Shown piece after piece: positions 1-64,000 of a stretch of 64,000 nucleotides of DNA. The notes under the pieces are model-generated. The model searched no databases. It saw only the letters and a program-made list of their open reading frames with translations, and was not told the origin of the DNA. The position numbers were made by a program, and so were the translations under genes. The stretch covers positions 186,001 through 250,000 of the forward strand of contig JAJDTU010000005.1 in the NCBI GenBank assembly GCA_022826965.1, read 5' to 3'. Source of the DNA: Dehalococcoidia bacterium (GTDB lineage: Bacteria; Chloroflexota; Dehalococcoidia; Bin125). Numbering within the stretch: position 1 is the first letter of the stretch; every line of letters begins with the position of its first letter.

Positions 1-455
1 GCGTCGGGCACGTCCAGGCTGACCTGGCCTCGGTAGTGCTCGCCGTCGGTCTGGACCGGCTCACCGTTCAGAAGCGGCAGCAGGACATCGAGGTACTCCT
101 TCATGTGCCGCGCCGGCCGATCGAACGAGTAGCCGAACATGCCCTCGATCACGATCTTGTGCGACAGGCCGATGCCCATCACGAAGCGCTTGCCGCCGGC
201 CGCTGCTTGCACGGTCAAGGCCTGCTGCGCCATGGCGTGAGGATGTCGCGGGTAGGTCGGCACGACGGCCGTCATCAGCTCGATCCGCTCGGTCTGCGCT
301 CCGGCGAGCGTCAATGCGCCCATTGCGTCATGAGAGAAGATATTGGCCATGCCGAAGGTCGAAAAACCGGCTGCCTCGGCTCGCTGAGCCTGCTCGACGA
401 TGTTCTGCACGCTCGGCGCGGGACCGGCGCCGCCGATGAAGATGCCAATCTGCAT
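1..455 (-). CDS. LLM-class F420-dependent oxidoreductase, 3' end cut by window edge
   Basis: The reading frame starts at the ATG at 455 and runs off the left edge, so only the N-terminal 151 residues are seen. The start MQIGIFIGGAG is a typical first strand of the luciferase-like (LLM) TIM barrel. It is followed by a helix with AEAAGF and then the segments TAVVPTYPRHP and GIGLSHKIVIEGMFG, which resemble F420-dependent enzymes of the TIGR03564 type. A strong ribosome site (GGAGGA) lies 6 bases before the ATG. It is 24 bases downstream of the YhdH-like reductase on the same strand, so the two are probably co-transcribed. The substrate cannot be told from sequence. Confidence 0.82.
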   Translation of the reverse strand, partial: MQIGIFIGGAGPAPSVQNIVEQAQRAEAAGFSTFGMANIFSHDAMGALTLAGAQTERIELMTAVVPTYPRHPHAMAQQALTVQAAAGGKRFVMGIGLSHKIVIEGMFGYSFDRPARHMKEYLDVLLPLLNGEPVQTDGEHYRGQVSLDVPD

Positions 456-479
456 GTCAATCCTCCAGAATCGATCCAG

Positions 480-1469
480 TTACGCGGGCCGCACGAGGAT
501 GCGGCCTCGGACGCCGCCGGCGAGAATCTTCGAGGCCGCCTCCGGCACCTCTTCCAGCCCGATCCGAGCCTCGACGAGGTCGAGCAGGTCGCGGTCGCGG
601 AAGTCTTCCGCCATGCGCGCCCAGAGTCGCGGTCGATCCTCGCTCGGCCAGAAGACAGACTCGATACCGACCAACGACACGCCGCGCAAGATGAACGGCA
701 TCACGTTCGTTTCCACGCCGACGCCGCCGGTCAATCCTGACAGCGCGACAACCCCTCCGTACTTCGTCTGTCGGAGGATCGATGCGGTCGTCGAACCGCC
801 GACCGGGTCGACGCCGGCCGCCCAGCGCTCACGCTCGATCGGTCGGCGAGATTCGGCCGCCAGTTCTTCACGCTCGAGGATCTCGCTTGCTCCCAGCGCG
901 CGCAGGAAGTCGTGCTCTGAGGATTTGCCCGTGCTCGCATGGACTTCGTAGCCGCGTGCGGACAACATTGCGACGGCCGTCGATCCCACGCCGCCGGTGG
1001 CCCCGGTCACGATCACCGGTCCCGCATCCGGTCCGACGCCGCCCTTCTCGATCACGTCGACCGACATCGCTGCCGTGATGCCGGCCGTGCCCAGCGTCAT
1101 CGCCTCTTCCGAGTTCATGCCGTCGGGCAGCGGCGCCAGCCAGTCGGCGGGTACGCGGACGCGCTCGGCGTAGCCGCCGGCGTGTGCGGTGCCCAGGTCG
1201 TAGCCCGTCGCGACCACGGAGTCGCCCTCGGAGTAACGCGCGTCGGACGACTCAAGCACGGTCCCGGCGAAGTCGATCCCGATGGTCATCGGGTACTTGA
1301 ACACGACTCGACCATTGGGCGTGCAGGCGAGTCCGTCCTTGTAGTTCAGGTCCGACCACTCCACCGCGACCGTGACATCACCTTCGGGCAGCGATGACTC
1401 GTCCAGTGTCAGGACAGACGCGCTGAAATCGTCATCATCCTTGTTCACCACGAATGCTCTGTACGCCAC
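480..1469 (-). CDS. YhdH/YhfP (AcuI-like) zinc-free MDR oxidoreductase
   Basis: A 329-residue NADPH-dependent medium-chain reductase without the structural or catalytic zinc ligands. Hallmarks of the YhdH/YhfP family are the substrate-pocket segment SDLNYKDGLA, GIDFAGTV, and the Rossmann motif VTGATGGVGS near residue 145. Characterised members (AcuI) reduce acryloyl-CoA to propionyl-CoA; whether this one does is inference. I place the start at the GTG at 1469, which follows GGGAG at a 5-base spacing; an in-frame TTG at 1481 would add four residues. A propionyl-CoA product would fit the acyl-CoA carboxylase beta gene at 19.1 kb, but the genes are not linked. Confidence 0.82.
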   Translation of the reverse strand: MAYRAFVVNKDDDDFSASVLTLDESSLPEGDVTVAVEWSDLNYKDGLACTPNGRVVFKYPMTIGIDFAGTVLESSDARYSEGDSVVATGYDLGTAHAGGYAERVRVPADWLAPLPDGMNSEEAMTLGTAGITAAMSVDVIEKGGVGPDAGPVIVTGATGGVGSTAVAMLSARGYEVHASTGKSSEHDFLRALGASEILEREELAAESRRPIERERWAAGVDPVGGSTTASILRQTKYGGVVALSGLTGGVGVETNVMPFILRGVSLVGIESVFWPSEDRPRLWARMAEDFRDRDLLDLVEARIGLEEVPEAASKILAGGVRGRILVRPA

Positions 1470-1502
1470 AGCAACTCCCAACTCCAGGTTGAACGCGAAG
1501 AC

Positions 1503-2342
1503 CTAGTGCAGGCGGGCAGCCAGCATCGGATTCGCAGTCTGCGGATCGCTATCCGCGCCGTCATGCAGTTCGTGCCGGACGACTACGCCCTCGGCGCTGA
1601 AATCGACGATCGTGGCGCCGCCCGAGTGCCGCGGAGCGCCCGGATAGTAGGCCGGGATCGTCCCGTCGCCGACGCCTTCGTGGACATCGATGTGACCCAG
1701 CGCCACATAGTCCGCATCGAGTTCCGCAATCTCCGACGAGTGAATCTGGTACGAATAGCGCGATTCCCCGGTGCCCACGTAGTAACCGTGCGCCATCGCC
1801 ACGCGCCAGATGTAGTACTCAGGGCCGTTTGCCCAGGCCGGACTGGCCGACGCCGGCGAGAAGTCGTTGTAGCTCTCGTGCGCCTGTCCCCAGAACTGAA
1901 CGCCGTGCTCCTCAAGCAGGATCAACTCGCCTTCCGCCGATGCGATGATGTGCACGTTCGACGGAAACGCGTCCTCGAACTTCTGGTAAATGCCGTCTGG
2001 CATGTGCGGATCGTGGTTGCCGGGCAACACCACGACGGGTCGGCCGACGGCCTCCATCAGCTCTCCAGTGGCCTCGACGTACGGCCGCTTCACCCTGACA
2101 TGGTCGAAGAAATCGCCGGCGATCGCGACGACGTCCACGTCGGCCTCGACACCGAGTTCGAGCACGTGCTTGAAGGCGTTCAGCGCCGGCTCGAGCGACT
2201 CTGAGCCGTCCCGTTCGGTCTTCCACGGCTGCGACGTGTATGCGCCCAGGTGCACATCGGACGTGTGCAGCATCCGCAGCGGGCGAATCTCCGTCGTTAC
2301 ATCCGAGAGACCGGCTCGCGGCGAATAGACATCAGTACTCAT
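1503..2342 (-). CDS. Calcineurin-like metallophosphoesterase, SbcD/Mre11-like
   Basis: A 279-residue metallophosphoesterase with the family's dimetal-site motifs in order: TSDVHLG, GDFFDH, GNHD, and later a His-rich AMAHGYY and GHIDVH. The DVHLG opening and the layout match the SbcD/Mre11 nuclease-like branch more than the small-phosphatase branch. No SbcC-like ATPase lies next to it, so a role in DNA repair is not supported by context. The start ATG at 2342 (MSTDV) is chosen over a longer Cys/Arg-rich upstream frame that looks non-coding; a start as late as the Met before LHTSDVH is possible. It is divergent from gatB, 84 bases away. Confidence 0.8.
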   Translation of the reverse strand: MSTDVYSPRAGLSDVTTEIRPLRMLHTSDVHLGAYTSQPWKTERDGSESLEPALNAFKHVLELGVEADVDVVAIAGDFFDHVRVKRPYVEATGELMEAVGRPVVVLPGNHDPHMPDGIYQKFEDAFPSNVHIIASAEGELILLEEHGVQFWGQAHESYNDFSPASASPAWANGPEYYIWRVAMAHGYYVGTGESRYSYQIHSSEIAELDADYVALGHIDVHEGVGDGTIPAYYPGAPRHSGGATIVDFSAEGVVVRHELHDGADSDPQTANPMLAARLH

Positions 2343-2413
2343 GCAGCGCACACATCCCCGACGCCGCTCCCGCGCGGCGCATTGCTTCCCGCAGACTAAC
2401 AGCAGGTCGGGTC

Positions 2414-2419
2414 TACACT
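2414..2419 (+). promoter_or_regulatory. TACACT -10 box just before gatB, leaderless-type
   Basis: TACACT lies 7 bases upstream of the gatB ATG and no Shine-Dalgarno sequence lies between. The same hexamer precedes hyuA, the tRNA-Arg gene and the PPOX gene. A start of transcription at or next to the ATG would follow from the usual -10 spacing. No clear -35 element is seen. Confidence 0.5.
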
Positions 2420-2426
2420 GACCTCC

Positions 2427-3917
2427 ATGACCGCCGACACCACACCCGAAGCCGGCACCGAATACGAAACCGTCATTGGCCTCGAGGTCCACTGTCAGCT
2501 GCGCACGAAGAGCAAAATGTTCTGCCGCTGCCCGACCCAGTATCTCTTTGACGAGCCAAACACCGACGTCTGTCCGCTCTGCCTGGGCATGCCCGGCACG
2601 CTGCCGGTGATCAACAAGACCGCGGTCGAGTGGACGATACGCACGGCGCTCGCGCTCAACATGACTATCCCCGAGTTATCCAAGTTCGACCGCAAGAACT
2701 ACCCCTATCCCGACCTGATGAAGGGCTATCAGATCTCGCAGTACGACATGCCGCTGTCCGAGGGCGGCTGGATGGATGTCGAGACCAAAGATCTGGGCAA
2801 GCGGCGAGTCGGCATCACGCGTGTCCATCTTGAGGAAGACACCGCCCGACTGCTGCACCGCGAGAACGAGGCGGGCGAGCGATATTCGCTCGTTGATGTC
2901 AACCGCTCGGGCGTGCCGCTGATGGAGATCGTCTCCGAGCCGGACATGCGCTCGCCGGACGAGGCGCGCACCTACCTCGTCCAGCTACGTCAGATCCTGC
3001 GCTACCTCGGCGTCTCGACCGCCGACATGGAGAAGGGTTCCTTCCGCTGCGACGCGAACATCTCCCTGCGACCGGTCGGTTCGACCGAGTTGGGCGCCAA
3101 GGTCGAGATCAAGAACATGAACTCGTTCCGCGGCGTCCACAGCGCCCTGCAACACGAGGTCAAGCGCCAGGCCGAGGTGCTGCGCTCGGGCGGCACGATC
3201 GACCAGGAGACTCGAGGTTGGGATGAGGACCGACAGGTCACGCTGTCGCAGCGCTCCAAGGAAGAGGCGCACGACTACCGCTACTTCCCCGAGCCCGACC
3301 TGCCGCCGCTCTCGATCACCAGTGACGAGGTCGAGGCGCTGCGCAGTCAGTTGCCGGAGCTGCCGGACGAACGTCGAGCTCGCTTCCAGTCGGAGTACGG
3401 CCTCGGAGATTTCGAAGCCAACCTGCTGACAGAAGAACCGTCTCGAGCGGACTACTTCGACCAGACCATTGCGAAACTCAAGGACCCCGCCAACGCTCGC
3501 GAAGCAGCCAATTGGATCACCGGCGATCTGTTTGCACAGATCAACAAGGATCCGTCGCATCCCGATGTCGAGGACCAGCCGATCCGACCCGAGCACGTCG
3601 CCGAACTGGTTGGCCTGATCGCCGGCGGCGACATCTCGCGCAGCCAGGCGAGGACGGTGTTCGAGTCGATGTACGAAACCGGCGACGACCCCGCCAGGAT
3701 CGTCAAGGCCAAAGGCCTCACCCAGATCAGCGGAGAAGACGCGCTCACACCGATCATCAACCAGGTCATCGGGGACAATCCCGACGCGGTCAACGACTAC
3801 CGCTCGGGTAAAGAAGCCGCGCTCAAGTACCTGGTCGGCCAGGTCATGCGCCACTCCCGCGGCCAGGCAAACCCGGCCCAGGCGTCGGACTTGTTGGTCT
3901 CCGCGCTGAGTGACTAG
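2427..3917 (+). CDS. gatB: Aspartyl/glutamyl-tRNA(Asn/Gln) amidotransferase subunit B
   Basis: A 496-residue full-length GatB. It transfers ammonia released by GatA to Glu-tRNA(Gln) or Asp-tRNA(Asn), activating the acyl group with ATP in the cytosol. The kinase-like core is recognised by EVHCQLRTKSKMFC near residue 25, the signature KFDRKNYPYPDLMKGYQISQ near residue 85, and VDVNRSGVPLMEIVSEPD. The C-terminal 150 residues form the GatB/YqeY tRNA-binding domain. GatA and GatC are not in the window. The start is set by the ATG at 2427, directly downstream of a TACACT box. Confidence 0.97.
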   Translation: MTADTTPEAGTEYETVIGLEVHCQLRTKSKMFCRCPTQYLFDEPNTDVCPLCLGMPGTLPVINKTAVEWTIRTALALNMTIPELSKFDRKNYPYPDLMKGYQISQYDMPLSEGGWMDVETKDLGKRRVGITRVHLEEDTARLLHRENEAGERYSLVDVNRSGVPLMEIVSEPDMRSPDEARTYLVQLRQILRYLGVSTADMEKGSFRCDANISLRPVGSTELGAKVEIKNMNSFRGVHSALQHEVKRQAEVLRSGGTIDQETRGWDEDRQVTLSQRSKEEAHDYRYFPEPDLPPLSITSDEVEALRSQLPELPDERRARFQSEYGLGDFEANLLTEEPSRADYFDQTIAKLKDPANAREAANWITGDLFAQINKDPSHPDVEDQPIRPEHVAELVGLIAGGDISRSQARTVFESMYETGDDPARIVKAKGLTQISGEDALTPIINQVIGDNPDAVNDYRSGKEAALKYLVGQVMRHSRGQANPAQASDLLVSALSD

Positions 3918-3925
3918 CAGCGCCC

Positions 3926-4945
3926 CTACCGCCGCATCGCGGCGACGCGAGGATTGTGCACGATCTGCGGCGTGTTCTGGTAGGTCGGTACGCCGACCTC
4001 GTCGAACACCTGATTGATGCCGCTGCGAATCTCCTCGGTCAGCTTCCAGTCGGTTGCAGCGACGTTCTCCTCCAGCTCCCGCTCATTCCTCATCCCGACC
4101 AGGGCGCATGACACGCCGGGATGATCAAGCACCCAGGCGAGAGCGAGCTGGGCGACCGTCTTGCCGTAGCCGTCGGCCAGCTCGGCCAGGCGTCCGCAGA
4201 CCTCAACCTCGCGCCTGAAGTGTTCGCGCTCGAACAGGGGCAGGTTGAAGGCGATCTCGTTACGACGCCAATCACCCTCCTCGAATGTGTGGTCGGGCGA
4301 GAATGCCCCGGTCAACAGGCCAAACGCCAGCGATCCGTATGACATGAACCCGACGCCATTGGCCATACACCAGGGCAACACCCGAGCCTCCATCCGGCGA
4401 TCAAACATGTGATAGCCGATTTGGTTCGCCGTGATGTGCCCGTACTGCTCGCATTCCTGCATCAAGTCGATGTCGTAGTTGGAGACGCCGTAGTGGCGAA
4501 TCTTGCCGCTTTGTTTGAGCTCTTCGAGGCCTTCCATCGTCTCTTCGATCGGTGTGTCGAAGTCGGGCCAGTGGATGAGCAGCAGATCGAGGAAGTCGGT
4601 GTTCAGACGCCTGAGGCAACCTTCTGCATGTTCGATGACGTTGCGCTTCGACGAGTTCAGGCCTGTCATCGTCGGTGTGTCGTCATAGTCGAAACCAACC
4701 TTGGTCACGAGGATGATCTCGTTGCGCCGATTGCCCAGTGCTTTCGCGAGCAACTCCTCCGACAGGTACGGGCCGTACCCCTCCGCCGTATCGAACAGGG
4801 TGATCCCGCGGTCGATCGCCATATTGACGGCTTTCGACGCCTCGTCCACGTCGATGTGGCCGTACATGTTGGTGCTCATCTCCCAGGTCCCGAAGCCGAC
4901 CGCCGAGGAGACGAGGTCCGTGTTGCCAAATCGTCGCTGTTCCAT
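3926..4945 (-). CDS. Aldo/keto reductase, tandem paralogue 1
   Basis: A 339-residue NADPH-dependent aldo/keto reductase with a TIM-barrel fold. The catalytic tetrad is complete: Asp52 and Tyr57 (in FDTAEGYG), Lys82 (in VTKVGF) and His125 (in LLIHWPD). It belongs to the plant-auxin-induced/YhdN-like branch with GFGTWEMS at the N-terminus. It is the most downstream of four close paralogues on the minus strand and differs from the others by Gly instead of Val before Tyr57 and by a His-rich C-terminal tail. It ends 8 bases from the convergent gatB stop. Confidence 0.9.
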   Translation of the reverse strand: MEQRRFGNTDLVSSAVGFGTWEMSTNMYGHIDVDEASKAVNMAIDRGITLFDTAEGYGPYLSEELLAKALGNRRNEIILVTKVGFDYDDTPTMTGLNSSKRNVIEHAEGCLRRLNTDFLDLLLIHWPDFDTPIEETMEGLEELKQSGKIRHYGVSNYDIDLMQECEQYGHITANQIGYHMFDRRMEARVLPWCMANGVGFMSYGSLAFGLLTGAFSPDHTFEEGDWRRNEIAFNLPLFEREHFRREVEVCGRLAELADGYGKTVAQLALAWVLDHPGVSCALVGMRNERELEENVAATDWKLTEEIRSGINQVFDEVGVPTYQNTPQIVHNPRVAAMRR

Positions 4946-4970
4946 CGATCCGCGCCTTCCCCGTCGCGCC

Positions 4971-5960
4971 TCAGATCGCCTGAGGGGCGTTCTGGTAGGT
5001 CGGCACTCCGACCTCGTCGAAGATTTCGTTGATTCCGGTTCGGATCTCTTCGTTCAGTTTCCAGTCGGTGGCGGCGACGTTTTCCTCGAGTTCACGCTCG
5101 TTTCTCATGCCGACGAGCGCGCAGGAGACAGCGGGATGGTCGAGGACCCAGGCGAGGGCAAGCTGGGCGACGGTCTTGTTGTACCCGTCCGCGAGCTCGA
5201 CCAGGCGGTTAGTGACTTCGACCTCCTTGCGGAAGTGCTCTTCCTGGAACAGCGGCAGGTTGAAGGCCATGCCGCTGCGTCGCCAGTCGCCCTCCTCGAA
5301 CGTCGTCTCGGGAGTGAAGGCGCCGGTCAGCAAGCCAAAGCCGAGCGAACCGTACGCCATGTAGCCGACCCCGTTGGCCAGGCACCACGGCAGCACGCGC
5401 GATTCCATCCGCCGGTCGTACATGTTGTAACCGACCTGGTTGGCGGCGATGTGGCCGTACCGCTCGCACTCCTCCATCATGTCGATGTTGAAGTTCGAGA
5501 CGCCGTACTCGCGAATCTTGCCGCTTTGCTTGAGCTCCTCGAGGCCCTCCATCGTCTCCTCGATCGGCGTGTCGTGATCGGGCCAGTGGATCAGCATCAG
5601 GTCGACGAAATCGGTGTTGAGCCGCCTCAGGCAGTCCTCGGTGTGCTGAATGATGTGGCCCTTTTTCGAGTTGCGCCCAATCACCTTGGGCGTGTCGTCG
5701 TAATCGAACCCAACCTTGGTCACAAGGACGATGTCGTCGCGCCGATTGCCCAGCGCCTTGGCCAACAACTCCTCGGAGTGATACGGGCCGTAGACCTCGG
5801 CCGTGTCGAACAGCGTGATCCCGCGGTCGATCGCCATGTTGACGGCGCGGGCGGCCTCATCGACATCGATGTGGCCGTACATCGTGGTGCTCATCTCCCA
5901 GGTGCCGAAGCCCACCGCCGAGGCCACCAGGTCCGTGTTGCCGAATCGTCGTTGTTCCAT
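4971..5960 (-). CDS. Aldo/keto reductase, tandem paralogue 2
   Basis: A 329-residue aldo/keto reductase with the same architecture as its neighbours and the tetrad Asp52, Tyr57, Lys82, His125 conserved. The C-terminus is shorter than in the other copies, ending shortly after PTYQNAPQ. AAGGA lies 8 bases before the ATG. The gap to copy 1 is only 25 bases, so the two are probably one transcript. Substrate specificity between copies may differ through the loop after the YGPYHSEE segment and the C-terminal tail, but this cannot be read from sequence alone. Confidence 0.9.
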   Translation of the reverse strand: MEQRRFGNTDLVASAVGFGTWEMSTTMYGHIDVDEAARAVNMAIDRGITLFDTAEVYGPYHSEELLAKALGNRRDDIVLVTKVGFDYDDTPKVIGRNSKKGHIIQHTEDCLRRLNTDFVDLMLIHWPDHDTPIEETMEGLEELKQSGKIREYGVSNFNIDMMEECERYGHIAANQVGYNMYDRRMESRVLPWCLANGVGYMAYGSLGFGLLTGAFTPETTFEEGDWRRSGMAFNLPLFQEEHFRKEVEVTNRLVELADGYNKTVAQLALAWVLDHPAVSCALVGMRNERELEENVAATDWKLNEEIRTGINEIFDEVGVPTYQNAPQAI

Positions 5961-6003
5961 GGTTGCGTCCTTCCCGTTGTCCGATCCACGACCCTCACCC
6001 TAG

Positions 6004-6023
6004 CCCTCTCCGGAGGGAGAGGG
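6004..6023. repeat. Small palindrome between aldo/keto reductase copies 2 and 3
   Basis: Inverted arms CCCTCTCC and GGAGAGGG around a 4-base loop form an 8-bp stem. It sits in the 103-bp gap between two of the tandem reductase genes. It shares CCCTCTCC and AGAGGGG ends with the repeat family at 23-29 kb but lacks that family's two-hairpin core, so it may be a relative or an unrelated palindrome. It could act as a transcription terminator or mRNA-stabilising hairpin; there is no T-tract. Confidence 0.5.
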
Positions 6024-6063
6024 GCCAGAGGCAGAAGGGAGCGGTGAGAGCGGAGAAGGGCCG

Positions 6064-7095
6064 CTACTCGCGGAGGTTGCGGCGGGCTCCGGTGGCTCGA
6101 GCGACGTGGACGACCTGGTCGAGGTTCTGGTAGGTGGGCACCCCGACGTCGTCAAAGATCTCGTTGATCCCGCTGCGGATCTCTTCCGTCAGTTTCCAGT
6201 CGGTGGCGGCGACGTTCTCCTCGAGCTCCCGCTCGTTGCGCATGCCGACCAGGGCACAGGTGACGCCCGGGTGGTCAAGCACCCAGGCGATCCCGAGCTG
6301 CGCGCAGGTCTTGCCGTAGCCGTCGGCCAGTTCGGCCAGACGGTTGGCAATCTCGACCTCCTGGCGGAAGCGTTCGCGCTCGAACAGTGGCAGGTTGAAG
6401 GCGACGCCGTTGGCCCGCCAGTCTCCCTCGCCAAACTCATGCTCGGGCCCAAATGCGGCGGTCAGCAGACCGAATGCCAGCGAGCCGTAGGACATGAAGC
6501 CCACACCGTTGGCCATGCACCAGGGCAGCACGCGCGATTCCATCCGCCGGTCGAACATGTGATAGCCAACCTGGTTGGCGACGATCGTCCCGTGGCGCTG
6601 GCACTCCTCCATCATGTCGATGTTGAAGTTCGAGACGCCGTAGTGGCGAATCTTGCCGCTCTGTTTGAGCTGCTCCAGAGCTTCCATGGTTTCGTCGAAC
6701 GGGGTGTCATGGTCCGGCCAGTGGATCAGCATCAGGTCGACGTAGTCGGTGTTGAGCCGGCGCAGGCAGCCCTCGGTGTGCTCGATGACGTTCTCCCGCG
6801 TCGAGTTCAGACCGATGACCTGCGGTTGTTCGTCGTAGTCGAAGCCGACTTTGGTGACCAGCACGACCTCATTGCGTCGATTACCGAGCGCCTTGGCCAG
6901 GAGTTCTTCGGAGTGATACGGCCCGTAGACCTCAGCGGTGTCGAACAGCGTGATCCCGCGATCGATGGCCATGTTCACGGCCTGTGCGGCCTCATCCACG
7001 TCGATGTGGCCGTACATCGTCGTGCTCATCTCCCAGGTGCCGAAGCCGACCGCTGAGGTGACCAGGTCGCTGTTGCCGAATCGTCGTTCTTCCAT
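6064..7095 (-). CDS. Aldo/keto reductase, tandem paralogue 3
   Basis: A 343-residue aldo/keto reductase, third of the four tandem copies, with the Asp, Tyr, Lys, His tetrad in FDTAEVYG, VTKVGF and LIHWPD. It begins MEERRFGNSD rather than MEQRRFGN. The C-terminal tail is basic and carries no recognised motif. It is 33 bases downstream of copy 4 and 103 bases upstream of copy 2; that larger gap holds a palindrome, so copies 4-3 and 2-1 may be separate transcripts or differently abundant. Confidence 0.9.
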   Translation of the reverse strand: MEERRFGNSDLVTSAVGFGTWEMSTTMYGHIDVDEAAQAVNMAIDRGITLFDTAEVYGPYHSEELLAKALGNRRNEVVLVTKVGFDYDEQPQVIGLNSTRENVIEHTEGCLRRLNTDYVDLMLIHWPDHDTPFDETMEALEQLKQSGKIRHYGVSNFNIDMMEECQRHGTIVANQVGYHMFDRRMESRVLPWCMANGVGFMSYGSLAFGLLTAAFGPEHEFGEGDWRANGVAFNLPLFERERFRQEVEIANRLAELADGYGKTCAQLGIAWVLDHPGVTCALVGMRNERELEENVAATDWKLTEEIRSGINEIFDDVGVPTYQNLDQVVHVARATGARRNLRE

Positions 7096-7128
7096 TGTTG
7101 GTCTCTTTCCGTAGTCAACTGTGAGCGC

Positions 7129-8154
7129 CTAGCGGCTGGCGGGCCGGCCAGTTGCGCCCCCGATGTTCTGGACCTGCCGCGTGTTTTGGTACGTCTCGAC
7201 CCCGACATCGTAGAAGATGTCGTTGATCGCTCCTCGAATCTCCTCCGTCAGCTTCCAGTCGGAGGCGGCGACGTTCTCTTCAAGCTCGCGCTCGTTGCGC
7301 ATGCCGACGAGGGCCGTCGTCACGCCGGGATGGTCCAGCACCCAGGCGATGGCCAGCTGGGCACCGGTCTTGCCGTAGCCGTCGGCCAGTTCAGCGAGGC
7401 GGTTGGCGATCTCCACCTCCTTCGTAAAGTGCTCGCGCTGGAAGAGCGGCAGGTCGAAGGCTATGCCGTTGGCGCGCCAGTCGCCCTCTTCAAACTGGTG
7501 GTCTGGCTGGAAGGCGCCGGTCAGCAGGCCGAACGCCAGTGTGCCGTAGGCCATGAAGCCAACATCATTGGCCATGCACCAGGGCAGTACGCGCGACTCC
7601 ATCCGTCGATCGAACATGTGGTAGCCGACCTGGTTGGCGACGATCGAGCCGTGCTGCTTGCACTCTTCGAGCATGTCGATGTTGTAGTTCGACACGCCAT
7701 ATTCGCGGACCTTGCCGGCCTGCTTCAGCTCCTCGAGGCCCTCCATCGTCTCCTCGACGGGTGTGTTGTAGTCGGGCCAGTGGATCAGCATCAGATCCAC
7801 GTAGTCGGTCTCCAGCCGACGCAGACAGCCCTCGGTGTGCTCGATGATGTGGTCCTTCTTCGAGTTCAGACCGATCACCTGGGGCGTGTCGTCGTAGTCG
7901 AAGCCGACCTTGGTCACCAGCACGACGTCGTTGCGCCGCGAACCCAGCGCCTTCGCCAGCAGCTCCTCCGAGTGGCCCGGTCCGTAGACCTCGGCCGTGT
8001 CGAAGAGCGTGATGCCGCGGTCGATCGCCATGTTGACCGCATCCGAGGCCTCGCCGGTATCGATGTGGCCGTACATCGTCGTGCTCATCTCCCACGTGCC
8101 GAAGCCGATCGTCGAAGTGACGAGATCGCTGTTGCCAAATCGTCGCTGTTCCAT
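7129..8154 (-). CDS. Aldo/keto reductase, tandem paralogue 4 (promoter-proximal)
   Basis: A 341-residue aldo/keto reductase and the first gene of the four-copy array in transcription order. The tetrad is intact (FDTAEVYG, VTKVGF, LIHWPD). It differs from the others by Gly in YGPGHSEE next to the active site. The open frame continues upstream for 280 codons, but that region is the antisense of yvcK and does not look like protein, so the start is set at the ATG at 8154, where the MEQRRFGNSD of the family begins. The 102-bp space to yvcK should hold divergent promoters. Confidence 0.9.
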   Translation of the reverse strand: MEQRRFGNSDLVTSTIGFGTWEMSTTMYGHIDTGEASDAVNMAIDRGITLFDTAEVYGPGHSEELLAKALGSRRNDVVLVTKVGFDYDDTPQVIGLNSKKDHIIEHTEGCLRRLETDYVDLMLIHWPDYNTPVEETMEGLEELKQAGKVREYGVSNYNIDMLEECKQHGSIVANQVGYHMFDRRMESRVLPWCMANDVGFMAYGTLAFGLLTGAFQPDHQFEEGDWRANGIAFDLPLFQREHFTKEVEIANRLAELADGYGKTGAQLAIAWVLDHPGVTTALVGMRNERELEENVAASDWKLTEEIRGAINDIFYDVGVETYQNTRQVQNIGGATGRPASR

Positions 8155-8244
8155 TGCAGATTGCCTGTCTAGCTGGCCGGAGGCCAGATGGGATGTGGAG
8201 TCGATCTGCAGCGACCACGCTACCGCTTTCTCTGCAAGCGGCAC

Positions 8245-8250
8245 TATAGT
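8245..8250 (+). promoter_or_regulatory. TATAGT -10 box before yvcK, leaderless-type
   Basis: TATAGT ends 6 bases before the yvcK ATG at 8257. There is no Shine-Dalgarno sequence, so transcription would begin at about the start codon. No convincing -35 hexamer is present at the usual distance. Confidence 0.5.
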
Positions 8251-8256
8251 GGCGTT

Positions 8257-9663
8257 ATGTTCCGCCTGCGCCGAGGAGATGGAGTCCGCACAGACACCTC
8301 CGGCGGGAACGGCACACGTCCAGAGTGGCACCTGCGCAAGTGGCTTGCGCCCGGCATCGGGATCAAGCGCTGGTTCGTGCTGCTGCTGTTCGGCATGGCC
8401 TTGCTGGGGCTCGGCGTCTCCTTCCTGGCGCGCGAGCTCTACCTGACCGTCACGCTGCCAGGCGCGTTCTACTACATCACGCTCCAGTTCCTGCCCTACG
8501 CGGTTCGCGGCGCGGTGCTGCTGGGTCTGGCCATCCTCTGCGTCGGCATCGGGATTGGCAAGTTCACTTCGGGACTGGTCGTCGCCGCCCGCTCCTCCGA
8601 CAGCCGGACGGGCGCCGAGGAACCGCTGGTTGACCTGCTCCACCGCCAACGCTTCGCCGGCCGTGGTATCCGCATCGTCTGCATGGGCGGCGGGACCGGG
8701 CTGTCGGTCTTGCTGAGAGGGCTCAAGGCCTACACGGACAACCTCTCGGCAGTGGTGAGCGTCGGCGACGACGGCGGCTCGTCGGGCCGGCTGAGACGTG
8801 ATCTCGGGATCATTCCCCCCGGCGATCTGCGCAACTGCATTGCCGCGCTGGCGGATGCCGAGCCGCTGATGACGCGCCTGTTCCAGTACCGATTCCCCGA
8901 GGGTTCTGGCAACGGCCTCGAGGGTCACTCGTTCGGCAACCTGTTCATCGTGGCGATGTCCGACGTGGCGGGCTCGATGGAGGAGGCGATCCACGAGACC
9001 GGCCGAGTGCTCGCGGTGCGCGGCAAGATCCTGCCGTCGACGCTGGAGAACATCCGCCTGGCCGCCATGACCGCCGACGGGGAGAAGATCCGCGGCGAAT
9101 CATCAATCACGGAAGCCGGCCAGCGGATCGCGCAGCTGAATCTCGAACCGCTTCACCCGCCCGCCTACCCGGAGACGCTGAACGCGATCCGTAACGCCGA
9201 CCTGATCGTGGTCGGTCCCGGCTCCCTGTTCACCTCTGTCCTGCCCAACCTGCTGGTGCCCGATCTGCGGATCGCGTTCCAGGAGTCGGACGCGATGAAG
9301 TTGTACGTCTCCAACGTCGCCACCCAACATGGCGAGACCGACCATTTCAGTGTCCAGGATCATGTCCGCGTAATCGCCGACCACATCGGCGGACTGCCGT
9401 TTGACGCCGTGGTCGCGAACAGCAACAGCAGGGCGCGACTGCCGCGGGGCTGGAAGTCTGAGCCTGTGCGGGTCGAGGATCGAGGCGACCAGGCGGATCT
9501 CGCGCATACCTTGCGAATCATCGAAGCGGACATCGTCGATACCGGCAACCGCTACCGGCATGACAGCGGCAAGCTCGCCGATGCGATCATGACCGCATAC
9601 CATGAAGGCCGCGAGGCCGGCGTCCGACCTCGGCGTCCGCAGCGTGTGACGATTCCGGAATAA
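8257..9663 (+). CDS. yvcK: YvcK/CofD-like protein with N-terminal membrane anchor
   Basis: A 468-residue protein of the YvcK (gluconeogenesis factor, CofD-like) family. The conserved core starts at about residue 125 with IVCMGGGTGLSVLLRGLK, followed by SVGDDGGSSGRLR, PPGDLRNCIAAL and GHSFGNLF. Known YvcK proteins bind UDP-sugars and affect cell shape and carbon use. Ahead of the core lie two membrane segments (about residues 37-58 and 77-105), so the protein is probably anchored with the core in the cytosol. Start is the ATG at 8257, right after a -10 box; upstream frame is not protein-like. It heads a run with secG, fmt and rlmN. Confidence 0.9.
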   Translation: MFRLRRGDGVRTDTSGGNGTRPEWHLRKWLAPGIGIKRWFVLLLFGMALLGLGVSFLARELYLTVTLPGAFYYITLQFLPYAVRGAVLLGLAILCVGIGIGKFTSGLVVAARSSDSRTGAEEPLVDLLHRQRFAGRGIRIVCMGGGTGLSVLLRGLKAYTDNLSAVVSVGDDGGSSGRLRRDLGIIPPGDLRNCIAALADAEPLMTRLFQYRFPEGSGNGLEGHSFGNLFIVAMSDVAGSMEEAIHETGRVLAVRGKILPSTLENIRLAAMTADGEKIRGESSITEAGQRIAQLNLEPLHPPAYPETLNAIRNADLIVVGPGSLFTSVLPNLLVPDLRIAFQESDAMKLYVSNVATQHGETDHFSVQDHVRVIADHIGGLPFDAVVANSNSRARLPRGWKSEPVRVEDRGDQADLAHTLRIIEADIVDTGNRYRHDSGKLADAIMTAYHEGREAGVRPRRPQRVTIPE

Positions 9664-9696
9664 CCGCATACGAGAGAACTCGGGTACAACAGAGCC

Positions 9697-9924
9697 GTGG
9701 GCATTTCAGAAGTTCTCAACGTCATCCAGATCCTGGTCGCACTGACCGTGATCGCGGCTGTGATCCTGCAGGCCAAGGGCGCGGGACTGGGGAACATCTT
9801 CGGCGGCGTCGGGGCCGAGTCCTCGTACCGCACCCGCCGCGGCCTCGAGCGCTCGCTGTTTCGCGGGACCATCGTCCTGATGCTGGTCTTCGTCGGACTC
9901 AGCATCGCCGCGACCCAGGTCTGA
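9697..9924 (+). CDS. secG: Protein-export membrane protein SecG
   Basis: A 75-residue SecG, the small third subunit of the SecYEG translocon. Two membrane segments are visible: one near the N-terminus (ILVALTVIAAVILQ) and one at the C-terminus (TIVLMLVFVGLSIAA). They are joined by the family's Gly-rich cytosolic loop containing GAGLGNIFGG. It uses a GTG start at 9697; no ribosome site is seen, and a TACAAC sequence ends 6 bases upstream. It lies between yvcK and fmt with gaps of about 30 bases. Confidence 0.93.
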   Translation: MGISEVLNVIQILVALTVIAAVILQAKGAGLGNIFGGVGAESSYRTRRGLERSLFRGTIVLMLVFVGLSIAATQV

Positions 9925-9951
9925 TCGCTCTCGACAACTCCCGGCAGAGAC

Positions 9952-10902
9952 ATGTCCGATTCCCCGCGAGTCCTCTTCTACGGATCGCCGGACTTCGCAG
10001 TACCCACGCTGCAGGCGCTGATCGACAGTCCGTACCGGCCGGTTGCCGTCGTCACACAGCCGGATGCTCGGGCCGGACGGGGCCGGTCGCTGCGTCCGCC
10101 GCCGGTCAAAGAACTCGCTACGGCGTACGGGATTCCGGCTCTGCAGCCCGAGAGGCTGCGCGACCGCGCCGCGATCGCACGGATCGCGAGTCTGCGCCCA
10201 ACACTCCAAATCGTGGCTGCGTACGGGCAGATCATCCCGTTGGAGATCCTGGATCTTCCCGCGCAGGGAACGCTCAACGTCCATGCGTCGCTCCTGCCTC
10301 GCTGGCGCGGCGCTTCGCCGATTTCGGCCGCCATCCTGCATGGCGACGACGAGACGGGCGTCACGATCATGCTGGTCGATGAAACCGAAGACACCGGCGA
10401 CATCCTGCGCCAGCGAGCGACGAGCATCGATCCTGCCGAACACGCCGGACAACTGAGTGATCGGCTCGCCCGCATGGGAGCCGACCTGCTCATGGAAACC
10501 ATCCCGGACTGGCTCGCCGACAAGACTGACCCGAAGCCGCAGGACCCGAGCCTCGCCACGCGGGCGAGACGGGTGCGGAAACAGCAGGGATTGATTGACT
10601 GGACCGCTTCGGCGGATGAGATCGCGCGACACGTCCGCGCCTACACGCCCTGGCCGGCGGCCGCGACGAGTCTCGGGAACACCACGGTTCGTATCACGCA
10701 GGCATCGAGCGTGCGTCAGGATGTGCAGCGCGAGCCCGGCGAGGTGGTCGATGCTGTCGAAACGATCAATGTCGCGACCGGTGACGGTGTGCTGGCGATC
10801 GAGCGGTTGCAGCGCGCCGGCAAGCGAGAACTGAGCGCCGAGGAGTTCGTGCGAGGGGCCCGAGACCTGGTCGGCCAGCGGTTCGGCCAGTCCAGTGGCT
10901 GA
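9952..10902 (+). CDS. fmt: Methionyl-tRNA formyltransferase
   Basis: A 316-residue Fmt, which formylates initiator Met-tRNA using 10-formyltetrahydrofolate. The N-terminal Rossmann-like domain begins with RVLFYGSPDFAVPTL and holds the folate-site motif NVHASLLPRWRGASPI near residue 110. The C-terminal tRNA-binding barrel starts at about residue 215 (IDWTASADEIARHVRA). Its stop overlaps the rlmN start by 8 bases, so the two are translationally coupled. The start is ATG 9952. Confidence 0.97.
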   Translation: MSDSPRVLFYGSPDFAVPTLQALIDSPYRPVAVVTQPDARAGRGRSLRPPPVKELATAYGIPALQPERLRDRAAIARIASLRPTLQIVAAYGQIIPLEILDLPAQGTLNVHASLLPRWRGASPISAAILHGDDETGVTIMLVDETEDTGDILRQRATSIDPAEHAGQLSDRLARMGADLLMETIPDWLADKTDPKPQDPSLATRARRVRKQQGLIDWTASADEIARHVRAYTPWPAAATSLGNTTVRITQASSVRQDVQREPGEVVDAVETINVATGDGVLAIERLQRAGKRELSAEEFVRGARDLVGQRFGQSSG

Positions 10903-11941
10903 GCCGCTCGAACTGCTGGACCTCGATCGCGACGCTCTCGGCGAACTGATCGAGTCGCTCGGTCAGCCGAGCTTCCGCGCCCGGCAAGTCTGGCGCCAGA
11001 TCTATCAGCGCGGCAACGTCGATCCGCTGGAGATGACCGATCTCCCGGCGGCGCTGCGCGAGCAGCTGTCCGAAATGACGACTCCCAGTCGAGAGCCGCT
11101 GGAGGTCCAGACCTCCAGCGACGGTTCCACCAGCAAGGCGCTCCTACCTCTGGCCGACGGCGAACTGATCGAGACCGTGCTGATTCGATCGCGGCCGCGA
11201 GACACAGTGTGCCTGTCGTCGCAGGCCGGTTGCGCGATGGGTTGCGTGTTTTGCGCAACTGGACTGCAAGGGCTTCGACGACAGCTCACTGCCGGTGAGA
11301 TCCTGCGCCAGGGCGTGCTGGCGCGTCAATGGGCCCGCGATGAGGGACGAGAACTGACGCACGTCGTGTTCATGGGTATGGGCGAACCGCTGGCCAACTA
11401 CTCGAACGTCAGCGAGGCGATCAGCCGTCTCACGGACCCTGATGGGTTCGGGCTCTCGCCGAGACGGATCACGGTCTCGACAGTCGGGATCCCACAAAAC
11501 ATCAGGCGACTGGCAAGCGATCATCCGACCGTCAATCTGGCAGTCTCGCTCCATGCGCCCGATCAGAAGCTGCGACGGGAGCTGGTTCCTGTCCCGGGCG
11601 CGTCCGTCGACGACATCGTGTCAGCGGTTCGCGAGCACAATCGGCAGACCGGTGGTCGGGTGACGTTCGAGTACGTGCTGCTCAACGGCGTCAACGACAG
11701 TCGGGCTCATGCTCGGCGACTGGCGGAGCGCATTCGGGGCATCCGCGCCCATGTCAACCTGATTCCGCTGAATCCTTCGCCTGGCGTGGTCGGAAGCCGA
11801 CCATCGCGACGAGCGACGCTGGGCTTCCAGAAGGCACTCCAGGAGCGCGGGGTGCCGGCGACGGTGCGCGTTGAGCAAGGCAGCGATATCGCTGCGGCTT
11901 GCGGCCAACTGCGGGGCGACCGCGTTCGAGGGAACGCGTAG
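10895..11941 (+). CDS. rlmN: Dual-specificity RNA methyltransferase RlmN
   Basis: A 348-residue radical-SAM enzyme that methylates C2 of A2503 in 23S rRNA and A37 in some tRNAs. The iron-sulfur cluster motif CxxxCxxC is Cys113, Cys117, Cys120 in GCAMGCVFCATG. The later segment VFMGMGEPLANY and the SLHAPD motif are typical. A GTG start at 10895 overlaps the end of fmt. The C-terminal Cys of the family that takes part in the methyl transfer is probably the one in IAAACGQLRG. Confidence 0.96.
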   Translation: MAEPLELLDLDRDALGELIESLGQPSFRARQVWRQIYQRGNVDPLEMTDLPAALREQLSEMTTPSREPLEVQTSSDGSTSKALLPLADGELIETVLIRSRPRDTVCLSSQAGCAMGCVFCATGLQGLRRQLTAGEILRQGVLARQWARDEGRELTHVVFMGMGEPLANYSNVSEAISRLTDPDGFGLSPRRITVSTVGIPQNIRRLASDHPTVNLAVSLHAPDQKLRRELVPVPGASVDDIVSAVREHNRQTGGRVTFEYVLLNGVNDSRAHARRLAERIRGIRAHVNLIPLNPSPGVVGSRPSRRATLGFQKALQERGVPATVRVEQGSDIAAACGQLRGDRVRGNA

Positions 11942-11945
11942 CGGA

Positions 11946-12605
11946 CTACTCCTCGTCGGCCTCTTCCTCGGCTTCTTCGCCCTCGACGCCCTCTTCGTCC
12001 AGGAGTTCGTCGATTTCTTCTTCCTCGTCTTCCTCGGCGACACGCGGCGCCAGCGCGGTCGCCACCGCGACGGCTTCGTCGGTCAACGCGATGACGCCAT
12101 CTGGAAGTTCCAGGTCGCGGACCAGGACCGAGTGACCGAAGTCCTCGAGTACGGAGATGTCGACCTCAATCACCGAGGGCATGTCGGTCGGCAGCGCTTC
12201 CAGCACGAGATGCTCGAGCGACTGGACGACGGTTCCGCCCTTGGTGACCGCTTCGGAGTCACCGATCAGCAGCAACCGCGCCTCGGAGTGGATCGCCCGC
12301 GTCAGGTCAACCTGGTAGAAGTCGAGGTGCAGCAGCCGACGGGTAACCGGATGACGCTGAATGTCGCGCAGGACGACGGGAATCGTGTCGCTGGCGCCGT
12401 CGATCGACATCGAGACCACGGCATTGCGGTCGACCGCCGAGAACACTCGGCGAATCTCGTTCATCGACGCCTGAATCGCGTGCGACTCCTGGCCGCGTCC
12501 ATAGAGGTTCGCGGGAACCAGGTCGTCGCGGCGCAAGCGCTTGACCTTCTTGCCTAGCACGCTGCGGCTCTCCGCTTGCAGGACCAACTCGGCAGCGTCA
12601 GACAT
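11946..12605 (-). CDS. rplY: 50S ribosomal protein L25/Ctc, long form
   Basis: A 219-residue L25 of the Ctc (two-domain) type that binds 5S rRNA. The N-terminal L25 domain spans about residues 5-95 (SRSVLGKKVKRLRRDDLVPANLYG), followed by the TL5/Ctc C-terminal beta domain to about residue 185. The last 30 residues are almost all Glu and Asp, a tail often seen in this family. It converges on rlmN with only 4 bases between the stops and is divergent from hyuA. Confidence 0.93.
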   Translation of the reverse strand: MSDAAELVLQAESRSVLGKKVKRLRRDDLVPANLYGRGQESHAIQASMNEIRRVFSAVDRNAVVSMSIDGASDTIPVVLRDIQRHPVTRRLLHLDFYQVDLTRAIHSEARLLLIGDSEAVTKGGTVVQSLEHLVLEALPTDMPSVIEVDISVLEDFGHSVLVRDLELPDGVIALTDEAVAVATALAPRVAEEDEEEEIDELLDEEGVEGEEAEEEADEE

Positions 12606-12706
12606 CGTCGTCCATCCATCTCAGGCGACCACTCAGGGTCTTGAGCGTGTACGAAATGACGCTATGACGGCATTCCCAGGCAGTCAAGCAATCCAAACAC
12701 TCGCCG

Positions 12707-12712
12707 TACACT
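12707..12712 (+). promoter_or_regulatory. TACACT -10 box before hyuA
   Basis: TACACT lies 9 bases before the hyuA ATG, in the 116-bp divergent space to rplY. It is the same hexamer seen before gatB and the tRNA. There is no Shine-Dalgarno sequence between the box and the start. Confidence 0.45.
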
Positions 12713-12721
12713 GTCGCCACG

Positions 12722-14731
12722 ATGGCGCAATCTCCCGACCGTCTCTTGGGCGTCGATGTCGGCGGCACCTTTACCGACTTCGTCTTCCTGCGCGACGGGG
12801 CCATCGAAATCGCCAAGCGACCCTCGACACCCGATGATCCGGGACGCGCGATCATCAACGGGCTCACCGAGTTCGGCTGGACTCCCGAAGAAGTTGTGCA
12901 TGGTTCAACGGTCGCAACCAACACGTTGCTGACGCGGACCGGCGCTCCGACCGCGCTGATCACCACAACGGGGTTCCGAGACACCCTGGTCATCGGACGG
13001 CAGGCGCGGCCCGATCTGTACGCGCTGCATCCGCAACGCCACGCCCCGCTAGTGCCCCGCCGCCTGCGCTACGAGGTCGACGAGCGCATCGCGGCCGACG
13101 GTACCGTCATCACCCCGCTCGATCTGGACCAGCTGGACGCAGTGCTCGATCGCATCGCCCGAACTCGAGCTCGAAGCGTCGCGATTTGCTTCCTCTTCAG
13201 CTTCATCAATCCGCAGCACGAACAGGCGGCCGCCGAGCGCGCCCGATCACGCGGCTTCGACGTCTCGCCCTCCTACGAAGTGCTGCCGCAGCATCGCGAG
13301 TTCGAGCGGATGAGCACGACGACAGCGAACGCCTACCTCGCACCGGTGATGACGCGCTACCTGGACTCACTCGAATCGAAACTCGAGGATCGCAGCGACG
13401 GCGTGGTGAGGCTGCGAATCATGCAATCGAACGGCGGCTCGCTTTCGGCCGGCTCGGCCGGCCGCAATGCGGTGCGGACCGTGCTCTCGGGACCTGCCGG
13501 CGGTGTCGCGGGAGCATTCGCGGCCGCCGAATCCGACGGATTTCCGCAGGCGATGACCTTCGACATGGGCGGCACTTCGGCCGATGTCGCGCTTTGCCCG
13601 GGTCGTTTGCTGGAGCGCACCGACCTCGTCGTGGACGACATGCCGATTCGCACGCCTGCTGTCGACCTGCACACGGTCGGAGCCGGCGGAGGCTCGATCG
13701 CCTGGTTCGATCCGGGCGGCGCGCTGCGTGTCGGCCCGCAATCGGCGGGCGCGGATCCGGGTCCCGCAGCCTACGGTCGGGGCACGCTGCCCACGGTCAC
13801 CGACGCCCACACCGTCCTGGGACGTCTGCGCCCGGAGCAACAGCTCGGCGGGACCGTCGCCCTCGATGTGCAGCGCTCCCGCCAGGCAATCAGCACGATC
13901 GCGGGACCGTTCGGTTCGGTCGACAGCGCCGCCCGGGCCGTCATCGATGTCGTCAACGCCAACATGGCACGCGCGTTGCGCGTGATCTCGGTTGAGCGCG
14001 GCTACGATCCGGCCAATTTCACCCTCGTCGCGTTCGGCGGCGCGGGACCGCTCCACGCCTGCGACCTGGCCGACGCGCTGGGCATCCCACAGGTCCTGGT
14101 TCCGCCATCGCCCGGCGTCCTCTCGGCGGCCGGCATGCTGATCTCCGACATCACCCGAGACGCCGAGCAGGGACTGCATCTGACCATCGGTCCGGACGAT
14201 GCGGGGAGTGTCGGTCGACTTGACGAAGCGTGTTTGCTGATCGCCGAGCAGGCACGAGCGGCGATCGGCGAGGATGGCTACGACTCGCACGTGCAGATCG
14301 AGTTCGCGGCCGACCTGCGCTACCTCGGACAATCACACGAACTCACGGTGTCACTGAATGAGGGACACGACGCCCAATCGGTGAGGGACGCCTTCCACGC
14401 GGCCCACGTCGAGCGCTTCGGGTTTTCCAACGCCGACACTCCGGTCGAGGTCGTCACCGCTCGCGCCAAGGCTCGACACGAGGGTTACCGGGGGGATCTC
14501 GGAGGCGCCTCCGCGCCGGCTGGTTCCGAATCGCGCACCGTCGATGTCACCTGGGACCAACAACGATCAACCAGGGTGATATCCAGGGGATCGGTGCATG
14601 ACTCAGTCTCCGGTCCGGCGATCATTACCCAGGTCGACACGACGGTCACCGTGCCCCCGGAATGGTCGGCGAGCCCGTTGTCGACGGGGAGCCTTCTCTT
14701 GAAACGAGACCAGGGCGCGCGACGGACATGA
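12722..14731 (+). CDS. hyuA: Hydantoinase/oxoprolinase family protein, HyuA-type subunit
   Basis: A 669-residue HyuA-like subunit. Proteins of this family carry an ATPase-like fold; with a HyuB partner they hydrolyse cyclic amides such as 5-oxoproline or N-methylhydantoins, or carboxylate ketones such as acetone in related enzymes. Visible motifs are GVDVGGTFTDFVFL at the N-terminus, HGSTVATNTLLTR near residue 60, MTFDMGGTSADVALC near residue 280 and FGGAGPLHACDLA near residue 440. The stop overlaps the HyuB start as ATGA. Exact substrate is unknown. Confidence 0.93.
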   Translation: MAQSPDRLLGVDVGGTFTDFVFLRDGAIEIAKRPSTPDDPGRAIINGLTEFGWTPEEVVHGSTVATNTLLTRTGAPTALITTTGFRDTLVIGRQARPDLYALHPQRHAPLVPRRLRYEVDERIAADGTVITPLDLDQLDAVLDRIARTRARSVAICFLFSFINPQHEQAAAERARSRGFDVSPSYEVLPQHREFERMSTTTANAYLAPVMTRYLDSLESKLEDRSDGVVRLRIMQSNGGSLSAGSAGRNAVRTVLSGPAGGVAGAFAAAESDGFPQAMTFDMGGTSADVALCPGRLLERTDLVVDDMPIRTPAVDLHTVGAGGGSIAWFDPGGALRVGPQSAGADPGPAAYGRGTLPTVTDAHTVLGRLRPEQQLGGTVALDVQRSRQAISTIAGPFGSVDSAARAVIDVVNANMARALRVISVERGYDPANFTLVAFGGAGPLHACDLADALGIPQVLVPPSPGVLSAAGMLISDITRDAEQGLHLTIGPDDAGSVGRLDEACLLIAEQARAAIGEDGYDSHVQIEFAADLRYLGQSHELTVSLNEGHDAQSVRDAFHAAHVERFGFSNADTPVEVVTARAKARHEGYRGDLGGASAPAGSESRTVDVTWDQQRSTRVISRGSVHDSVSGPAIITQVDTTVTVPPEWSASPLSTGSLLLKRDQGARRT

Positions 14732-16335
14732 CCACCGCCGATATTGACCCTGCGCGACTGGCTATCTTCGACTCCCTGGTCAGTTCGATCGCCGAAGAAA
14801 TGGGCGCGGCCCTGCGCCATACGGCGCTCTCGCCGAACATCAAGGAGCGGGCCGATTTCTCCTGCGCGGTCTTTGATCACCACGGTCAGCTATTGGCGCA
14901 GGCCGCCCATATTCCCGTTCACCTGGGAGCGATGCCGGAATCCGTGCGCGCCGTCGAGCGACTCGAGCCCTGGCGGCCGGGCGATCTTGCGATCCTCAAC
15001 GATCCGTTCCTCGGCGGGACCCATCTGCCGGACGTGACGATGGTCTCGCCGGTCTTCGCCCACGGGGCCGGCGAAAGCGACGAACCGATCGGTTATGTCG
15101 CCAGCCGCGCGCATCAGGCCGACATCGGCGGGATGGCGCCCGGATCGATGCCGGTCGCTCGAGAGCTGATCCAGGAAGGTCTCGTGATACCGCCCATCCG
15201 CCTCTATCGACAGGGGGAACTCGTCGAAGAGGCGATGGAACTGATCCTGCGCAACGTGCGCACACCCGACGAGCGTCGCGGCGATTTCAACGCCCAGATC
15301 GCCGCCCAGCGCCTCGGAGAACGGCGTATCGCCGACCTGCATGCCGAGTACGGCGACAGCGGATACAAGCAGACGACCGAGGCCCTGCTCGACTACGGAG
15401 AGCGACTGACGCGAGCGGCCCTGCGCGAGCTGCCCCACGGCGTCTGGAGCTTTGCGGACTCGCTGGACGACGACGGCCATACGCCGGAACCCGTACCGAT
15501 CAGGCTGAGGCTGACCCTGGACGAGGATCGCGCGCATTTCGACTTCTCCGGCACGGCGCCGCAGCGGGCCGCGTCGATCAATGCGGTCGCGCCGGTCACG
15601 CGGTCCGCCTGCTACTACGTCATCCGCTGTTTGTTGCCGCCCGATACGCCCATGAACTCGGGGCTGTTCCGGCCGATCACCTTCACCCTGCCCGAGCGCT
15701 CGATCGTCGCGGCGCAGACGCCGGTCGCGGTCGCCGCCGGCAACGTCGAGACCTCGCAGCGAATCGTCGACACCGTCTGGGGCGCGTTTAATCAGCTCTT
15801 GCCCGAGCGCATGCCCGCCGCGTCTTCGGGCACCATGAACAACCTCACCGCAGGCGGGACCGATCCGCGCAACGGACAGCCCTGGGCCTACTACGAGACC
15901 TCAGGCGGCGGCCTTGGCGGGGGCCCCGACAGCCCCGGCCTCGACGCCGCACACTCGCACATGACCAACACCCTCAACACGCCGGCCGAGGCGCTTGAAC
16001 TCGCCTATCCGCTGCGGGTGGTCGAGAACAGCATTCGTCCGCGTTCGGGCGGCCGCGGGCGCAACCGCGGCGGTCACGGTTTGGTTCGGCGCACCGAGTT
16101 CCTCGGGTCGGCCCAGGTCACGCTGATCACCGAGCGGCGCACCCAACAACCATGGGGCGCGCAAGGCGGCGGGGACGGTTCCTCGGGTCGGAACAGCCTC
16201 GAGATCACGGGAGAGGACGGCACTCGTTCGAGGCGCAGGCTGCCCGGCAAGATCACCGTCAACGTCGAGCCGGGCGACATCATTCGCCTCGAAACTCCCG
16301 GCGGCGGTGGCTGGGGCGAGCCTGCCTCGCCCTAG
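14728..16335 (+). CDS. hyuB: Hydantoinase B/oxoprolinase family protein, HyuB-type subunit
   Basis: A 535-residue HyuB-type partner of the upstream subunit. Family motifs are SIAEEMGAALRHTALSPNIKERADFSCAVF (split here as SIAEEMGAAL and LSPNIKERADFSC), HLGAMP, LNDPFLGGTHLPD and SRAHQADIGGMAPGSMP. The Gly-rich C-terminus GGGGWGEP is also typical. The ATG at 14728 overlaps the hyuA stop by four bases, which signals translational coupling and fixes the start; a longer upstream frame lies inside hyuA and is rejected. Confidence 0.93.
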   Translation: MTTADIDPARLAIFDSLVSSIAEEMGAALRHTALSPNIKERADFSCAVFDHHGQLLAQAAHIPVHLGAMPESVRAVERLEPWRPGDLAILNDPFLGGTHLPDVTMVSPVFAHGAGESDEPIGYVASRAHQADIGGMAPGSMPVARELIQEGLVIPPIRLYRQGELVEEAMELILRNVRTPDERRGDFNAQIAAQRLGERRIADLHAEYGDSGYKQTTEALLDYGERLTRAALRELPHGVWSFADSLDDDGHTPEPVPIRLRLTLDEDRAHFDFSGTAPQRAASINAVAPVTRSACYYVIRCLLPPDTPMNSGLFRPITFTLPERSIVAAQTPVAVAAGNVETSQRIVDTVWGAFNQLLPERMPAASSGTMNNLTAGGTDPRNGQPWAYYETSGGGLGGGPDSPGLDAAHSHMTNTLNTPAEALELAYPLRVVENSIRPRSGGRGRNRGGHGLVRRTEFLGSAQVTLITERRTQQPWGAQGGGDGSSGRNSLEITGEDGTRSRRRLPGKITVNVEPGDIIRLETPGGGGWGEPASP

Positions 16336-16379
16336 GATTCGGCGCTAAACTGAGGGCAACGGGCAGCGGAGGAGCGAAC

Positions 16380-16781
16380 ATGTCGGACGGTTCTGACCGG
16401 CTCGAACGCGATGTAGAAGAAGTGCTCTCGAACATCGAGGATTTCGATTGGCGCAGACGCCAGTCACGGCGACCGGGGCCGATCAGGATCGCACTGCAGC
16501 GGTTCGGGTCTGGACTGGTGAGCCGGGCCGCGGCGCTGACCCCCAACCACTTGCTGCTGCTCGGCGCAGCGCTGCTGATCGTCGGCCTGGTACTGCGCGG
16601 CGGCGGCCTCTGGCTTGCGATCGTCGGCATCGTCGTCTTCCTGATCGGGCTGTTCTGGACCTCGCGCGGCGGCAACCGTCAGGCCAACCAGCCCCGGGGC
16701 GGCTATTGGCGCGATCGCTACATCAGCTACGAACAGAGCGATACCAACCCGCTGCGAAGATTCTTCCGCCGCAACCGCTAA
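16380..16781 (+). CDS. Small membrane protein of unknown function
   Basis: A 133-residue protein I do not recognise. It starts at the ATG at 16380 behind a clear GGAGGAG ribosome site. The N-terminal 55 residues are charged and rich in Arg; two adjacent membrane segments follow (about residues 60-75 and 78-95, rich in Leu, Ile, Val and Gly). The C-terminal 35 residues are basic and aromatic (GGYWRDRYISYEQS) and end in Arg-Asn-Arg. The positive ends suggest a hairpin with both termini in the cytosol. It lies 8 bases before the M28 peptidase gene. Confidence 0.8.
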   Translation: MSDGSDRLERDVEEVLSNIEDFDWRRRQSRRPGPIRIALQRFGSGLVSRAAALTPNHLLLLGAALLIVGLVLRGGGLWLAIVGIVVFLIGLFWTSRGGNRQANQPRGGYWRDRYISYEQSDTNPLRRFFRRNR

Positions 16782-16789
16782 GCCGCACG

Positions 16790-18289
16790 GTGCGTTGGTT
16801 CACCGCCGTCCTTCTTCTCTCTTTCGCCTTATTCCTCGCGTCCTGCGCGGATTCCGAGCAAGCCCAGCAGGCGCGTCCAACCGACGCTGAACAACAGCCG
16901 CAGTCGCAGCAGCCTCAGGACGAGCACGGCCTCAACCAGGAAGCACAAGAGCCCCAGCCGCAGCAGACCGCTCAACCCTTAGCAGGAGATCAACCGGCCG
17001 AGCAGGAGCCGCACCCCGATGCAGTCTCGTCATCCGAGCAGCAGGAACCTCAGCAAGACGAACCTGACTTCACAATGCCGGAACCGTCCGGACCGGACGC
17101 TCCCGAGTTCGACTTCGAGGTAGCGATCGACTACCTGACCAGGCTGGTTGAGGATCTCGGTCCCCGAGCGACGGGAACGGACGAGGAACAAGCGGCCGCA
17201 GCCTGGATCGCCGACGAGTTCGAGAGTCTCGGCTACGAAGTGGAGATCCAGGAGTTCGGCTATCGGGTCATGGCGTCGTTCTCGCGCATCGATCTCGCGG
17301 AGAACAGCAGCCTCTACGGCTTCCGATTCCCGAACTCGGGCACCGGCGTGGCGACCGGCACACTCGTCGATGTACCAGGAGTGGGCGAGGAAGCGGACTT
17401 CGCGAGCGTCGACGTGAACGGCAAGATCGCCATCGTCGTTCGCGGCCGGATCGAGTTTCGAGTCAAGGCAGCCAATGCCCAGGCAGCCGGTGCTGTCGCG
17501 TTGATCATTGTCGACAACACAGTGATCCGAGGAGCCACGGGCACGTTTGGTGCGTACACGAGCGAGATTCCCGTCCTGCTGATCAGAGGCGACGACGGCA
17601 GCCGGCTACGTCTTCGATTGGGCCAATCGCTGACCGTGCCTGAGGCGCAACCGCTGACCGGCGCGTCGCAGAATGTGATCGCTCGCAAGCCAGACGGCGA
17701 GTGCCGTGTGGTGGTCGGCGGGCACTACGACACTGTGCCCGCCGTCGATGGCGCCAACGACAACGCCTCGGGAACGGCCCTGACGTTGGCCTTCGGGGAG
17801 CTCTGGGCCGGACATCCGAGCTCGTCGGAACTGTGTTTCGTCGCCTTCGGCGCCGAGGAGATGGGGCTGCACGGCTCGGCGGCGTACGTTCGAGCGCTCC
17901 GCGCAGACGGTGAGCTGGCCGAAGTGACGGCGATGCTGAACCTGGACGCCATTGGTGACGGCCGGCCCCCGTATCGCATTGTCGTCTCCGCCGAACTCAG
18001 CGGCCTCGCAGATTTGATCGCCGGCGAGGTGCAGATTCCAGCCGGGCTGGGACGCTTGCCGATGGAGGTTGGCTCGGATCACGCCAGCTTCGCGCAGGAC
18101 GGCGTTCCCGTGGTGTTCGTCTTCGCCCCGGGCGCGATCCTGCATGTTCCCTCCGACAACCTCGACAACTTCAACGAAGAGGTCTTCGAGGACATTTCGC
18201 GCTTCAACCACGCCATGCTCGGTTGCTTGCTCTTGCGGGCCGGCAGTTCGATCACTCCGAGCGTTCCCTGCACGGAACGGACGCCATAG
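16790..18289 (+). CDS. M28-family zinc aminopeptidase lipoprotein with PA domain
   Basis: A 499-residue secreted lipoprotein. A GTG start at 16790 gives a signal peptide with lipobox LASC (Cys23). A linker of about 70 residues rich in Gln, Glu and Pro follows. A protease-associated (PA) domain occupies about residues 170-280 and is inserted in the M28 catalytic domain. The two-zinc site is complete: His312 (GGHYDT), Asp324 (ANDNASG), Glu356/Glu357 (FGAEEMG), Asp386 (LNLDA) and His431 (SDHASF). It probably trims peptides outside the cytoplasmic membrane. A longer upstream frame overlaps the small membrane gene and is not used. Confidence 0.9.
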   Translation: MRWFTAVLLLSFALFLASCADSEQAQQARPTDAEQQPQSQQPQDEHGLNQEAQEPQPQQTAQPLAGDQPAEQEPHPDAVSSSEQQEPQQDEPDFTMPEPSGPDAPEFDFEVAIDYLTRLVEDLGPRATGTDEEQAAAAWIADEFESLGYEVEIQEFGYRVMASFSRIDLAENSSLYGFRFPNSGTGVATGTLVDVPGVGEEADFASVDVNGKIAIVVRGRIEFRVKAANAQAAGAVALIIVDNTVIRGATGTFGAYTSEIPVLLIRGDDGSRLRLRLGQSLTVPEAQPLTGASQNVIARKPDGECRVVVGGHYDTVPAVDGANDNASGTALTLAFGELWAGHPSSSELCFVAFGAEEMGLHGSAAYVRALRADGELAEVTAMLNLDAIGDGRPPYRIVVSAELSGLADLIAGEVQIPAGLGRLPMEVGSDHASFAQDGVPVVFVFAPGAILHVPSDNLDNFNEEVFEDISRFNHAMLGCLLLRAGSSITPSVPCTERTP

Positions 18290-18315
18290 GCAAATCGCCG
18301 TGCGACACTAGAGGT

Positions 18316-18963
18316 GTGAATCGCGTTCGAACCCTCTTCGCACTTGCACTGCTCGTCGTTGCGGTCGCCGCCTGTGAGAGCGAAGCGGCCCCGACGGAGG
18401 TCCCGGAGACGGTTCGCCAGGCGGAACCGAACATGGTCCGCGAGGACATCCCCGTCGAAGCGCTGCCCGACCCCCTGCCTGCGCCCTACCTGTTCGTCGA
18501 TGAAGTGACCGAAGAGCGCGCGCCCATCACCGAGACGATCTATGTGGTCCAGCCTGGCGACACACTAGCGACCATCGCCACTCGCTTCTGCCTCACGGTC
18601 GAAGAGGTCCAGCGGCTCAACAACATCGTCGACGTCGACGCGCTCGACGTCGGCCAGGAGCTGCGTATCCCAATCCGCGAGGGAGGTTGCGGTGCCGCAA
18701 ACCCCGCGGCCACGGATGACGAGGGCGTCTCGGATGAGCCGCAGCGTTTGCCGGGCGAGATCTACATCGTCCAGGCAGGCGACACCCTGGCCGACATCGC
18801 CTTCGCCTTCGGATACACCTGGGTCGACCTGATGAACTACAACGGCCTCACCGAGGCACAGGCGGCGAACCTGCAGATCGGGCAGGCGTTGATCATCCCT
18901 CCGCCAGCCGAGCAACCGGAGCAGGAAGCCGAGCAATCCGGGCCCACGGAGCCGCCGGGATAG
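18316..18963 (+). CDS. LysM-domain lipoprotein
   Basis: A 215-residue lipoprotein with two LysM domains. The GTG start at 18316 gives a short signal peptide ending in VAAC (lipobox). LysM 1 begins at YVVQPGDTLATIATRF and LysM 2 at YIVQAGDTLADIAFAF, each followed by the usual LxxxN and IP end. LysM domains bind N-acetylglucosamine-containing glycans. The tail is rich in Pro and Glu. GACACT ends 6 bases upstream of the start. No enzymatic domain is present, so it is likely a wall-binding or structural protein. Confidence 0.88.
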   Translation: MNRVRTLFALALLVVAVAACESEAAPTEVPETVRQAEPNMVREDIPVEALPDPLPAPYLFVDEVTEERAPITETIYVVQPGDTLATIATRFCLTVEEVQRLNNIVDVDALDVGQELRIPIREGGCGAANPAATDDEGVSDEPQRLPGEIYIVQAGDTLADIAFAFGYTWVDLMNYNGLTEAQAANLQIGQALIIPPPAEQPEQEAEQSGPTEPPG

Positions 18964-18993
18964 GTCTCGGCGCCAATTCGACCGTGTTATCCA

Positions 18994-19023
18994 TTGATTG
19001 TCCGCGCCATACCCCCTGTAGTA
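18994..19023 (+). promoter_or_regulatory. Candidate promoter of the acyl-CoA carboxylase gene
   Basis: TTGATT at 18994-18999 and TGTAGT at 19018-19023 are 18 bases apart, a near-consensus -35/-10 pair. Transcription from here would give a leader of about 55 bases that contains the hairpin at 19055-19070. Confidence 0.45.
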
Positions 19024-19054
19024 GCCTCAACCACTGCGAGGCGGCGACGAATCG

Positions 19055-19094
19055 GGTCTCTCAAGAGACCGGTTGACGGGTGATACATGGTCTC
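19055..19094 (+). promoter_or_regulatory. Leader hairpin with an alternative pairing over the start codon
   Basis: GGTCTCTCAAGAGACC at 19055-19070 is a perfect 6-bp stem with a TCAA loop. A second copy of GGTCTC lies at 19089-19094 and overlaps the ATG at 19087. The middle GAGACC can therefore pair with either copy, and the second pairing would close a hairpin containing the ribosome-binding region and the start codon. This layout could switch translation of the carboxylase gene. It is read directly from sequence; the regulatory role is inference. Confidence 0.4.
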
Positions 19095-20673
19095 AGAACC
19101 TGCTCAGCAACCTTCGCAGCGCGGGATCGATTTCCTCCTACAGGAAGTCGCCGAACGCCGACTGAACGGGAACGCTCAGGAATCGCGCGCAGCCGCACTC
19201 GAACGCCAGCACGGTCGCGGCAAACTCAGCGCCCGCGAGCGTCTCGACATCCTCTTTGACGCCGGTTCCTTCACCGAGATCGATCCGTTCGTCAAGCATC
19301 GCGGGACAGGGTTCGGTCTTGAGAACAACCGACCCGAAGGCGACGCCGTCGTTGTGGGCCATGGCACCGTGGACGGCCGAACCGTCTTCGCCTATGCCCA
19401 GGATTTCACCCTGTTCGGCGGCTCGGTCTCCGAAGCTGCAGCCGAGAAGATCGTCAAGATCCAGGACCTCTCGATGAAGGTCGGCGCGCCGATCGTCGCG
19501 ATCAACGACGGAGGCGGCGCTCGGATCCAGGAAGGCGTCACATCGCTGCGCGGTTACGGCGAGATCTTCCTGCGCAACACGCTCTCCTCCGGACTGGTGC
19601 CGCAGATCGCGGTCTGCGCCGGACCCGCAGCGGGCGGCGGAGTCTACTCGCCGGCGATCATGGACTTCATCTTCATGGTCCAGGGCACCGGCCAGATGTA
19701 CATCACCGGTCCCGACGTGATCCGGGCGGTTTCGGGCGAAGAGGTCACCCACGAGGAGCTGGGCGGCGCATTGACCCACGCCACCAGGACCGGCGTAGCT
19801 CACTTCTGCATTCCCGGTGAAGAGGCCACGCTCAACAGCGTGCGCCAACTCTTGACCTTCTTGCCCCAGAACAACATGGAGGATCCGCGCTGGACCGATA
19901 CCGGCGATTCGCCCGAGCGCAAGCTCGACAGCCTCGTCGACATCGTCCCCGCCGACTCCACTCGTCCCTACGACATTCGCAGCGTGATCCGCGAGCTCGT
20001 CGACAATGGCCAGTTCATGGAGATCCAGGCCCAGTGGGCGCGCAACGTGGCGATTGGCTTCGCTCACATGGGCGGTTACGGCGTCGGCATCGTGGCCAAC
20101 GACCCGGACACGCTGGCCGGCGTGCTCGACATTGACGCTTCGCGCAAGGCGGCCCGATTCGTCCGCTTCTGCGACTGCTTCAACATTCCGATTGTCACCC
20201 TCGTCGACGTGCCGGGCTTCCTGCCGGGAACGCAGCAGGAGTACGGCGGAATCATCGCCCACGGGGCCAAGCTGCTCTACGCCTACGCAGAAGCGACGGT
20301 GCCCAAGGTGGCGGTCACGCTGCGCAAGTCGATCGGCGGCGCCTACGTCGTGATGAGCAGCAAGCACCTGCGTTCCGATGTCAACCTCGCCTGGCCGACG
20401 GCGCAGATCGCAGTGACCGGCTCCGACGGCGCAGTCAATATCATCCACCGGCGCCGAATCGCCGCTGCCGACGACCCGACCGCCGAACGAGCCAAGCTGA
20501 TCGCCGAGTACGAGGCAGAGTTCTACCGCCCTTACCAGGCGGCCGAACTCGGATTCGTCGATGACGTGATCCACCCCCGCGACACCCGTACCGCCATCTT
20601 CCGAGCCCTCGACATGCTCGCCGACAAGGTCGACACCTCGCCGCCCAAGAAGCACGGGAACATCCCCCTCTGA
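19087..20673 (+). CDS. pccB: Acyl-CoA carboxylase beta subunit (carboxyltransferase), propionyl-CoA type
   Basis: A 528-residue biotin-dependent carboxyltransferase subunit. It moves the carboxyl group from carboxybiotin to an acyl-CoA, most likely propionyl-CoA or acetyl-CoA. The crotonase-like halves are seen in ARERLDILFDAGSF, KVGAPIVAINDGGGARIQEG, CAGPAAGGGVYSPA (acyl-CoA oxyanion hole) and, in the second half, VDVPGFLPGTQQEYGGIIAHGAK and RKSIGGAYVVM. No alpha (biotin carboxylase) subunit is adjacent. The length matches the family. Confidence 0.93.
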   Translation: MVSEPAQQPSQRGIDFLLQEVAERRLNGNAQESRAAALERQHGRGKLSARERLDILFDAGSFTEIDPFVKHRGTGFGLENNRPEGDAVVVGHGTVDGRTVFAYAQDFTLFGGSVSEAAAEKIVKIQDLSMKVGAPIVAINDGGGARIQEGVTSLRGYGEIFLRNTLSSGLVPQIAVCAGPAAGGGVYSPAIMDFIFMVQGTGQMYITGPDVIRAVSGEEVTHEELGGALTHATRTGVAHFCIPGEEATLNSVRQLLTFLPQNNMEDPRWTDTGDSPERKLDSLVDIVPADSTRPYDIRSVIRELVDNGQFMEIQAQWARNVAIGFAHMGGYGVGIVANDPDTLAGVLDIDASRKAARFVRFCDCFNIPIVTLVDVPGFLPGTQQEYGGIIAHGAKLLYAYAEATVPKVAVTLRKSIGGAYVVMSSKHLRSDVNLAWPTAQIAVTGSDGAVNIIHRRRIAAADDPTAERAKLIAEYEAEFYRPYQAAELGFVDDVIHPRDTRTAIFRALDMLADKVDTSPPKKHGNIPL

Positions 20674-20741
20674 GTAACCCTCGCTGAGTAACACTGCGCC
20701 GTTCCCAACGTCTGATCGTCAGTACCGAACTGGATCCCGCC

Positions 20742-23009
20742 ATGGCTATCGAACCCGACGCCCTCCAGCGCATCGACGCTGCGTACGCAACGCTCCGCGA
20801 CGGCATTGCCGTCGGACGGGAACGAGTTGACCGCCCGCTGACGCTGACCGAGAAGATCCTCTTCGGCCACTTCGTCGACCCACAGAATCAACCGATCGAG
20901 CGCGGCGTCGACCACGCCTCGCTCCAGCCCGACCGTGTCGCCTTACAGGACGCCACCGCTCAGATGGCGCTGCTCCAGTTCGAGCTCGCCGGACTCCAGC
21001 GAGTCGTCGTGCCGACGACCGTGCACTGCGACCACTTGATCCAGGCCCGCGTCGGCGCCGACACCGACCTTCAGGTGGCCGTGACCGAGAACGAAGAGGT
21101 CTATGAGTTCCTGCGCAGCGCCGCCGCGCGCTACGGCGCTGGATTCTGGAAGCCCGGATCGGGCATCATCCACCAGGTCGTGTTCGAGAACTACGCCTTT
21201 CCCGGCGGCATGATGATCGGTACCGACTCGCACACGCCCAACGCCGGTGGCATGGGCATGATCGCGATCGGTGTCGGCGGAGCCGACGCGGTCGACGTGA
21301 TGGCCGGCCTCGGTTGGGGCGTCACGATGCCGAAGCTGATCGGGGTCCACCTGACCGGCGAGTTGGACGGCTGGACCGCGCCCAAGGACGTCATCTTGCG
21401 CGTCGCCGACGAGCTCACCGTCAAGGGCGGTACCGGCGCGATCGTCGAGTACTTCGGGCCGGGACTCGAATCCATGAGCGCCACCGGTCGCGGCACGGTG
21501 ACCAACATGGGTGCCGAGATCGGCGCGACCACTTCGCTCTTCCCCTTCGACTCGCGAACAGCCGACTACCTGCGCAGCACGGGCCGCGCCGAAATCGCCG
21601 AGCTGGCTGAAGCCAATGCCGAGCACCTTCGCGCCGACGACGGAGTCGAGGACGCCCGCCACGAGATCTTCGATCGCGTGATCGAAATCAATCTGAGCGA
21701 ACTCGAACCTGCCTGGGTCGGCCCGCACACCCCCGACCTGCGCAACACGGTCGCCGAAATTCGCGACTTCATGGAAGGTCAGAGCTACCCACTCAACGTG
21801 ACCAACGCCCTGATCGGATCCTGCACCAACTCCTCGTACGAGGACATGAGCCGCGCCGCAAACATCGCCCGTCAAGCCGCGGAAGCCGGCCTCGAGTTGC
21901 GAGCGCCGCTCCTGGTGACCCCGGGCTCCGAACAGATCCGCGCGACAATTCACCGCGACGGTCAGATCGAGGCCTTCGAGTCGGCCGGCGCGACCGTTCT
22001 CGCCAACGCGTGCGGTCCGTGCATCGGACAGTGGAAGCGGGAGGACCTCGAAGGCGACGAGCAGAACACGATCGTCACCTCGTTCAATCGCAACTTCCCC
22101 GGCCGCAACGACGCCAATCGCAACACCCTCGCCTTCATCGGCTCGCCCGAACTCGTCGTGGCCACCGCCTTCGCCGGCGAGATGGGCTTTGACCCTCGCT
22201 CGGACGCCATCGCCACGGGCGGTGGTGAGTTCCGCTTCTCGGCCCCAACCGGCGACGAACTGCCAACCGACGGCTTTGACTCTGGCGACGAAGGATTCAT
22301 CGCTCCACCTGAGGACGGCAGCGGCGTTGACGTCATCGTCAGCCCCGAGAGTGACCGCCTCCAACGGCTGACTCCGTTCGAGGCCTGGGACGGCAACGAC
22401 TACACCTTCATGTCGCTGCTGCTCAAGACCCAGGGCAAGACGACCACTGACCACATCTCGCCGGCGGGCTCGTGGCTGCGCTTCCGCGGGCATCTCGAGA
22501 ACATCTCCGGCAACCTGTTCAGCGGCGGCGTCAACGCGTTCAGCGGAGGCACCGGCACGACCTTGAACCAGATCTCCGGTCAGCACGAAGAGTCCGTCAG
22601 CGACGTCGCGCGCGCGTACAAGGACGCCGGCATCCGTTGGGTCGCGGTTGGCGACGAGAACTACGGAGAAGGCTCCAGCCGTGAGCACGCCTCGATGGAG
22701 ATTCGCTGGAGCGGCGGGTACGTCGTAATAGCCCGCTCCTTCGCCCGGATTGCCGAGACCAACCTGAAAAAGCAGGGCATCCTCGCCCTGACCTTCAGCG
22801 ACCCGGCGCATTACGACCTCGTCACACAGCTTGACCGCTTGAGCGTCCTCGGTCTCTCCGATTTCGCCCCGGGCCGGCCCCTGACGCTGCGCATCGACCA
22901 CGTCGACGGCTCGTCGGACGAGGTATCCGTCAACCACAGCTACACCGACGAGCAGGTCACCTGGTTCCAGGCCGGCAGCGCCCTGAACAAGATCGCCGCC
23001 TCCCAGTAA
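20742..23009 (+). CDS. acn: Aconitate hydratase, mitochondrial type
   Basis: A 755-residue aconitase that interconverts citrate and isocitrate. The 4Fe-4S ligands are Cys361 ([10 protein letters not shown]) and Cys424 and Cys427 ([11 protein letters not shown]). The length and the opening are like the mitochondrial aconitase group (about 750-780 residues) and unlike bacterial AcnA (about 890) or AcnB (about 860). The C-terminal swivel domain is seen in [17 protein letters not shown] and [14 protein letters not shown]. It lies 68 bases after the carboxylase gene. Start ATG 20742; no clear ribosome site. Confidence 0.94.
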
Positions 23010-23057
23010 CCAGGCTTGGTCTCCCTCACAGACCGCAGCGAGGTCGAACATCCCCAT

Positions 23058-23106
23058 CCTTTCTCCCCCCGCTTCGCGGGGGGAGATGCCGCAGGCAGAG
23101 GGGGGC
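23058..23106 (+). repeat. Structured repeat, copy 1
   Basis: About 49 bp between the aconitase and malate dehydrogenase genes. Inner hairpin 1 is CTCCCCCCGC-TTC-GCGGGGGGAG and inner hairpin 2 is TGCC-GCA-GGCA; the ends (CTTTCT-like and AGAGGGG) can close an outer stem imperfectly. Same orientation as the five other copies. Confidence 0.85.
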
Positions 23107-23242
23107 ACCGATCGCGAGCAACGCGAGCGCTCGTCTCAGCCGCGCAGGTAGCAGACCCAAACGCCTCCATCGGATAACAATAGGCACAGTCCCATCACTC
23201 CCCCACGGGCGCGGACGCCCGTGCCCGGAAAGGTCCAGAGTT

Positions 23243-24178
23243 ATGCGAACGAAGGTGACCGTTATCGGAGCCGGAAACGTCGGCGCGACCACCGCTCAGC
23301 GACTCGCCGAGCGCGGGTACGCCGACATCGTCCTGGTCGACATCGTCGACGGCCTGCCCCAGGGCAAGGCGCTCGATATGTACGAAGCGTCGCCGGTCGT
23401 CGGAGTCGATTCCTGCATCACCGGGGCCACCGGCTACGGTCCGACCGCCAACTCCGACATCATCGTGATCACCTCAGGTGTGGCCCGCAAGCCCGGCATG
23501 TCGCGCGACGACCTGCTGCAAATCAATATGGGCATCGTCGATTCGGTCACCCGCGACGCCATCGCCGAGTCTCCGAACGCCACCATCGTCGTCGTCTCCA
23601 ACCCGCTCGACGCGATGTGCCACGTCGCCTTCGACGCAGCGGGTATCCCCAGCTCCCGCGTTGTCGGCATGGCCGGCATCCTCGACACCGCCCGCTATCG
23701 CTCCTTCCTCGCCGAGGCCATCAACGTCTCGGTCGAAGACATCAACGCCTTCGTCCTCGGCGGTCACGGCGACACGATGGTCCCGCTCGCCTCCTACACC
23801 ACCGCCGCCGGCATCCCAATCACGAAGTTGCTGCCCCAGGAGCAGCTCGATCAGATCATCCAGCGAACCCGAGACGGCGGCGCTGAGATCGTCAACCTGC
23901 TCAAGACGGGCTCCGCCTTCTACGCGCCCTCCGCCGCCGTCGCCCAAATGGTTGACGCCATCGCGCTCGACAAACGCCGCATCCTCCCCTGCGCCGCCCT
24001 GCTCGAAGGCGAGTACGGCGTCGACGGCCTCTTCATCGGCGTGCCCGTCGTCCTCGGCGCGAACGGCATCGAGAAGATCCTCGAAATCGAACTGACCGGC
24101 GAAGAGCAGGCCCAGCTCAAGCACTCCGCCGACGCCGTCCAGGGCCTCGTCGACGACATGGCCCGCCTCAGCAACTGA
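23243..24178 (+). CDS. mdh: Malate dehydrogenase, LDH-like tetrameric type
   Basis: A 311-residue NAD-dependent malate dehydrogenase. The Rossmann motif is [15 protein letters not shown]. The specificity loop [14 protein letters not shown] carries Arg (not Gln), as in malate rather than lactate dehydrogenases. The catalytic His lies in [10 protein letters not shown] and the substrate-binding Arg in [12 protein letters not shown]. It acts in the TCA cycle beside aconitase and fumarase. A frame overlapping the same start region on another frame is not used. Confidence 0.95.
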
Positions 24179-24180
24179 TC

Positions 24181-24233
24181 CCCCTCTCCCCCCGCTTCGC
24201 GGGGCGAGATGTCCCGCAGGGACAGAGGGGGGC
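24181..24233 (+). repeat. Structured repeat, copy 2
   Basis: About 53 bp between mdh and fumC, starting 3 bases after the mdh stop. Outer ends CCCCTCT and AGAGGGG pair perfectly. Hairpin 1 is CCCCGC-TTC-GCGGGG. Hairpin 2 is TGTCCC-GCA-GGGACA, longer than in copy 1 and with different bases that still pair. Confidence 0.87.
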
Positions 24234-24265
24234 GCCGACGACCGGCAAGAACCAAGGACCGAACA

Positions 24266-25654
24266 ATGACCGAGATCCGAGTCGAATCCGACACGATGGG
24301 AACGATCGAAGTTCCCGCCGACCGCTACTGGGGCGCGCAGACGCAGCGCTCGCTGGAGAACTTCAAGATCGGCGGCGAGCGTATGCCCCGCTCGATCCTG
24401 CGAGCGATGGGCATCGTCAAGCACGCCTCGGCCAGCGCCAATCAGAAGCTCGGCCGGCTGGATGCCGAACTCGCCGACGCGATCCGTTCGGCCGGCCAAC
24501 AGGTGATCGACGGCAACCTCGACGATCATTTCCCGCTCGTCGTCTGGCAGACCGGCTCCGGCACGCAGTCGAACATGAACGCCAACGAGGTGATCTCGAA
24601 CCGCGCGATTGAACTGCTTGGCGGAGAGATCGGCTCCAAGTCACCGGTCCACCCCAACGACCACGTCAACATGTCGCAGTCGTCCAACGACGTCTTCCCC
24701 GGCGCGATGGCGATCGCGACCGCCGAACAAACTGTCCATCATCTGATCCCCAGCCTCCGCCACCTTCACGGCGCCCTCCAGGCCAAGGCCGAGGAGTGGA
24801 CCAGCATCGTCAAGATCGGCCGCACCCACGTCATGGACGCCGTCCCCCTAACCCTGGGACAGGAATTCAGCGGTTACGTCCAGCAGGTCGCCTACGGCAT
24901 CGAGCGCGCCGAGCAGACGCTCCCGCGCCTCTACGAGCTGGCCCTCGGCGGCACCGCCGTTGGTACCGGGATCAACTCGCACCCCGACTACGCGGTCAAG
25001 GTCGCCGAGGAAATCGCCGACTTCACCGGACTCCCCTTCGTCACCGCGCCGAACAAGTTCGAAGCGCTGGCCGCTCACGACGCCCAGGTGGAACTCGCCG
25101 GTGTGCTCAACACCATCGCCGTCTCATTGATGAAGATCGCCAACGATGTGCGCATGCTCGGTTCCGGCCCGCGCGCCGGTCTGGGCGAGCTGGTGCTGCC
25201 GGCCAACGAGCCCGGCTCGTCGATCATGCCAGGCAAGGTCAACCCGACCCAGTCCGAGGCGCTCACCATGGTCTGCGCGCAGGTCATGGGCAATGCCGTC
25301 GCGGTCTCCGTCGGCGGCTCCAACGGACACTTCGAGCTCAACGTGTTCAAGCCGGTCATGGCCTTCAACAACCTGCAGAGCATCAAGCTCCTCGGCGACG
25401 CCGCCGTCTCCTTCACCGACAACTGCGTCGTCGGGATCGAGCCCAACTACGGCCGGATCGATGAGCTGATGCGTTCCTCGCTCATGCTCGTCACCGCGCT
25501 CAATCCGCACATCGGCTACGACAACGCCGCTGCCATCGCCAAGAAGGCCCACGCCGACGACGGAACCCTGCTCTCCGCAGGCCTCGAACTCGGCCTCCTC
25601 ACCGAAGAACAGTTCGCCGAGTGGGTCCGCCCCGAGGAAATGACCCGCCCCTAG
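24266..25654 (+). CDS. fumC: Class II fumarate hydratase
   Basis: A 462-residue iron-independent fumarase that hydrates fumarate to malate. The superfamily signature [11 protein letters not shown] is present near residue 318, along with [19 protein letters not shown] and [20 protein letters not shown] lies 8 bases before the ATG at 24266, which fixes the start; the longer open frame runs back through repeat copy 2. With mdh and aconitase it makes a TCA-cycle block. Confidence 0.96.
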
Positions 25655-25680
25655 CAATCAAACCTCCCCCCTTGCTCCGA

Positions 25681-25725
25681 TCTCCCCCCGCTTCGCGGGG
25701 GGAGATGCCGAAGGCAGAGGGGGGC
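25681..25725 (+). repeat. Structured repeat, copy 3
   Basis: About 45 bp after fumC. Hairpin 1 CTCCCCCCGC-TTC-GCGGGGGGAG; hairpin 2 TGCC-GAA-GGCA, with the loop changed from GCA to GAA while the stem is kept. The left outer arm is less clear and is preceded by a run CCTCCCCCC at 25663-25671. Confidence 0.83.
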
Positions 25726-25742
25726 ATTCCGCCCGTCGCCTC

Positions 25743-25748
25743 TACACT
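25743..25748 (+). promoter_or_regulatory. TACACT -10 box upstream of the PPOX gene
   Basis: TACACT lies 33 bases before the ATG at 25782 and just after repeat copy 3. Unlike gatB, this gene would have a short leader, and it has a ribosome site (GGAG) 6 bases before the ATG. Confidence 0.4.
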
Positions 25749-25781
25749 GCCATCGTCACGAAATCGAGAATCGGAGCACCC

Positions 25782-26261
25782 ATGCCCAGCCGACGCAACA
25801 TGATCGCCATGACCGACGAGGAAGCCAAAGAGTTCATCGAGACCGGCTGGACCCTGCAGGTCGCCTCCAACGGCAACAACGGATTCCCCCACATGGTCGC
25901 CATGTGGTACGGCGTCATCGACGACAAGATCCACTTCACCACCTACGCCAAGGCGCAGAAGGTGCTCAACCTCAAGCGCGACCCGCGAATCACGGTCATG
26001 CTGGAGTCCGGCGTCGAGTACTCAAAGATCAAGGGCCTCGTCATCGAAGGCGAGGCCGACGTAATCGAGAACGACCCCCAGCTCGTCATGGCCGTCCAGG
26101 ACGCCACCGGCGAGAAGCGAAACCCCAACGCCCAGGGCCGCCCCTCGACCCCCATGGACGACGAACAGAGAGTCCGCCAGGCCTCCAAGCGAGCCGTCGT
26201 CCGCATCAACCCAACCCGCGTCTACAGCTGGGACCACGAAAAGCTCGGCGGCGTGTACTAA
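25782..26261 (+). CDS. Pyridoxamine 5'-phosphate oxidase-fold (PPOX) flavin/F420 protein
   Basis: A 159-residue split-barrel flavoprotein. The core NGFPHMVAMWYGVIDDKIHFTTYAKAQKVLNLKRDPRITVMLE is typical of PPOX-class proteins that use FMN or F420 (segments PHMVAMWYG and KAQKVLNLKRDP). Members of the F420 branch act in redox steps on quinones and xenobiotics, which would fit the LLM enzymes in the window, but FMN cannot be excluded. The start ATG at 25782 follows GGAG at 6 bases. Confidence 0.87.
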   Translation: MPSRRNMIAMTDEEAKEFIETGWTLQVASNGNNGFPHMVAMWYGVIDDKIHFTTYAKAQKVLNLKRDPRITVMLESGVEYSKIKGLVIEGEADVIENDPQLVMAVQDATGEKRNPNAQGRPSTPMDDEQRVRQASKRAVVRINPTRVYSWDHEKLGGVY

Positions 26262-26271
26262 GGCACGTTCG

Positions 26272-26577
26272 TCATCCGGCGCCGTGGGCGTGCTCGCCGC
26301 CCTCCGGCCCGTAGAAGACCACCCAGACCGCCAGGTCGTCGCTGAACTCCTCGAACCGATGGCGCGCGCCGGCGCCGACGAAGAACGTGTCCCCCGGACC
26401 GCACGTCATGCGCTCCTCGCCCAACGCGAACACCCCCGTGCCCGAGGCGACGATGTACACCTCGTCCTGGTCGTGCGGACTCTGCTTGTCCACCTCCTGC
26501 GGCGTGTACAAGCCCACCGACATTGTCCCGTGCCGCAGCACTTCCTGGTATTCGCCGGCCGCGACCTGCTTCGCCAT
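26272..26577 (-). CDS. Small cupin-domain protein
   Basis: A 101-residue single-domain cupin. The first motif is seen around SPHDQDEVYIVASGTGVFALGEE and the second around CGPGDTFFVGAGARHRFEEF (metal-binding His and Glu positions present). The function of such small cupins ranges from sugar isomerases to sensors and cannot be assigned. It stands alone on the minus strand, converging on the PPOX gene with a 10-base gap. Confidence 0.85.
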   Translation of the reverse strand: MAKQVAAGEYQEVLRHGTMSVGLYTPQEVDKQSPHDQDEVYIVASGTGVFALGEERMTCGPGDTFFVGAGARHRFEEFSDDLAVWVVFYGPEGGEHAHGAG

Positions 26578-26644
26578 GGGGGACTCCTCGCTCTGGCCTC
26601 AGGATATGATCAGCAACGTCCCGACAAGATTGAGGATGCCAATC

Positions 26645-27172
26645 ATGCCGCTCTCACAGCTGGAAGTCATCCAGGAAGGCCTCGACGGCATGCACGCCAT
26701 GCTCGACGGCGCCGTCCCCGACATGACCGCCGACCAGTGGAACACCCGGCCCGCCGACGAAGGAGTCAGCGCGTTCTTTTCGCTCTGGCACTACGTGCGA
26801 ACCGAGGACAACATCGTCAACTGGGTCGTCCACCGTCGCCCCACAGTCTGGCTAGACGGCGAATGGGACCAGCATTTCGGCCTGCACCGCACCTCTCAGG
26901 GCACAGGCATGACGAAAGCGGAAGCAGACGCTGTCCTGCTCAACGACGTCGACGCCTGGCTCACGTACCAGCAAGGAGTCTGGGTCGTCACCCGAGAATG
27001 GGTCTCGACCCTGACCGAGAGTGACCTCTCAGAGGAGCTCGTCATCCGTCCGACGCCGCCCATGTCGATCTGGCAGGCGCTCACCGGAATGCTCCTCTAC
27101 CACGGCTTCCGCCACGTAGGCGAAGTCGAACACGCACGCGGACTCCTCGGTCTCGGCGGCCTGACGATCTAG
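26645..27172 (+). CDS. DinB-like four-helix protein
   Basis: A 175-residue DinB/YfiT-type four-helix bundle. Likely metal-binding His residues sit in LWHYVRTEDN near residue 50 and YHGFRHVGEVEHARG near the C-terminus. Relatives are metal-dependent thiol S-transferases, such as mycothiol or bacillithiol enzymes, but the thiol used here is unknown. I choose the ATG at 26645 because GAGG lies 9 bases before it; an ATG at 26636 is also in frame. A TATGAT sequence at 26605-26610 is a possible -10 box. Confidence 0.8.
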   Translation: MPLSQLEVIQEGLDGMHAMLDGAVPDMTADQWNTRPADEGVSAFFSLWHYVRTEDNIVNWVVHRRPTVWLDGEWDQHFGLHRTSQGTGMTKAEADAVLLNDVDAWLTYQQGVWVVTREWVSTLTESDLSEELVIRPTPPMSIWQALTGMLLYHGFRHVGEVEHARGLLGLGGLTI

Positions 27173-27202
27173 TCCCACGTTCCCGTCGACGCAGCGGGAC
27201 AC

Positions 27203-27275
27203 TCCCCTCCCCCCGCTTCCTTCCCTCTCCCCCCGCTTCCAGCGGGGGGAGATGTCACGTAGTGACAGAGGGGAG
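27203..27275 (+). repeat. Structured repeat, copy 4, with a partial duplicate arm
   Basis: The full copy spans 27223-27275: hairpin 1 CTCCCCCCGCT-TCC-AGCGGGGGGAG and hairpin 2 TGTCAC-GTA-GTGACA. Directly before it, 27203-27220 repeats the left half (CTCCCCCCGCTTCC), as if a copy had inserted into or next to another. Hairpin 2 again differs in sequence and keeps pairing. Confidence 0.85.
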
Positions 27276-27344
27276 CCACGCCCGACATCGTTCCTTGTTA
27301 TCATCAGAACACACGTACTATCGAGACCCAGTAGGAACACTTCC

Positions 27345-27671
27345 ATGCCAAACCCCTTCTACCTCCGCGCCAGAATCGACAACCTCTGGCGACGTTCCGG
27401 CGAACACAACCCGGGCTATATTCGCGTCAAGGCGCTCGACACCATCGTCCGCGAACTCTACGCCCCCAACGAGCGCGCCCGGCTCAATCAACACATGTAC
27501 TTCGCCACGGACCCCTTCGATGTCGCCCGCCACCTCCTCCGAGACCTCCACGACCACCCCTCCGCCTCTCCCTCTCCCCCCGCTTCCAGTGGGGGGAGAT
27601 GTCTCGTAGAGACAGAGGGGGGCTCCCCCCAAGCCCAGGACTCGGCCGAGGAAGACGACGACCCCTTGTAG
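27345..27671 (+). CDS. Small protein of unknown function whose C-terminus is encoded by a repeat
   Basis: A 108-residue ORF starting at ATG 27345 behind AGGA at 8 bases. Residues 1-75 look like a real small protein: helical, rich in Arg and Leu (LYAPNERARLNQHMYFATD), with no family that I recognise. Residues from about 76 to 93 (SPSPPASSGGRCLVETEG) are the translation of structured repeat copy 5. The protein then ends in an acidic tail. The repeat seems to have inserted near the original stop and replaced the C-terminus. It lies between the DinB gene and an LLM enzyme gene. Confidence 0.6.
   Translation: MPNPFYLRARIDNLWRRSGEHNPGYIRVKALDTIVRELYAPNERARLNQHMYFATDPFDVARHLLRDLHDHPSASPSPPASSGGRCLVETEGGSPQAQDSAEEDDDPL
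27570..27623 (+). repeat. Structured repeat, copy 5, inside a reading frame
   Basis: About 54 bp: outer ends CCCTCT and AGAGGG, hairpin 1 CTCCCCCCGC-TTCCA-GTGGGGGGAG (one G-T wobble) and hairpin 2 TGTCTC-GTA-GAGACA. It is in the 3' part of the ORF at 27345-27671 and is read through in frame. Confidence 0.86.
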
Positions 27672-27835
27672 CCGCCAACCCCCTCTCTGTTCCCGCGCGT
27701 TTTTTTCTGTCGCAGAGGATCACCCACCTCCGGCCCCGCCGTGCCCGGACTCCAATCTCCCACCATCCCAGCGAACAACGCTGCAGGCGATATCCTCAAT
27801 CGCGAACCGTTTCAGACCAACAGACAGGACAGAGG

Positions 27836-28684
27836 ATGACCGACTTCGGCGTATCGATGTTCCCGACCGACTACGCGATTCAGCCGCCCGAGCTGGCGCG
27901 TGAAGTGGAAGCGCGAGGCTTCGAATCACTCTGGTTCCCCGAGCACACCCACATTCCGACCTCGCGAATCTCGCCCTGGCCCGGCGGCGGTGACCTGCCC
28001 CAGGAATACTGGCACACCCACGACCCGTTCGTCTCGCTGATGGCCGCGGCAGCCGCCACTGACACGATTAAGGTCGGCACGGGAATCCTGCTCGTCCCGG
28101 AGCATGACGTGCTCGTCGCGGCCAAGTCGGCCGCCTCGCTGGACATGATCTCCGGCGGCCGCCTGATCCTCGGCATCGGCGCCGGCTGGAACGCCGAGGA
28201 GTTGGAGAATCACGGCTGGAACTTCAAGGATCGCTGGAAGGTGACGCGCGAGATCGTCCTCGCCTGGCGCGAGCTCTGGTCGAAAGACGAGCCCGAGTAC
28301 CACGGTGAGTTTATCGACTTCGACCCGGTTTGGAGCTACCCCAAGCCCGTCGACGGGGACGTGCCGATCCTGCTCGGGGCCCAGTCGAAGTGGGCCTTCG
28401 ACCGCGTCGTCGACTACTGCGACGGCTGGTTGCCGATCGCCTTGCGTGGCGACATGCGAGCCGACATGGAACAGCTCAAAGCCGCCGCCGACCGCGCCGA
28501 GCGCGACATGGACACGATCGATTGCACCGTCTTCGGAGTCGGACCGAATCCGGAGCAGGTGCAGGATCTGATCGACATCGGCTTCCAGCGGATCATCTTC
28601 GGCCTGCCCCCGGCGGACGCGAGCACCGTCATCCCGCTGCTGGACAGCTACGCCGCGATCAAGGCCGAGTTCAACGGCGGCTAG
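27836..28684 (+). CDS. LLM-class F420-dependent oxidoreductase
   Basis: A 282-residue luciferase-like enzyme of the TIGR03619 type. The barrel begins FGVSMFPTDYAI, with AREVEARGFESLWFPEHTHIP and the Gly-rich segment SGGRLILGIGAGWNAEELENHG that contacts the F420 or FMN phosphate. The family transfers hydride between reduced F420 and diverse organic substrates. AGGA lies 6 bases before ATG 27836. It is preceded by a 164-bp spacer with a T-run at 27700-27706 but no clear stem. Confidence 0.9.
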   Translation: MTDFGVSMFPTDYAIQPPELAREVEARGFESLWFPEHTHIPTSRISPWPGGGDLPQEYWHTHDPFVSLMAAAAATDTIKVGTGILLVPEHDVLVAAKSAASLDMISGGRLILGIGAGWNAEELENHGWNFKDRWKVTREIVLAWRELWSKDEPEYHGEFIDFDPVWSYPKPVDGDVPILLGAQSKWAFDRVVDYCDGWLPIALRGDMRADMEQLKAAADRAERDMDTIDCTVFGVGPNPEQVQDLIDIGFQRIIFGLPPADASTVIPLLDSYAAIKAEFNGG

Positions 28685-28697
28685 TCACAACATCTCT

Positions 28698-28745
28698 CCC
28701 CTCTCCCCCGCTCCGCGGGGGGAGATGCCGCAGGCAGAGGGGGGC
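28698..28745 (+). repeat. Structured repeat, copy 6, ending at a start codon
   Basis: About 48 bp: outer ends CCCCTCT and AGAGGGG, hairpin 1 CTCCCCCGC-TCC-GCGGGGGGAG, hairpin 2 TGCC-GCA-GGCA. The right end GAGGGGGGC is only 3 bases before the GTG start of the RNA methyltransferase gene at 28749 and is its only purine-rich ribosome-site candidate. Confidence 0.86.
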
Positions 28746-28748
28746 TCG

Positions 28749-29531
28749 GTGAGCAACGAGGAACCAGTCCAGCGGCTCACGCGCGCCCGCCTGCGCCAGC
28801 TGCAAATGCTCAAGACCGCCCGCGAACGCCGCGAGCAGGGGCGCTTCCTGATCGATGGCGAGAAAATCGTCCGCGACGCGATCGACGCCGGCGCGCCAAT
28901 CGTCGAGGTGCTGTCAACCCTGCCGGAGCGTTGGCGCGGCGTCCCGGTGCCGGTCACATCGCTCACACGCGCCGACGCCGAGCGTCTGTCCGACACGCGT
29001 ACTCCACAGGGTCATTTCGCGCTCATCAGGAACGAGTTGAGGGGGTTCGAGGCGCCGGGGAAGGATCCCTGGCAGGTCGTCGCGCTCGACGGCATCCAGG
29101 ACGCCGGCAATGTCGGCGGGATCATCCGCTCGGCCGCAGCCTTCGGGGTCGACTCCGTGCTGGTCGGTGCCAGGTGCGCCGATCCCACCCATCCCCGCGT
29201 GACTAGGGCGGCCACCGGCGCCTGGTTCCACGTGACGATTGCGCGCTCTGCCGATCTGATCGACGACATTGCGACATTACGCGATGCCGGGGCCAGCGTG
29301 CTTGCTGCTGAGCAGGGCGGTGACTCGCTGCACTCGCAGCAACTGCCGGCCAGGATCGTCTGGCTCTTCGGCAATGAAGGCTCGGGGATCAGCCCCGAGC
29401 TGGAACCCGTCATCGACTCCCGCGTGGCCGTGCCAATCGCCGACGCCGTGGACTCCTTGAACGTCAATGTCGCCGCGGGCATCATCCTTCATCATGCCTA
29501 TGAGAGAGTTCGCGAAAGGAGCGCGAAGTGA
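28749..29531 (+). CDS. TrmH/SpoU-family RNA 2'-O-methyltransferase
   Basis: A 260-residue SPOUT methyltransferase. An N-terminal substrate-binding domain (residues 1-95, with REQGRFLIDGEKIVRDAI) precedes the knotted catalytic domain. The SpoU motifs are DAGNVGGIIRSAAAFG, LFGNEGSGI and IPIADAVDSLNVNVAAGI (in this protein VPIADAVDSLNVNVA). It methylates a ribose in rRNA or tRNA; the N-terminal domain is like 23S rRNA enzymes. The GTG start at 28749 sits against repeat copy 6. The stop overlaps the next gene as GTGA. Confidence 0.9.
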   Translation: MSNEEPVQRLTRARLRQLQMLKTARERREQGRFLIDGEKIVRDAIDAGAPIVEVLSTLPERWRGVPVPVTSLTRADAERLSDTRTPQGHFALIRNELRGFEAPGKDPWQVVALDGIQDAGNVGGIIRSAAAFGVDSVLVGARCADPTHPRVTRAATGAWFHVTIARSADLIDDIATLRDAGASVLAAEQGGDSLHSQQLPARIVWLFGNEGSGISPELEPVIDSRVAVPIADAVDSLNVNVAAGIILHHAYERVRERSAK

Positions 29532-30304
29532 AGATCACCACCTGGAATGTGAACTCGATCCGCGCCCGCGAGGATCGCGTGCTCAACTGGCTCGACCAGC
29601 ATCAGCCTGACGTCCTCTGCCTGCAGGAGCTCAAGTGCACCGAGGAGCAGTTCCCCTTCGACGGCTTCGACGCGCTCGGCTACAACGTCGTCCTGCACGG
29701 CCAGAAGTCCTACAACGGCGTCGCGATCGCCTCGCTGGACTACCCCGATTGGGTCGAGGAGGCAGTGCCCTGGCCGGACGACGACCAGTCCCGCGGCATC
29801 GCCGCCGAGGTCAACGGGATGCGAGTGGTCAGCCTCTACTGCCCGAACGGGCGAGAGGTCGGCCACGATATGTATCAGTACAAGCTGGACTGGTTCGACC
29901 GGCTGCGCTCCTGGCTCGACGGACAAGACTCGGCAGGGGAGCTAGTGCTGACCGGCGATTACAACATCACCTTCGATGACCGCGACGTGAACGACCCCGA
30001 GTTCTGGCACGAGCGGATCCTGTGTTCGACAGCAGAGCGGGAACGGCTGAATGCCCTCGTCGACTGGGGACTGACCGACGCACTGCGCCTGTTCGACGAA
30101 TCAGCCGGCGTCTATACATGGTGGGACTATCGCACCGGCGGCGTGCAGCAGGACAAGGGATTGCGCATCGACCACCACCTGATCAGCGAGCCGTTGGTCG
30201 AACGCGCGGTGGCGGTCGAGATCGATGTCGAGGAGCGGCAGATGGAGGGCGACGGCGACAAGCCGTCCGACCACGCGCCGGTCACACTGGTGCTAGAGGA
30301 CTAG
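29528..30304 (+). CDS. xth: Exodeoxyribonuclease III
   Basis: A 258-residue AP endonuclease/3'-5' exonuclease of the ExoIII family, acting in base excision repair. Motifs: TWNVNSIRAR at the N-terminus, CLQELKCTEEQF (metal-binding Glu), LTGDYNI, IDHHLIS and SDHAPV at the C-terminus. GTG start at 29528 overlaps the methyltransferase stop. Its 3' end overlaps the convergent amidase by 23 bases. Confidence 0.95.
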   Translation: MKITTWNVNSIRAREDRVLNWLDQHQPDVLCLQELKCTEEQFPFDGFDALGYNVVLHGQKSYNGVAIASLDYPDWVEEAVPWPDDDQSRGIAAEVNGMRVVSLYCPNGREVGHDMYQYKLDWFDRLRSWLDGQDSAGELVLTGDYNITFDDRDVNDPEFWHERILCSTAERERLNALVDWGLTDALRLFDESAGVYTWWDYRTGGVQQDKGLRIDHHLISEPLVERAVAVEIDVEERQMEGDGDKPSDHAPVTLVLED

Positions 30305-31700
30305 CCTCGTTCAACCCTGCAGCTTCCAACATGGCCGCACAGCGGATGACGGTCGCGTCGTTGCCCTCCCTGGCCACGAGTTGCACCGAGACGGGAAGGC
30401 CGTCCGAGTCCAGGCCGGCCGGTATTGCGATCGCCGGGGCCTGGATCAGGTTGGCCAGTGGCGTGTAGAGAATCGAGATCGTCCAGGGCGTGACCGATCT
30501 GCCGGCGATTTCGTCAATCACCGCCCCCTGTTGATGCGCCGCGATGGCACTGGTCGGAGTCAGCAGAAGATCGAAGTCGTCGAACCACGCGTCCATCGCT
30601 CGATTGAGCCTGTCGAGAGCTGCATAGGCTTCGGCGACGCGGACGCCGCTCAGTGAGCGTCCTCGCCTGAGACTGCCCAGGGTGTAATCGCTGAGCTCTT
30701 CGTCTCGTCCCACGCACATGTCGCCGTAGTTCGCAGCCGCACCGACGGCGGAGAGCGTCGGAAAGATCTCGTTGGGGTCCGAGATATTGGGTGACGCAGG
30801 CGACACCGAGGCGCCGGCCTTGCGCAACATTGCCGCCGCCGCCTCGACGCGGCTCGCGATCAGCGGCTCGCACGGCGTCGGCCATCCCAGCTGGCTCGTG
30901 AGTCCAATCCGCAGTCCATCAAGCCGTTCCGGCTTCGAGACGTCGCTCAACCGACCGCCAGGCGCACGAACGGACACAGGGTCAGCAGGGTGTGGTCCGA
31001 CCATCACATCGTGCATCAGCGCGACATCGGCAACCGTTCGCGCCAGGACGCCGTCCGTGGAAATCTGCGACATGCCCGCGCCCCGAGTCCGGCGGGGAAT
31101 CCTCCGACCGCTCGGCTTGAAGCCGATCACTCCGCAGTAGGCCGCCGGAACTCGGACCGACCCGCCGCCGTCAGTGCCGTGATGCAGCGGGCCGAAGCCG
31201 GCGGAGCAGGCCGCTGCCGCTCCACCGCTTGAACCTCCGGCCGTCCGCTCCCGGTTCCACGGATTCGCCGTCGCTTGCCCCAGCCGATTCATGGTCTGCG
31301 CGGCCAGTCCGAACTCGGACGTGTTGGTCTTCCCGAGGAAGACCGCACCTGCGTTCCGCAGCCGTTCGACAAACAACTCGTCGCGTAGCGCTGGCTGGTG
31401 GTCGGTCACGAGCGATCCCATCGTCGTGGGAACCCCCTGAACGTCGACGAGATCTTTCACCGTGATCGGTATGCCGAGCAACGGCGGCGGCGGCTTCCCA
31501 TCTCGCGAGCTCCACGCCCGGGTGGCGACGCGCGCCTGCTCGAGCGCAGATTCTCGAGTCTGACTGATAAACGCATGCAGCGACGGCTCGAGCGTATCGA
31601 TACGCTCGAAAATCGCTTCCACGACCTCCTCCGGCGAGCAGGTTCGAGCCTGGTACCCGGCCCGCAACTCTCGGGCCGAGAGTTCGTGAATCTCGGCCAT
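30282..31700 (-). CDS. Amidase-signature family hydrolase
   Basis: A 472-residue amidase with the Ser-Ser-Lys triad. Lys is in ITVKDLVDVQGV, and the signature GGSSGGAAAACSAG plus GTDGGGSVRVPAAYCG gives the two Ser. The C-terminus ends PVSVQLVAREGNDATVIR as in family members. It follows the S9 peptidase with no gap (TAG then ATG), so the pair is one operon. It resembles GatA in the core, but the operon context (not gatB/gatC) argues for a catabolic amidase. The substrate is unknown. Confidence 0.9.
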   Translation of the reverse strand: MAEIHELSARELRAGYQARTCSPEEVVEAIFERIDTLEPSLHAFISQTRESALEQARVATRAWSSRDGKPPPPLLGIPITVKDLVDVQGVPTTMGSLVTDHQPALRDELFVERLRNAGAVFLGKTNTSEFGLAAQTMNRLGQATANPWNRERTAGGSSGGAAAACSAGFGPLHHGTDGGGSVRVPAAYCGVIGFKPSGRRIPRRTRGAGMSQISTDGVLARTVADVALMHDVMVGPHPADPVSVRAPGGRLSDVSKPERLDGLRIGLTSQLGWPTPCEPLIASRVEAAAAMLRKAGASVSPASPNISDPNEIFPTLSAVGAAANYGDMCVGRDEELSDYTLGSLRRGRSLSGVRVAEAYAALDRLNRAMDAWFDDFDLLLTPTSAIAAHQQGAVIDEIAGRSVTPWTISILYTPLANLIQAPAIAIPAGLDSDGLPVSVQLVAREGNDATVIRCAAMLEAAGLNEASPLAPV

Positions 31701-33671
31701 CTAGAGGTTCTCGATCTGGACCGGTTCGATGTCGCCGGCCGGCGAGAAGCCGAAGATGCGGCCGTAGAAGTCAAGCTCCGCCTCGGTCGCGCGCTGGATG
31801 TTGGCCGCCTGGCGGAAGCCGTGCTGCTCGCCCTCAAACGCGATGTAGGCGACCGGCAGCCCTTTCTTGCGCAGCGCGTCAACCATCCGCTCCGCCTGGT
31901 TAGGCGGGACGATCTTGTCCTCCAGTCCCTGCAGGAAAATGATTGGACACGAAAGGCGGTCAACCGCGTGAATCGGCGAACGCTGTTCGTAGAGTTCTGC
32001 TCGTTCGGGATATGGACCGATCAACGAGTCGAGGTACCGAGACTCAAACTTGTGAGTGTCTTCCGCCAGTGCGGCGACGTCGGAGACGCCGTAGTAGGAC
32101 GCGCCCGCGGTGAACACATCACCGAAGGTGAGTGCACCCAGCGTGGTGTAGCCGCCGGCTGAGCCGCCTCGAATGGCCAGTCGCGACGGATCGACATCGC
32201 CGCGTTCGACCAGGAACCTGGCAGCCGCCTCGCAATCTTCGCGATCGACGATGCCCCAGCGCCCATTCAGTTCCCGACGGTATTCGGTGCCGTAGCCGGT
32301 TGAGCCTCGGTAGTCGACATCGACCACCGCGAATCCTCGCGTGGTCCAGTACTGGATCGCCAGGTTGAATCCGGGACTCGTGGCGCTGGTCGGGCCGCCG
32401 TGGATGAACGTGACCAACGGCGGCAGTTCGCCGTCTGGGGCCCTGAAGTCCGGATTGCGCGGCGCGTAGTAGTAGGCATGGGATGTCTTCCCGCCTGTGG
32501 TCGGATAGTCGATGGCCTCGGCGGTCGAGAAGTAGGCGCGGTCAATGTCGGGCGACGCCGAAGCGCGAAGCGTCTCAATCTCGCCGTTGTCAACGTTGAT
32601 CGCGACGAGCGCCGCGCCGACGTCCGGTCCGGCTGCGGCACAGATCACACGCGGTCCGCAGGCTGCGGTGAAGTAACCGAAGGTGTTGAACGGGGTCTCG
32701 AGCGCTCTCAGTTCACCCTCTTCGAGGTCGATCGCCCCGATTCGCCGGCCGTCGGCGTTGCCGTACTGCGCGACGAGGCAACACTTGTCCATCACCGCGT
32801 AGGTCGACATTGAGAATTCCCACTGTGGCTGGCCGAACTCCGCCTCCATCGGAAGCACCGGAACGAGTTGGCTGCCGTCCCAACGCTGGATGTTCCACCA
32901 GCCCGATTCGTCGGACACGCAGTACAGCGTGCCGTCGGTGCCCCACTGCGGTTCGATAATCGAGACATCTCCGCGTGCGTCGCCCGCGATTCGCCGCGGC
33001 GAGAGCAGGGCGCCATTCGTCGCGACCTCCGCCAACCACAGTTCCGTAGCGTCCCAGGGCATGTTGGGATGATTCCAGCAGACCCACGCCAGTCGGCGAC
33101 CGTCGGGGCTCAGTCTCGGCGACGAGCAGAAGTCGAAGCCCTCGTGCAGCCGTACGATGTCGTCCGCCTCGGCCGCGCTTCCGTCGGTGGGAATCGACGC
33201 CAGGTAGTTCTCAGCCTCCAGGCCCTCGCGACGATGGTCCTCGACGACGCAGATCAGGCGTCCGCGCGTGTCGTCGACGGCGGCGTCGGCGTAGCGCAGC
33301 GGAAGCTCAGGCGTCAACGGCGTCGGTTCTTCCGATCCGTCAACCGGACGCCGGTACAAGCGCTGATCCGCGAAGTTGGAGAAGTAGCCCGCACCGTTCG
33401 AGACGGCGAACGAGCCGCCGCCGTACTCGTGAACGAGGGTTCTGGCGCTGTAGTCCGCTGTGGTGACCTCGCTCAGTTCGCCTTCCGCCGAGTAGCGCAT
33501 CGCGGCGTAGCGGCCTTGCTCATCCGGGCGCGACTCGACCCAGTAGATGTCGTCGCCGTCGACATCGAGCTCGTCGAATCGCAATGCTCCAGCCGTCAGC
33601 AACTCCGTTGCGACCGGCGATTCCCATGCGCCGTATGGCGCGATACGCGGTTCGATCAAATCTTGACTCAT
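31701..33671 (-). CDS. S9-family prolyl-oligopeptidase-like peptidase
   Basis: A 656-residue S9C-type peptidase. The N-terminal 390 residues form a WD-like beta-propeller. The catalytic alpha/beta-hydrolase domain has Ser504 (GGSAGGY), Asp585 (GLEDKIVPP) and His617 (GEQHGF). No signal peptide is seen, so it is probably cytosolic and digests peptides of limited size. The start is ATG 33671 behind GGGAGGGG; a longer upstream frame is weaker. It is divergent from ppc, with 90 bases between. Confidence 0.93.
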   Translation of the reverse strand: MSQDLIEPRIAPYGAWESPVATELLTAGALRFDELDVDGDDIYWVESRPDEQGRYAAMRYSAEGELSEVTTADYSARTLVHEYGGGSFAVSNGAGYFSNFADQRLYRRPVDGSEEPTPLTPELPLRYADAAVDDTRGRLICVVEDHRREGLEAENYLASIPTDGSAAEADDIVRLHEGFDFCSSPRLSPDGRRLAWVCWNHPNMPWDATELWLAEVATNGALLSPRRIAGDARGDVSIIEPQWGTDGTLYCVSDESGWWNIQRWDGSQLVPVLPMEAEFGQPQWEFSMSTYAVMDKCCLVAQYGNADGRRIGAIDLEEGELRALETPFNTFGYFTAACGPRVICAAAGPDVGAALVAINVDNGEIETLRASASPDIDRAYFSTAEAIDYPTTGGKTSHAYYYAPRNPDFRAPDGELPPLVTFIHGGPTSATSPGFNLAIQYWTTRGFAVVDVDYRGSTGYGTEYRRELNGRWGIVDREDCEAAARFLVERGDVDPSRLAIRGGSAGGYTTLGALTFGDVFTAGASYYGVSDVAALAEDTHKFESRYLDSLIGPYPERAELYEQRSPIHAVDRLSCPIIFLQGLEDKIVPPNQAERMVDALRKKGLPVAYIAFEGEQHGFRQAANIQRATEAELDFYGRIFGFSPAGDIEPVQIENL

Positions 33672-33761
33672 CGTTGCCCCTCCCTCGCTGCAAACCTGCA
33701 ATCATCGTATGCGAGCGTCAAGATCAGGTCTTCCGGCGGAGCCGACAACGGAGGAACAGCG

Positions 33762-36644
33762 TTGGCAGAACGCACTCGTCCATCCGCCCGCACCACGATT
33801 GAAGCGGCTCAGCGAGCCAGCACCGACCGACGTCTGGTCGATGCCCCGCTGGCCGCAGACGTGCGCCTGCTCAGCAGTCAACTGGGCAACACGATTCGTC
33901 GGGTTGACGGCGAGGAAGTCTTCAACGCCGTCGAAGAGCTGAGAGGCCTCGCTCAGCGGCGTCGCGGAGTGCGGCGAGAGCCCGAACCCCAGCTCACGGC
34001 CGAGATCGCGAAGCTCGTGAAGAGCTGGCCGCTGTGGTTGGCGGCGGAGGTTGGCAACGCCTTCCTCACCTACTTCCTGCTCACGAACACGGCTGAAGAG
34101 ACTCACCGCATTCGGCGGCGACGGCTGCGCTCGTCCAATTCGCATGCGGCGCCGCGATCGATCCCGGCGGTGGTCGAGCAGCTGCTCTCGCAAGGCGTCA
34201 ACGAGGACACCATTCGCTCTCAGGCATCCGGCATACACCTGCAACCGGTCTTCACCGCTCATCCGACCGAGTCGCAAAGGCTGACCATGCTCGGCACGCT
34301 GCAGGACGTGCATCGGCTGCTGCTGGAGCGTGAACAGGCGATTCCCTCGGAGTTGGAGGAGATCGACTCCGCTCTGCGCATGCACATCGAGGGGCTCTGG
34401 CAAGCGGATCACTTGCGCTACCGGCGGCCTACCGTGCTCGAGGAGTCACGCCTGTTGCTGCGGACGTTTGAGACCACGCTCTGGGACGCCGTTCCGGAGG
34501 TCACCCGTCGCTTCCGCCGAGCCACCGGCGTGCAGCCCGAGGACGCCCCGGCGCCAATCTTGCTTGGTTCATGGATGGGCGGCGACGCCGACGGCAATCC
34601 GAATGTGACACCGGACCTGACCTGGCAGACCGCACTGACGATGCGGGCAACCGTGTTGCGCTTACACCTCGGCGCGGTTCGTGCCATGGATTCGATGCTG
34701 CCCCATTCGGTACGACGGGTTGCGGCGTCTTCGCGCCTGGAGGACTCACTGCAACGCGACGCGCGCCGAATGCCGCGAGTACACGACCGCCTCGAGCGTC
34801 GCAACGCCGCAGAGCGATATCGACACAAAATTCGCTACATGGCGGCGCGACTTCAGGCAACGCTCGAGGCCGACTACGCCCTGCTCGACACCCGCGCGGC
34901 AAGTATCCACGACTCGAGATTGACCACAACCGAGCCGGACGGCGTTCCCTACGATTCCGTCGGCGATTATGTCGAGGACCTGGAAGCGATCGCGGAGAGC
35001 TTACGACTGCACGGCGCCGACTCCGGGGCCGAAACGGTCGTGCAGCCGCTCATCGATCGGGCGAAGTCGTTCGGTTTCCACCTGGCCACGCTCGACATCC
35101 GCGACCACGCCGCGCAGTTCCACGCCGCGGCCGATGCGGTACTGAAGGGACTCGACATCCAGCCGCCCGGCGGCAGCTACCTGCAGTTGAGTCCGGATCA
35201 GCAGGAAGAATTCCTGGCCGGCGAGCTCGATCGGGACTACTTCCCGGTCGGCCACGCGATGTCGACTCATGACGATGACACGCTGCGTCGGTTCCGTACC
35301 GCTCGACGGATCCAGCGAATCTGTGGCGAGGAAGCCGTGCAGACGTGCATCGTCTCGATGGCTTCGACGGCCGCCGACGTGCTCGCGCCGGTGCTGGTCG
35401 CCAGACAGGCGGGCCTCAACGACATTGGGCTTCGCGCTCCCGGAGGTGGCATACGTATCGCGCCGCTGTTCGAGCGTGTTCCCGACCTAGACCTCGGCCC
35501 GTCGGTCCTGCGCTCGTTGTTCAAACACGGCGCATATCGACGGCACCTGAAGGCGCACGGCGATCTGCAGGAGGTGATGGTCGGATATTCGGACTCGGCC
35601 AAGGATGCCGGTGTGTTGCCCTCGCTCTGGGGCCTGTATCGAGCCCAGGACGCAATGCACGAGGTCGCCCGCGAGGCGGGCATCGACTTGATGTTCTTCC
35701 ACGGTCGGGGCGGGACGGTCAGTCGTGGCGGCGGACCGTCCCACGACGCGATTCTCGCCCTGCCCCCGCACACGACCGAGGGCGGGATCAAGTTCACCGA
35801 GCAAGGCGAGATGATCCAGTTCACGTACGGGATGCCCGGACTGGCAACGTGGAATCTCGAGCAGACGCTCGCCGCTGCGGTCGTCAAGCGCTTTGATCAC
35901 GATCACAGCGACGCCCCGGATGCCGAGCGCGAGCGCTATCACGCAGTGATGGATGAGCTGGCCGAGAGTGCCGAACGCGCGTATCGCTCGCAGGTCGTAG
36001 ACGACGCCGATCTGCATGCGTACTTCCAGCGAGTCACACCGATCGGGATGCTGGGCAATCTCGCGATCGGCTCTCGGCCGACCTTCCGCCCCGGATCCGA
36101 CGCCAGCCTGACATCGCTGAGAGCCATCCCCTGGGTGTTCGCCTGGATGCAGACGCGCCACGTGATCACCGGTTGGATGGGCGTCGGCACGGCACTGGAA
36201 CAGTTCGTTCAGAAGCATGGGCAGGCCGGCGAGTCGCTGCTGCGCGACATGCGCGACCACTGGCCGTTCTTCACCACGCTGCTCTCAAACGTCGAAATGG
36301 TGCTGGCCAAGGCCGACTTCGATGTCGCGGAACACTACGCCCGCACGCTTGGAGACGGCAACCGCGACCTCAGTACCTTTGGGCGCCTCAGCGAGGAGTA
36401 CCAGAGAACGGTACGGATGGTGAATCGACTGTCCGACCAGGAGCGGCTGCTCGACGGTACTCCGGTCTTGCAGCGTTCAATCGACCTGCGCAACCCGTAC
36501 GTAGACGCGTTGAGCTTCCTGCAGGTGGAGCTGCTCAGCCGGATCCGCGATCTACCGGAGGGCGATCCCGAGTACGCCGACACACTCGAAGCCATTCTGC
36601 GCAGCGTCAACGGCGTCGCCGCCGGCCTGCGCAATACCGGCTAG
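33762..36644 (+). CDS. ppc: Phosphoenolpyruvate carboxylase
   Basis: A 960-residue PEPC that makes oxaloacetate from PEP and bicarbonate. Active-site motifs: FTAHPTE with His167, GSWMGGDADGNPNVT, GYSDSAKDAG, and FFHGRGGTVSRGGGPSH with His647. The C-terminus NTG matches the family end. I place the start at a TTG at 33762 because an excellent GGAGG lies 7 bases upstream and no ATG or GTG is in frame there; the 298-codon frame before it is the antisense of the S9 gene. It replenishes the TCA cycle encoded at 20.7-25.7 kb. Confidence 0.94.
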   Translation: MAERTRPSARTTIEAAQRASTDRRLVDAPLAADVRLLSSQLGNTIRRVDGEEVFNAVEELRGLAQRRRGVRREPEPQLTAEIAKLVKSWPLWLAAEVGNAFLTYFLLTNTAEETHRIRRRRLRSSNSHAAPRSIPAVVEQLLSQGVNEDTIRSQASGIHLQPVFTAHPTESQRLTMLGTLQDVHRLLLEREQAIPSELEEIDSALRMHIEGLWQADHLRYRRPTVLEESRLLLRTFETTLWDAVPEVTRRFRRATGVQPEDAPAPILLGSWMGGDADGNPNVTPDLTWQTALTMRATVLRLHLGAVRAMDSMLPHSVRRVAASSRLEDSLQRDARRMPRVHDRLERRNAAERYRHKIRYMAARLQATLEADYALLDTRAASIHDSRLTTTEPDGVPYDSVGDYVEDLEAIAESLRLHGADSGAETVVQPLIDRAKSFGFHLATLDIRDHAAQFHAAADAVLKGLDIQPPGGSYLQLSPDQQEEFLAGELDRDYFPVGHAMSTHDDDTLRRFRTARRIQRICGEEAVQTCIVSMASTAADVLAPVLVARQAGLNDIGLRAPGGGIRIAPLFERVPDLDLGPSVLRSLFKHGAYRRHLKAHGDLQEVMVGYSDSAKDAGVLPSLWGLYRAQDAMHEVAREAGIDLMFFHGRGGTVSRGGGPSHDAILALPPHTTEGGIKFTEQGEMIQFTYGMPGLATWNLEQTLAAAVVKRFDHDHSDAPDAERERYHAVMDELAESAERAYRSQVVDDADLHAYFQRVTPIGMLGNLAIGSRPTFRPGSDASLTSLRAIPWVFAWMQTRHVITGWMGVGTALEQFVQKHGQAGESLLRDMRDHWPFFTTLLSNVEMVLAKADFDVAEHYARTLGDGNRDLSTFGRLSEEYQRTVRMVNRLSDQERLLDGTPVLQRSIDLRNPYVDALSFLQVELLSRIRDLPEGDPEYADTLEAILRSVNGVAAGLRNTG

Positions 36645-36652
36645 CAGCTTCC

Positions 36653-37111
36653 TTAAGAGACCACTTCCCAGTGGACCAGGGTGAACGGCTCGACCTCGTC
36701 GCTGCCCTCGTGATCCTCGAACACCGGGCGAACTTCCGCGCCGATCTCGACTGTCTGCATCGGGTCCCCGACGAGGTTGCCGACCATGCGGACGTTCTCG
36801 TGGTTGGGTAGTTCGACCAGGACAACGAGGTAGGGGCACGAGTCTTGCAGCGCGGGATGGACCGGGTGCCAGACTCGCTCCCACGAGTAGATGCGTCCGT
36901 TCCCCTCAACCTCTCGCCAGCCCAGATCGAAGCTGTGGCAAATGTGGCAGACCCACTCGGGGCCAAACTGGGGACGGTCGCACGTGTGGCAGTGCTGGAC
37001 AAACAACTTGTGCCGCTTGAGGCCCTCCCAATATTCGGTGTCGAGCCCGTCAACGGCGGGAGCAGGCGCGGGCATACCCTCGCCGAGGTAGTACCTGGCT
37101 GGATTCGCCAT
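36653..37111 (-). CDS. DUF35 zinc-ribbon/OB-fold protein, partner of thiolase-like enzyme
   Basis: A 152-residue DUF35 protein. The N-terminal helix HKLFVQHCHTC leads into a rubredoxin-like zinc ribbon with four Cys (CHTC and CHIC, about 12 residues apart), followed by an OB fold with YSWERVWHPVHPAL. DUF35 proteins pair with thiolase-like enzymes and present acyl-CoA to them. The start overlaps the stop of the thiolase-like gene by one base (TAATG), so the two are coupled. It converges on ppc. Confidence 0.92.
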   Translation of the reverse strand: MANPARYYLGEGMPAPAPAVDGLDTEYWEGLKRHKLFVQHCHTCDRPQFGPEWVCHICHSFDLGWREVEGNGRIYSWERVWHPVHPALQDSCPYLVVLVELPNHENVRMVGNLVGDPMQTVEIGAEVRPVFEDHEGSDEVEPFTLVHWEVVS

Positions 37112-38292
37112 TAGAGCACCGCCTCAGAACCGACGATCATGTCGGAGACCGGGGTCACCATCGGACCCGACGCGACCAGTGACACGTTCACGTCGTCGAC
37201 CTGGTTGCAGGACTCGCCGCGTACCTGACGCACGGCCTCAATGTTCAGCTCCAGACCGTGCATGTAGCACTCGGCCAGGTTGCCGCCGCTCGTGTTGATC
37301 GGCATCTTGCCGCTCGGCGCGATCAGGTTGTCGAACGTGATGAACTCGTTGGCCTCTTCGTAGCTTGTCAGCCCGTGTTCGATGATGCTCATCACGACGC
37401 CGCCGGTGAAGTTCTCGTAGACCTGTGCTACGTCGACCTCTTCCGGCTTGACCTGCGCCATGTCGTACATGCGCGGCGCCACCGTCTTGAAGTTGGACGT
37501 CGCATAGTCGGTCGCGTTGTGCGAACCCGAGCCGGCCCGATTGCCCGAGCCGACCGCGCCGCCGAGGAAGTAGACCGGCGTCTTGGCGTAGTCCTTGGCC
37601 CGATCGGCCGAGACGAAGATCATCGCCGCTGCGCCGTCGTTCTCCTGGCAGCAGTCGAACAGGTGGAAGGGCTCAACGATCCAGCGGGACTGGTCGTAGT
37701 CCTCGGGAGTCAACGGTCGCCCGTACATGACCGCGCGCGGATTGTTCTGCGCGTGGTGGTACGACGCCAGCGAGCACGCTTTGAGCGTGTCCTGCGTGAT
37801 CCCGTGGTCCTCGTACAGTCGGTGGATACGCATGGCGAACGACTGCGCTGGCGACATCAGTCCGTACGGCGCCGTGTAGGCCTGGTCGCCACGCACATGC
37901 GGCACGCGAGCGCCCTGGCCAAAGCGTCCAAACTGCCCCTGCGCCAGACCGCGGAAGACGACCACGGTGTCGGCCAGTCCAGTCGCCACCGCCGACGCTG
38001 CGTGGGCGCAGGCGGCCGATCCGCCGCCGCCGCCGCCGCCCCACTCCATGTTGGAGAAGCGCAGGTCCTCGATGTCGAGCGCCGCCGCGATCCGCGACGG
38101 GTCGTTGCGGTCGTTCGAGTACGAGGCAAAGCCGTCAATCTCACGCGGGTCAATCCCGGCGTCGGCGCTGGCCTTGAGGATGGCCTCGATCACCAGCTTG
38201 AACTCCGCATCCGGCGAGCGTCCCCGCTTGTAGTACGTCGTCTCACCGACGCCGATAATGGCTACTTCCCCGCGCATTGTGCGGTTACCCAT
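37111..38292 (-). CDS. Thiolase-like (SCP2/Ltp-type) acyl-CoA enzyme
   Basis: A 393-residue thiolase-fold protein of the lipid-transfer-protein branch. It starts MRGEVAIIGVGETTYYKR and has a poly-Gly stretch then SAACAHAASAVATGLAD. The C-terminal block INTSGGNLAECYMHG replaces the GGxxxxGHP motif of true thiolases, so the usual catalytic His of that motif is missing. Similar proteins with a DUF35 partner include retro-aldolases of steroid side-chain breakdown (Ltp2 type), so cleavage of beta-hydroxyacyl-CoA is as likely as thiolysis. AGGA lies 9 bases before ATG 38292. Confidence 0.87.
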   Translation of the reverse strand: MGNRTMRGEVAIIGVGETTYYKRGRSPDAEFKLVIEAILKASADAGIDPREIDGFASYSNDRNDPSRIAAALDIEDLRFSNMEWGGGGGGGSAACAHAASAVATGLADTVVVFRGLAQGQFGRFGQGARVPHVRGDQAYTAPYGLMSPAQSFAMRIHRLYEDHGITQDTLKACSLASYHHAQNNPRAVMYGRPLTPEDYDQSRWIVEPFHLFDCCQENDGAAAMIFVSADRAKDYAKTPVYFLGGAVGSGNRAGSGSHNATDYATSNFKTVAPRMYDMAQVKPEEVDVAQVYENFTGGVVMSIIEHGLTSYEEANEFITFDNLIAPSGKMPINTSGGNLAECYMHGLELNIEAVRQVRGESCNQVDDVNVSLVASGPMVTPVSDMIVGSEAVL

Positions 38293-38309
38293 CTCTCTTG
38301 TCCTTCCCT

Positions 38310-38330
38310 GCGCATGGACTGGACATGCGC
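38310..38330. promoter_or_regulatory. Inverted repeat upstream of the thiolase-like gene
   Basis: Arms GCGCATG and CATGCGC (7 bp, perfect) flank a 7-base spacer. The site lies 18-38 bases upstream of the ATG at 38292, where an operator or a leader hairpin would sit. Confidence 0.4.
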
Positions 38331-38357
38331 GCCGACTGTTGAACCAACCCGTGATCG

Positions 38358-38383
38358 AAACTGCGGGCCTTCGCGCGCAGTTT
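38358..38383 (-). terminator. Candidate terminator after the fused CoA-transferase gene
   Basis: Arms AAACTGCG and CGCAGTTT (8 bp, perfect) flank a 10-base loop rich in G and C. On the minus strand the 3' arm ends in TTT. It lies 57 bases past the CoA-transferase stop at 38440 and before the thiolase gene. No long T-run follows, so a regulatory hairpin is an alternative. Confidence 0.45.
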
Positions 38384-38439
38384 ACTTGATGTTCGAGCGA
38401 AATCCGTTCTCCACATGCGGCTATCGCCCCCTACTGCCC

Positions 38440-40917
38440 CTATTGCAAAGCGCCCGCGACGAGCGCCTCGCTGATCTCATCGTCCGGCACCGAAAGGATC
38501 TCCGAAAGCACGTAGTGCGTGTGCTCGCCGATCGCCGGAGCGGCGCGTCGCAGCCGGGCCGTCCCGCCGGAGAACCTGGTGACCAGACCGTCGTATGGGG
38601 TCGGGCCCATCACCGAATGGTCGAGCGTGACGAAGAACTCGCGATGCGTGAGTTGTGGATCCTCGTACAAGTCCGAGGGCCACTCGACTATCGAAGCGGG
38701 CACGCCGGCGGCGGTGAGCGCTTCCACGACTGCGTCGGCGGTCTGCGGCGCGCACCAGCCGGCAATCGCTGTCTCGATGTCGGCCTTCGCTGCGATCCGG
38801 GTCGAAAGATCGTCGTACTCGCTTCCTGACCAGTTCTCGAGGTCCGCCGCATCTCGCAGCGCCTGCCACTGCTCAGCGGTTTCGGTCGCGATCGCCACGT
38901 AGCGTTCCTCGTCGCCGACGCGGAAGACGCCGTTGGGTGCGGCGTATAGCGAACCATGGCCCGGAGCATCGGCGACTCGCCCGTTCTCGATGTAGTCGAG
39001 CAACAGCGGGGCGTTGAAGTGGATCCCCGCCTCGGTCTGTGCGAGATCGATGTACTGGCCCTTGCCCGTGAGGTCGCGATAGCGGATCGCCGCGGCGAGC
39101 GTGCCGGAACCAAAGCGAGGGTTGATGAAGTCGGTGTACGCACCCCACGTGCCGGCCGGCTGTCGGTCCGGCCATCCGGTGATCCTGTGCAGGCCGGACA
39201 GGCAGGCGCCCTGCAACCCAAATCCTGCGTAACTGGACTCGGGACCCCACTGACCTCGCAAGCAGGTGGAAAGCATGATGATCTCAGGACGCTCCTGGCT
39301 CAGCGTGGCGTAGTCGAGACCGAAGCGCTTCAGCGTGCCGGGCGTGAATGATTCCACTACGACGTCTGCCCAGTCGACCAGTTGTCTGGCATAGCTCAGA
39401 CCCTGCTCGGTGTCGAGCCGGAGCGCGATGCCGAGTTTGGACGAGTTGAAGTTGGCCATGAACTGCGCGCGGTCGAGCCCGGGCTGGTTGTCCTTGAACG
39501 GCGGCGCCAAACGCAGCACGTCGGGCCGCGTCGCCGATTCGATGTGGACCACCGTTGCGCCATGATCGGCCATCGACTTCGAGATCAGTGGCCCGACACC
39601 GACCCAGGCGAAATCGGCGATCTTGACGCCGGACAGCGCGCCGCCGTCAACGCCGCGCACGCCGTTGGACGAGATCGGTGTCCGCGCCGCTCGCTTCGGC
39701 GCTCGTCCAATGTCGGCCAACAGGTGCTGGTCCTGTCCCAGCGTCGGAGCCGGACGGACCAGTTGTAGGGGGGTCTCGGACAGCTTGGCGAAGGGTCCGG
39801 GGTAGCGTTTGCCTTCCAGCTCCACCCAGTAGTCGCGCGCTTCGAGGTGCTTGTCGGCGGCGATATCTTCGACCGTGTAGAGCGGAGCCAGCATGAAGCC
39901 GTCCTTCACGGCTCGCGCGTAACACTCGGCCATCGTCCGCTTCGCCACGAAGCTGTGCAGCGCTTCATTGGCGAGCGCCATCATCCGACCTGCTTCTGCC
40001 GGATCCTCCATGGCAGCGCGACCGAGATCGGCGGCCCATTCGTCAATGTCGGCTCCTTCGAGTTCACCGCTCAACTCGCCGGATTCGGCGATCCACTTCA
40101 TCACTTTGGTCGAGTGCCGCAGACCCAGTCCGCCGGGGACGATGCTGAACGTGATGTAACCGTCCGCGCACGGATGGATGGGGAACACAGCGGGGCCCTC
40201 CAGGACACCCACGGCGCGGTCCGCGCATGTGCCGGGAGGGTCTCCGCCGGTGTTGGGCGGAAAGCCGGTGGCGTGCATCAGCGTCCACACGATCGCCGCC
40301 TGCATCGACACATCCAGGTGCTGTCCCCGTCCCGACAGGTCACGCTCGCGCAGCGCGATCGCCGTGTCGGCTGCGGCCTGTACTCCGGCATGGATGGCCG
40401 CCTGTGGAAACCCCACCGGCACCGGCGGACGGTCGCCTTCGCCCTGCAGGCCGACCAGGCCGCCGGCCGATTCAATCGTCAGTTCGGTCGCCGGCCGGTC
40501 GGCCCACGGCCCGTCCTGCCCGTAGGGCGTGACGGAGACATAGATCAGATCGGGATGCTCCCCGTTGACATCGTCGTAGCTCAACCCCCAGTCGGCCATC
40601 GTCCCTGGATCGAACGACTCGATCAGCACATCGGCAGTGCCGAGCAATGCCCGGAAGTCGGCACGACCCTGTTCGTTGTCGAGGTCGATGATCACGCTGC
40701 GCTTGCCCAGCCCCATCGCGGCCCAATAGAGCGAGCGAGCCGGTTCCTCGTCGCTAAACGGAGCCAGATTGCGCGACGGCGTGCCCCAGGGCGGCTCGAC
40801 CTTGATCACCTCGGCGCCCATGTCTGCCAGCACGCGACCGGCCATTTCCGATCTCGATGTCGCAAGATCCAGTACTCGCACCCCGCCCAACAACGTGTCC
40901 GAGACCTCAGTCGTCAT
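38440..40917 (-). CDS. Fused two-domain class III (CaiB/BaiF) CoA-transferase
   Basis: An 825-residue protein made of two complete CaiB/BaiF modules, about residues 10-405 and 432-820. Family members are usually about 400 residues and work as interlocked dimers. Each module has the N-terminal motif (VLDLATSRSEMAGRVLADMGAEVIK; IADFAWVGVGPLISKSMADHGA, each seen in part) and a catalytic Asp: Asp202 in GQHLDVSMQ and Asp624 in GQYIDLAQTE. Both sites thus look active, or one is structural. GGAGGAG lies 5 bases before ATG 40917. The CoA donor and acceptor are unknown. Confidence 0.92.
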   Translation of the reverse strand: MTTEVSDTLLGGVRVLDLATSRSEMAGRVLADMGAEVIKVEPPWGTPSRNLAPFSDEEPARSLYWAAMGLGKRSVIIDLDNEQGRADFRALLGTADVLIESFDPGTMADWGLSYDDVNGEHPDLIYVSVTPYGQDGPWADRPATELTIESAGGLVGLQGEGDRPPVPVGFPQAAIHAGVQAAADTAIALRERDLSGRGQHLDVSMQAAIVWTLMHATGFPPNTGGDPPGTCADRAVGVLEGPAVFPIHPCADGYITFSIVPGGLGLRHSTKVMKWIAESGELSGELEGADIDEWAADLGRAAMEDPAEAGRMMALANEALHSFVAKRTMAECYARAVKDGFMLAPLYTVEDIAADKHLEARDYWVELEGKRYPGPFAKLSETPLQLVRPAPTLGQDQHLLADIGRAPKRAARTPISSNGVRGVDGGALSGVKIADFAWVGVGPLISKSMADHGATVVHIESATRPDVLRLAPPFKDNQPGLDRAQFMANFNSSKLGIALRLDTEQGLSYARQLVDWADVVVESFTPGTLKRFGLDYATLSQERPEIIMLSTCLRGQWGPESSYAGFGLQGACLSGLHRITGWPDRQPAGTWGAYTDFINPRFGSGTLAAAIRYRDLTGKGQYIDLAQTEAGIHFNAPLLLDYIENGRVADAPGHGSLYAAPNGVFRVGDEERYVAIATETAEQWQALRDAADLENWSGSEYDDLSTRIAAKADIETAIAGWCAPQTADAVVEALTAAGVPASIVEWPSDLYEDPQLTHREFFVTLDHSVMGPTPYDGLVTRFSGGTARLRRAAPAIGEHTHYVLSEILSVPDDEISEALVAGALQ

Positions 40918-41008
40918 TCCGCTCCTCCGATCTGCCCAACTCGAACCATCTCACGCCGCGTTACAGACGTGGACGAACGCTGCCAGTCAAGATACCGAAG
41001 CATGCCGT

Positions 41009-41239
41009 CTAGAGAACCAGGAACATCCTGATCAGCACGGAGAAAACGCCGAAAATCAGCAGACCCGCCAGGATCCACCAGAGCAGACGCGGCGCATCCT
41101 CGCGCGGTTCGTTCGCCCGGTTGTCGTGGTCGATCCAGTGCGCATGACGTTCCGGCGGCGGCCGGCGGCGGCGCGCCCCGGGCGAATCCGGCGCGGGCGG
41201 CGGCCAGACCTCTCCGCCGTTGCCATGGGATTCCACCAT
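41009..41239 (-). CDS. Small tail-anchored membrane protein
   Basis: A 76-residue protein of unknown function. The first 50 residues are rich in Pro and Arg (ARRRRPPPERH). One membrane segment lies at the very C-terminus (LLWWILAGLLIFGVFSVLIR), leaving only a few residues beyond. The ATG at 41239 follows GAGGAG. The layout suggests a cytosolic basic domain held to the membrane by its tail. It precedes the fused CoA-transferase stop-to-start space only loosely (91 bases), so co-function is not implied. Confidence 0.65.
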   Translation of the reverse strand: MVESHGNGGEVWPPPAPDSPGARRRRPPPERHAHWIDHDNRANEPREDAPRLLWWILAGLLIFGVFSVLIRMFLVL

Positions 41240-41353
41240 GTTCGGCTCCTCGCTCGCCGTCCGTACGGACCTGTGAGGTCAGTCTAGCCAGCGCGACAGC
41301 GATAGCCGGTCGCTTGAACCCTGCGCATAGTCAGAGCTGCGACTAACCTTTGC

Positions 41354-42265
41354 GTGAGCAGATATCAGGAACCGGAGTCTCCCGTGGCCCGCATCCTTGT
41401 CACCTCCACGCTCGCGCGAGACGGCAAGTCGGTTGTTGCCGCGGGGCTCGCGGCCGCGCTGCGAGCGAGTGGCGCAACAGTCAGACTCGCGCGAGTGGAC
41501 GACGGCGATTCCGCCGCATCCGACGCCCGCCAGTTCTCGCGAGTCAGCGGCGTACGCACGGCTGCAGAGCCCGTCGCCGTGTCCGACATCCCGAACGACA
41601 CGGAGCACGTGCTGATTGAGGCATCCTCGGCAGCAGGGGTTGACGCCGATCGAACCGTACTCGTCGTTCGACATGGCGAGGCCGACGACGACACGGTTGC
41701 TCGCGCACTGTCCGAGATACAGCCCGATGCGGTGGTTGTGAACGGCGTGGCGGAGCATGGCGGGCCTGCGGCGGCGGCTCGGATCGCAGAACTCGGTGGC
41801 AACGCCATCGCCGCCATTCCGCAGGATCGACAGCTCGCGGCGCCCACAGTACGTGACATCGCTCCCGCCGTAGAGGGTGAGCTTTCCGGCGAGGAAGACC
41901 TGTTCGACGAGGCGGCGCGGGACTTGGTGATCGGTCCGGTCAGCGCCCACGAAGGCATGGACTACTTCCGCAAGTACCCGGACAAGACCCTGATCACTAG
42001 GCACGACCGGATCGACATCGCGCTGGGCGCCCTCGACTACGAGCCGCTCTGCCTGATCCTCGCCGGCGGCGAGCCAACCTTGCCCTACGTAGCCCAGCGC
42101 GCGGAACGCGAGTCGTTTGCCCTGATCACCACATCGCAGACCACGCTGCAAGCGGTCGAATCGATCGGGCCGCTGTACGGAAACTCCGCATTCATTGGTG
42201 AGCGGAAGCTGGCCACCGCGATCGAGCTCGTCTCGGCCAACGTCCCGACCCAGGTGCTCGCTTAG
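41354..42265 (+). CDS. BioD-like P-loop plus DRTGG-domain protein
   Basis: A 303-residue protein like the N-terminal part of some phosphotransacetylases. Residues 12-170 form a dethiobiotin-synthetase-like P-loop ATPase with TSTLARDGKSVVAAGLAAAL as a Walker A variant. Residues about 190-300 form a DRTGG domain (LCLILAGGEPTLPYVAQRA). The acetyltransferase domain itself is absent. Such stand-alone proteins are thought to be regulatory. A GTG start at 41354 is used, 4 bases after TAACCT, with no Shine-Dalgarno site. Its stop overlaps the convergent methyltransferase by four bases. Confidence 0.75.
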   Translation: MSRYQEPESPVARILVTSTLARDGKSVVAAGLAAALRASGATVRLARVDDGDSAASDARQFSRVSGVRTAAEPVAVSDIPNDTEHVLIEASSAAGVDADRTVLVVRHGEADDDTVARALSEIQPDAVVVNGVAEHGGPAAAARIAELGGNAIAAIPQDRQLAAPTVRDIAPAVEGELSGEEDLFDEAARDLVIGPVSAHEGMDYFRKYPDKTLITRHDRIDIALGALDYEPLCLILAGGEPTLPYVAQRAERESFALITTSQTTLQAVESIGPLYGNSAFIGERKLATAIELVSANVPTQVLA

Positions 42266-42924
42266 AGCTTCCTCAGCAACGTGACGCCGTCGCCGACGGT
42301 GAGTTGCACGGAATCGACTCGTGGATCGTCTGTCACGCGCCGGTTGAAAGCATCGATCGCCCGCGTGTCCGGATCTCTGGCATCGCGATCTGCGACTTCT
42401 CCGCCCCACAGCGTGTTGTCGACGGCGATGAGTCCCCCGCCGCGCAGCAGCGCCAGTACGCCTTCGAGGTAGCTCCAGATCGGCTCCTTGTCTGCGTCGA
42501 TGAACGCGAAGTCGAAGAAGCCGGCTCCTTCGCCACGCAACTGCGCGAGCGTGTCGAGCGCCGGCCCCAGCCGCAGATCGATCTTGTGACGGACACCGGC
42601 TTCGGACCAGTAGCGGCGCGCGATCGATGTCCACTCATCGCTCAGATCACAAGCCACGAGCCGACCGTCCTCAGGAAGAGCCTGCGCCACAGCCAGCGCC
42701 GATGCACCGGTGAAGGTGCCGATCTCGAGGGCGCGACGCGCCCCAGTCAGGCGCACGAGCCAGCCAAGCAGACGAGCCTGATCAGCGCCGATTTGCATAC
42801 CGCCGGCGGGCATGCTCGACGTCTCTTCTCGAAGCCGGCGCCAGACTTCGTCTTCCCTCGTCGACGCTTCTTCGATGTACTCCGCCAACTCAACGGTGAC
42901 TGAGACGGTCCTGATAGAAGTCAT
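42262..42924 (-). CDS. Class I SAM-dependent O-methyltransferase (caffeoyl-CoA OMT-like)
   Basis: A 220-residue metal-dependent O-methyltransferase. SAM is bound by ALEIGTFTGASALAVAQAL; the metal-binding Asp lies in FDFAFIDADKEPIW, followed by GGGLIAVDNTLWGGEV. The family methylates catechol-type substrates. The start is ATG 42924; TACAGT ends 6 bases upstream and there is no ribosome site, so the mRNA is probably leaderless. A longer upstream frame overlaps the HU promoter and is rejected. Confidence 0.9.
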   Translation of the reverse strand: MTSIRTVSVTVELAEYIEEASTREDEVWRRLREETSSMPAGGMQIGADQARLLGWLVRLTGARRALEIGTFTGASALAVAQALPEDGRLVACDLSDEWTSIARRYWSEAGVRHKIDLRLGPALDTLAQLRGEGAGFFDFAFIDADKEPIWSYLEGVLALLRGGGLIAVDNTLWGGEVADRDARDPDTRAIDAFNRRVTDDPRVDSVQLTVGDGVTLLRKL

Positions 42925-42930
42925 GGTTGA

Positions 42931-42936
42931 ACTGTA
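42931..42936 (-). promoter_or_regulatory. TACAGT -10 box before the O-methyltransferase, leaderless-type
   Basis: On the minus strand TACAGT ends 6 bases before the ATG at 42924, the same geometry as gatB and yvcK. No Shine-Dalgarno sequence lies between. Confidence 0.5.
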
Positions 42937-43000
42937 CCTGCGGGAGAGAAACGTTCCGCGGCGTCTTGCCCCTTGAGGGATTGGCCATAACACTATGCAA

Positions 43001-43014
43001 ACAGTCGAGACTGT
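43001..43014. promoter_or_regulatory. Inverted repeat in the HU gene promoter region
   Basis: ACAGTC-GA-GACTGT is a perfect 6-bp inverted repeat just after a possible -10 sequence TATGCA (42994-42999) and 39 bases before the HU start. It could be an operator or a hairpin at the mRNA 5' end. Confidence 0.4.
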
Positions 43015-43052
43015 ATGTGGCAACCACGACCAAGCGTGAATCGAGGGTGAAC

Positions 43053-43370
43053 ATGGCAGACGCGAAGCCCAAGACCAAGGCGCAGATGGCGAAGGCAATC
43101 GAAGCGAAAACGGATATCGCTAGCCGAGATGTGAATGAGGTGCTCGACGCCCTAGCCGAGGTCGTCCTGGAAGACCTGGCGGTCGATGGTCCTGGCTCCG
43201 TCACCGTCGCCGGGCTGCTCAAGGTCGACATTGTCGCCCAGACGGCCCGCCCCGAGCGCGAAGGACGCAATCCCGCTACCGGTGAGACCATCACTATCGC
43301 CGCGCGGCCCGCACTCGACCGCGGCAAGGTTCGCGTGCGCGCGCTGAAGCGCCTGCGCGACGTCCTCTAA
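43053..43370 (+). CDS. HU-family DNA-binding protein
   Basis: A 105-residue HU/IHF-like nucleoid protein. It has the helix-turn-helix dimer core (TKAQMAKAIEAKTDIASRDVNEVLDALAEVV, seen in parts) and the beta-arm with the conserved REGRNPATGE, which inserts Pro into the minor groove. GAGGG lies about 6 bases before ATG 43053. The frame is open 42 codons further upstream, but no start or ribosome site there is convincing. An inverted repeat lies in its promoter region. Confidence 0.92.
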   Translation: MADAKPKTKAQMAKAIEAKTDIASRDVNEVLDALAEVVLEDLAVDGPGSVTVAGLLKVDIVAQTARPEREGRNPATGETITIAARPALDRGKVRVRALKRLRDVL

Positions 43371-43391
43371 TCCCCCGATCCCGAGCTCTCG

Positions 43392-44585
43392 ATGCCACCG
43401 CTTCCGCCGACGCATAAGGCCGGGCGGGAGCTGATCGAGCGGCTCGCACCACACGCAGAGTTTCTATCGCAGCAGGCAGCGGCGCGCGACCGTGACGCTG
43501 GATTTCCATTCGCGTCGTTCGATCTCTTGCGCGAGATTGGCTGGATCGCGGCCCCAATCCCCCGCGAGTACGGCGGCGGAGAATGTTCCCTCGCGGACCT
43601 CGTCGCGGCGCAGACCGCGCTCGCCAAGATCGACATGGCGCTTGCCTTCTCGTGCGGCATGCACCTGATGTCGGTCGGTTCCGAGCGTTCGAACCTGAAC
43701 TGGCCCGCACAACTCCGCGATCGCATTTTTCGTTCTGTGGTGCAAGAAGGCGCGCTCTGCAATCAGGTCGCGTCGGAACCGGAGCTCGGCTCGCCGCAGG
43801 GCGGCGGCCGACCACAAACGGCATTGACCCCAGACGGACCCGGTCGCTGGCGGATCAACGGGCGTAAGTCGTTCACCACCCTGGCCCCCGACCTGACCTG
43901 GTTCCTAACCTATTGCGCACTCGAGGACGGCTCGGGCATGCTCGCGCGGGTCGCGGTACATCGAGACTCGCCCGGCTTGCGCATTGAAGAAACTTGGGAC
44001 GTCGTCGGATTGCGCTCGACCGGTTCGCACGACGTCTGGTACGAGAACATCGCCGTCACCGACGACGAGTTCCTGGTCAAGCAGGATCCGGCCAGGTCCG
44101 GACAGCGGCACGGCGATTTCGCCTGGTTCGCGCTGCTGGTCTCGGCCGCGTCGCTCGGCGTCGCCGAAGCGGCTCGCGACTACACGGTCGAGTTCGCCCG
44201 CAATCGCCGCCCCGGCGGCGCTCCGGGCGTGATTGGAAGTCTGCCTACCGTGAGAGCGCAGGTCGGCGAGATCGATCTGCGAATCATGACTGCCCGTGCC
44301 TTGCTCCACGAAACCGCCTCGGCCTGGGACACGCTCGACGCCGAGTCAAGAAGCAGTATTGGGCCTCGCGTCGCTGCAGCGAAGCTGCACACCAGCGATT
44401 CCGCCGTCGATGTCGTCGATCGCTGTATGAGGCTGGTTGGCGGCATCTCGCTGCACCGGTCCGAGCCGCTGGAGCGCTACTACCGCGACGTCCGAGGTCC
44501 TCTGCACAACCCGCCGATCACTCCACGCGGGCTTGAAGTGATCGCCTCCGCGGCGCTCGATCCGCTGCCCGAATCTACTTCTTGA
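43392..44585 (+). CDS. Acyl-CoA dehydrogenase-family flavoprotein
   Basis: A 397-residue protein with the three-domain acyl-CoA dehydrogenase fold. Visible: IAAPIPREYGGGECSLADL in the helical N-domain, NQVASEPELGSPQGGG and DVVGLRSTGSHDVWYEN in the middle beta-domain, and VGGISLHRSEPLERYYRDVRG at the C-terminus. The SEPELGSPQGGG and PLERYYRDVR features are also seen in flavin monooxygenases of this fold (DszC/SfnC type), so oxygenation is possible instead of dehydrogenation. Its end overlaps the convergent second dehydrogenase by 11 bases. Confidence 0.88.
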   Translation: MPPLPPTHKAGRELIERLAPHAEFLSQQAAARDRDAGFPFASFDLLREIGWIAAPIPREYGGGECSLADLVAAQTALAKIDMALAFSCGMHLMSVGSERSNLNWPAQLRDRIFRSVVQEGALCNQVASEPELGSPQGGGRPQTALTPDGPGRWRINGRKSFTTLAPDLTWFLTYCALEDGSGMLARVAVHRDSPGLRIEETWDVVGLRSTGSHDVWYENIAVTDDEFLVKQDPARSGQRHGDFAWFALLVSAASLGVAEAARDYTVEFARNRRPGGAPGVIGSLPTVRAQVGEIDLRIMTARALLHETASAWDTLDAESRSSIGPRVAAAKLHTSDSAVDVVDRCMRLVGGISLHRSEPLERYYRDVRGPLHNPPITPRGLEVIASAALDPLPESTS

Positions 44586-45723
44586 ACGTCGACAGCAGCC
44601 GTTGCGCGACGGCCAGGCGATCGTGATCGGTACTCCCGGTTCCGAGCTGGAGCCAACGGAGTTCTCTCGCCCAGCGTTCGAGGGGAAGATCGGCCGAACC
44701 AGCGGCGGCGCCGTGTAGGGACATCGCGCGCTCGACCACGTCGACCGCCGCACTCGTCGCGAACGCGGTCGCCTCTAACCCAACAGCCTCGACCGGGTCG
44801 GAGCCCCGCAGGTACATGGCCCGTGAAGCGGAAACGGCGATCTCGTTGTCGGCGAGCGCGAGCTTCGCGCGTTCCCCCTGCGCCAGCGGCAGGCCGCGCT
44901 CCCGCCGCGACCAGACGACGCTGCGGCACATGTCCTGCGCCGCAGACGCGATCCCGGTGACGTGCGCTGCCGTAAACAGTCGACGCCGCATCACGAGATC
45001 GTTCGCGAATGACGGTCCCTGACCCGGTTTACCGAGCAGATTCGACTCAGGCACCTTGACCGCGGAGAGATTGAGTTCCATCGTGTCGCGACCGGTCGCG
45101 ATCGTTGGCCAGCGACGCCAGTGCTGAAATCCCTCGCGGTCTGTTTCGACGAGGATCGCGGAGACCCCGCTCCGCTCGCCCGGAACCTCTTCGGTGTTGG
45201 CGTAGACGATGCCGAACGCCGCGTCTGATGCGTCCGCCACGAACAATTTTGTGCCGTCGAGCATCCAGCCTCGCGGATGCTTCTGAGCGCGAATGCGAAC
45301 TCCGTCCGTCGGCAAATGCTCGAGATCGGGATCTTCGAGTCCTCGAAAGCATGTCGCATCGCGGTTCAGCAGGGGCGCGAGAAATCTCTGTTTCTGCTCG
45401 TCAGCGGCGGCGTAGAGCTGCGGGGGTGGATCGGGATCGAACAACCCGTAGGCCGGATTGAGCACTCCGGCCCGGTGTTGCGACAGCTCCTCCGCAATCC
45501 GCAGGCGGTCGGTGTCGGAGAGCACGTTGCCGGGGCCGACGTCAGCCGCCGGCGGCGCCATCAAGTGTGCGATGCCGAGTTCGGCGGCCCGGGCCAGGAG
45601 TTGCTCATGGACGTCGGCAGGGAGTCGCGGCGCATTGGGTTCGACGCGCTTCTCCTGCAGCCAGAGTTCCCGCCGGACAAAGCGGCGGACCGCATTGACG
45701 ATGAGGTCGAGTTCTTCACTCAC
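44575..45723 (-). CDS. Acyl-CoA dehydrogenase-family protein
   Basis: A 382-residue member of the acyl-CoA dehydrogenase family. Recognised by LGIAHLMAPP, RIAEELSQHRAGVLNPAYG, the beta-domain segment GWMLDGTKLFVADAS and a C-terminal helix block AMSLHGAAAGSADLPLERWARELRW. It is more divergent than its neighbour. I set the start at the GTG at 45723, just after the stop of the upstream CoA-transferase (32-base gap); the longer frame overlaps that gene. It is probably co-transcribed with the CoA-transferase, suggesting an acyl-CoA activation and oxidation pair. Confidence 0.83.
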   Translation of the reverse strand: MSEELDLIVNAVRRFVRRELWLQEKRVEPNAPRLPADVHEQLLARAAELGIAHLMAPPAADVGPGNVLSDTDRLRIAEELSQHRAGVLNPAYGLFDPDPPPQLYAAADEQKQRFLAPLLNRDATCFRGLEDPDLEHLPTDGVRIRAQKHPRGWMLDGTKLFVADASDAAFGIVYANTEEVPGERSGVSAILVETDREGFQHWRRWPTIATGRDTMELNLSAVKVPESNLLGKPGQGPSFANDLVMRRRLFTAAHVTGIASAAQDMCRSVVWSRRERGLPLAQGERAKLALADNEIAVSASRAMYLRGSDPVEAVGLEATAFATSAAVDVVERAMSLHGAAAGSADLPLERWARELRWLQLGTGSTDHDRLAVAQRLLSTFKK

Positions 45724-45754
45724 GATCCACCGTCCGGCCACGACCTGCCATTGT

Positions 45755-46969
45755 TCAGCCGAGCGCGCCACTGGCGGCCAGGTCTGCCAACTCGTCGTCC
45801 GACAGTCCCAGCTCTTGCAACACTTCGTGCGTATGCTGTCCCGTCTTCGGAGCCGGTCCGCGCGGCCCGACATCCGCCCCGGCAATGTCGAACGGCGTGT
45901 TCAACGTCCGGAACGGTCCTTCTGGACCATCGATCTCAGTCCAGGCGTTCATTGCTTCCATCTGCGGGTCGTGGATCACTTCGGGCAGCTCAGCAACCGG
46001 CGCCCACGTCAGTGCTTCGGCGTTGAGCAGGGGCGTCCATTCCGCCAGCGTCTTTGAACTGAACACCTCGCGCATGGCGCCCGTCAGTTCCGCGGTGTGT
46101 TCCCTCCGCCCCATGAGCGTCGAGAAGCGATCGTCTTGCATCCAATCAGCTTGTCCCATGGCGCGGCAAGTCGGAATCCAGTGACGGTCGGGGGTCGGCA
46201 TGATCAGCATCAACCAGCGACCGTCGGCGGTCTCGTAGTGGTTGAATAGCGGGTTGCCCGGCATGACCCGGTCGATACGCGACGGCTGGTCTTGCAGGAT
46301 CAACGATGGCGCGATATCGGCGCCGATCGTCCAGACGCCGGTGCGTTGCAGCGTGACTTCCACGTACTGACCCTCGTCCGACAGGTCTCGCAACCGGAGC
46401 GCCGCGAGCGTCCCGGAGAGCAGGTTGAGCGAAGTGGTGTGGTCTCCCTGGCCAGGCCGGCAGGGCATCGGCGAGCCGTCCGGATCACCCATCAGGCTCA
46501 TGATTCCGGAACGTCCCCAGAACGCGGAGTGATCGAACGCCATCATCGCGTTGTCGGGACCGCGCGTGCCGTAACCGGTCAGCACGACATAGATCAGTCG
46601 AGGATTGACCTCCTTGAGCGATTCCCAGGAAAGGTCATAGCGGGCGATGCGAGGCGCGGTGAGGTTAGTGATGAAGATGTCCGCCTCGGCGATCATTCGC
46701 TTCACGACATCGCTGCCGCCCGGAGCTTCCAGCGAGAGCGCCACACCGCGCTTGCCGCGATTGTCAAGCTCGTAAGGCGCATCCACATCAACGTCCGAGT
46801 CGAAGTCCGGCTTCCGGCTCGCCATCATGAAGCTGTGCCAGGGATCGCCGACGGGATTCTCGACCTTGACGACATCCGCACCCAGATCCGCCATCAGAGC
46901 CGCCGCCGAAGGCGCCGCCAGCCAGTTCGCAACCTCAATCACACGAATCCCCTCAAGCGGCGCAACCAT
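45755..46969 (-). CDS. Class III (CaiB/BaiF) CoA-transferase with Glu in place of the usual Asp
   Basis: A 404-residue CaiB/BaiF protein. The N-terminal motif VIEVANWLAAPSAAALMADLGADVVKVE is seen in parts, with TNLTAPRIARYDLSWESLK and YVVLTGYGTRGPD following. In the position of the catalytic Asp (GQxxDV in formyl-CoA transferase) it has Glu204 in GQYVEVTLQ. This may keep activity with a longer acid or mark an altered reaction. Upstream an AAGGGGA sequence lies before ATG 46969. It heads an operon with the following acyl-CoA dehydrogenase. Confidence 0.88.
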   Translation of the reverse strand: MVAPLEGIRVIEVANWLAAPSAAALMADLGADVVKVENPVGDPWHSFMMASRKPDFDSDVDVDAPYELDNRGKRGVALSLEAPGGSDVVKRMIAEADIFITNLTAPRIARYDLSWESLKEVNPRLIYVVLTGYGTRGPDNAMMAFDHSAFWGRSGIMSLMGDPDGSPMPCRPGQGDHTTSLNLLSGTLAALRLRDLSDEGQYVEVTLQRTGVWTIGADIAPSLILQDQPSRIDRVMPGNPLFNHYETADGRWLMLIMPTPDRHWIPTCRAMGQADWMQDDRFSTLMGRREHTAELTGAMREVFSSKTLAEWTPLLNAEALTWAPVAELPEVIHDPQMEAMNAWTEIDGPEGPFRTLNTPFDIAGADVGPRGPAPKTGQHTHEVLQELGLSDDELADLAASGALG

Positions 46970-47047
46970 ATTCGTCCCCTTCGTTAGCTTGCAGTCCGAT
47001 CCTACCCGTCACTGCGCTTCGCCGCGCCGATTTCAAAGGAGTCGTCC

Positions 47048-48412
47048 ATGCAGCACCGACCGACCGCCGCCAGGGTTCCCGATCCCGGGATCCGCGCCCT
47101 GTTCACTCGCGAAGCTCGCTGGCAAGCCTGGCTCGACGTCGAAGCCGCGCTCGCGCGCGCCGAAGCGGAACTGAACATGATTCCCGCCGACGCCGCGGTC
47201 GAAATCGCCGACCATTGCCGCCTCGAGCTGCTCGACATCGACAACATCGAGGCCGGACTGGCCGTCACGGCGCATCCGCTGGTCCCGCTGATCTGGGAGC
47301 TGGATCGCATCCTCGGCGACGAGGTCGGCGGCTACGTGCACTGGGGGGCGACAACCCAGAACATCACCCAGACCGGCGACATCATCCAGCTTCGCGCCGC
47401 CCACGAGATCATCCTCGGTCAGATCGGTCAGGTACTGTCGCTGCTCGCACCGCTTGCGGAGCGCCATGCCGACGATCCCTGCGCCGGGCGCACCCATGGT
47501 CAACACGCCGTCCCGGCGACGTTCGGTTACAAGGTCGGCGCCTGGATCGACGAACTCTGCCGACACGTCGAGCGGCTGCGCAGCGCCGAACCACGCGTCT
47601 TCGTTGCCATGCTGGGCGGCGCGGCCGGCACACTGGCATCGTTCGGAGCGCCGGGCCTGGCGGTGCACGAAGGCATGGCCAGGCATCTCGGGCTGCTGCC
47701 AATGCCGGTTCCCGGTCGCACCAGCCACGACCACCACGCCGAGTACGCCGCCATCCTCGCCATGCTGGCCGCAACCTGCCGCAAGATCGCCGACGAGACA
47801 TACACATTGATGAAGCCCGAGTTCGGCGAGATCGAGGAGCCGGTACCGCCCGGCACCGTCGGCAGCAGCACGATGCCGCAGAAACGCAATCCCAAGCTCT
47901 CGCAGGACATCCGTGCCGCCGCAGCGCAGGTCACGACGCTCTTCCCACTCGCCCTCGATGCGATGCGCACCGAGCACGAGGCCGACGGTTCGACCAGCGT
48001 CATGGTCGAGCGCGTGGTGCACGGCTCAATCGAGCTGGTCGGAGACATCCTCGCGCGGTTGACGCTGCTGTTCGACGGCATCGACGTCAAGCCGGAACGC
48101 ATGAGAGAGAACCTCAATCTCTCCGGGGGTTTGATCATGAGCGAGCGGATCATGCTCGCCCTCGGCGAGCAGCTTGGCCGACAGCGCGCTCACGACATTG
48201 TCTACGAGCACGCCCAGGACGCCGCTGTGCAAGACGTCTCATTCCGCGACCTGCTGGTCGGAGACGAGGAAGTCCGTCGCCATCTGAGCGAGGAAGAGCT
48301 GGACCACCTGCTGGATCCGGCGACCTACACCGGAGCCTGCGGCGAGATCGCACGTCTGCAGGCCCGACGTGCCCGTGAAGTCGCCGAACGCCTAGAATCC
48401 GCCCAGAGTTGA
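47048..48412 (+). CDS. Adenylosuccinate lyase/carboxymuconate cycloisomerase-family lyase
   Basis: A 454-residue member of the fumarase/aspartase superfamily. The signature loop is GSSTMPQKRNPKLSQD near residue 275; other conserved blocks are HWGATTQNITQTGD and AGRTHGQHAVPATFGYK. The C-terminal ADSL-type domain is present. The length and motifs fit 3-carboxy-cis,cis-muconate cycloisomerase-like or adenylosuccinate lyase-like proteins. The catabolic setting favours the first, but this is uncertain. AAAGGAG lies 7 bases before ATG 47048. Confidence 0.85.
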   Translation: MQHRPTAARVPDPGIRALFTREARWQAWLDVEAALARAEAELNMIPADAAVEIADHCRLELLDIDNIEAGLAVTAHPLVPLIWELDRILGDEVGGYVHWGATTQNITQTGDIIQLRAAHEIILGQIGQVLSLLAPLAERHADDPCAGRTHGQHAVPATFGYKVGAWIDELCRHVERLRSAEPRVFVAMLGGAAGTLASFGAPGLAVHEGMARHLGLLPMPVPGRTSHDHHAEYAAILAMLAATCRKIADETYTLMKPEFGEIEEPVPPGTVGSSTMPQKRNPKLSQDIRAAAAQVTTLFPLALDAMRTEHEADGSTSVMVERVVHGSIELVGDILARLTLLFDGIDVKPERMRENLNLSGGLIMSERIMLALGEQLGRQRAHDIVYEHAQDAAVQDVSFRDLLVGDEEVRRHLSEEELDHLLDPATYTGACGEIARLQARRAREVAERLESAQS

Positions 48413-48443
48413 GCGGATCGTTCCCACTGGAATCGAGCAGATC

Positions 48444-49127
48444 ATGTTGAAATGGATCGTCCCTGTTTCGCGCAAGCAAGGCGTCGAGCGTGAGTCGTTC
48501 TTCGAGTTCTGGCGCTGCGTTCACGCGCCGCACGTGGCCAATCTGGCCAAGCCGGTGCGGTATTGCGTCACGTTCTTCGACAGCCCCGGCACGCTCGGCG
48601 GACCTCCCACGACCGATGAGATGCCCTACGACGGCGTCGCCGAACTCTGGTTCCGCAACTTCGAGCACTTCAACGAGGCATTCGGTGAAGATCGCGGCGG
48701 GCTACGCGGCATCGACGGCTTCGGCGACATGATCGAGCCGACCACCGACGGATTGTTCACGACCGAGAACATCATCGTCGACTCGGAAACGCCCGAGGAT
48801 GCCTGCAAATGGGTCGCGTTCGTCAAGAAGGGCGACGGCGTGACGCGCGAGCAACTCTTCGCCGCCTGGACCGATGGACACTCGCCTCGCGTCCGCAACA
48901 ACATCGCTCGCGCCGAGGGCCGCTGCCTGCGCTACACGACCTCTCACGCCAACCACGGCGCTGAAGGCGGTCCCTGGGACGGCGTCGCGGAGCTCTGGTA
49001 CACCGACGCGGACGCCGCAGCCAAGGCCTTGCCGCCCTCGGACGAACCGGGCGACCCCTTCCCGCCGCTGATCGACGCGGCGGCGACCGTCATCCTCCAG
49101 GGCAAGGAAATCGTGGTCGTCTCGTAG
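48444..49127 (+). CDS. EthD-domain protein, duplicated ferredoxin-like fold
   Basis: A 227-residue protein with two EthD-like alpha/beta-barrel units. Unit 1 (about residues 2-105) starts MLKWIVPVSRKQGVERESFFEFW and contains HAPHV; unit 2 (about 120-227) starts CKWVAFVKKGDGVTREQLFAAWTDGHSPRV. Both share the pattern FxxxWxxxHxPxV and end in a YDGVAELWF or WDGVAELWY strand. EthD-like proteins assist degradation of ethers and related compounds or degrade reactive intermediates. It lies between a lyase and an LLM enzyme gene on the same strand, so an operon is likely. Confidence 0.82.
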   Translation: MLKWIVPVSRKQGVERESFFEFWRCVHAPHVANLAKPVRYCVTFFDSPGTLGGPPTTDEMPYDGVAELWFRNFEHFNEAFGEDRGGLRGIDGFGDMIEPTTDGLFTTENIIVDSETPEDACKWVAFVKKGDGVTREQLFAAWTDGHSPRVRNNIARAEGRCLRYTTSHANHGAEGGPWDGVAELWYTDADAAAKALPPSDEPGDPFPPLIDAAATVILQGKEIVVVS

Positions 49128-49160
49128 ACTTCAAGGGAACTCGACACGAACGGAGCCCGC

Positions 49161-50498
49161 ATGAAATTCGGAATCTTCTACGAACACCAACTGCCCAAGC
49201 CATGGGGCGAGGGACAGGAACAGCAACTCTTCCAGGACGCACTCGATCAGGTCGAGCTCGCCGACAATCTCGGCATCGACCACGCATGGGAGGTCGAGCA
49301 CCACTTTCTCGAGGAATACTCCCACTCCTCGGCGCCCGAGGTCTTCCTAGCGGCCGCGTCGCAGCGAACCAAGAACATCCGCCTCGGACACGGCATCGTC
49401 CTGATGCCGCCGGGCTACAACCATCCCGCTCGCGTGGCCGAGCGGATCGCCACACTCGACCTCGTCTCCAACGGCCGCGTCGACTTCGGCACCGGCGAGT
49501 CCGCCTCCCGGGCTGAGCTCGAGGGCTACCGGATCAATCCGGAAGAGCGGCGCTCGATGTGGCTCGAGACGGTTGAGCAGGTCGCCAACATGCTGGCCAT
49601 GAACCCGTACCCGGGTTACGAGGGCCAGTACTTCTCGATGCCGACGCGCAACGTCGTGCCCAAGCCGGTACAGAAACCGCACCCGCCGCTCTGGGTCGCC
49701 TGCTCCAACCGTGACACGATTCACCTGGCAGCCAAGCTCGGCATCGGCGCGCTCACCTTCGCTTTCATCGACCCGGCCGAGGCCGAGCACTGGGTCAACG
49801 ACTACTACGAGACGATCAAGACCGAGTGCGTACCAATCGGCCACTCGGTCAATGCGAACATCGCCATGGTCTCCTCGTTCTCTGTGCACCCCGACGCCGC
49901 CGAGGCCGAAGCTCGCGGCGGAGATGGCTTCCGCTTCTTCCAGTTCGCGCTCGGTCACCACTACGCCGCCGGCATGCACAAGCCCGGCCGGACCAACATC
50001 TGGAAGGCCTGGGAGCAGGTCCGCGACACCTGGCCACCGCAGGGCGGCGAGGGTGGCATCGGCACACCCGACGAACTGCGCGAGCACCTACGCATCTTCT
50101 CCGAGTGCGGCGTCGACCAGTCGGTCTTTATCCAGCAAGCGGGCAACAACCGCCACGAGCACATCTGCGACTCACTCGAGACCTTCGCACGCGACGTGAT
50201 GCCCGAGTTCAAGGAGTTCGAGGCGGAGCGCGAAGCGAAGAAGCAGGAAGAGCTCGCGCCGTACATCGAGGAAGCGTTCAAACGAAAAGCCGAGCGCAAC
50301 GAGATGATGGCGGAACTCTCCGACGATGACATTCCGGTCTACGGACCCTACGGATTCGACGTCGTCGCCAGCGAAACGCAGAGCGAATCCGACTTCCACC
50401 ACGAGGGCGCGGAAGAGCGCGCCCGCGAGCAGATGGAGCGCTTCGAACAGACGAAAAAGACGGCCAACCTCGCCGTCGAGCTGGGAGCGACCGACTAG
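49161..50498 (+). CDS. LLM-class flavin-dependent oxidoreductase
   Basis: A 445-residue luciferase-like monooxygenase, longer than the F420 type and closer to the FMNH2-dependent branch. It begins MKFGIFYEHQLP; DNLGIDHAWEVEHHFLEEYSHSSAPEVF and LGHGIVLMPPGYNHPARVAERIATLDLVSNGRVDFGTGES are typical (split as HHFLEEYSHSS and NGRVDFGTGES). The C-terminal 80 residues are a charged helical extension. GGAG lies 5 bases before ATG 49161. It is the third gene of a run with the lyase and EthD genes, a plausible monooxygenation pathway. Confidence 0.9.
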   Translation: MKFGIFYEHQLPKPWGEGQEQQLFQDALDQVELADNLGIDHAWEVEHHFLEEYSHSSAPEVFLAAASQRTKNIRLGHGIVLMPPGYNHPARVAERIATLDLVSNGRVDFGTGESASRAELEGYRINPEERRSMWLETVEQVANMLAMNPYPGYEGQYFSMPTRNVVPKPVQKPHPPLWVACSNRDTIHLAAKLGIGALTFAFIDPAEAEHWVNDYYETIKTECVPIGHSVNANIAMVSSFSVHPDAAEAEARGGDGFRFFQFALGHHYAAGMHKPGRTNIWKAWEQVRDTWPPQGGEGGIGTPDELREHLRIFSECGVDQSVFIQQAGNNRHEHICDSLETFARDVMPEFKEFEAEREAKKQEELAPYIEEAFKRKAERNEMMAELSDDDIPVYGPYGFDVVASETQSESDFHHEGAEERAREQMERFEQTKKTANLAVELGATD

Positions 50499-51346
50499 CT
50501 CGACTCGCTCGTCGCCCCGACCACGGTTCGAAGAAACGCGGTCACGTTCTCCGCTGTCCGCTCTGGATGCTGGACGTGGGGAAAGTGGCCGCAGTCGTCC
50601 CAGACGTGAATCTCCGCATTCGCGAAGGTCTCACGCTGACGCTCGGCGTATCGCCAGCTGATGAACGGATCCTTGCGGCCGAAGATCACGAGGGTCGGGA
50701 TGTCGCGCGGCGAGAGCGCTAGACGCAGGATCTTCGCGTCGTCGAAGTTGGTGTTGCGGTAAAGCTCCAGCGTCACGCGACGCGTGGCGCGGTCGTCCTC
50801 GGTGATCAATTCATCAAGCCACTGCGGGTTCAATCCGCGAGGATTGCCCAACCGCATGAACAGCTTGAACAGCCGGCGAGTCGTGATGAACTGAAGAATC
50901 TCCCCAGCATGCTTCTTGCGCCAGATGTTGGCCACCAGGTTGCCCCGGTAGTCCTCAAGCACGCCACCATCGAGGATCGTGATCGAGCGGCACTTGTCCG
51001 GGTTCATCGCCGCCCACATCAACCCGGTCTGGCTGTGGAAGCTATGCAGCACCAGATGAACGCGCTTGATCCCAAGCGCATCGATCGCCGGCGCTAACCA
51101 GGTTTGGTAGCCCTCGATCGAGTACGGAAAATCGTCCGGCTTGTCGGCTCGCCCGAAACCGGGCAGATCAAACGCGACGGAGCGCGTAATCTTCGCCATC
51201 TCGGGCAGCAGCCACTGAAAGTCGCGTCCCGATCCGGGAACGCCGTGCAGGCAGACGACGGCTTCCTCGTCCTCGGACGCGCCGGCATACGTGACGAGTC
51301 CAGCGACGCCGTTAATCGAGAGTCGGGATTCTCGAAGACTGGACAT
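50495..51346 (-). CDS. Alpha/beta hydrolase with atypical nucleophile elbow
   Basis: A 283-residue alpha/beta-hydrolase with the oxyanion motif CLHGVPGSG and the later segments AFDLPGFGRADKP, IPTLVIFGRKDPFI and DDCGHFPHVQHPE (catalytic Asp and His). The expected GxSxG elbow reads LHSFHSQTG: Ser102 is flanked by Leu-His and Phe-His instead of Gly, and another Ser is at 105. The enzyme may be active with an altered elbow or may be a binding protein. Its start overlaps the end of the zinc-ribbon gene by 35 bases; the stop overlaps the LLM gene by four. Confidence 0.83.
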   Translation of the reverse strand: MSSLRESRLSINGVAGLVTYAGASEDEEAVVCLHGVPGSGRDFQWLLPEMAKITRSVAFDLPGFGRADKPDDFPYSIEGYQTWLAPAIDALGIKRVHLVLHSFHSQTGLMWAAMNPDKCRSITILDGGVLEDYRGNLVANIWRKKHAGEILQFITTRRLFKLFMRLGNPRGLNPQWLDELITEDDRATRRVTLELYRNTNFDDAKILRLALSPRDIPTLVIFGRKDPFISWRYAERQRETFANAEIHVWDDCGHFPHVQHPERTAENVTAFLRTVVGATSESS

Positions 51347-51917
51347 GTGTCGCCCCCGAAGTGGTTGGCGGAGCGGCCGGGCTCTCGGCTTCGGCGACAA
51401 TATCACGGGGCGGGGAAGCGGCTGGAGCGCCCGGAGCTGGCGGCGCCGGTTCATGGCGGAGCTTCGGAATCTCCGCCGTACACCAGGGACAGATCTGCCA
51501 ATCGGGGTCGAGCACTCTCTCGCAAGACGCGCAGGAGAGTCGCAACGGAAGCGCACAACGCGGGCAGGCGAGGTAGTCCTCCGCGATTTCGCCGCCGCAT
51601 CGAGGACAGGGCAGTGTCTGTTCGAGTTCGCGCAGCAACGCGCTCGATTCCAGCCGGTGCTCCTCGGCCTCTTGCAAGGTCAACGGCGGACGCAACACGC
51701 GATAGACCACGAGACCGGGAAAATTGAAGACCAGCACGATCAACGTGAAGACCAACTGGGCCATCGGTTCGGGGGTGCGTTGGTGAATGTCGCGCGCCGT
51801 CCAGACCACCGCCGAAAACCAGAGCACCACAAAGTACGCACCGACGATCAGCGCGAGAATCAGACCGGTGTTTTCGGGAGAACCGCCGGGCCAGGAAATG
51901 CCCACTCCGTCGAGCAT
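51312..51917 (-). CDS. Membrane-anchored double zinc-ribbon protein
   Basis: A 201-residue protein with two N-terminal membrane segments (about residues 17-38 and 52-72) and a soluble C-terminal part. The soluble part has a CPRCGG...CPRC ribbon and a CASC...CPWC ribbon near residues 104-145, both with four Cys, then a Pro/Ala-rich tail. No enzyme domain is seen. AGAGG lies 6 bases before ATG 51917, and a TATAGT sequence lies 32 bases upstream. It overlaps the hydrolase gene by 35 bases, suggesting co-expression. Confidence 0.78.
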   Translation of the reverse strand: MLDGVGISWPGGSPENTGLILALIVGAYFVVLWFSAVVWTARDIHQRTPEPMAQLVFTLIVLVFNFPGLVVYRVLRPPLTLQEAEEHRLESSALLRELEQTLPCPRCGGEIAEDYLACPRCALPLRLSCASCERVLDPDWQICPWCTAEIPKLRHEPAPPAPGAPAASPPRDIVAEAESPAAPPTTSGATHVQSSRIPTLD

Positions 51918-51969
51918 GGAACGCCTCTGCTACACCCCGCTCTCGCCACTATACGTCGATCCCGCCGGT

Positions 51970-54252
51970 ATGCTCGCTTCGATGACTGAATCCGCCGCGC
52001 CCGACACCAACCGCCAGCGCGCAACGCTCGACCTCGATCACCTCAATGACGCGCAGCGAGCGGCCGTCACCCATCCACACGGCCCATTGCTGGTCATTGC
52101 AGGTCCGGGCTCGGGCAAAACACGAGTGATCACCCATCGAATTGGGTGGCTGATCGAGCAGGGCACGCCTCCGTGGCGAATCCTGGCTGTCACGTTCACG
52201 AACCGCGCCGCGCGTGAGATGCGCTCGAGGCTCGAAGCGTTAATCGGAACCGACGACGCAGACCGCGTCTGGCTGGGCACCTTCCACCGCATCTGCGTGC
52301 GCATGCTGCGATCTCACGGTCAGGAGATCGGCGTACCGCGCAACTTCGTCATCTTCGACAGCGACGACCAGGCGCAGGTGGTGCGAGCGGCCCTGAAGGA
52401 TCTGCAAATCGACCCCAAGCAGTACCCGCCACGTGCCGTACTGAGTCGCATCTCCAGGGCCAAGTCAGAAGGCGACACGCTAGCCGAGTTTGCAACCTCG
52501 ACCGGGTCCTACTTCGATGAAATCGCGGCGCGGGTCTGGGAACGCTACGCGGCCTCGCTGGCCGATGCCGCAGCCCTGGACTTCGACGACCTCCTGCTCA
52601 AGACGCTGGAGATGTTCGAACAGGAGAACGTGCGCCAGTTGTATGAAGATCGCTTCGATCACGTCCTGGTAGACGAGTTCCAGGACACGTCAACGATCCA
52701 GTACCAGTTGGCCCGAGCTTGGTCGGCTGGCAGCGGCAACCTGACCGTCGTTGGTGATCCCGACCAGTCGATCTACTCCTGGCGCTCGGCCGACATCCGC
52801 AATCTCAACTACTTCGTCCGCGACCATCGCGACGCCACCGAGGTACAGCTCAACGACAACTACCGCTCCACGCAGCAGATCCTCGACGCGGCCAACGCCG
52901 TCATCGACCGCGCTGCTGACCGGATCAGGCGGCGTCTGGTTACCGAGAACGACGACGGCCCGCTGCCGAGACTGCACGAGGCTTACAGCGAATCGGACGA
53001 GGCGGAATACATCGCGGCCTACGTCGAGCAGGGATTGCGAGACGGATCGGTACGACCCGGCGACGCCGCAGTGCTCTACCGCACCAACGCGCAATCCCGC
53101 GCGATCGAGGAGTCGCTGGTGCAGCACGGGATTCCCTACAGACTCGTGGGAGCGACCCGGTTCTACGACCGTCGCGAGGTGCGGGACTTGCTGGCCTATC
53201 TGCGACTGGTGCGTAATCCGGCGGACGCAGTGGCGTTTGCGCGGGTTGTCAACGTCCCCACACGCGGTGTCGGCGCTAGGACGATCGAGACGTTGACGGA
53301 CTGGGCATCGACCCACGCCCGCTCGGCGTATCAGGCGGCGCAGGCGGCCGCCGGGCTCCACAGCGACGCGCTCGGCGGATACCTCACGCCGCCGGAGATC
53401 TCGCGTCGCGCGGCGGGCTCGCTCCGGGAATTCGTCACGTTGATCGAGGATGCCCGGCTGCACGCATCGCGGGAGCCGCTCTCCGATGTGCTTCGCGAAA
53501 TCCTCGTCAAGACCCACTATCGAGAGTGGCTCGTGCGCCAGGCGGACAGCGAGACGGAGGCAGAGAGCCGCTGGGAAAATGTCCAGGAGTTAATCACCGT
53601 CACCGAGAACTACTCAGAGATCGCGCCCGGAGCTGCCCTGGACGCCTTTCTTGAGGATGTGGCGCTCGTCGCCGATGTCGACGACCTGCCGGACGGTCCT
53701 CCCGACGCGGTCACGCTGATCACCCTGCATCAGGCCAAAGGGCTGGAGTTTCCCGTCGTTTTCATGGTCGGCATGGAGGAGTACCTGCTACCGCATCAAC
53801 TCGCCATGGACGATCCATCACAACTCCAGGAGGAACGCCGCCTCTGTTATGTCGGCATGACCCGTGCGATGCGCGAGCTGCACCTGCTGCACGCGTTCCG
53901 TCGCGCCTACCAGGGACGCTCAGGACACAACCCGCCCTCGAGATTCCTCGCCGACATCCCGGAGGACCTACTCCAACGCCATCAGCGCCAGCAGGCCCAG
54001 GTCGGCGCCGACGTGCGGCCGGCCCGCAATCGCACCGTGCGCTGGGACGATTTCGACAGCTTCGAGCCCGAACCGGAAGCCGCCCCCTCCGTGGGACTCA
54101 ACGAGGGCGACGAAGTGTCACACGAAATCTTCGGCCACGGCGTCGTGATCTCGTTACGAACGATTGGCCGCGATGCCGAGGTGACCGTGCGGTTCGCCGA
54201 AACCGGTGTGAAACGGCTGCTCGCGTCAATGGCGAACCTCACGCGCGCCTAG
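51970..54252 (+). CDS. pcrA: UvrD/PcrA-type ATP-dependent DNA helicase
   Basis: A 760-residue superfamily 1A helicase, 3'-5' polarity, acting in nucleotide excision repair and removal of RecA. Walker A is GPGSGKT (residues 45-51); other motifs are LVDEFQDTS (motif II), GDPDQSIYSWR (III), TLHQAKGLEFPVVFM (V) and CYVGMTRA (VI). The C-terminal 60 residues contain the tudor-like PcrA tail (EVSHEIFGHGVVIS) that binds RNA polymerase. The ATG at 51970 is preferred; another ATG at 51982 is possible, and no ribosome site is evident for either. Confidence 0.94.
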   Translation: MLASMTESAAPDTNRQRATLDLDHLNDAQRAAVTHPHGPLLVIAGPGSGKTRVITHRIGWLIEQGTPPWRILAVTFTNRAAREMRSRLEALIGTDDADRVWLGTFHRICVRMLRSHGQEIGVPRNFVIFDSDDQAQVVRAALKDLQIDPKQYPPRAVLSRISRAKSEGDTLAEFATSTGSYFDEIAARVWERYAASLADAAALDFDDLLLKTLEMFEQENVRQLYEDRFDHVLVDEFQDTSTIQYQLARAWSAGSGNLTVVGDPDQSIYSWRSADIRNLNYFVRDHRDATEVQLNDNYRSTQQILDAANAVIDRAADRIRRRLVTENDDGPLPRLHEAYSESDEAEYIAAYVEQGLRDGSVRPGDAAVLYRTNAQSRAIEESLVQHGIPYRLVGATRFYDRREVRDLLAYLRLVRNPADAVAFARVVNVPTRGVGARTIETLTDWASTHARSAYQAAQAAAGLHSDALGGYLTPPEISRRAAGSLREFVTLIEDARLHASREPLSDVLREILVKTHYREWLVRQADSETEAESRWENVQELITVTENYSEIAPGAALDAFLEDVALVADVDDLPDGPPDAVTLITLHQAKGLEFPVVFMVGMEEYLLPHQLAMDDPSQLQEERRLCYVGMTRAMRELHLLHAFRRAYQGRSGHNPPSRFLADIPEDLLQRHQRQQAQVGADVRPARNRTVRWDDFDSFEPEPEAAPSVGLNEGDEVSHEIFGHGVVISLRTIGRDAEVTVRFAETGVKRLLASMANLTRA

Positions 54253-55205
54253 GACCCTGCGCGCTGCCCCGCTTCCTCCTGCCGGATGCCCTTCTCAAAT
54301 GCTCCCAGCGCGTCCCGGAGCGCGTCTTCGGCCGATAGATCTGCGTCACGCGCTTCCTGCACGAGATTGAGCAAGCGCTCGCCCAGCTCGTGCGAATCGT
54401 TCGGCTCGCGGGCGAATCCGTTTCGCTCCGCGCGCCCGAGGATGGATTGGGCGCGGGCCAGGGCCGGCAATGTCTGTGGCACGCCGTCGAGTACGGATTC
54501 TCGATTGGGGCGTTCGCGCGCTTTGAGCCGCTCCCACGCGCCCTCCACCAGCTTCGGCGTGTTGGCGGTGCCGTCGCCGAACACGTGCGGGTGACGCCGC
54601 ACCAGCTTGGCGCGGATGCTCTCGGAAACGTCGTCGAGGGTGAAGGTCCCCGCCTGCTCGGCCAACTTCGCGTGCAGCACGACCTGCATCATAAGGTCGC
54701 CCAGCTCCTCGCAGAGTTCGGCCGGGTCGCCTGATGCGATCGCCTCCAGCACCTCGTAGGTCTCCTCCAGCAGGTGAGGCCGCAGACTCTCGTGAGTTTG
54801 CGCGTTATCCCAGGGACAGCCATCAACCGGGTCGCGCAGGCGGTCCATGACGCCGCGCACTCCGTCCGGCGCCTCCCTGACGTCCGACAGATCGATCGGA
54901 TCGAGGATCACGGCGGTGATGCCGGCGCAGCTGCCGTCCAGGACCGCATCGGCGGTTGACCGGCGTATCGCCTCGTCCTGGCCTACTACCCGAAGCGAAT
55001 GTTCGCGTGGATAGTGCCTCAGCGCATCGGACAGGCCTGACAGGTCATCGAGCAGCAGCAGCAACACCCCGGTCGTGACCGGCGGTTCGGTCGATGTTCG
55101 AGTGACGACCAGGTTCGCTTCGTCCTCAAGTCCGGCGACTTCGATGATTCTGGACAGTCGCTGCATCATCGGAGACTCCGCGGCTCGATACGCTCTACTC
55201 GACAT
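54249..55205 (-). CDS. mazG: MazG-family nucleotide pyrophosphohydrolase with remnant methylase domain
   Basis: A 318-residue MazG protein that hydrolyses nucleoside triphosphates to monophosphates. The MazG domain runs about residues 130-240: CPWDNAQTHESLRPHLLEETYEVLEAI, ELCEELGDLMMQVVLHA and RRHPHVFGDG. The first 120 residues resemble only the end of the tetrapyrrole-methylase domain fused to MazG in YabN-type proteins (DDLSGLSDALRHYPREHSLRV then ITAVILDP). The methylase's cofactor-binding half is missing. The start ATG at 55205 abuts that of the divergent gene; an alternative ATG at 55226 would overlap it. Confidence 0.88.
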   Translation of the reverse strand: MSSRAYRAAESPMMQRLSRIIEVAGLEDEANLVVTRTSTEPPVTTGVLLLLLDDLSGLSDALRHYPREHSLRVVGQDEAIRRSTADAVLDGSCAGITAVILDPIDLSDVREAPDGVRGVMDRLRDPVDGCPWDNAQTHESLRPHLLEETYEVLEAIASGDPAELCEELGDLMMQVVLHAKLAEQAGTFTLDDVSESIRAKLVRRHPHVFGDGTANTPKLVEGAWERLKARERPNRESVLDGVPQTLPALARAQSILGRAERNGFAREPNDSHELGERLLNLVQEARDADLSAEDALRDALGAFEKGIRQEEAGQRAGS

Positions 55206-55218
55206 ATGAATCGTATCG
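55186..55218. promoter_or_regulatory. Inverted repeat spanning abutting divergent starts
   Basis: Arms CGATACG (55186-55192) and CGTATCG (55212-55218) flank the CATATG in which the minus-strand ATG and plus-strand ATG touch. Each arm contains a -10-like TACGxT: TACGCT is 11 bases before the plus ATG, and TACGAT is 4 bases before the minus ATG. Both genes have no ribosome site. Confidence 0.4.
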
Positions 55219-55940
55219 CCCGACACGCCTCGCGCCGGATCGGTCGCGCGCTCGCTGAAGTCGCGTTGGCCATCGCGCTCTTCACGCTGCCGGTCGCATT
55301 TACTGTTCGCTATGCGACCACATCGGCCTCATGGTGGGAGCGGGGCTTTGAGCGCTATGACGCCACGGGTCGGACCGGCCTGACCCAGGACGAAGTGCTC
55401 AGGGTCGCGAAGGAAACTCGCGATTACCTGACCAACGACGAGGAACGCCTGGACGTCGAGGGGTCGGGGACGCCGTTCTACAGCGAGCGAGAGATCCTGC
55501 ACATGGTCGACGTCAAGCGACTGATGGCTCGCACATTCGACGCCGGCTGGGCGGCGCTGGGGTTCATCATTGCCTTCGTGGCGCTGACGGCCTGGCGCAA
55601 TCGAGGCGACGCGATGTCCGCGTTGGCCCGTTCGACGCTGTCGGCCTGCGGGGTCGTTGCGCTATTGGTGGTCGTCCTGGGGATCATCGGAATCAGCGGA
55701 TTCGACTCCGCGTTCCGCAACTTCCACCTGCTGTTCTTCACCAACGATCTGTGGCAACTGAGCTCGCGCGACGGCTTGATCCAGCTCTTTCCCCAGCGCT
55801 TCTTCTTCGACACGACGCTACTGATAGGCGGCGTGACACTGATCTTCGTCGTCGCCGTAGGCGCGTTGTCAGCCACTCATCTGTGGCGGCAGCGTCGAGG
55901 AAGTCGGCTCAATCGCAATCAGGAGTCCGGCGCTTCGTAG
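55206..55940 (+). CDS. DUF1461 (TIGR01906) integral membrane protein
   Basis: A 244-residue membrane protein of the TIGR01906/DUF1461 family, whose function is unknown. Four membrane segments are visible (about residues 16-35, 108-125, 140-165 and 200-225). The external loop carries the family motif FYSEREILHMVDVKRLM, and the second loop carries FHLLFFTNDLWQL and LIQLFPQRFFFDT. The ATG at 55206 abuts the MazG start on the opposite strand. Its end overlaps the Cache protein gene by 22 bases. Confidence 0.87.
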   Translation: MNRIARHASRRIGRALAEVALAIALFTLPVAFTVRYATTSASWWERGFERYDATGRTGLTQDEVLRVAKETRDYLTNDEERLDVEGSGTPFYSEREILHMVDVKRLMARTFDAGWAALGFIIAFVALTAWRNRGDAMSALARSTLSACGVVALLVVVLGIIGISGFDSAFRNFHLLFFTNDLWQLSSRDGLIQLFPQRFFFDTTLLIGGVTLIFVVAVGALSATHLWRQRRGSRLNRNQESGAS

Positions 55941-57418
55941 GCGCCCGGTTCATACCACCCTGCGGCGAACAGCAATCCATCGTGGCGCACAATCCAGGTG
56001 TGCTTCCGCCCCTGCTCTCCGGTGTCCGGATTCTCGAACACGTAGCTCACCCAACCGCGATCCTCGACCGCGACGATGTCCGCCCGAAAGTCGTAGCCCG
56101 TGACGTCCGGGCCGCCATCGAGGATGTTCTCACCCAGCGGCAGGAATGGATGCGCGAGCCGCGTGCCGTCCGAGCCGATGATGATCACATACCACTCACC
56201 GTCCACGCTCTCCGACGAGCTGTAGTAATCGACCGCCGCTTCCCGCCCCTCGGCCTCGTAACGATCGATCGCGGTCTGCACCAGAGCCCTCGCGTAACTG
56301 GCCGGATCCTCCTCGGAGAGGTCGTAGTTGCGGTCGTACCAGCCCGAGCCAATCACCAGGCCATCCTGCCGCACGATCCAGCTGTGCTTGCGCTGGTAGT
56401 GCAGCTCGGCGTCGGGATTGGGGAAGACGTATGAGATCCAACCGCTCGGGTCGATGGCCAGCGTGTCGGCGGTGTAGTCGTATCCCGTGACATCAATGCC
56501 CGTTCCGTGCAGGTTGCTGCCCAGCCACCCGGGACGCTCGGCACGAGCGCCGTTCACCAGGCGGGTGCCGTCCACGCTGTGGATGAAGAGGTACCATTCG
56601 CCGTCGATGCTCTCCGGCGAGTTGTAGTACTCAAACGTCGCCTCGCGCCCCAGCACCCGGTACAACTCCAGCGCTCGCTCCACGTAAGACTGGGTGAATG
56701 CGCCGGGAGCGTGAATCTTCGACGGACCATCCTCGTACCAGCCCGACCCGAAGATCAGACCATCGTGTCGCACCACCCAGGAGTGTTTGATCTGAACGCG
56801 ACCCAGGGCCGGATTGTTGAACTGGTAGTCGACCCAGGCCCCGTCGGCGCTGGCAACGGCAACCACCATGTGCCCGACCGGATATCCATCGGGGCCACTG
56901 GCTTCGGCGGCCGTGTTGCCAACCAGGTCCGGGTTGCGATTGGCGACCAGCACGTCATCCTCATCGAAGATGAACATGTACCACTGCCCGTCCACGCTCT
57001 CGGGCGAGTTGTAGTAGGCCAGCATTGCGTCCCGACCGTCGCGCTCATATCGGCTGATCGCCTCGGCGACGTAGAACTGCGTGTACCTCGCAGGCTCCGA
57101 GACATCCGGTTCCTCGACATGCCCGCTGACGCTGAACGTGTTGCTGGAGTACCAGCGCCCAGGGTCGGGGTCTCCGGGAAGGAATCGGGCATCGGGCGTG
57201 TGACTCAGCCAATCACTACCGTCGACGCTGGACTGCGCCCGCACCTCGACGCGCCCGTCATCGGTCTGCCGAGCCTGGACCCGCACGTCGATCTCGCCGT
57301 CCCCGTGGTTGCCTGATGCGGCAAAGTCGAGCTGCACGATTCCGCTGGCCAGTACTGCCGCGACGACGGCGCCGGCGAGCAGAACTCCCGCAACCAGGAG
57401 CCTGATGCTGCTGTTCAT
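55919..57418 (-). CDS. Secreted or membrane-anchored protein with three tandem Cache-like domains
   Basis: A 499-residue extracellular protein. The N-terminal hydrophobic segment (LLVAGVLLAGAVVAAVLASG, residues 7-26) is a signal or anchor. Three repeated units follow at about residues 110-225, 235-350 and 360-485. Each has a helix with a G/E-R-D/E-A motif, a YYNSPESVDGxWY (or YYSSSESVDGEWY) segment, a beta-hairpin DGTRL, and the end motif KHSWVVRHDGL..GSGWY. This matches Cache (ligand-sensing PAS-like) units. No cytoplasmic signalling domain is present. AGGA lies 6 bases before ATG 57418. The ligand is unknown. Confidence 0.82.
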   Translation of the reverse strand: MNSSIRLLVAGVLLAGAVVAAVLASGIVQLDFAASGNHGDGEIDVRVQARQTDDGRVEVRAQSSVDGSDWLSHTPDARFLPGDPDPGRWYSSNTFSVSGHVEEPDVSEPARYTQFYVAEAISRYERDGRDAMLAYYNSPESVDGQWYMFIFDEDDVLVANRNPDLVGNTAAEASGPDGYPVGHMVVAVASADGAWVDYQFNNPALGRVQIKHSWVVRHDGLIFGSGWYEDGPSKIHAPGAFTQSYVERALELYRVLGREATFEYYNSPESIDGEWYLFIHSVDGTRLVNGARAERPGWLGSNLHGTGIDVTGYDYTADTLAIDPSGWISYVFPNPDAELHYQRKHSWIVRQDGLVIGSGWYDRNYDLSEEDPASYARALVQTAIDRYEAEGREAAVDYYSSSESVDGEWYVIIIGSDGTRLAHPFLPLGENILDGGPDVTGYDFRADIVAVEDRGWVSYVFENPDTGEQGRKHTWIVRHDGLLFAAGWYEPGAYEAPDS

Positions 57419-57482
57419 CTGTGGTCCTAAACGCTGATTGATAGATAAGAGGGAATCGCGCGCTCTGCGCGCGTACAAATCG

Positions 57483-57737
57483 CTAGTTGAGCCCGCCCAT
57501 CCCGCCGCCGCCGCACCCACAGGAGCCGCGACCGCAGGCGCAGCCGCCCCCTGAGGGCATCTGCTCCGCCGCTTCCATCTGAGAGAACTCTCCGGCGACG
57601 GTCACAACCGCCGCCGTCAGTACCTTCTGCGCCACCTCGCCGCAGTGGCATTCGTACGGTTCTGCGGCCGCGCTCATCGGCCGCAGCTTGGTGAACTTCT
57701 CGTTGCAGGTGCGGCAGTAGTACTCGTACATCGGCAT
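57483..57737 (-). CDS. FmdB-type zinc-ribbon protein with Cys/Gly-rich tail
   Basis: An 84-residue FmdB/CxxC-CxxC family regulator-like protein. It begins MPMYEYYCRTCNEKFTKLRPM, with a second CxC ligand pair in YECHCGEVAQKV; normally this ribbon binds zinc. The tail GGGCACGRGSCGCGGGGMGG adds six Cys. GGAG lies 8 bases before ATG 57737. FmdB-like proteins are linked to amidase or formamidase gene control in some bacteria; the role here is not known. A second in-frame Met at residue 3 is possible. Confidence 0.83.
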   Translation of the reverse strand: MPMYEYYCRTCNEKFTKLRPMSAAAEPYECHCGEVAQKVLTAAVVTVAGEFSQMEAAEQMPSGGGCACGRGSCGCGGGGMGGLN

Positions 57738-57816
57738 GGAAGGAACTCCGCGGTGTGGTCCGGATTCTGCATGCAGAATAGGAAACAGAGCACGAAGGTC
57801 AACGCTCTGCGAGGCA

Positions 57817-57822
57817 TACACT
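57817..57822 (+). promoter_or_regulatory. TACACT -10 box of the tRNA gene
   Basis: TACACT lies 8 bases before the first base of the tRNA. The same hexamer occurs before gatB and hyuA. A matching -35 is not obvious. Confidence 0.45.
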
Positions 57823-57830
57823 CAGACCCA

Positions 57831-57905
57831 CCCCCCGTAGCTCAGGGGATAGAGCACCGGTTTCCTAAACCGCGCGCGGAGGTTCGATTCCTCCCGGGGG
57901 GACCA
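57831..57905 (+). tRNA. tRNA-Arg, anticodon CCT
   Basis: A complete 75-base tRNA including an encoded CCA end. The 7-bp acceptor stem CCCCCCG/CGGGGGG, D-stem GCTC/GAGC, anticodon stem CCGGT/ACCGC (outermost pair mismatched), anticodon CCT in the loop TTCCTAA and T-stem GGAGG/CCTCC with TTCGATT loop all fold. The anticodon reads AGG. Discriminator base A. It reads away from the FmdB gene and toward the zinc-binding gene, with a strong hairpin about 70 bases downstream. Confidence 0.95.
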
Positions 57906-57973
57906 GCAGCGAATCTGCGGCGCCGACCTTCATCGACAATCGAACCATTGTTTGCCAGGCCGTCGAACTCGGC

Positions 57974-58009
57974 CTGGAGGCGATGACCTCGTCGGTCATC
58001 GCCCTCCAG
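57974..58009. terminator. Large hairpin between the tRNA and the zinc-binding gene, probable two-way terminator
   Basis: The left arm CTGGAGGCGATGACC and right arm GGTCATCGCCCTCCAG pair (8 perfect inner pairs plus 7 outer pairs with one bulged C) around a TCGTC loop. It sits between the 3' ends of the tRNA (plus) and the large zinc gene (minus, stop at 58041). No T-run follows, so it may act by stem strength alone or with other factors. Confidence 0.5.
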
Positions 58010-58040
58010 ACCCCGAGCTCGTTTGTGGCGGCAGCCCGAT

Positions 58041-60473
58041 CTATTGCTCGGCGATCGCCCGCGCGTTTCCAAGCAGGATGCCGAGATAGGTTGGGTTCTC
58101 CTCGGTCGGCTGCGACCAGATGATGCCCCGATGGGCGCCGGTCTCCGACGCGACCGTATCGAGCGATGAAGAGTCGAACTGCGGCTCGTGGAACACCGTT
58201 TCCACGCCTTCATGTTCGATCAGCTCAATCAGCTGGGCAATCGATTCGGCGCTGATCCCCTGCTCCGGTCCTTCGATCAGGAATCCCACGATCTCCAGGC
58301 CGTAGCGACGCGCAAAGTAGGCGAATGCGTCGTGGAACGTGACCAACAGACGCTGATTAGCCGGCACGCTCTCGATCAACGCGCGCGCCTCGGCGTCCGC
58401 TGCCTCAATCTCGGCGAGATAGAGGTCAAGGCGGTCGCTGAAGACGTCCGCGTCGTCCGGGTTCAGGGCGCTCAGTTCATCGGCAATCGCCGCGATGGCG
58501 ACGGAGGCGAGATCGGCGTCGAACCAGAAGTGCGGATCCTCGGAGCCGTGATGGTGGTGTCCGTGATCATCGCCCTCCTCTTCGTGTTCGTCGTCCTCGT
58601 GTCCGTGCTCATCCTCTTCGTGTTCGTCCTCCTCGTGTCCGTGCTCATCCTCTTCGTGCTCGTCCTCTTCGTGACCGTGCTCGTCCTCTTCATCTTCGTC
58701 GTGATCGGCATGGGGAGCCCCGTCGCTGTCGGTCACACCGACGAAGGCCAGGCTCGACGGCGCGCCGCCGACGTGCCACTCCTCTTCGATCTCCATGTGT
58801 GTGAGATGGACCCCCAGCACATGACCGCTGTTCGGGTCCGCGACGTACATCATGTCGCCAACGACGATGATTGCCGGCCGCCCGGCCTCGCCCGGTTCGA
58901 CCAGCTTCGCGGTCTCGAGCAGTTCGCCATCGTGCGCGTCGAGCGCGTGCAGCACTCCGTCAGCTCCGAGCACGTAGAAGATCTCGCCGTCGCTCGCGAA
59001 CGCCACGCTGAAGCTCGGCTCGCTGAACACCTGCCGCATCTCGAGGTGAACGACATCGATCAGCCAGATGCCGTCGTCGGCGAAGCCTTGACCGTCGAAG
59101 TAGGAGGCCTTGCCGAAAAAGTGCTCGACGTGGTGATGGCCGTAGACGGAGCCAATCCGCGAATCCTCGCGCATCTCAGCTGGATTGTCGATGAACTCGT
59201 GCTCGTACTCGCCGTCGTGCGCGTGGAAGAAGAGCACCCCGCCGATGCAGCCAAAGGCTGCCCCGTGCTCGTTGTGCCCCTCGCCGTGCATGCCCGGGCA
59301 GGAACGATTGCTGGCGTCGTAGACCACTTCGTCGTCGAACGTGCGCACCTCGACGCCAACAGGCAACACATCCTCAGGGTCGTCGGGATTCTTGGTCGTG
59401 ACGACCACGTGGTCATCCGTCATAACCAACGCCGCGCCGTGCTGCGGCCCGGCCTCGAGCACGATCGGTTCGTAGTCGCCCTGGGTCGTAGAAAGGTCGT
59501 GTTCGTTGATCAGGATTACATGACCGCTGGTGTCGGCGAAGATCGCCGTCCAGCCGTGGCTGTTGACGTAGTGAATCGGGTTCTCTTCGACAATCTCGAG
59601 CGAGTGCCGGGAAACGGGCTCGGTGACCAGGTCGTAGTGGTCTCCATGCTCGACGAGGTAGACGCCGCCGTCGAAGATGTGCACTCGATCGTCGCCGTCT
59701 TCGGGACCGCGAGCGAGGACGACGCCGTAACGGTGCGTCGGACTCGGCAGCACGCGAGCGCGCGGCGCGGCAATCTCGAATAGGCCACTGTTCACTTCCT
59801 CGGTCGACAGATCGATGACCGAGAGGTGCGCTTCCAGCGCGTCCGCGACGATCAATCGACCGACGGCGTGAGCCTCCCCGTGCTCGTCCTCGTGCATCTC
59901 CTCGTCGTCGTGACCGTGCTCGTCCTCGCCCATGAGCGCGCCGAACGCCAACAGCTCATGTCCGGCCTCTTCGATCGCTTCAGCCAGGTCGAGAACGTAC
60001 GTGGCATTCTCCTCGATCACATCGATATAGGCCGATTCGAGTCCCGCTCCGTTGATGATCACGATGTCGGCGTCCGCGATCGCGCGGATGTCCGACACGG
60101 TCAGCTCAAGGATGTGCGCGTCCGCTCCCGCCGGGACCAGCGCGCGCACGTTGACCCGGTCGCCTCCGATCTGGCGGACCCAGTCCGCGATCACCTGCGT
60201 CGAGACCACGACGTTCAGCGGCTCAGCGGACACCGCCTGTGGTTGGGTTTGTTGTTCCTGCTGCTGCTGTTGCGTCGTCGCTGCTCGCGACGGCGCAGCC
60301 GCTTCGCGTTCCTGCTGCTGGTCCTGAGCCTGTTGCTCTGCAGCCGCAGTCTGTTGTTGCTGCGATTGAGTCTGCTGTTGCTGTTGGTCGTCGTCGGAAC
60401 AGCCGACGACCAGGGCAGCCGACAGCGACAACGCCATGAGGGCGCCGAGCGCCCCTTTGAAGAACCGGGACAT
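58041..60473 (-). CDS. Zinc-binding lipoprotein: ZnuA/AztC receptor split by an AztD-like beta-propeller
   Basis: An 810-residue lipoprotein; ordinary ZnuA is about 300. Signal peptide with lipobox VVGC (Cys25), then a Gln-rich linker to residue 85. The ZnuA N-lobe spans about 86-172 (NVVVSTQVIADWVRQIGGD; metal His120 in GADAH). Residues about 203-580 form a beta-propeller like the AztD zinc chaperone: paired Cys392 (CPGMHGE) and Cys409 (AFGC), and repeated HxH-type segments. A His/Asp/Glu-rich 12-residue repeat (597-632) leads to the C-lobe with His648 (DPHFWFD), His714 (VTFHDAF) and a final lobe to 810. The fourth ligand Asp of ZnuA (LDPL) is not seen; the stretch reads IIWSQP. No ABC permease or ATPase is adjacent. 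Confidence 0.85.
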   Translation of the reverse strand: MSRFFKGALGALMALSLSAALVVGCSDDDQQQQQTQSQQQQTAAAEQQAQDQQQEREAAAPSRAATTQQQQQEQQTQPQAVSAEPLNVVVSTQVIADWVRQIGGDRVNVRALVPAGADAHILELTVSDIRAIADADIVIINGAGLESAYIDVIEENATYVLDLAEAIEEAGHELLAFGALMGEDEHGHDDEEMHEDEHGEAHAVGRLIVADALEAHLSVIDLSTEEVNSGLFEIAAPRARVLPSPTHRYGVVLARGPEDGDDRVHIFDGGVYLVEHGDHYDLVTEPVSRHSLEIVEENPIHYVNSHGWTAIFADTSGHVILINEHDLSTTQGDYEPIVLEAGPQHGAALVMTDDHVVVTTKNPDDPEDVLPVGVEVRTFDDEVVYDASNRSCPGMHGEGHNEHGAAFGCIGGVLFFHAHDGEYEHEFIDNPAEMREDSRIGSVYGHHHVEHFFGKASYFDGQGFADDGIWLIDVVHLEMRQVFSEPSFSVAFASDGEIFYVLGADGVLHALDAHDGELLETAKLVEPGEAGRPAIIVVGDMMYVADPNSGHVLGVHLTHMEIEEEWHVGGAPSSLAFVGVTDSDGAPHADHDEDEEDEHGHEEDEHEEDEHGHEEDEHEEDEHGHEDDEHEEEGDDHGHHHHGSEDPHFWFDADLASVAIAAIADELSALNPDDADVFSDRLDLYLAEIEAADAEARALIESVPANQRLLVTFHDAFAYFARRYGLEIVGFLIEGPEQGISAESIAQLIELIEHEGVETVFHEPQFDSSSLDTVASETGAHRGIIWSQPTEENPTYLGILLGNARAIAEQ
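58578..58685 (-). repeat. Three 36-bp tandem repeats encoding a metal-binding linker
   Basis: Three copies of the 12-residue unit DEHGHEEDEHEE (the third reads DEHGHEDDEHEE), encoded by nearly identical 36-bp DNA units at residues 597-632 of the zinc-binding lipoprotein. They add at least nine His in an acidic context, and sit at the place of the His-rich loop of normal ZnuA. Such a repeat may change in copy number between strains. Confidence 0.85.
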
Positions 60474-60547
60474 TGAGAAATCGATCTAGGCGGACTGTGT
60501 GCTCTCAGTGGCCTGTCCGCAAGGCCTTCACGACGCCCTGGTGGTGA

Positions 60548-60560
60548 TCACGGGCCGTGA
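60548..60560. promoter_or_regulatory. Palindromic site upstream of the zinc-binding gene
   Basis: TCACGG-G-CCGTGA is a perfect 6-bp inverted repeat, overlapped by the 8-bp palindrome GTGATCAC at 60544-60551. It lies about 75 bases upstream of the ATG at 60473 within the 201-bp gap to the amidase gene. It does not match a Zur or Fur consensus known to me. Confidence 0.35.
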
Positions 60561-60674
60561 CGCGCTTTCAGACCTTCATCAGCCTCCCGTCCAGTCCTCT
60601 CAGGAACTTAGCACCCGTCACGCCTATGGGCTGGCGCCCCGCCCGTCCAACCCCTGTTCACACCCATGCCGCCG

Positions 60675-61994
60675 CTAACCAGCGAGCGTCGACTCCACGA
60701 TCGCCGCCTGACCCAGCAACGTCTCGTCGTGACCGAACCGACCAACCAGCGAAAGACCGAGCGGCAGACCTCCGGACTCCCCGAACGGCAGGTTGATGAC
60801 CGGCATTCCGGCGTGCGTCCAGGGCAGATTCATCGCCGGCTCACCCGTCGAGCCCAGACCTTCGGTCGCCGGTCCTACCGCCGACGGCGCGAGCCAGGCG
60901 TCGATCCCGGCGCGGTCCATGCGCTCGTGCAGGCGTTGGCGCAGGGCGATCCGACTGGCTCGCCCAGCCTCGGCATCGGCCGTTGAGATCCGTTTGCCTT
61001 CTTCGTACAGCCGAGCGCTCTCGGGCCGGAACATCGCGCCGTATCTCGCATACCGCTCGTCGTGCGTCTCGGCAAACTCGTATGTCGTCATATGGCGGTG
61101 GCGGACGTTGATCTCGGCGATGTCGTGCAGTGTCGGCGTCGGTTCGACGCTCATACCGGCGTCGCGCAGCTTGGTGGCGGCATCTTCAAGCGCGCCGTGC
61201 ATCTCCGGACCCGCCTGTTCGAGGAAGGCGCCGGTCGGCACGCCGATCCGCGGGGCAGCGGCTTCCGCATCCTCGCGCTCGCGCCAGCCGAGCAAGATCG
61301 TCGACGCCACGAGGATCGCGTCGGCGACCGAGCTGACGAAGTAGCCGATCGTGTCCACCGACGGTGAGTAGTAGAGCGTTCCGCCGGTCGGAATGCGGTC
61401 GTACGACGGTTTGAAGCCCACCACGCCGCAGAACGTCGCCGGACGAATCACCGAGCCGACAGTCTGCGACCCCAGCGCCAATGGAGCGATTCCCGCCGCG
61501 ACCGCCGCCGCCGATCCGCTGCTCGACCCGCCCGGCGTGTGATCGCGGTTATGTGGATTGGCCGTCGCTCCCGAGGCAAAGAAGGCGAACTCTGTCGTCA
61601 CGGCCTTGCCCAGGACGAGCGCTCCTGCGGCGCGCAGTCGAGCCACCACGTCCGCCTCGGGACCGCTAAACGACTCCGGCGGCACCGCCGAGCCCGCGCG
61701 GGTCGGCATGCGGTCGACGTTGAAGATGTCCTTCACCGCCAGCATCGCCCCGTACAACGGGGGACGATCGTCCACCGAGGGCCATTGCTCCATCAACCCC
61801 GCGGCCTCGGACGACAGACGCTCGCGCTGCCGAGGATCGGGCAGCATGGCCCTCACCAACGGATTGACCTCATCGAGCCGCTTCAGAGTCTGCGCGATTA
61901 GATCCTGCAACGACAACTCGCCGGAGCGAGTCGCGGTGACCTGCTCGCTGAGTGAGAGCGGCGAGACCAGTGGTATGTCGCCCGTGTCGGGCAT
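60675..61994 (-). CDS. Amidase-signature family hydrolase
   Basis: A 439-residue amidase with Lys in AVKDIFNVD, the signature GGSSSGSAAAVAAGIAP and the second Ser in GSQTVGSVIRPATFCG. It differs from the first amidase (30.3 kb) by VGSVIRPA in place of GGSVRVPA and by a shorter C-terminus. GGAG lies 6 bases before ATG 61994. It is 22 bases downstream of the DinB gene and probably in one operon with the LLM oxidoreductase further upstream. The substrate is unknown. Confidence 0.9.
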   Translation of the reverse strand: MPDTGDIPLVSPLSLSEQVTATRSGELSLQDLIAQTLKRLDEVNPLVRAMLPDPRQRERLSSEAAGLMEQWPSVDDRPPLYGAMLAVKDIFNVDRMPTRAGSAVPPESFSGPEADVVARLRAAGALVLGKAVTTEFAFFASGATANPHNRDHTPGGSSSGSAAAVAAGIAPLALGSQTVGSVIRPATFCGVVGFKPSYDRIPTGGTLYYSPSVDTIGYFVSSVADAILVASTILLGWREREDAEAAAPRIGVPTGAFLEQAGPEMHGALEDAATKLRDAGMSVEPTPTLHDIAEINVRHRHMTTYEFAETHDERYARYGAMFRPESARLYEEGKRISTADAEAGRASRIALRQRLHERMDRAGIDAWLAPSAVGPATEGLGSTGEPAMNLPWTHAGMPVINLPFGESGGLPLGLSLVGRFGHDETLLGQAAIVESTLAG

Positions 61995-62016
61995 GGTTGG
62001 CTCCAACCGGCTCGGG

Positions 62017-62547
62017 CTAGAAGCCGAGTCCCTCTTTGCCCTGCATCGAGCGTCCGACGTTGATCTGGCCAAGGTGGTTGTTTGAATGGTTGATGATCAC
62101 CTGTCCGATGATCTCCCATTTGGCCAGTTCACCCTGCGGAACGATCCGCGTGATCGAGTCGAGGTACTCCGGCGTCATGTCGGCGATGCGGGGCACAATC
62201 ACGTCGGCGACGTCGTTCAGGTAGCTGGCGATAGTCGGACCGTCCGGGAAGACCCAGCTGGAAACTTCGTCGTAGCTCGTCCCGGTGCCCTGGTCGACCT
62301 TGGGCAGACCCCATTCCTCGAAGAGATTCTTCGACATCCAGATCGGCTGCTCCCGCTCGAAGGCGAAGTGAATCAGATTGTCGGCGGTGCGCGCGATGTG
62401 CCAGGCCTCAAATCCGATGCAGTTCTGACCGTCGTAGGTGCGGAAGTGGACCTCTTCCTGACTCAAGTCCTCCATCGATTGCGCCGTCCAGCGCAGCACG
62501 CGATCGGTGAACTTCGCCAGCGCGGCGGCCAGGCTCGTGTCGGCCAT
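62017..62547 (-). CDS. DinB-like four-helix protein
   Basis: A 176-residue DinB_2-type four-helix bundle. The metal-binding His pattern is visible in FEAWHIARTADNLIHFAF (residues about 45-65) and in INHSNNHLGQINVGR near the C-terminus. These proteins are often thiol-dependent transferases or hydrolases. It is distinct from the DinB protein at 26.6 kb. It lies 63 bases after the LLM gene and 22 before the amidase gene, all on the minus strand. Confidence 0.87.
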   Translation of the reverse strand: MADTSLAAALAKFTDRVLRWTAQSMEDLSQEEVHFRTYDGQNCIGFEAWHIARTADNLIHFAFEREQPIWMSKNLFEEWGLPKVDQGTGTSYDEVSSWVFPDGPTIASYLNDVADVIVPRIADMTPEYLDSITRIVPQGELAKWEIIGQVIINHSNNHLGQINVGRSMQGKEGLGF

Positions 62548-62610
62548 TGGTCATCCCTTCCAATCTCGTCGTGAAATCCGACGTCGGGTTGTTCGATTCC
62601 TCAGTGAACG

Positions 62611-63618
62611 TTACCCGACAAGCCGGGAAAGAGCGTCCGCCCAGACCTGATCATCCTCGCTGTCGACCGAGACCTGGTGCAGATCAACGCCGAACGACGA
62701 TTGCTCGTCCAGGTAGTCGGCGCAATCGTCCAACGAACCGCGCATCGAGAACCGCGGAGCGATCTCCATCGCAATCTCGGTCGCCGCGCCAACGCCGTCC
62801 GACTGCCACGCTTCACGCATCGCCGCGACCTCTTCCGCAAAACCCTGGCGCTCAAACTGGCGGAAGTAGCCCGGACCGTTGCGCACCGCGAAGAAGGCGA
62901 GCCCCTGGGCGAATCCGCGGTCGATCTCAGCCTGCCTGGACGCATCGGGCAGCAAGGTCGCCGAACCGGGGGACCGCACCTCAACCACATCCGCCGAACG
63001 ACCGGCATCGACCGACCACTGTTTCACCTGCCCGACCGAGTCCGCCACGCGGTCGTTGGGTATCCACGTGGGCATCCAGCCGTCGGCCAACTCGGCAGTC
63101 ATTCGTACTGAGGTTGGATTCAGCGTGGCGAGGTGAATCGGCGGCGTCGACTGGACAGGAACCATGCCGCTGACCAGCGCTCGCTCGACGCTGATCGTCG
63201 GGCCGTCGTAGCTGAATCGCTCGCGCGACCAGTAGAGCCGGATCAACTCGATGGTCTCCCGAATCCGAGCGAAGGGACGCTCGAACGTGACGCCGTGAAA
63301 TCGCTCGATCGCGCCCGGCGCGCTGGCGCCCAGTCCGACCACGACGCGACCGCCCGACAGCTGGTCGATGGTGCCGAAACTCTGAGTCAGCGTCGCCGGT
63401 GTCCGCGAAAAGACGTTCACGATCGAAGACGCGATGCGCACATTGGACGTCTCGTGGGCCAGCAGCGCCATGCCGGTGAACGCGTCGTGACCGTAGCCCT
63501 CGAGCACGCTGATCGTGTCGATCCCGATGTCATCCGCCAATCGCGCGCGGGCGAGGAATGTATCGACGAAATCAGGATTCCAGGGCAGGTTGACTGAGAT
63601 TCGGCGTTTCGCTGTCAT
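62611..63618 (-). CDS. LLM-class F420-dependent oxidoreductase
   Basis: A 335-residue luciferase-like enzyme of the F420 type. It has ISVNLPWNPDFVDTFLARARLADDIGIDTISVLEGYGHDAF (seen in segments ISVNLPWNP and DDIGIDTISVLEGYGHD), SSIVNVFSRTPATLTQSFGTIDQLSGGRVVVGLGAS and a C-terminal helix. The SGGRVVVGLGASAPG block fits the F420 phosphate pocket. ATG 63618 overlaps the stop of the upstream gene as ATGA, fixing the start and showing coupling. It is the fourth LLM enzyme in the window. Confidence 0.9.
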   Translation of the reverse strand: MTAKRRISVNLPWNPDFVDTFLARARLADDIGIDTISVLEGYGHDAFTGMALLAHETSNVRIASSIVNVFSRTPATLTQSFGTIDQLSGGRVVVGLGASAPGAIERFHGVTFERPFARIRETIELIRLYWSRERFSYDGPTISVERALVSGMVPVQSTPPIHLATLNPTSVRMTAELADGWMPTWIPNDRVADSVGQVKQWSVDAGRSADVVEVRSPGSATLLPDASRQAEIDRGFAQGLAFFAVRNGPGYFRQFERQGFAEEVAAMREAWQSDGVGAATEIAMEIAPRFSMRGSLDDCADYLDEQSSFGVDLHQVSVDSEDDQVWADALSRLVG

Positions 63619-64000
63619 ACCCAGGGATCTCCTTCGCGTACGGTCGCCGACAACAACCAGATCCGCACGGCGCAACGCACCTTGCCGTCCGCGTCAACGA
63701 CCCGATCATCTTCGCTCATATCGCGACCAATCGAGTCCATAACTCGCTCCCGGCCTTGGGGGAGAAATCCGAACAGCTTCAGCATTCGCCACCACGCGTC
63801 GAAGTCGTCCCACCAGAACTCACGCTCGATCTCCTCGATCGTGACATCGTCCAAACGCCGATCCTCGACCTCGCAGAGCAACGCCAACCGCACCGCTTCA
63901 CGCGGGTCGTACTGCAGCTCCACCTCCGGCCATGCCACCCCGCGCCGCTCCAACAGACCCAGCAGCCTCGTGCCGGGACCGCCGAAGAACGGCGAACCGA
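63615..64000 (-). CDS. Unknown acidic protein, 5' end cut by window edge
   Basis: The frame is open to the right edge with no stop, so the true start is outside. At least 128 residues are seen, ending in GDPWV. The visible part has GSPFFGGPGTRLLGLLERRG at its start, a Trp-rich acidic segment (EREFWWDDFDAWWRMLKLFGF) of which only parts are listed here (FWWDDFDAWW), and a C-terminal stretch CAVRIWLLSATVREGD. I do not recognise the family. Its stop overlaps the F420 oxidoreductase start by four bases, so it belongs to that operon. Confidence 0.7.
   Translation of the reverse strand, partial: GSPFFGGPGTRLLGLLERRGVAWPEVELQYDPREAVRLALLCEVEDRRLDDVTIEEIEREFWWDDFDAWWRMLKLFGFLPQGRERVMDSIGRDMSEDDRVVDADGKVRCAVRIWLLSATVREGDPWV

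Follow-up and report, generated by a model that had tools for sequence, protein, structure and literature searches.

A metal receptor of the ZnuA/AztC type split by a complete AztD-like propeller in a Dehalococcoidia lipoprotein

In the AztABCD system of Paracoccus denitrificans an AztC-like receptor and an AztD propeller are separate proteins that meet only transiently (PMC6689063, PMC7463823, PMC7731109), and AztC and AztD are usually encoded by genes of their own, as in Phyllobacterium, Deinococcus and Thermus. The window analyzed here, by which we mean the whole 64-kb stretch of DNA, contains one gene in which both types of protein appear within a single lipoprotein, with the propeller nested in the receptor. 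This raises the question of whether such a frame is a genuine gene, and if so, what a receptor might gain from carrying a metallochaperone in its own chain. The relevant features, in window coordinates and residues of the encoded protein, are as follows:

58041..60473, minus strand: the whole nested gene, encoding an 810-aa lipoprotein with the AztD-like propeller inside (ORF, Pfam, NCBIfam)
60225..60473, minus strand: residues 1-83, signal peptide and lipobox (VVGC, Cys25) followed by a Gln/Ala-rich linker (sequence)
59940..60224, minus strand: residues 84-178, receptor N-lobe with ligand His120 (first PF01297 stretch, alignments, model)
59862..59939, minus strand: residues 179-204, His/Asp/Glu-rich linker, the first half of the former D-loop (sequence, low pLDDT)
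58719..59861, minus strand: residues 205-585, AztD-like eight-bladed propeller (NF038015, 6cmk/6ck1, models, ligand table)
58545..58718, minus strand: residues 586-643, His/Asp/Glu-rich linker, in which His588 or His591 may stand for His408 of P. denitrificans AztD (PdAztD)
58044..58544, minus strand: residues 644-810, receptor C-lobe with ligands His648 and His714, and Gln788 at the position of AztC Asp279
59878..59927, no strand assigned: 50-nt direct repeat, the copy (82% identical), on the N-lobe side of the propeller
58639..58688, no strand assigned: 50-nt direct repeat, the reference copy, on the C-lobe side, so that the pair brackets the propeller
60507..60639 (ends approximate), minus strand: decayed 3' end of a bcp-type peroxiredoxin gene (blastn to the upstream region of a sibling gene)

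Pfam recovers the ZnuA domain (PF01297) in the window protein with E 1.8e-61, split into two stretches, and these halves flank a match to the NCBIfam AztD model NF038015 that occupies residues 209-578 and spans profile positions 1-354 of 356 (E 3.4e-41). This is the arrangement claimed by the original prediction, namely a zinc receptor and an AztD-like donor nested in one lipoprotein. Searches with phmmer also recovered the solved AztD chains 6cmk (E 2.6e-20) and 6ck1 (E 2e-18). The propeller score of 141 bits covers the full profile and lies below the 400-bit NCBIfam cut-off set for whole AztD; we accordingly file it as an AztD-like domain, apparently too divergent in sequence to bear the AztD name. 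The receptor part of the window protein scores 168 bits with the AztC model against an NCBIfam cut-off of 350 bits, and its relative in locus L020 reaches 251 bits. The propeller belongs to the receptor frame and is not a separate secreted protein as AztD is. A generic WD40 or PQQ propeller is rejected, with Pfam offering only a sub-threshold PQQ_2 match against the specific match to AztD. A chance arrangement is excluded, and a join of two genes during assembly has a practically negligible probability, as the frame is continuous and free of stops, and the same boundaries recur in 28 frames from 26 assemblies. It is therefore nearly certain that the window gene encodes a cluster A-I metal receptor of the ZnuA/AztC type which is split by a complete AztD-type propeller.

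Structural modeling bears on the identity of both parts. An AlphaFold2 model built from 19 nested proteins has a mean pLDDT of 76 and a pTM of 0.54, at which the placing of the propeller relative to the receptor is not reliably predicted. In this model residues 119-505 match AztD (6ck1) with Z 42.4 (rmsd 2.4 over 361 aligned residues), and residues 1-727 match the cluster A-I receptors MntC, TroA and AztC with Z 28-29. As the receptor match spans the insert, the two lobes together constitute one complete receptor. The propeller modeled alone (pTM 0.79) has Z 40.0 to AztD and only 24.0 to the next propeller, NirF; the insert as modeled is specifically AztD-like and no generic propeller. Domain searches and structure prediction thus both bear out the AztD-like insert of the original prediction, with an eight-bladed propeller lying between the lobes.

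The metal ligands of AztD are preserved in the nested propeller. In PdAztD site 1 is formed by His124, His167 and His218, site 2 by His99, His102, Asp104 and His408, and a disulfide links Cys214 and Cys231 (PMC6689063). The window propeller has the counterparts His301, His345 and His396 for site 1, His276, His279 and Asp281 for site 2 (with Gly277, in an HG.H.D motif), and the pair Cys392 and Cys409 for the disulfide; both cysteines, like the receptor ligands His120, His648 and His714, occupy the positions given by the original prediction. The C-terminal fourth ligand of site 2, His408, is present in 68% of homologues. Its candidate equivalents lie in a region of low pLDDT, where His588 (model residue 505) is the last residue aligned, opposite chain residue 408, and His591 is the better conserved of the two in the alignment of nested proteins. 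The AztD ligands and cysteines are complete in 26 of the 28 nested proteins, or in 22 if the glycine of the site-2 turn is also counted, since Asp replaces this glycine in L010, L059, L061 and L062, whose other AztD ligands are complete. They are likewise complete in four reference AztDs and in all the stand-alone relatives. The exceptions are L050 and L051, which lack a full site 1, L051 lacking one site-2 His as well; His276, His279 and Asp281 of site 2 are thereby retained in 27 of 28. The L050 and L051 propellers are divergent (34-36% identity) and both have Gln at the position of His396, making them natural site-1 mutants.

The three receptor histidines His120, His648 and His714 are invariant across the aligned nested proteins (the contig of L024 begins within the gene, so that its N-lobe is missing). 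The fourth ligand of AztC, Asp279, has no counterpart: its position is taken by Gln788 within an SQPT motif in the window protein and by Gly in other scaffolds. The same genome also encodes a bare sibling receptor, a 474-aa frame that is 63-69% identical over the matched parts and carries, instead of a propeller, a His/Asp/Gln-rich loop of about 150 residues. This sibling shares the SQPT motif, and an AztB-like permease gene lies no more than about 1 kb away from it. Hence, the missing Asp, correctly noted in the original prediction, characterizes this family of receptors and does not result from the insertion; neither can it be taken as the mark of a broken receptor.

The point of insertion suggests how the two parts might work together. 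The D-loop of AztC (residues 117-133), which directly precedes ligand His138, is essential for taking zinc from AztD; zinc is given only by AztD site 2; the slow association of AztD and AztC is the rate-limiting step of transfer; and the docking model has the D-loop entering the propeller channel and site 2 located at the cleft of the receptor (PMC6689063, PMC7463823). In the nested protein the propeller is inserted exactly at the D-loop, between the N-lobe and the His648 motif, and replaces it, so that the donor is tethered at the very docking site of the acceptor. Furthermore, site 2 of AztD is formed by a hairpin together with the strands at the N and C termini and would, in the nested form, adjoin the points at which the chain leaves and re-enters the receptor, which is our basis for proposing transfer within one molecule. 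Taken together, we believe that the protein is probably the lipoprotein-anchored receptor of an ABC importer for a metal, most likely zinc, with a built-in metallochaperone that hands zinc over internally. Under this proposal, the His/Asp/Glu linkers and site 2 of the propeller would first catch zinc; site 2, placed near the three-His site of the receptor, would then pass it on within the molecule; and the receptor, once loaded, would supply an AztB-type permease whose gene lies elsewhere in the genome. With donor and acceptor tethered, the slow association step that limits separate AztD and AztC would fall away. A point against the proposal is that P. denitrificans lacking AztD, in a znuA mutant background, suffers only a modest growth lag (PMC7731109).

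Alternatively, the propeller and the His-rich linkers might serve as a tethered zinc store or buffer that raises the local zinc concentration, with the receptor loading from solution. The bare siblings with a long His-rich loop in the same genus, including the permease-linked one in this genome, indicate that a simple metal sponge can be accommodated at this loop, and AztD of P. denitrificans has itself been proposed as a periplasmic zinc reservoir (PMC7731109). However, a store would account poorly for the retention of site 2, the sole transferring site of AztD, in nearly all nested proteins, or for insertion exactly at the transfer loop, and we consider it unlikely. We infer that direct intramolecular hand-over of zinc is the best explanation.

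Nested receptors are not confined to the window genome. A scan of genome contigs yielded 32 relatives, of which 18 have a nested frame, one cut by a contig end, and whole-genome searches added nine further nested frames; the 26 assemblies with nested frames include Chloroflexota and Acidimicrobiia. Within the genus of the window genome 13 of 15 genomes have the nested gene. Among 400 genomes of the phylum AztD was detected at E 1e-15 in five, and all five matches lie in frames of 747-841 aa. In a plasmid collection 137 records matched, and in none did a single stretch cover 80% of the query. Nine loci (L017-L024 and L032) have genes for an ATPase and a permease downstream of the nested gene, the permease of L020 lying about 3 kb further on, and in L010, L012 and L016 the nested gene adjoins a permease gene. 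The ATPases and permeases scanned in these nested-gene operons have their top scores with the AztA/MntA and AztB models, respectively, and in L023 the nested gene overlaps the ATPase gene by 4 bp. Thus, in the related operons the nested protein is the receptor, its gene immediately preceding that of the ATPase. The original prediction that the gene stands alone holds for the window copy, which has no linked permease or ATPase gene, but not for these relatives.

This operon context also bears on the idea that the fusion merely anchors the AztD-like domain at the membrane, the propeller serving other receptors or proteins in trans. Such a role would sit well with an orphan window copy in a genome with two other receptors, and with the stand-alone and double-propeller AztDs of relatives (L025, L026, L028-L031). 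Nevertheless, it is very improbable given that in nine loci the ATPase and permease genes have the nested gene as their neighboring receptor gene and that the receptor's own ligands are intact. Among these propellers without a receptor, a 994-aa frame at L030:9125-12106 has two AztD-like propellers in tandem, and in L029 two stand-alone AztD genes lie side by side.

The upstream regions of the nested genes offer a candidate regulatory signal. A perfect Fur/Zur-type operator, TGATAATGATTATCA, lies just upstream of the nested gene in L023 and L032, and in L020 it occurs there with one mismatch; its chance expectation is 0.05-0.1 matches per locus. The motif is similar to the Streptomyces Zur operator of 7-1-7 form, TGAAAATGATTTTCA, and to the Zur sites of C. 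glutamicum (PMC2823685). Locus L019 has a different palindrome and no site of this type, and no match with up to three mismatches was found in the 64-kb window. In L023 the same perfect operator occurs twice, at 5157-5177 and 9834-9854, before a Peripla_BP_2/MatE/FecCD/ATPase cluster and before the nested receptor operon. The two may therefore be co-regulated, and, given the company of the Peripla_BP_2/FecCD cluster, a Fur site and regulation by iron are conceivable on the basis of the motif.

That the same nested architecture handles iron or manganese in place of zinc would be in line with this shared operator type. The receptor scores leave some room for it as well: the L020 lobes match the manganese model NF053842 (1.2e-73) and AztC (1.7e-74) alike, and the window protein scores higher with NF053842 than with AztC. 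On the other hand, the three-His site without Asp or Glu in the fourth position resembles that of 3His/water zinc receptors (PMC7731109), and the AztD ligands are known to bind zinc, making another metal rather improbable and zinc our preferred reading.

The lobes and the propeller appear to have had different histories. Compared with the window protein, L017-L019 have propellers that are 79-80% identical and lobes that are only about 35-41% identical; conversely, the lobes of L015 are 82-84% identical and its propeller 61%. In the lobe tree scaffold A and the bare siblings stand apart from scaffold B (with the L050/L051 pair, support 100/100) and from L027/L041, and the lobes reject a single clade of all nested rows (AU p 0.0005). 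The propeller tree in turn rejects scaffold A as one clade (AU p 1e-10), and also scaffold B plus L050/L051 (AU). These tests disfavor a single origin of the nested gene followed by plain inheritance, though long branches may add to the discord. The strong discordance between the trees makes the propeller look like an exchangeable cassette. It is flanked by the His/Asp/Glu-coding repeats listed above (82% identity over 50 nt, about 1.2 kb apart), and one may speculate that these serve in its exchange or loss. We see about an even chance that the AztD cassette was swapped repeatedly into the docking loops of several distinct receptor scaffolds, so that a relay within one chain took the place of a hand-over between two proteins, and that its renewed loss can leave behind a His-rich loop like that of the bare siblings. 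Counting such events is complicated by the long branches and possibly by gene conversion with the stand-alone AztD genes (L025, L026, L028, L029, L031).

The isolation of the window copy can be understood from its own surroundings. In the lobe tree it falls in a group of six nested genes (support 100/99). Upstream of the bare sibling lies an intact gene that, from its sequence, we name a bcp-type peroxiredoxin, and upstream of the window gene lies a decayed copy of this gene's end, with 74% identity over 242 nt to the sibling's upstream region (blastn). This indicates that the window gene was duplicated from a bcp-receptor-permease locus, and its being an orphan is explained by its being a duplicate. 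About 135 bases past the stop codon of the nested frame, on the opposite strand, a tRNA-Arg (CCT) gene occupies 57831-57905, and it may be next to this gene that the duplicate inserted. Beyond the tRNA, 55919-57520 encodes a secreted 533-aa protein with three tandem similar Cache-type units by eye (sCache_2 6.6e-12, dCache_2 7.6e-12), in which no signaling domain was found. Elsewhere the genome has a third receptor, in a complete operon, and two AztB/ZnuB permeases, one of them being that beside the bare sibling. An AztB-like permease gene at L042:7772-8902 is without an adjacent ATPase gene; among unlinked ATPase candidates in the genome, the best lies at G000:C12:151141-151878.

Among known systems, AztABCD is the closest, sharing the types of receptor and propeller, the zinc ligands and disulfide of AztD and, in the related operons, AztA- and AztB-like genes. 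It is distinguished by the separate AztD, nested here in the receptor D-loop, and by Asp279 of AztC. The nested receptor is thus a variant of the AztABCD kind, with an architecture that is close to certain. Streptococcal AdcA (ZnuA and ZinT; PMC7858048) likewise has a metallochaperone-like zinc domain on a cluster A-I receptor lipoprotein, but its ZinT has no relationship to AztD and follows the receptor end to end, leaving it uninterrupted. The group II ZnuAs have extra metal-binding sequence at the same loop in the form of a long His-rich stretch, much like the bare siblings; this loop is disordered, in contrast to the folded 380-residue propeller. The TIGR03772 model of anchored-repeat ABC receptors matches both lobes, the C-lobe at positions 309-482 of 486, implying that this family has extra sequence before its C-lobe, which could not, however, accommodate a propeller of 380 residues. 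In the open-access literature searched we found no account of an AztD nested within a receptor, and the original prediction likewise knew of no such case.

The brief encounters of donor and acceptor make direct transfer of metal between proteins difficult to study. To our knowledge, the AztD-AztC complex is known from docking alone. The nested protein provides a single-chain system for structure and kinetics, in which the donor is fixed at the docking loop of its acceptor, and the bare siblings and the receptors of different origin provide its natural controls.
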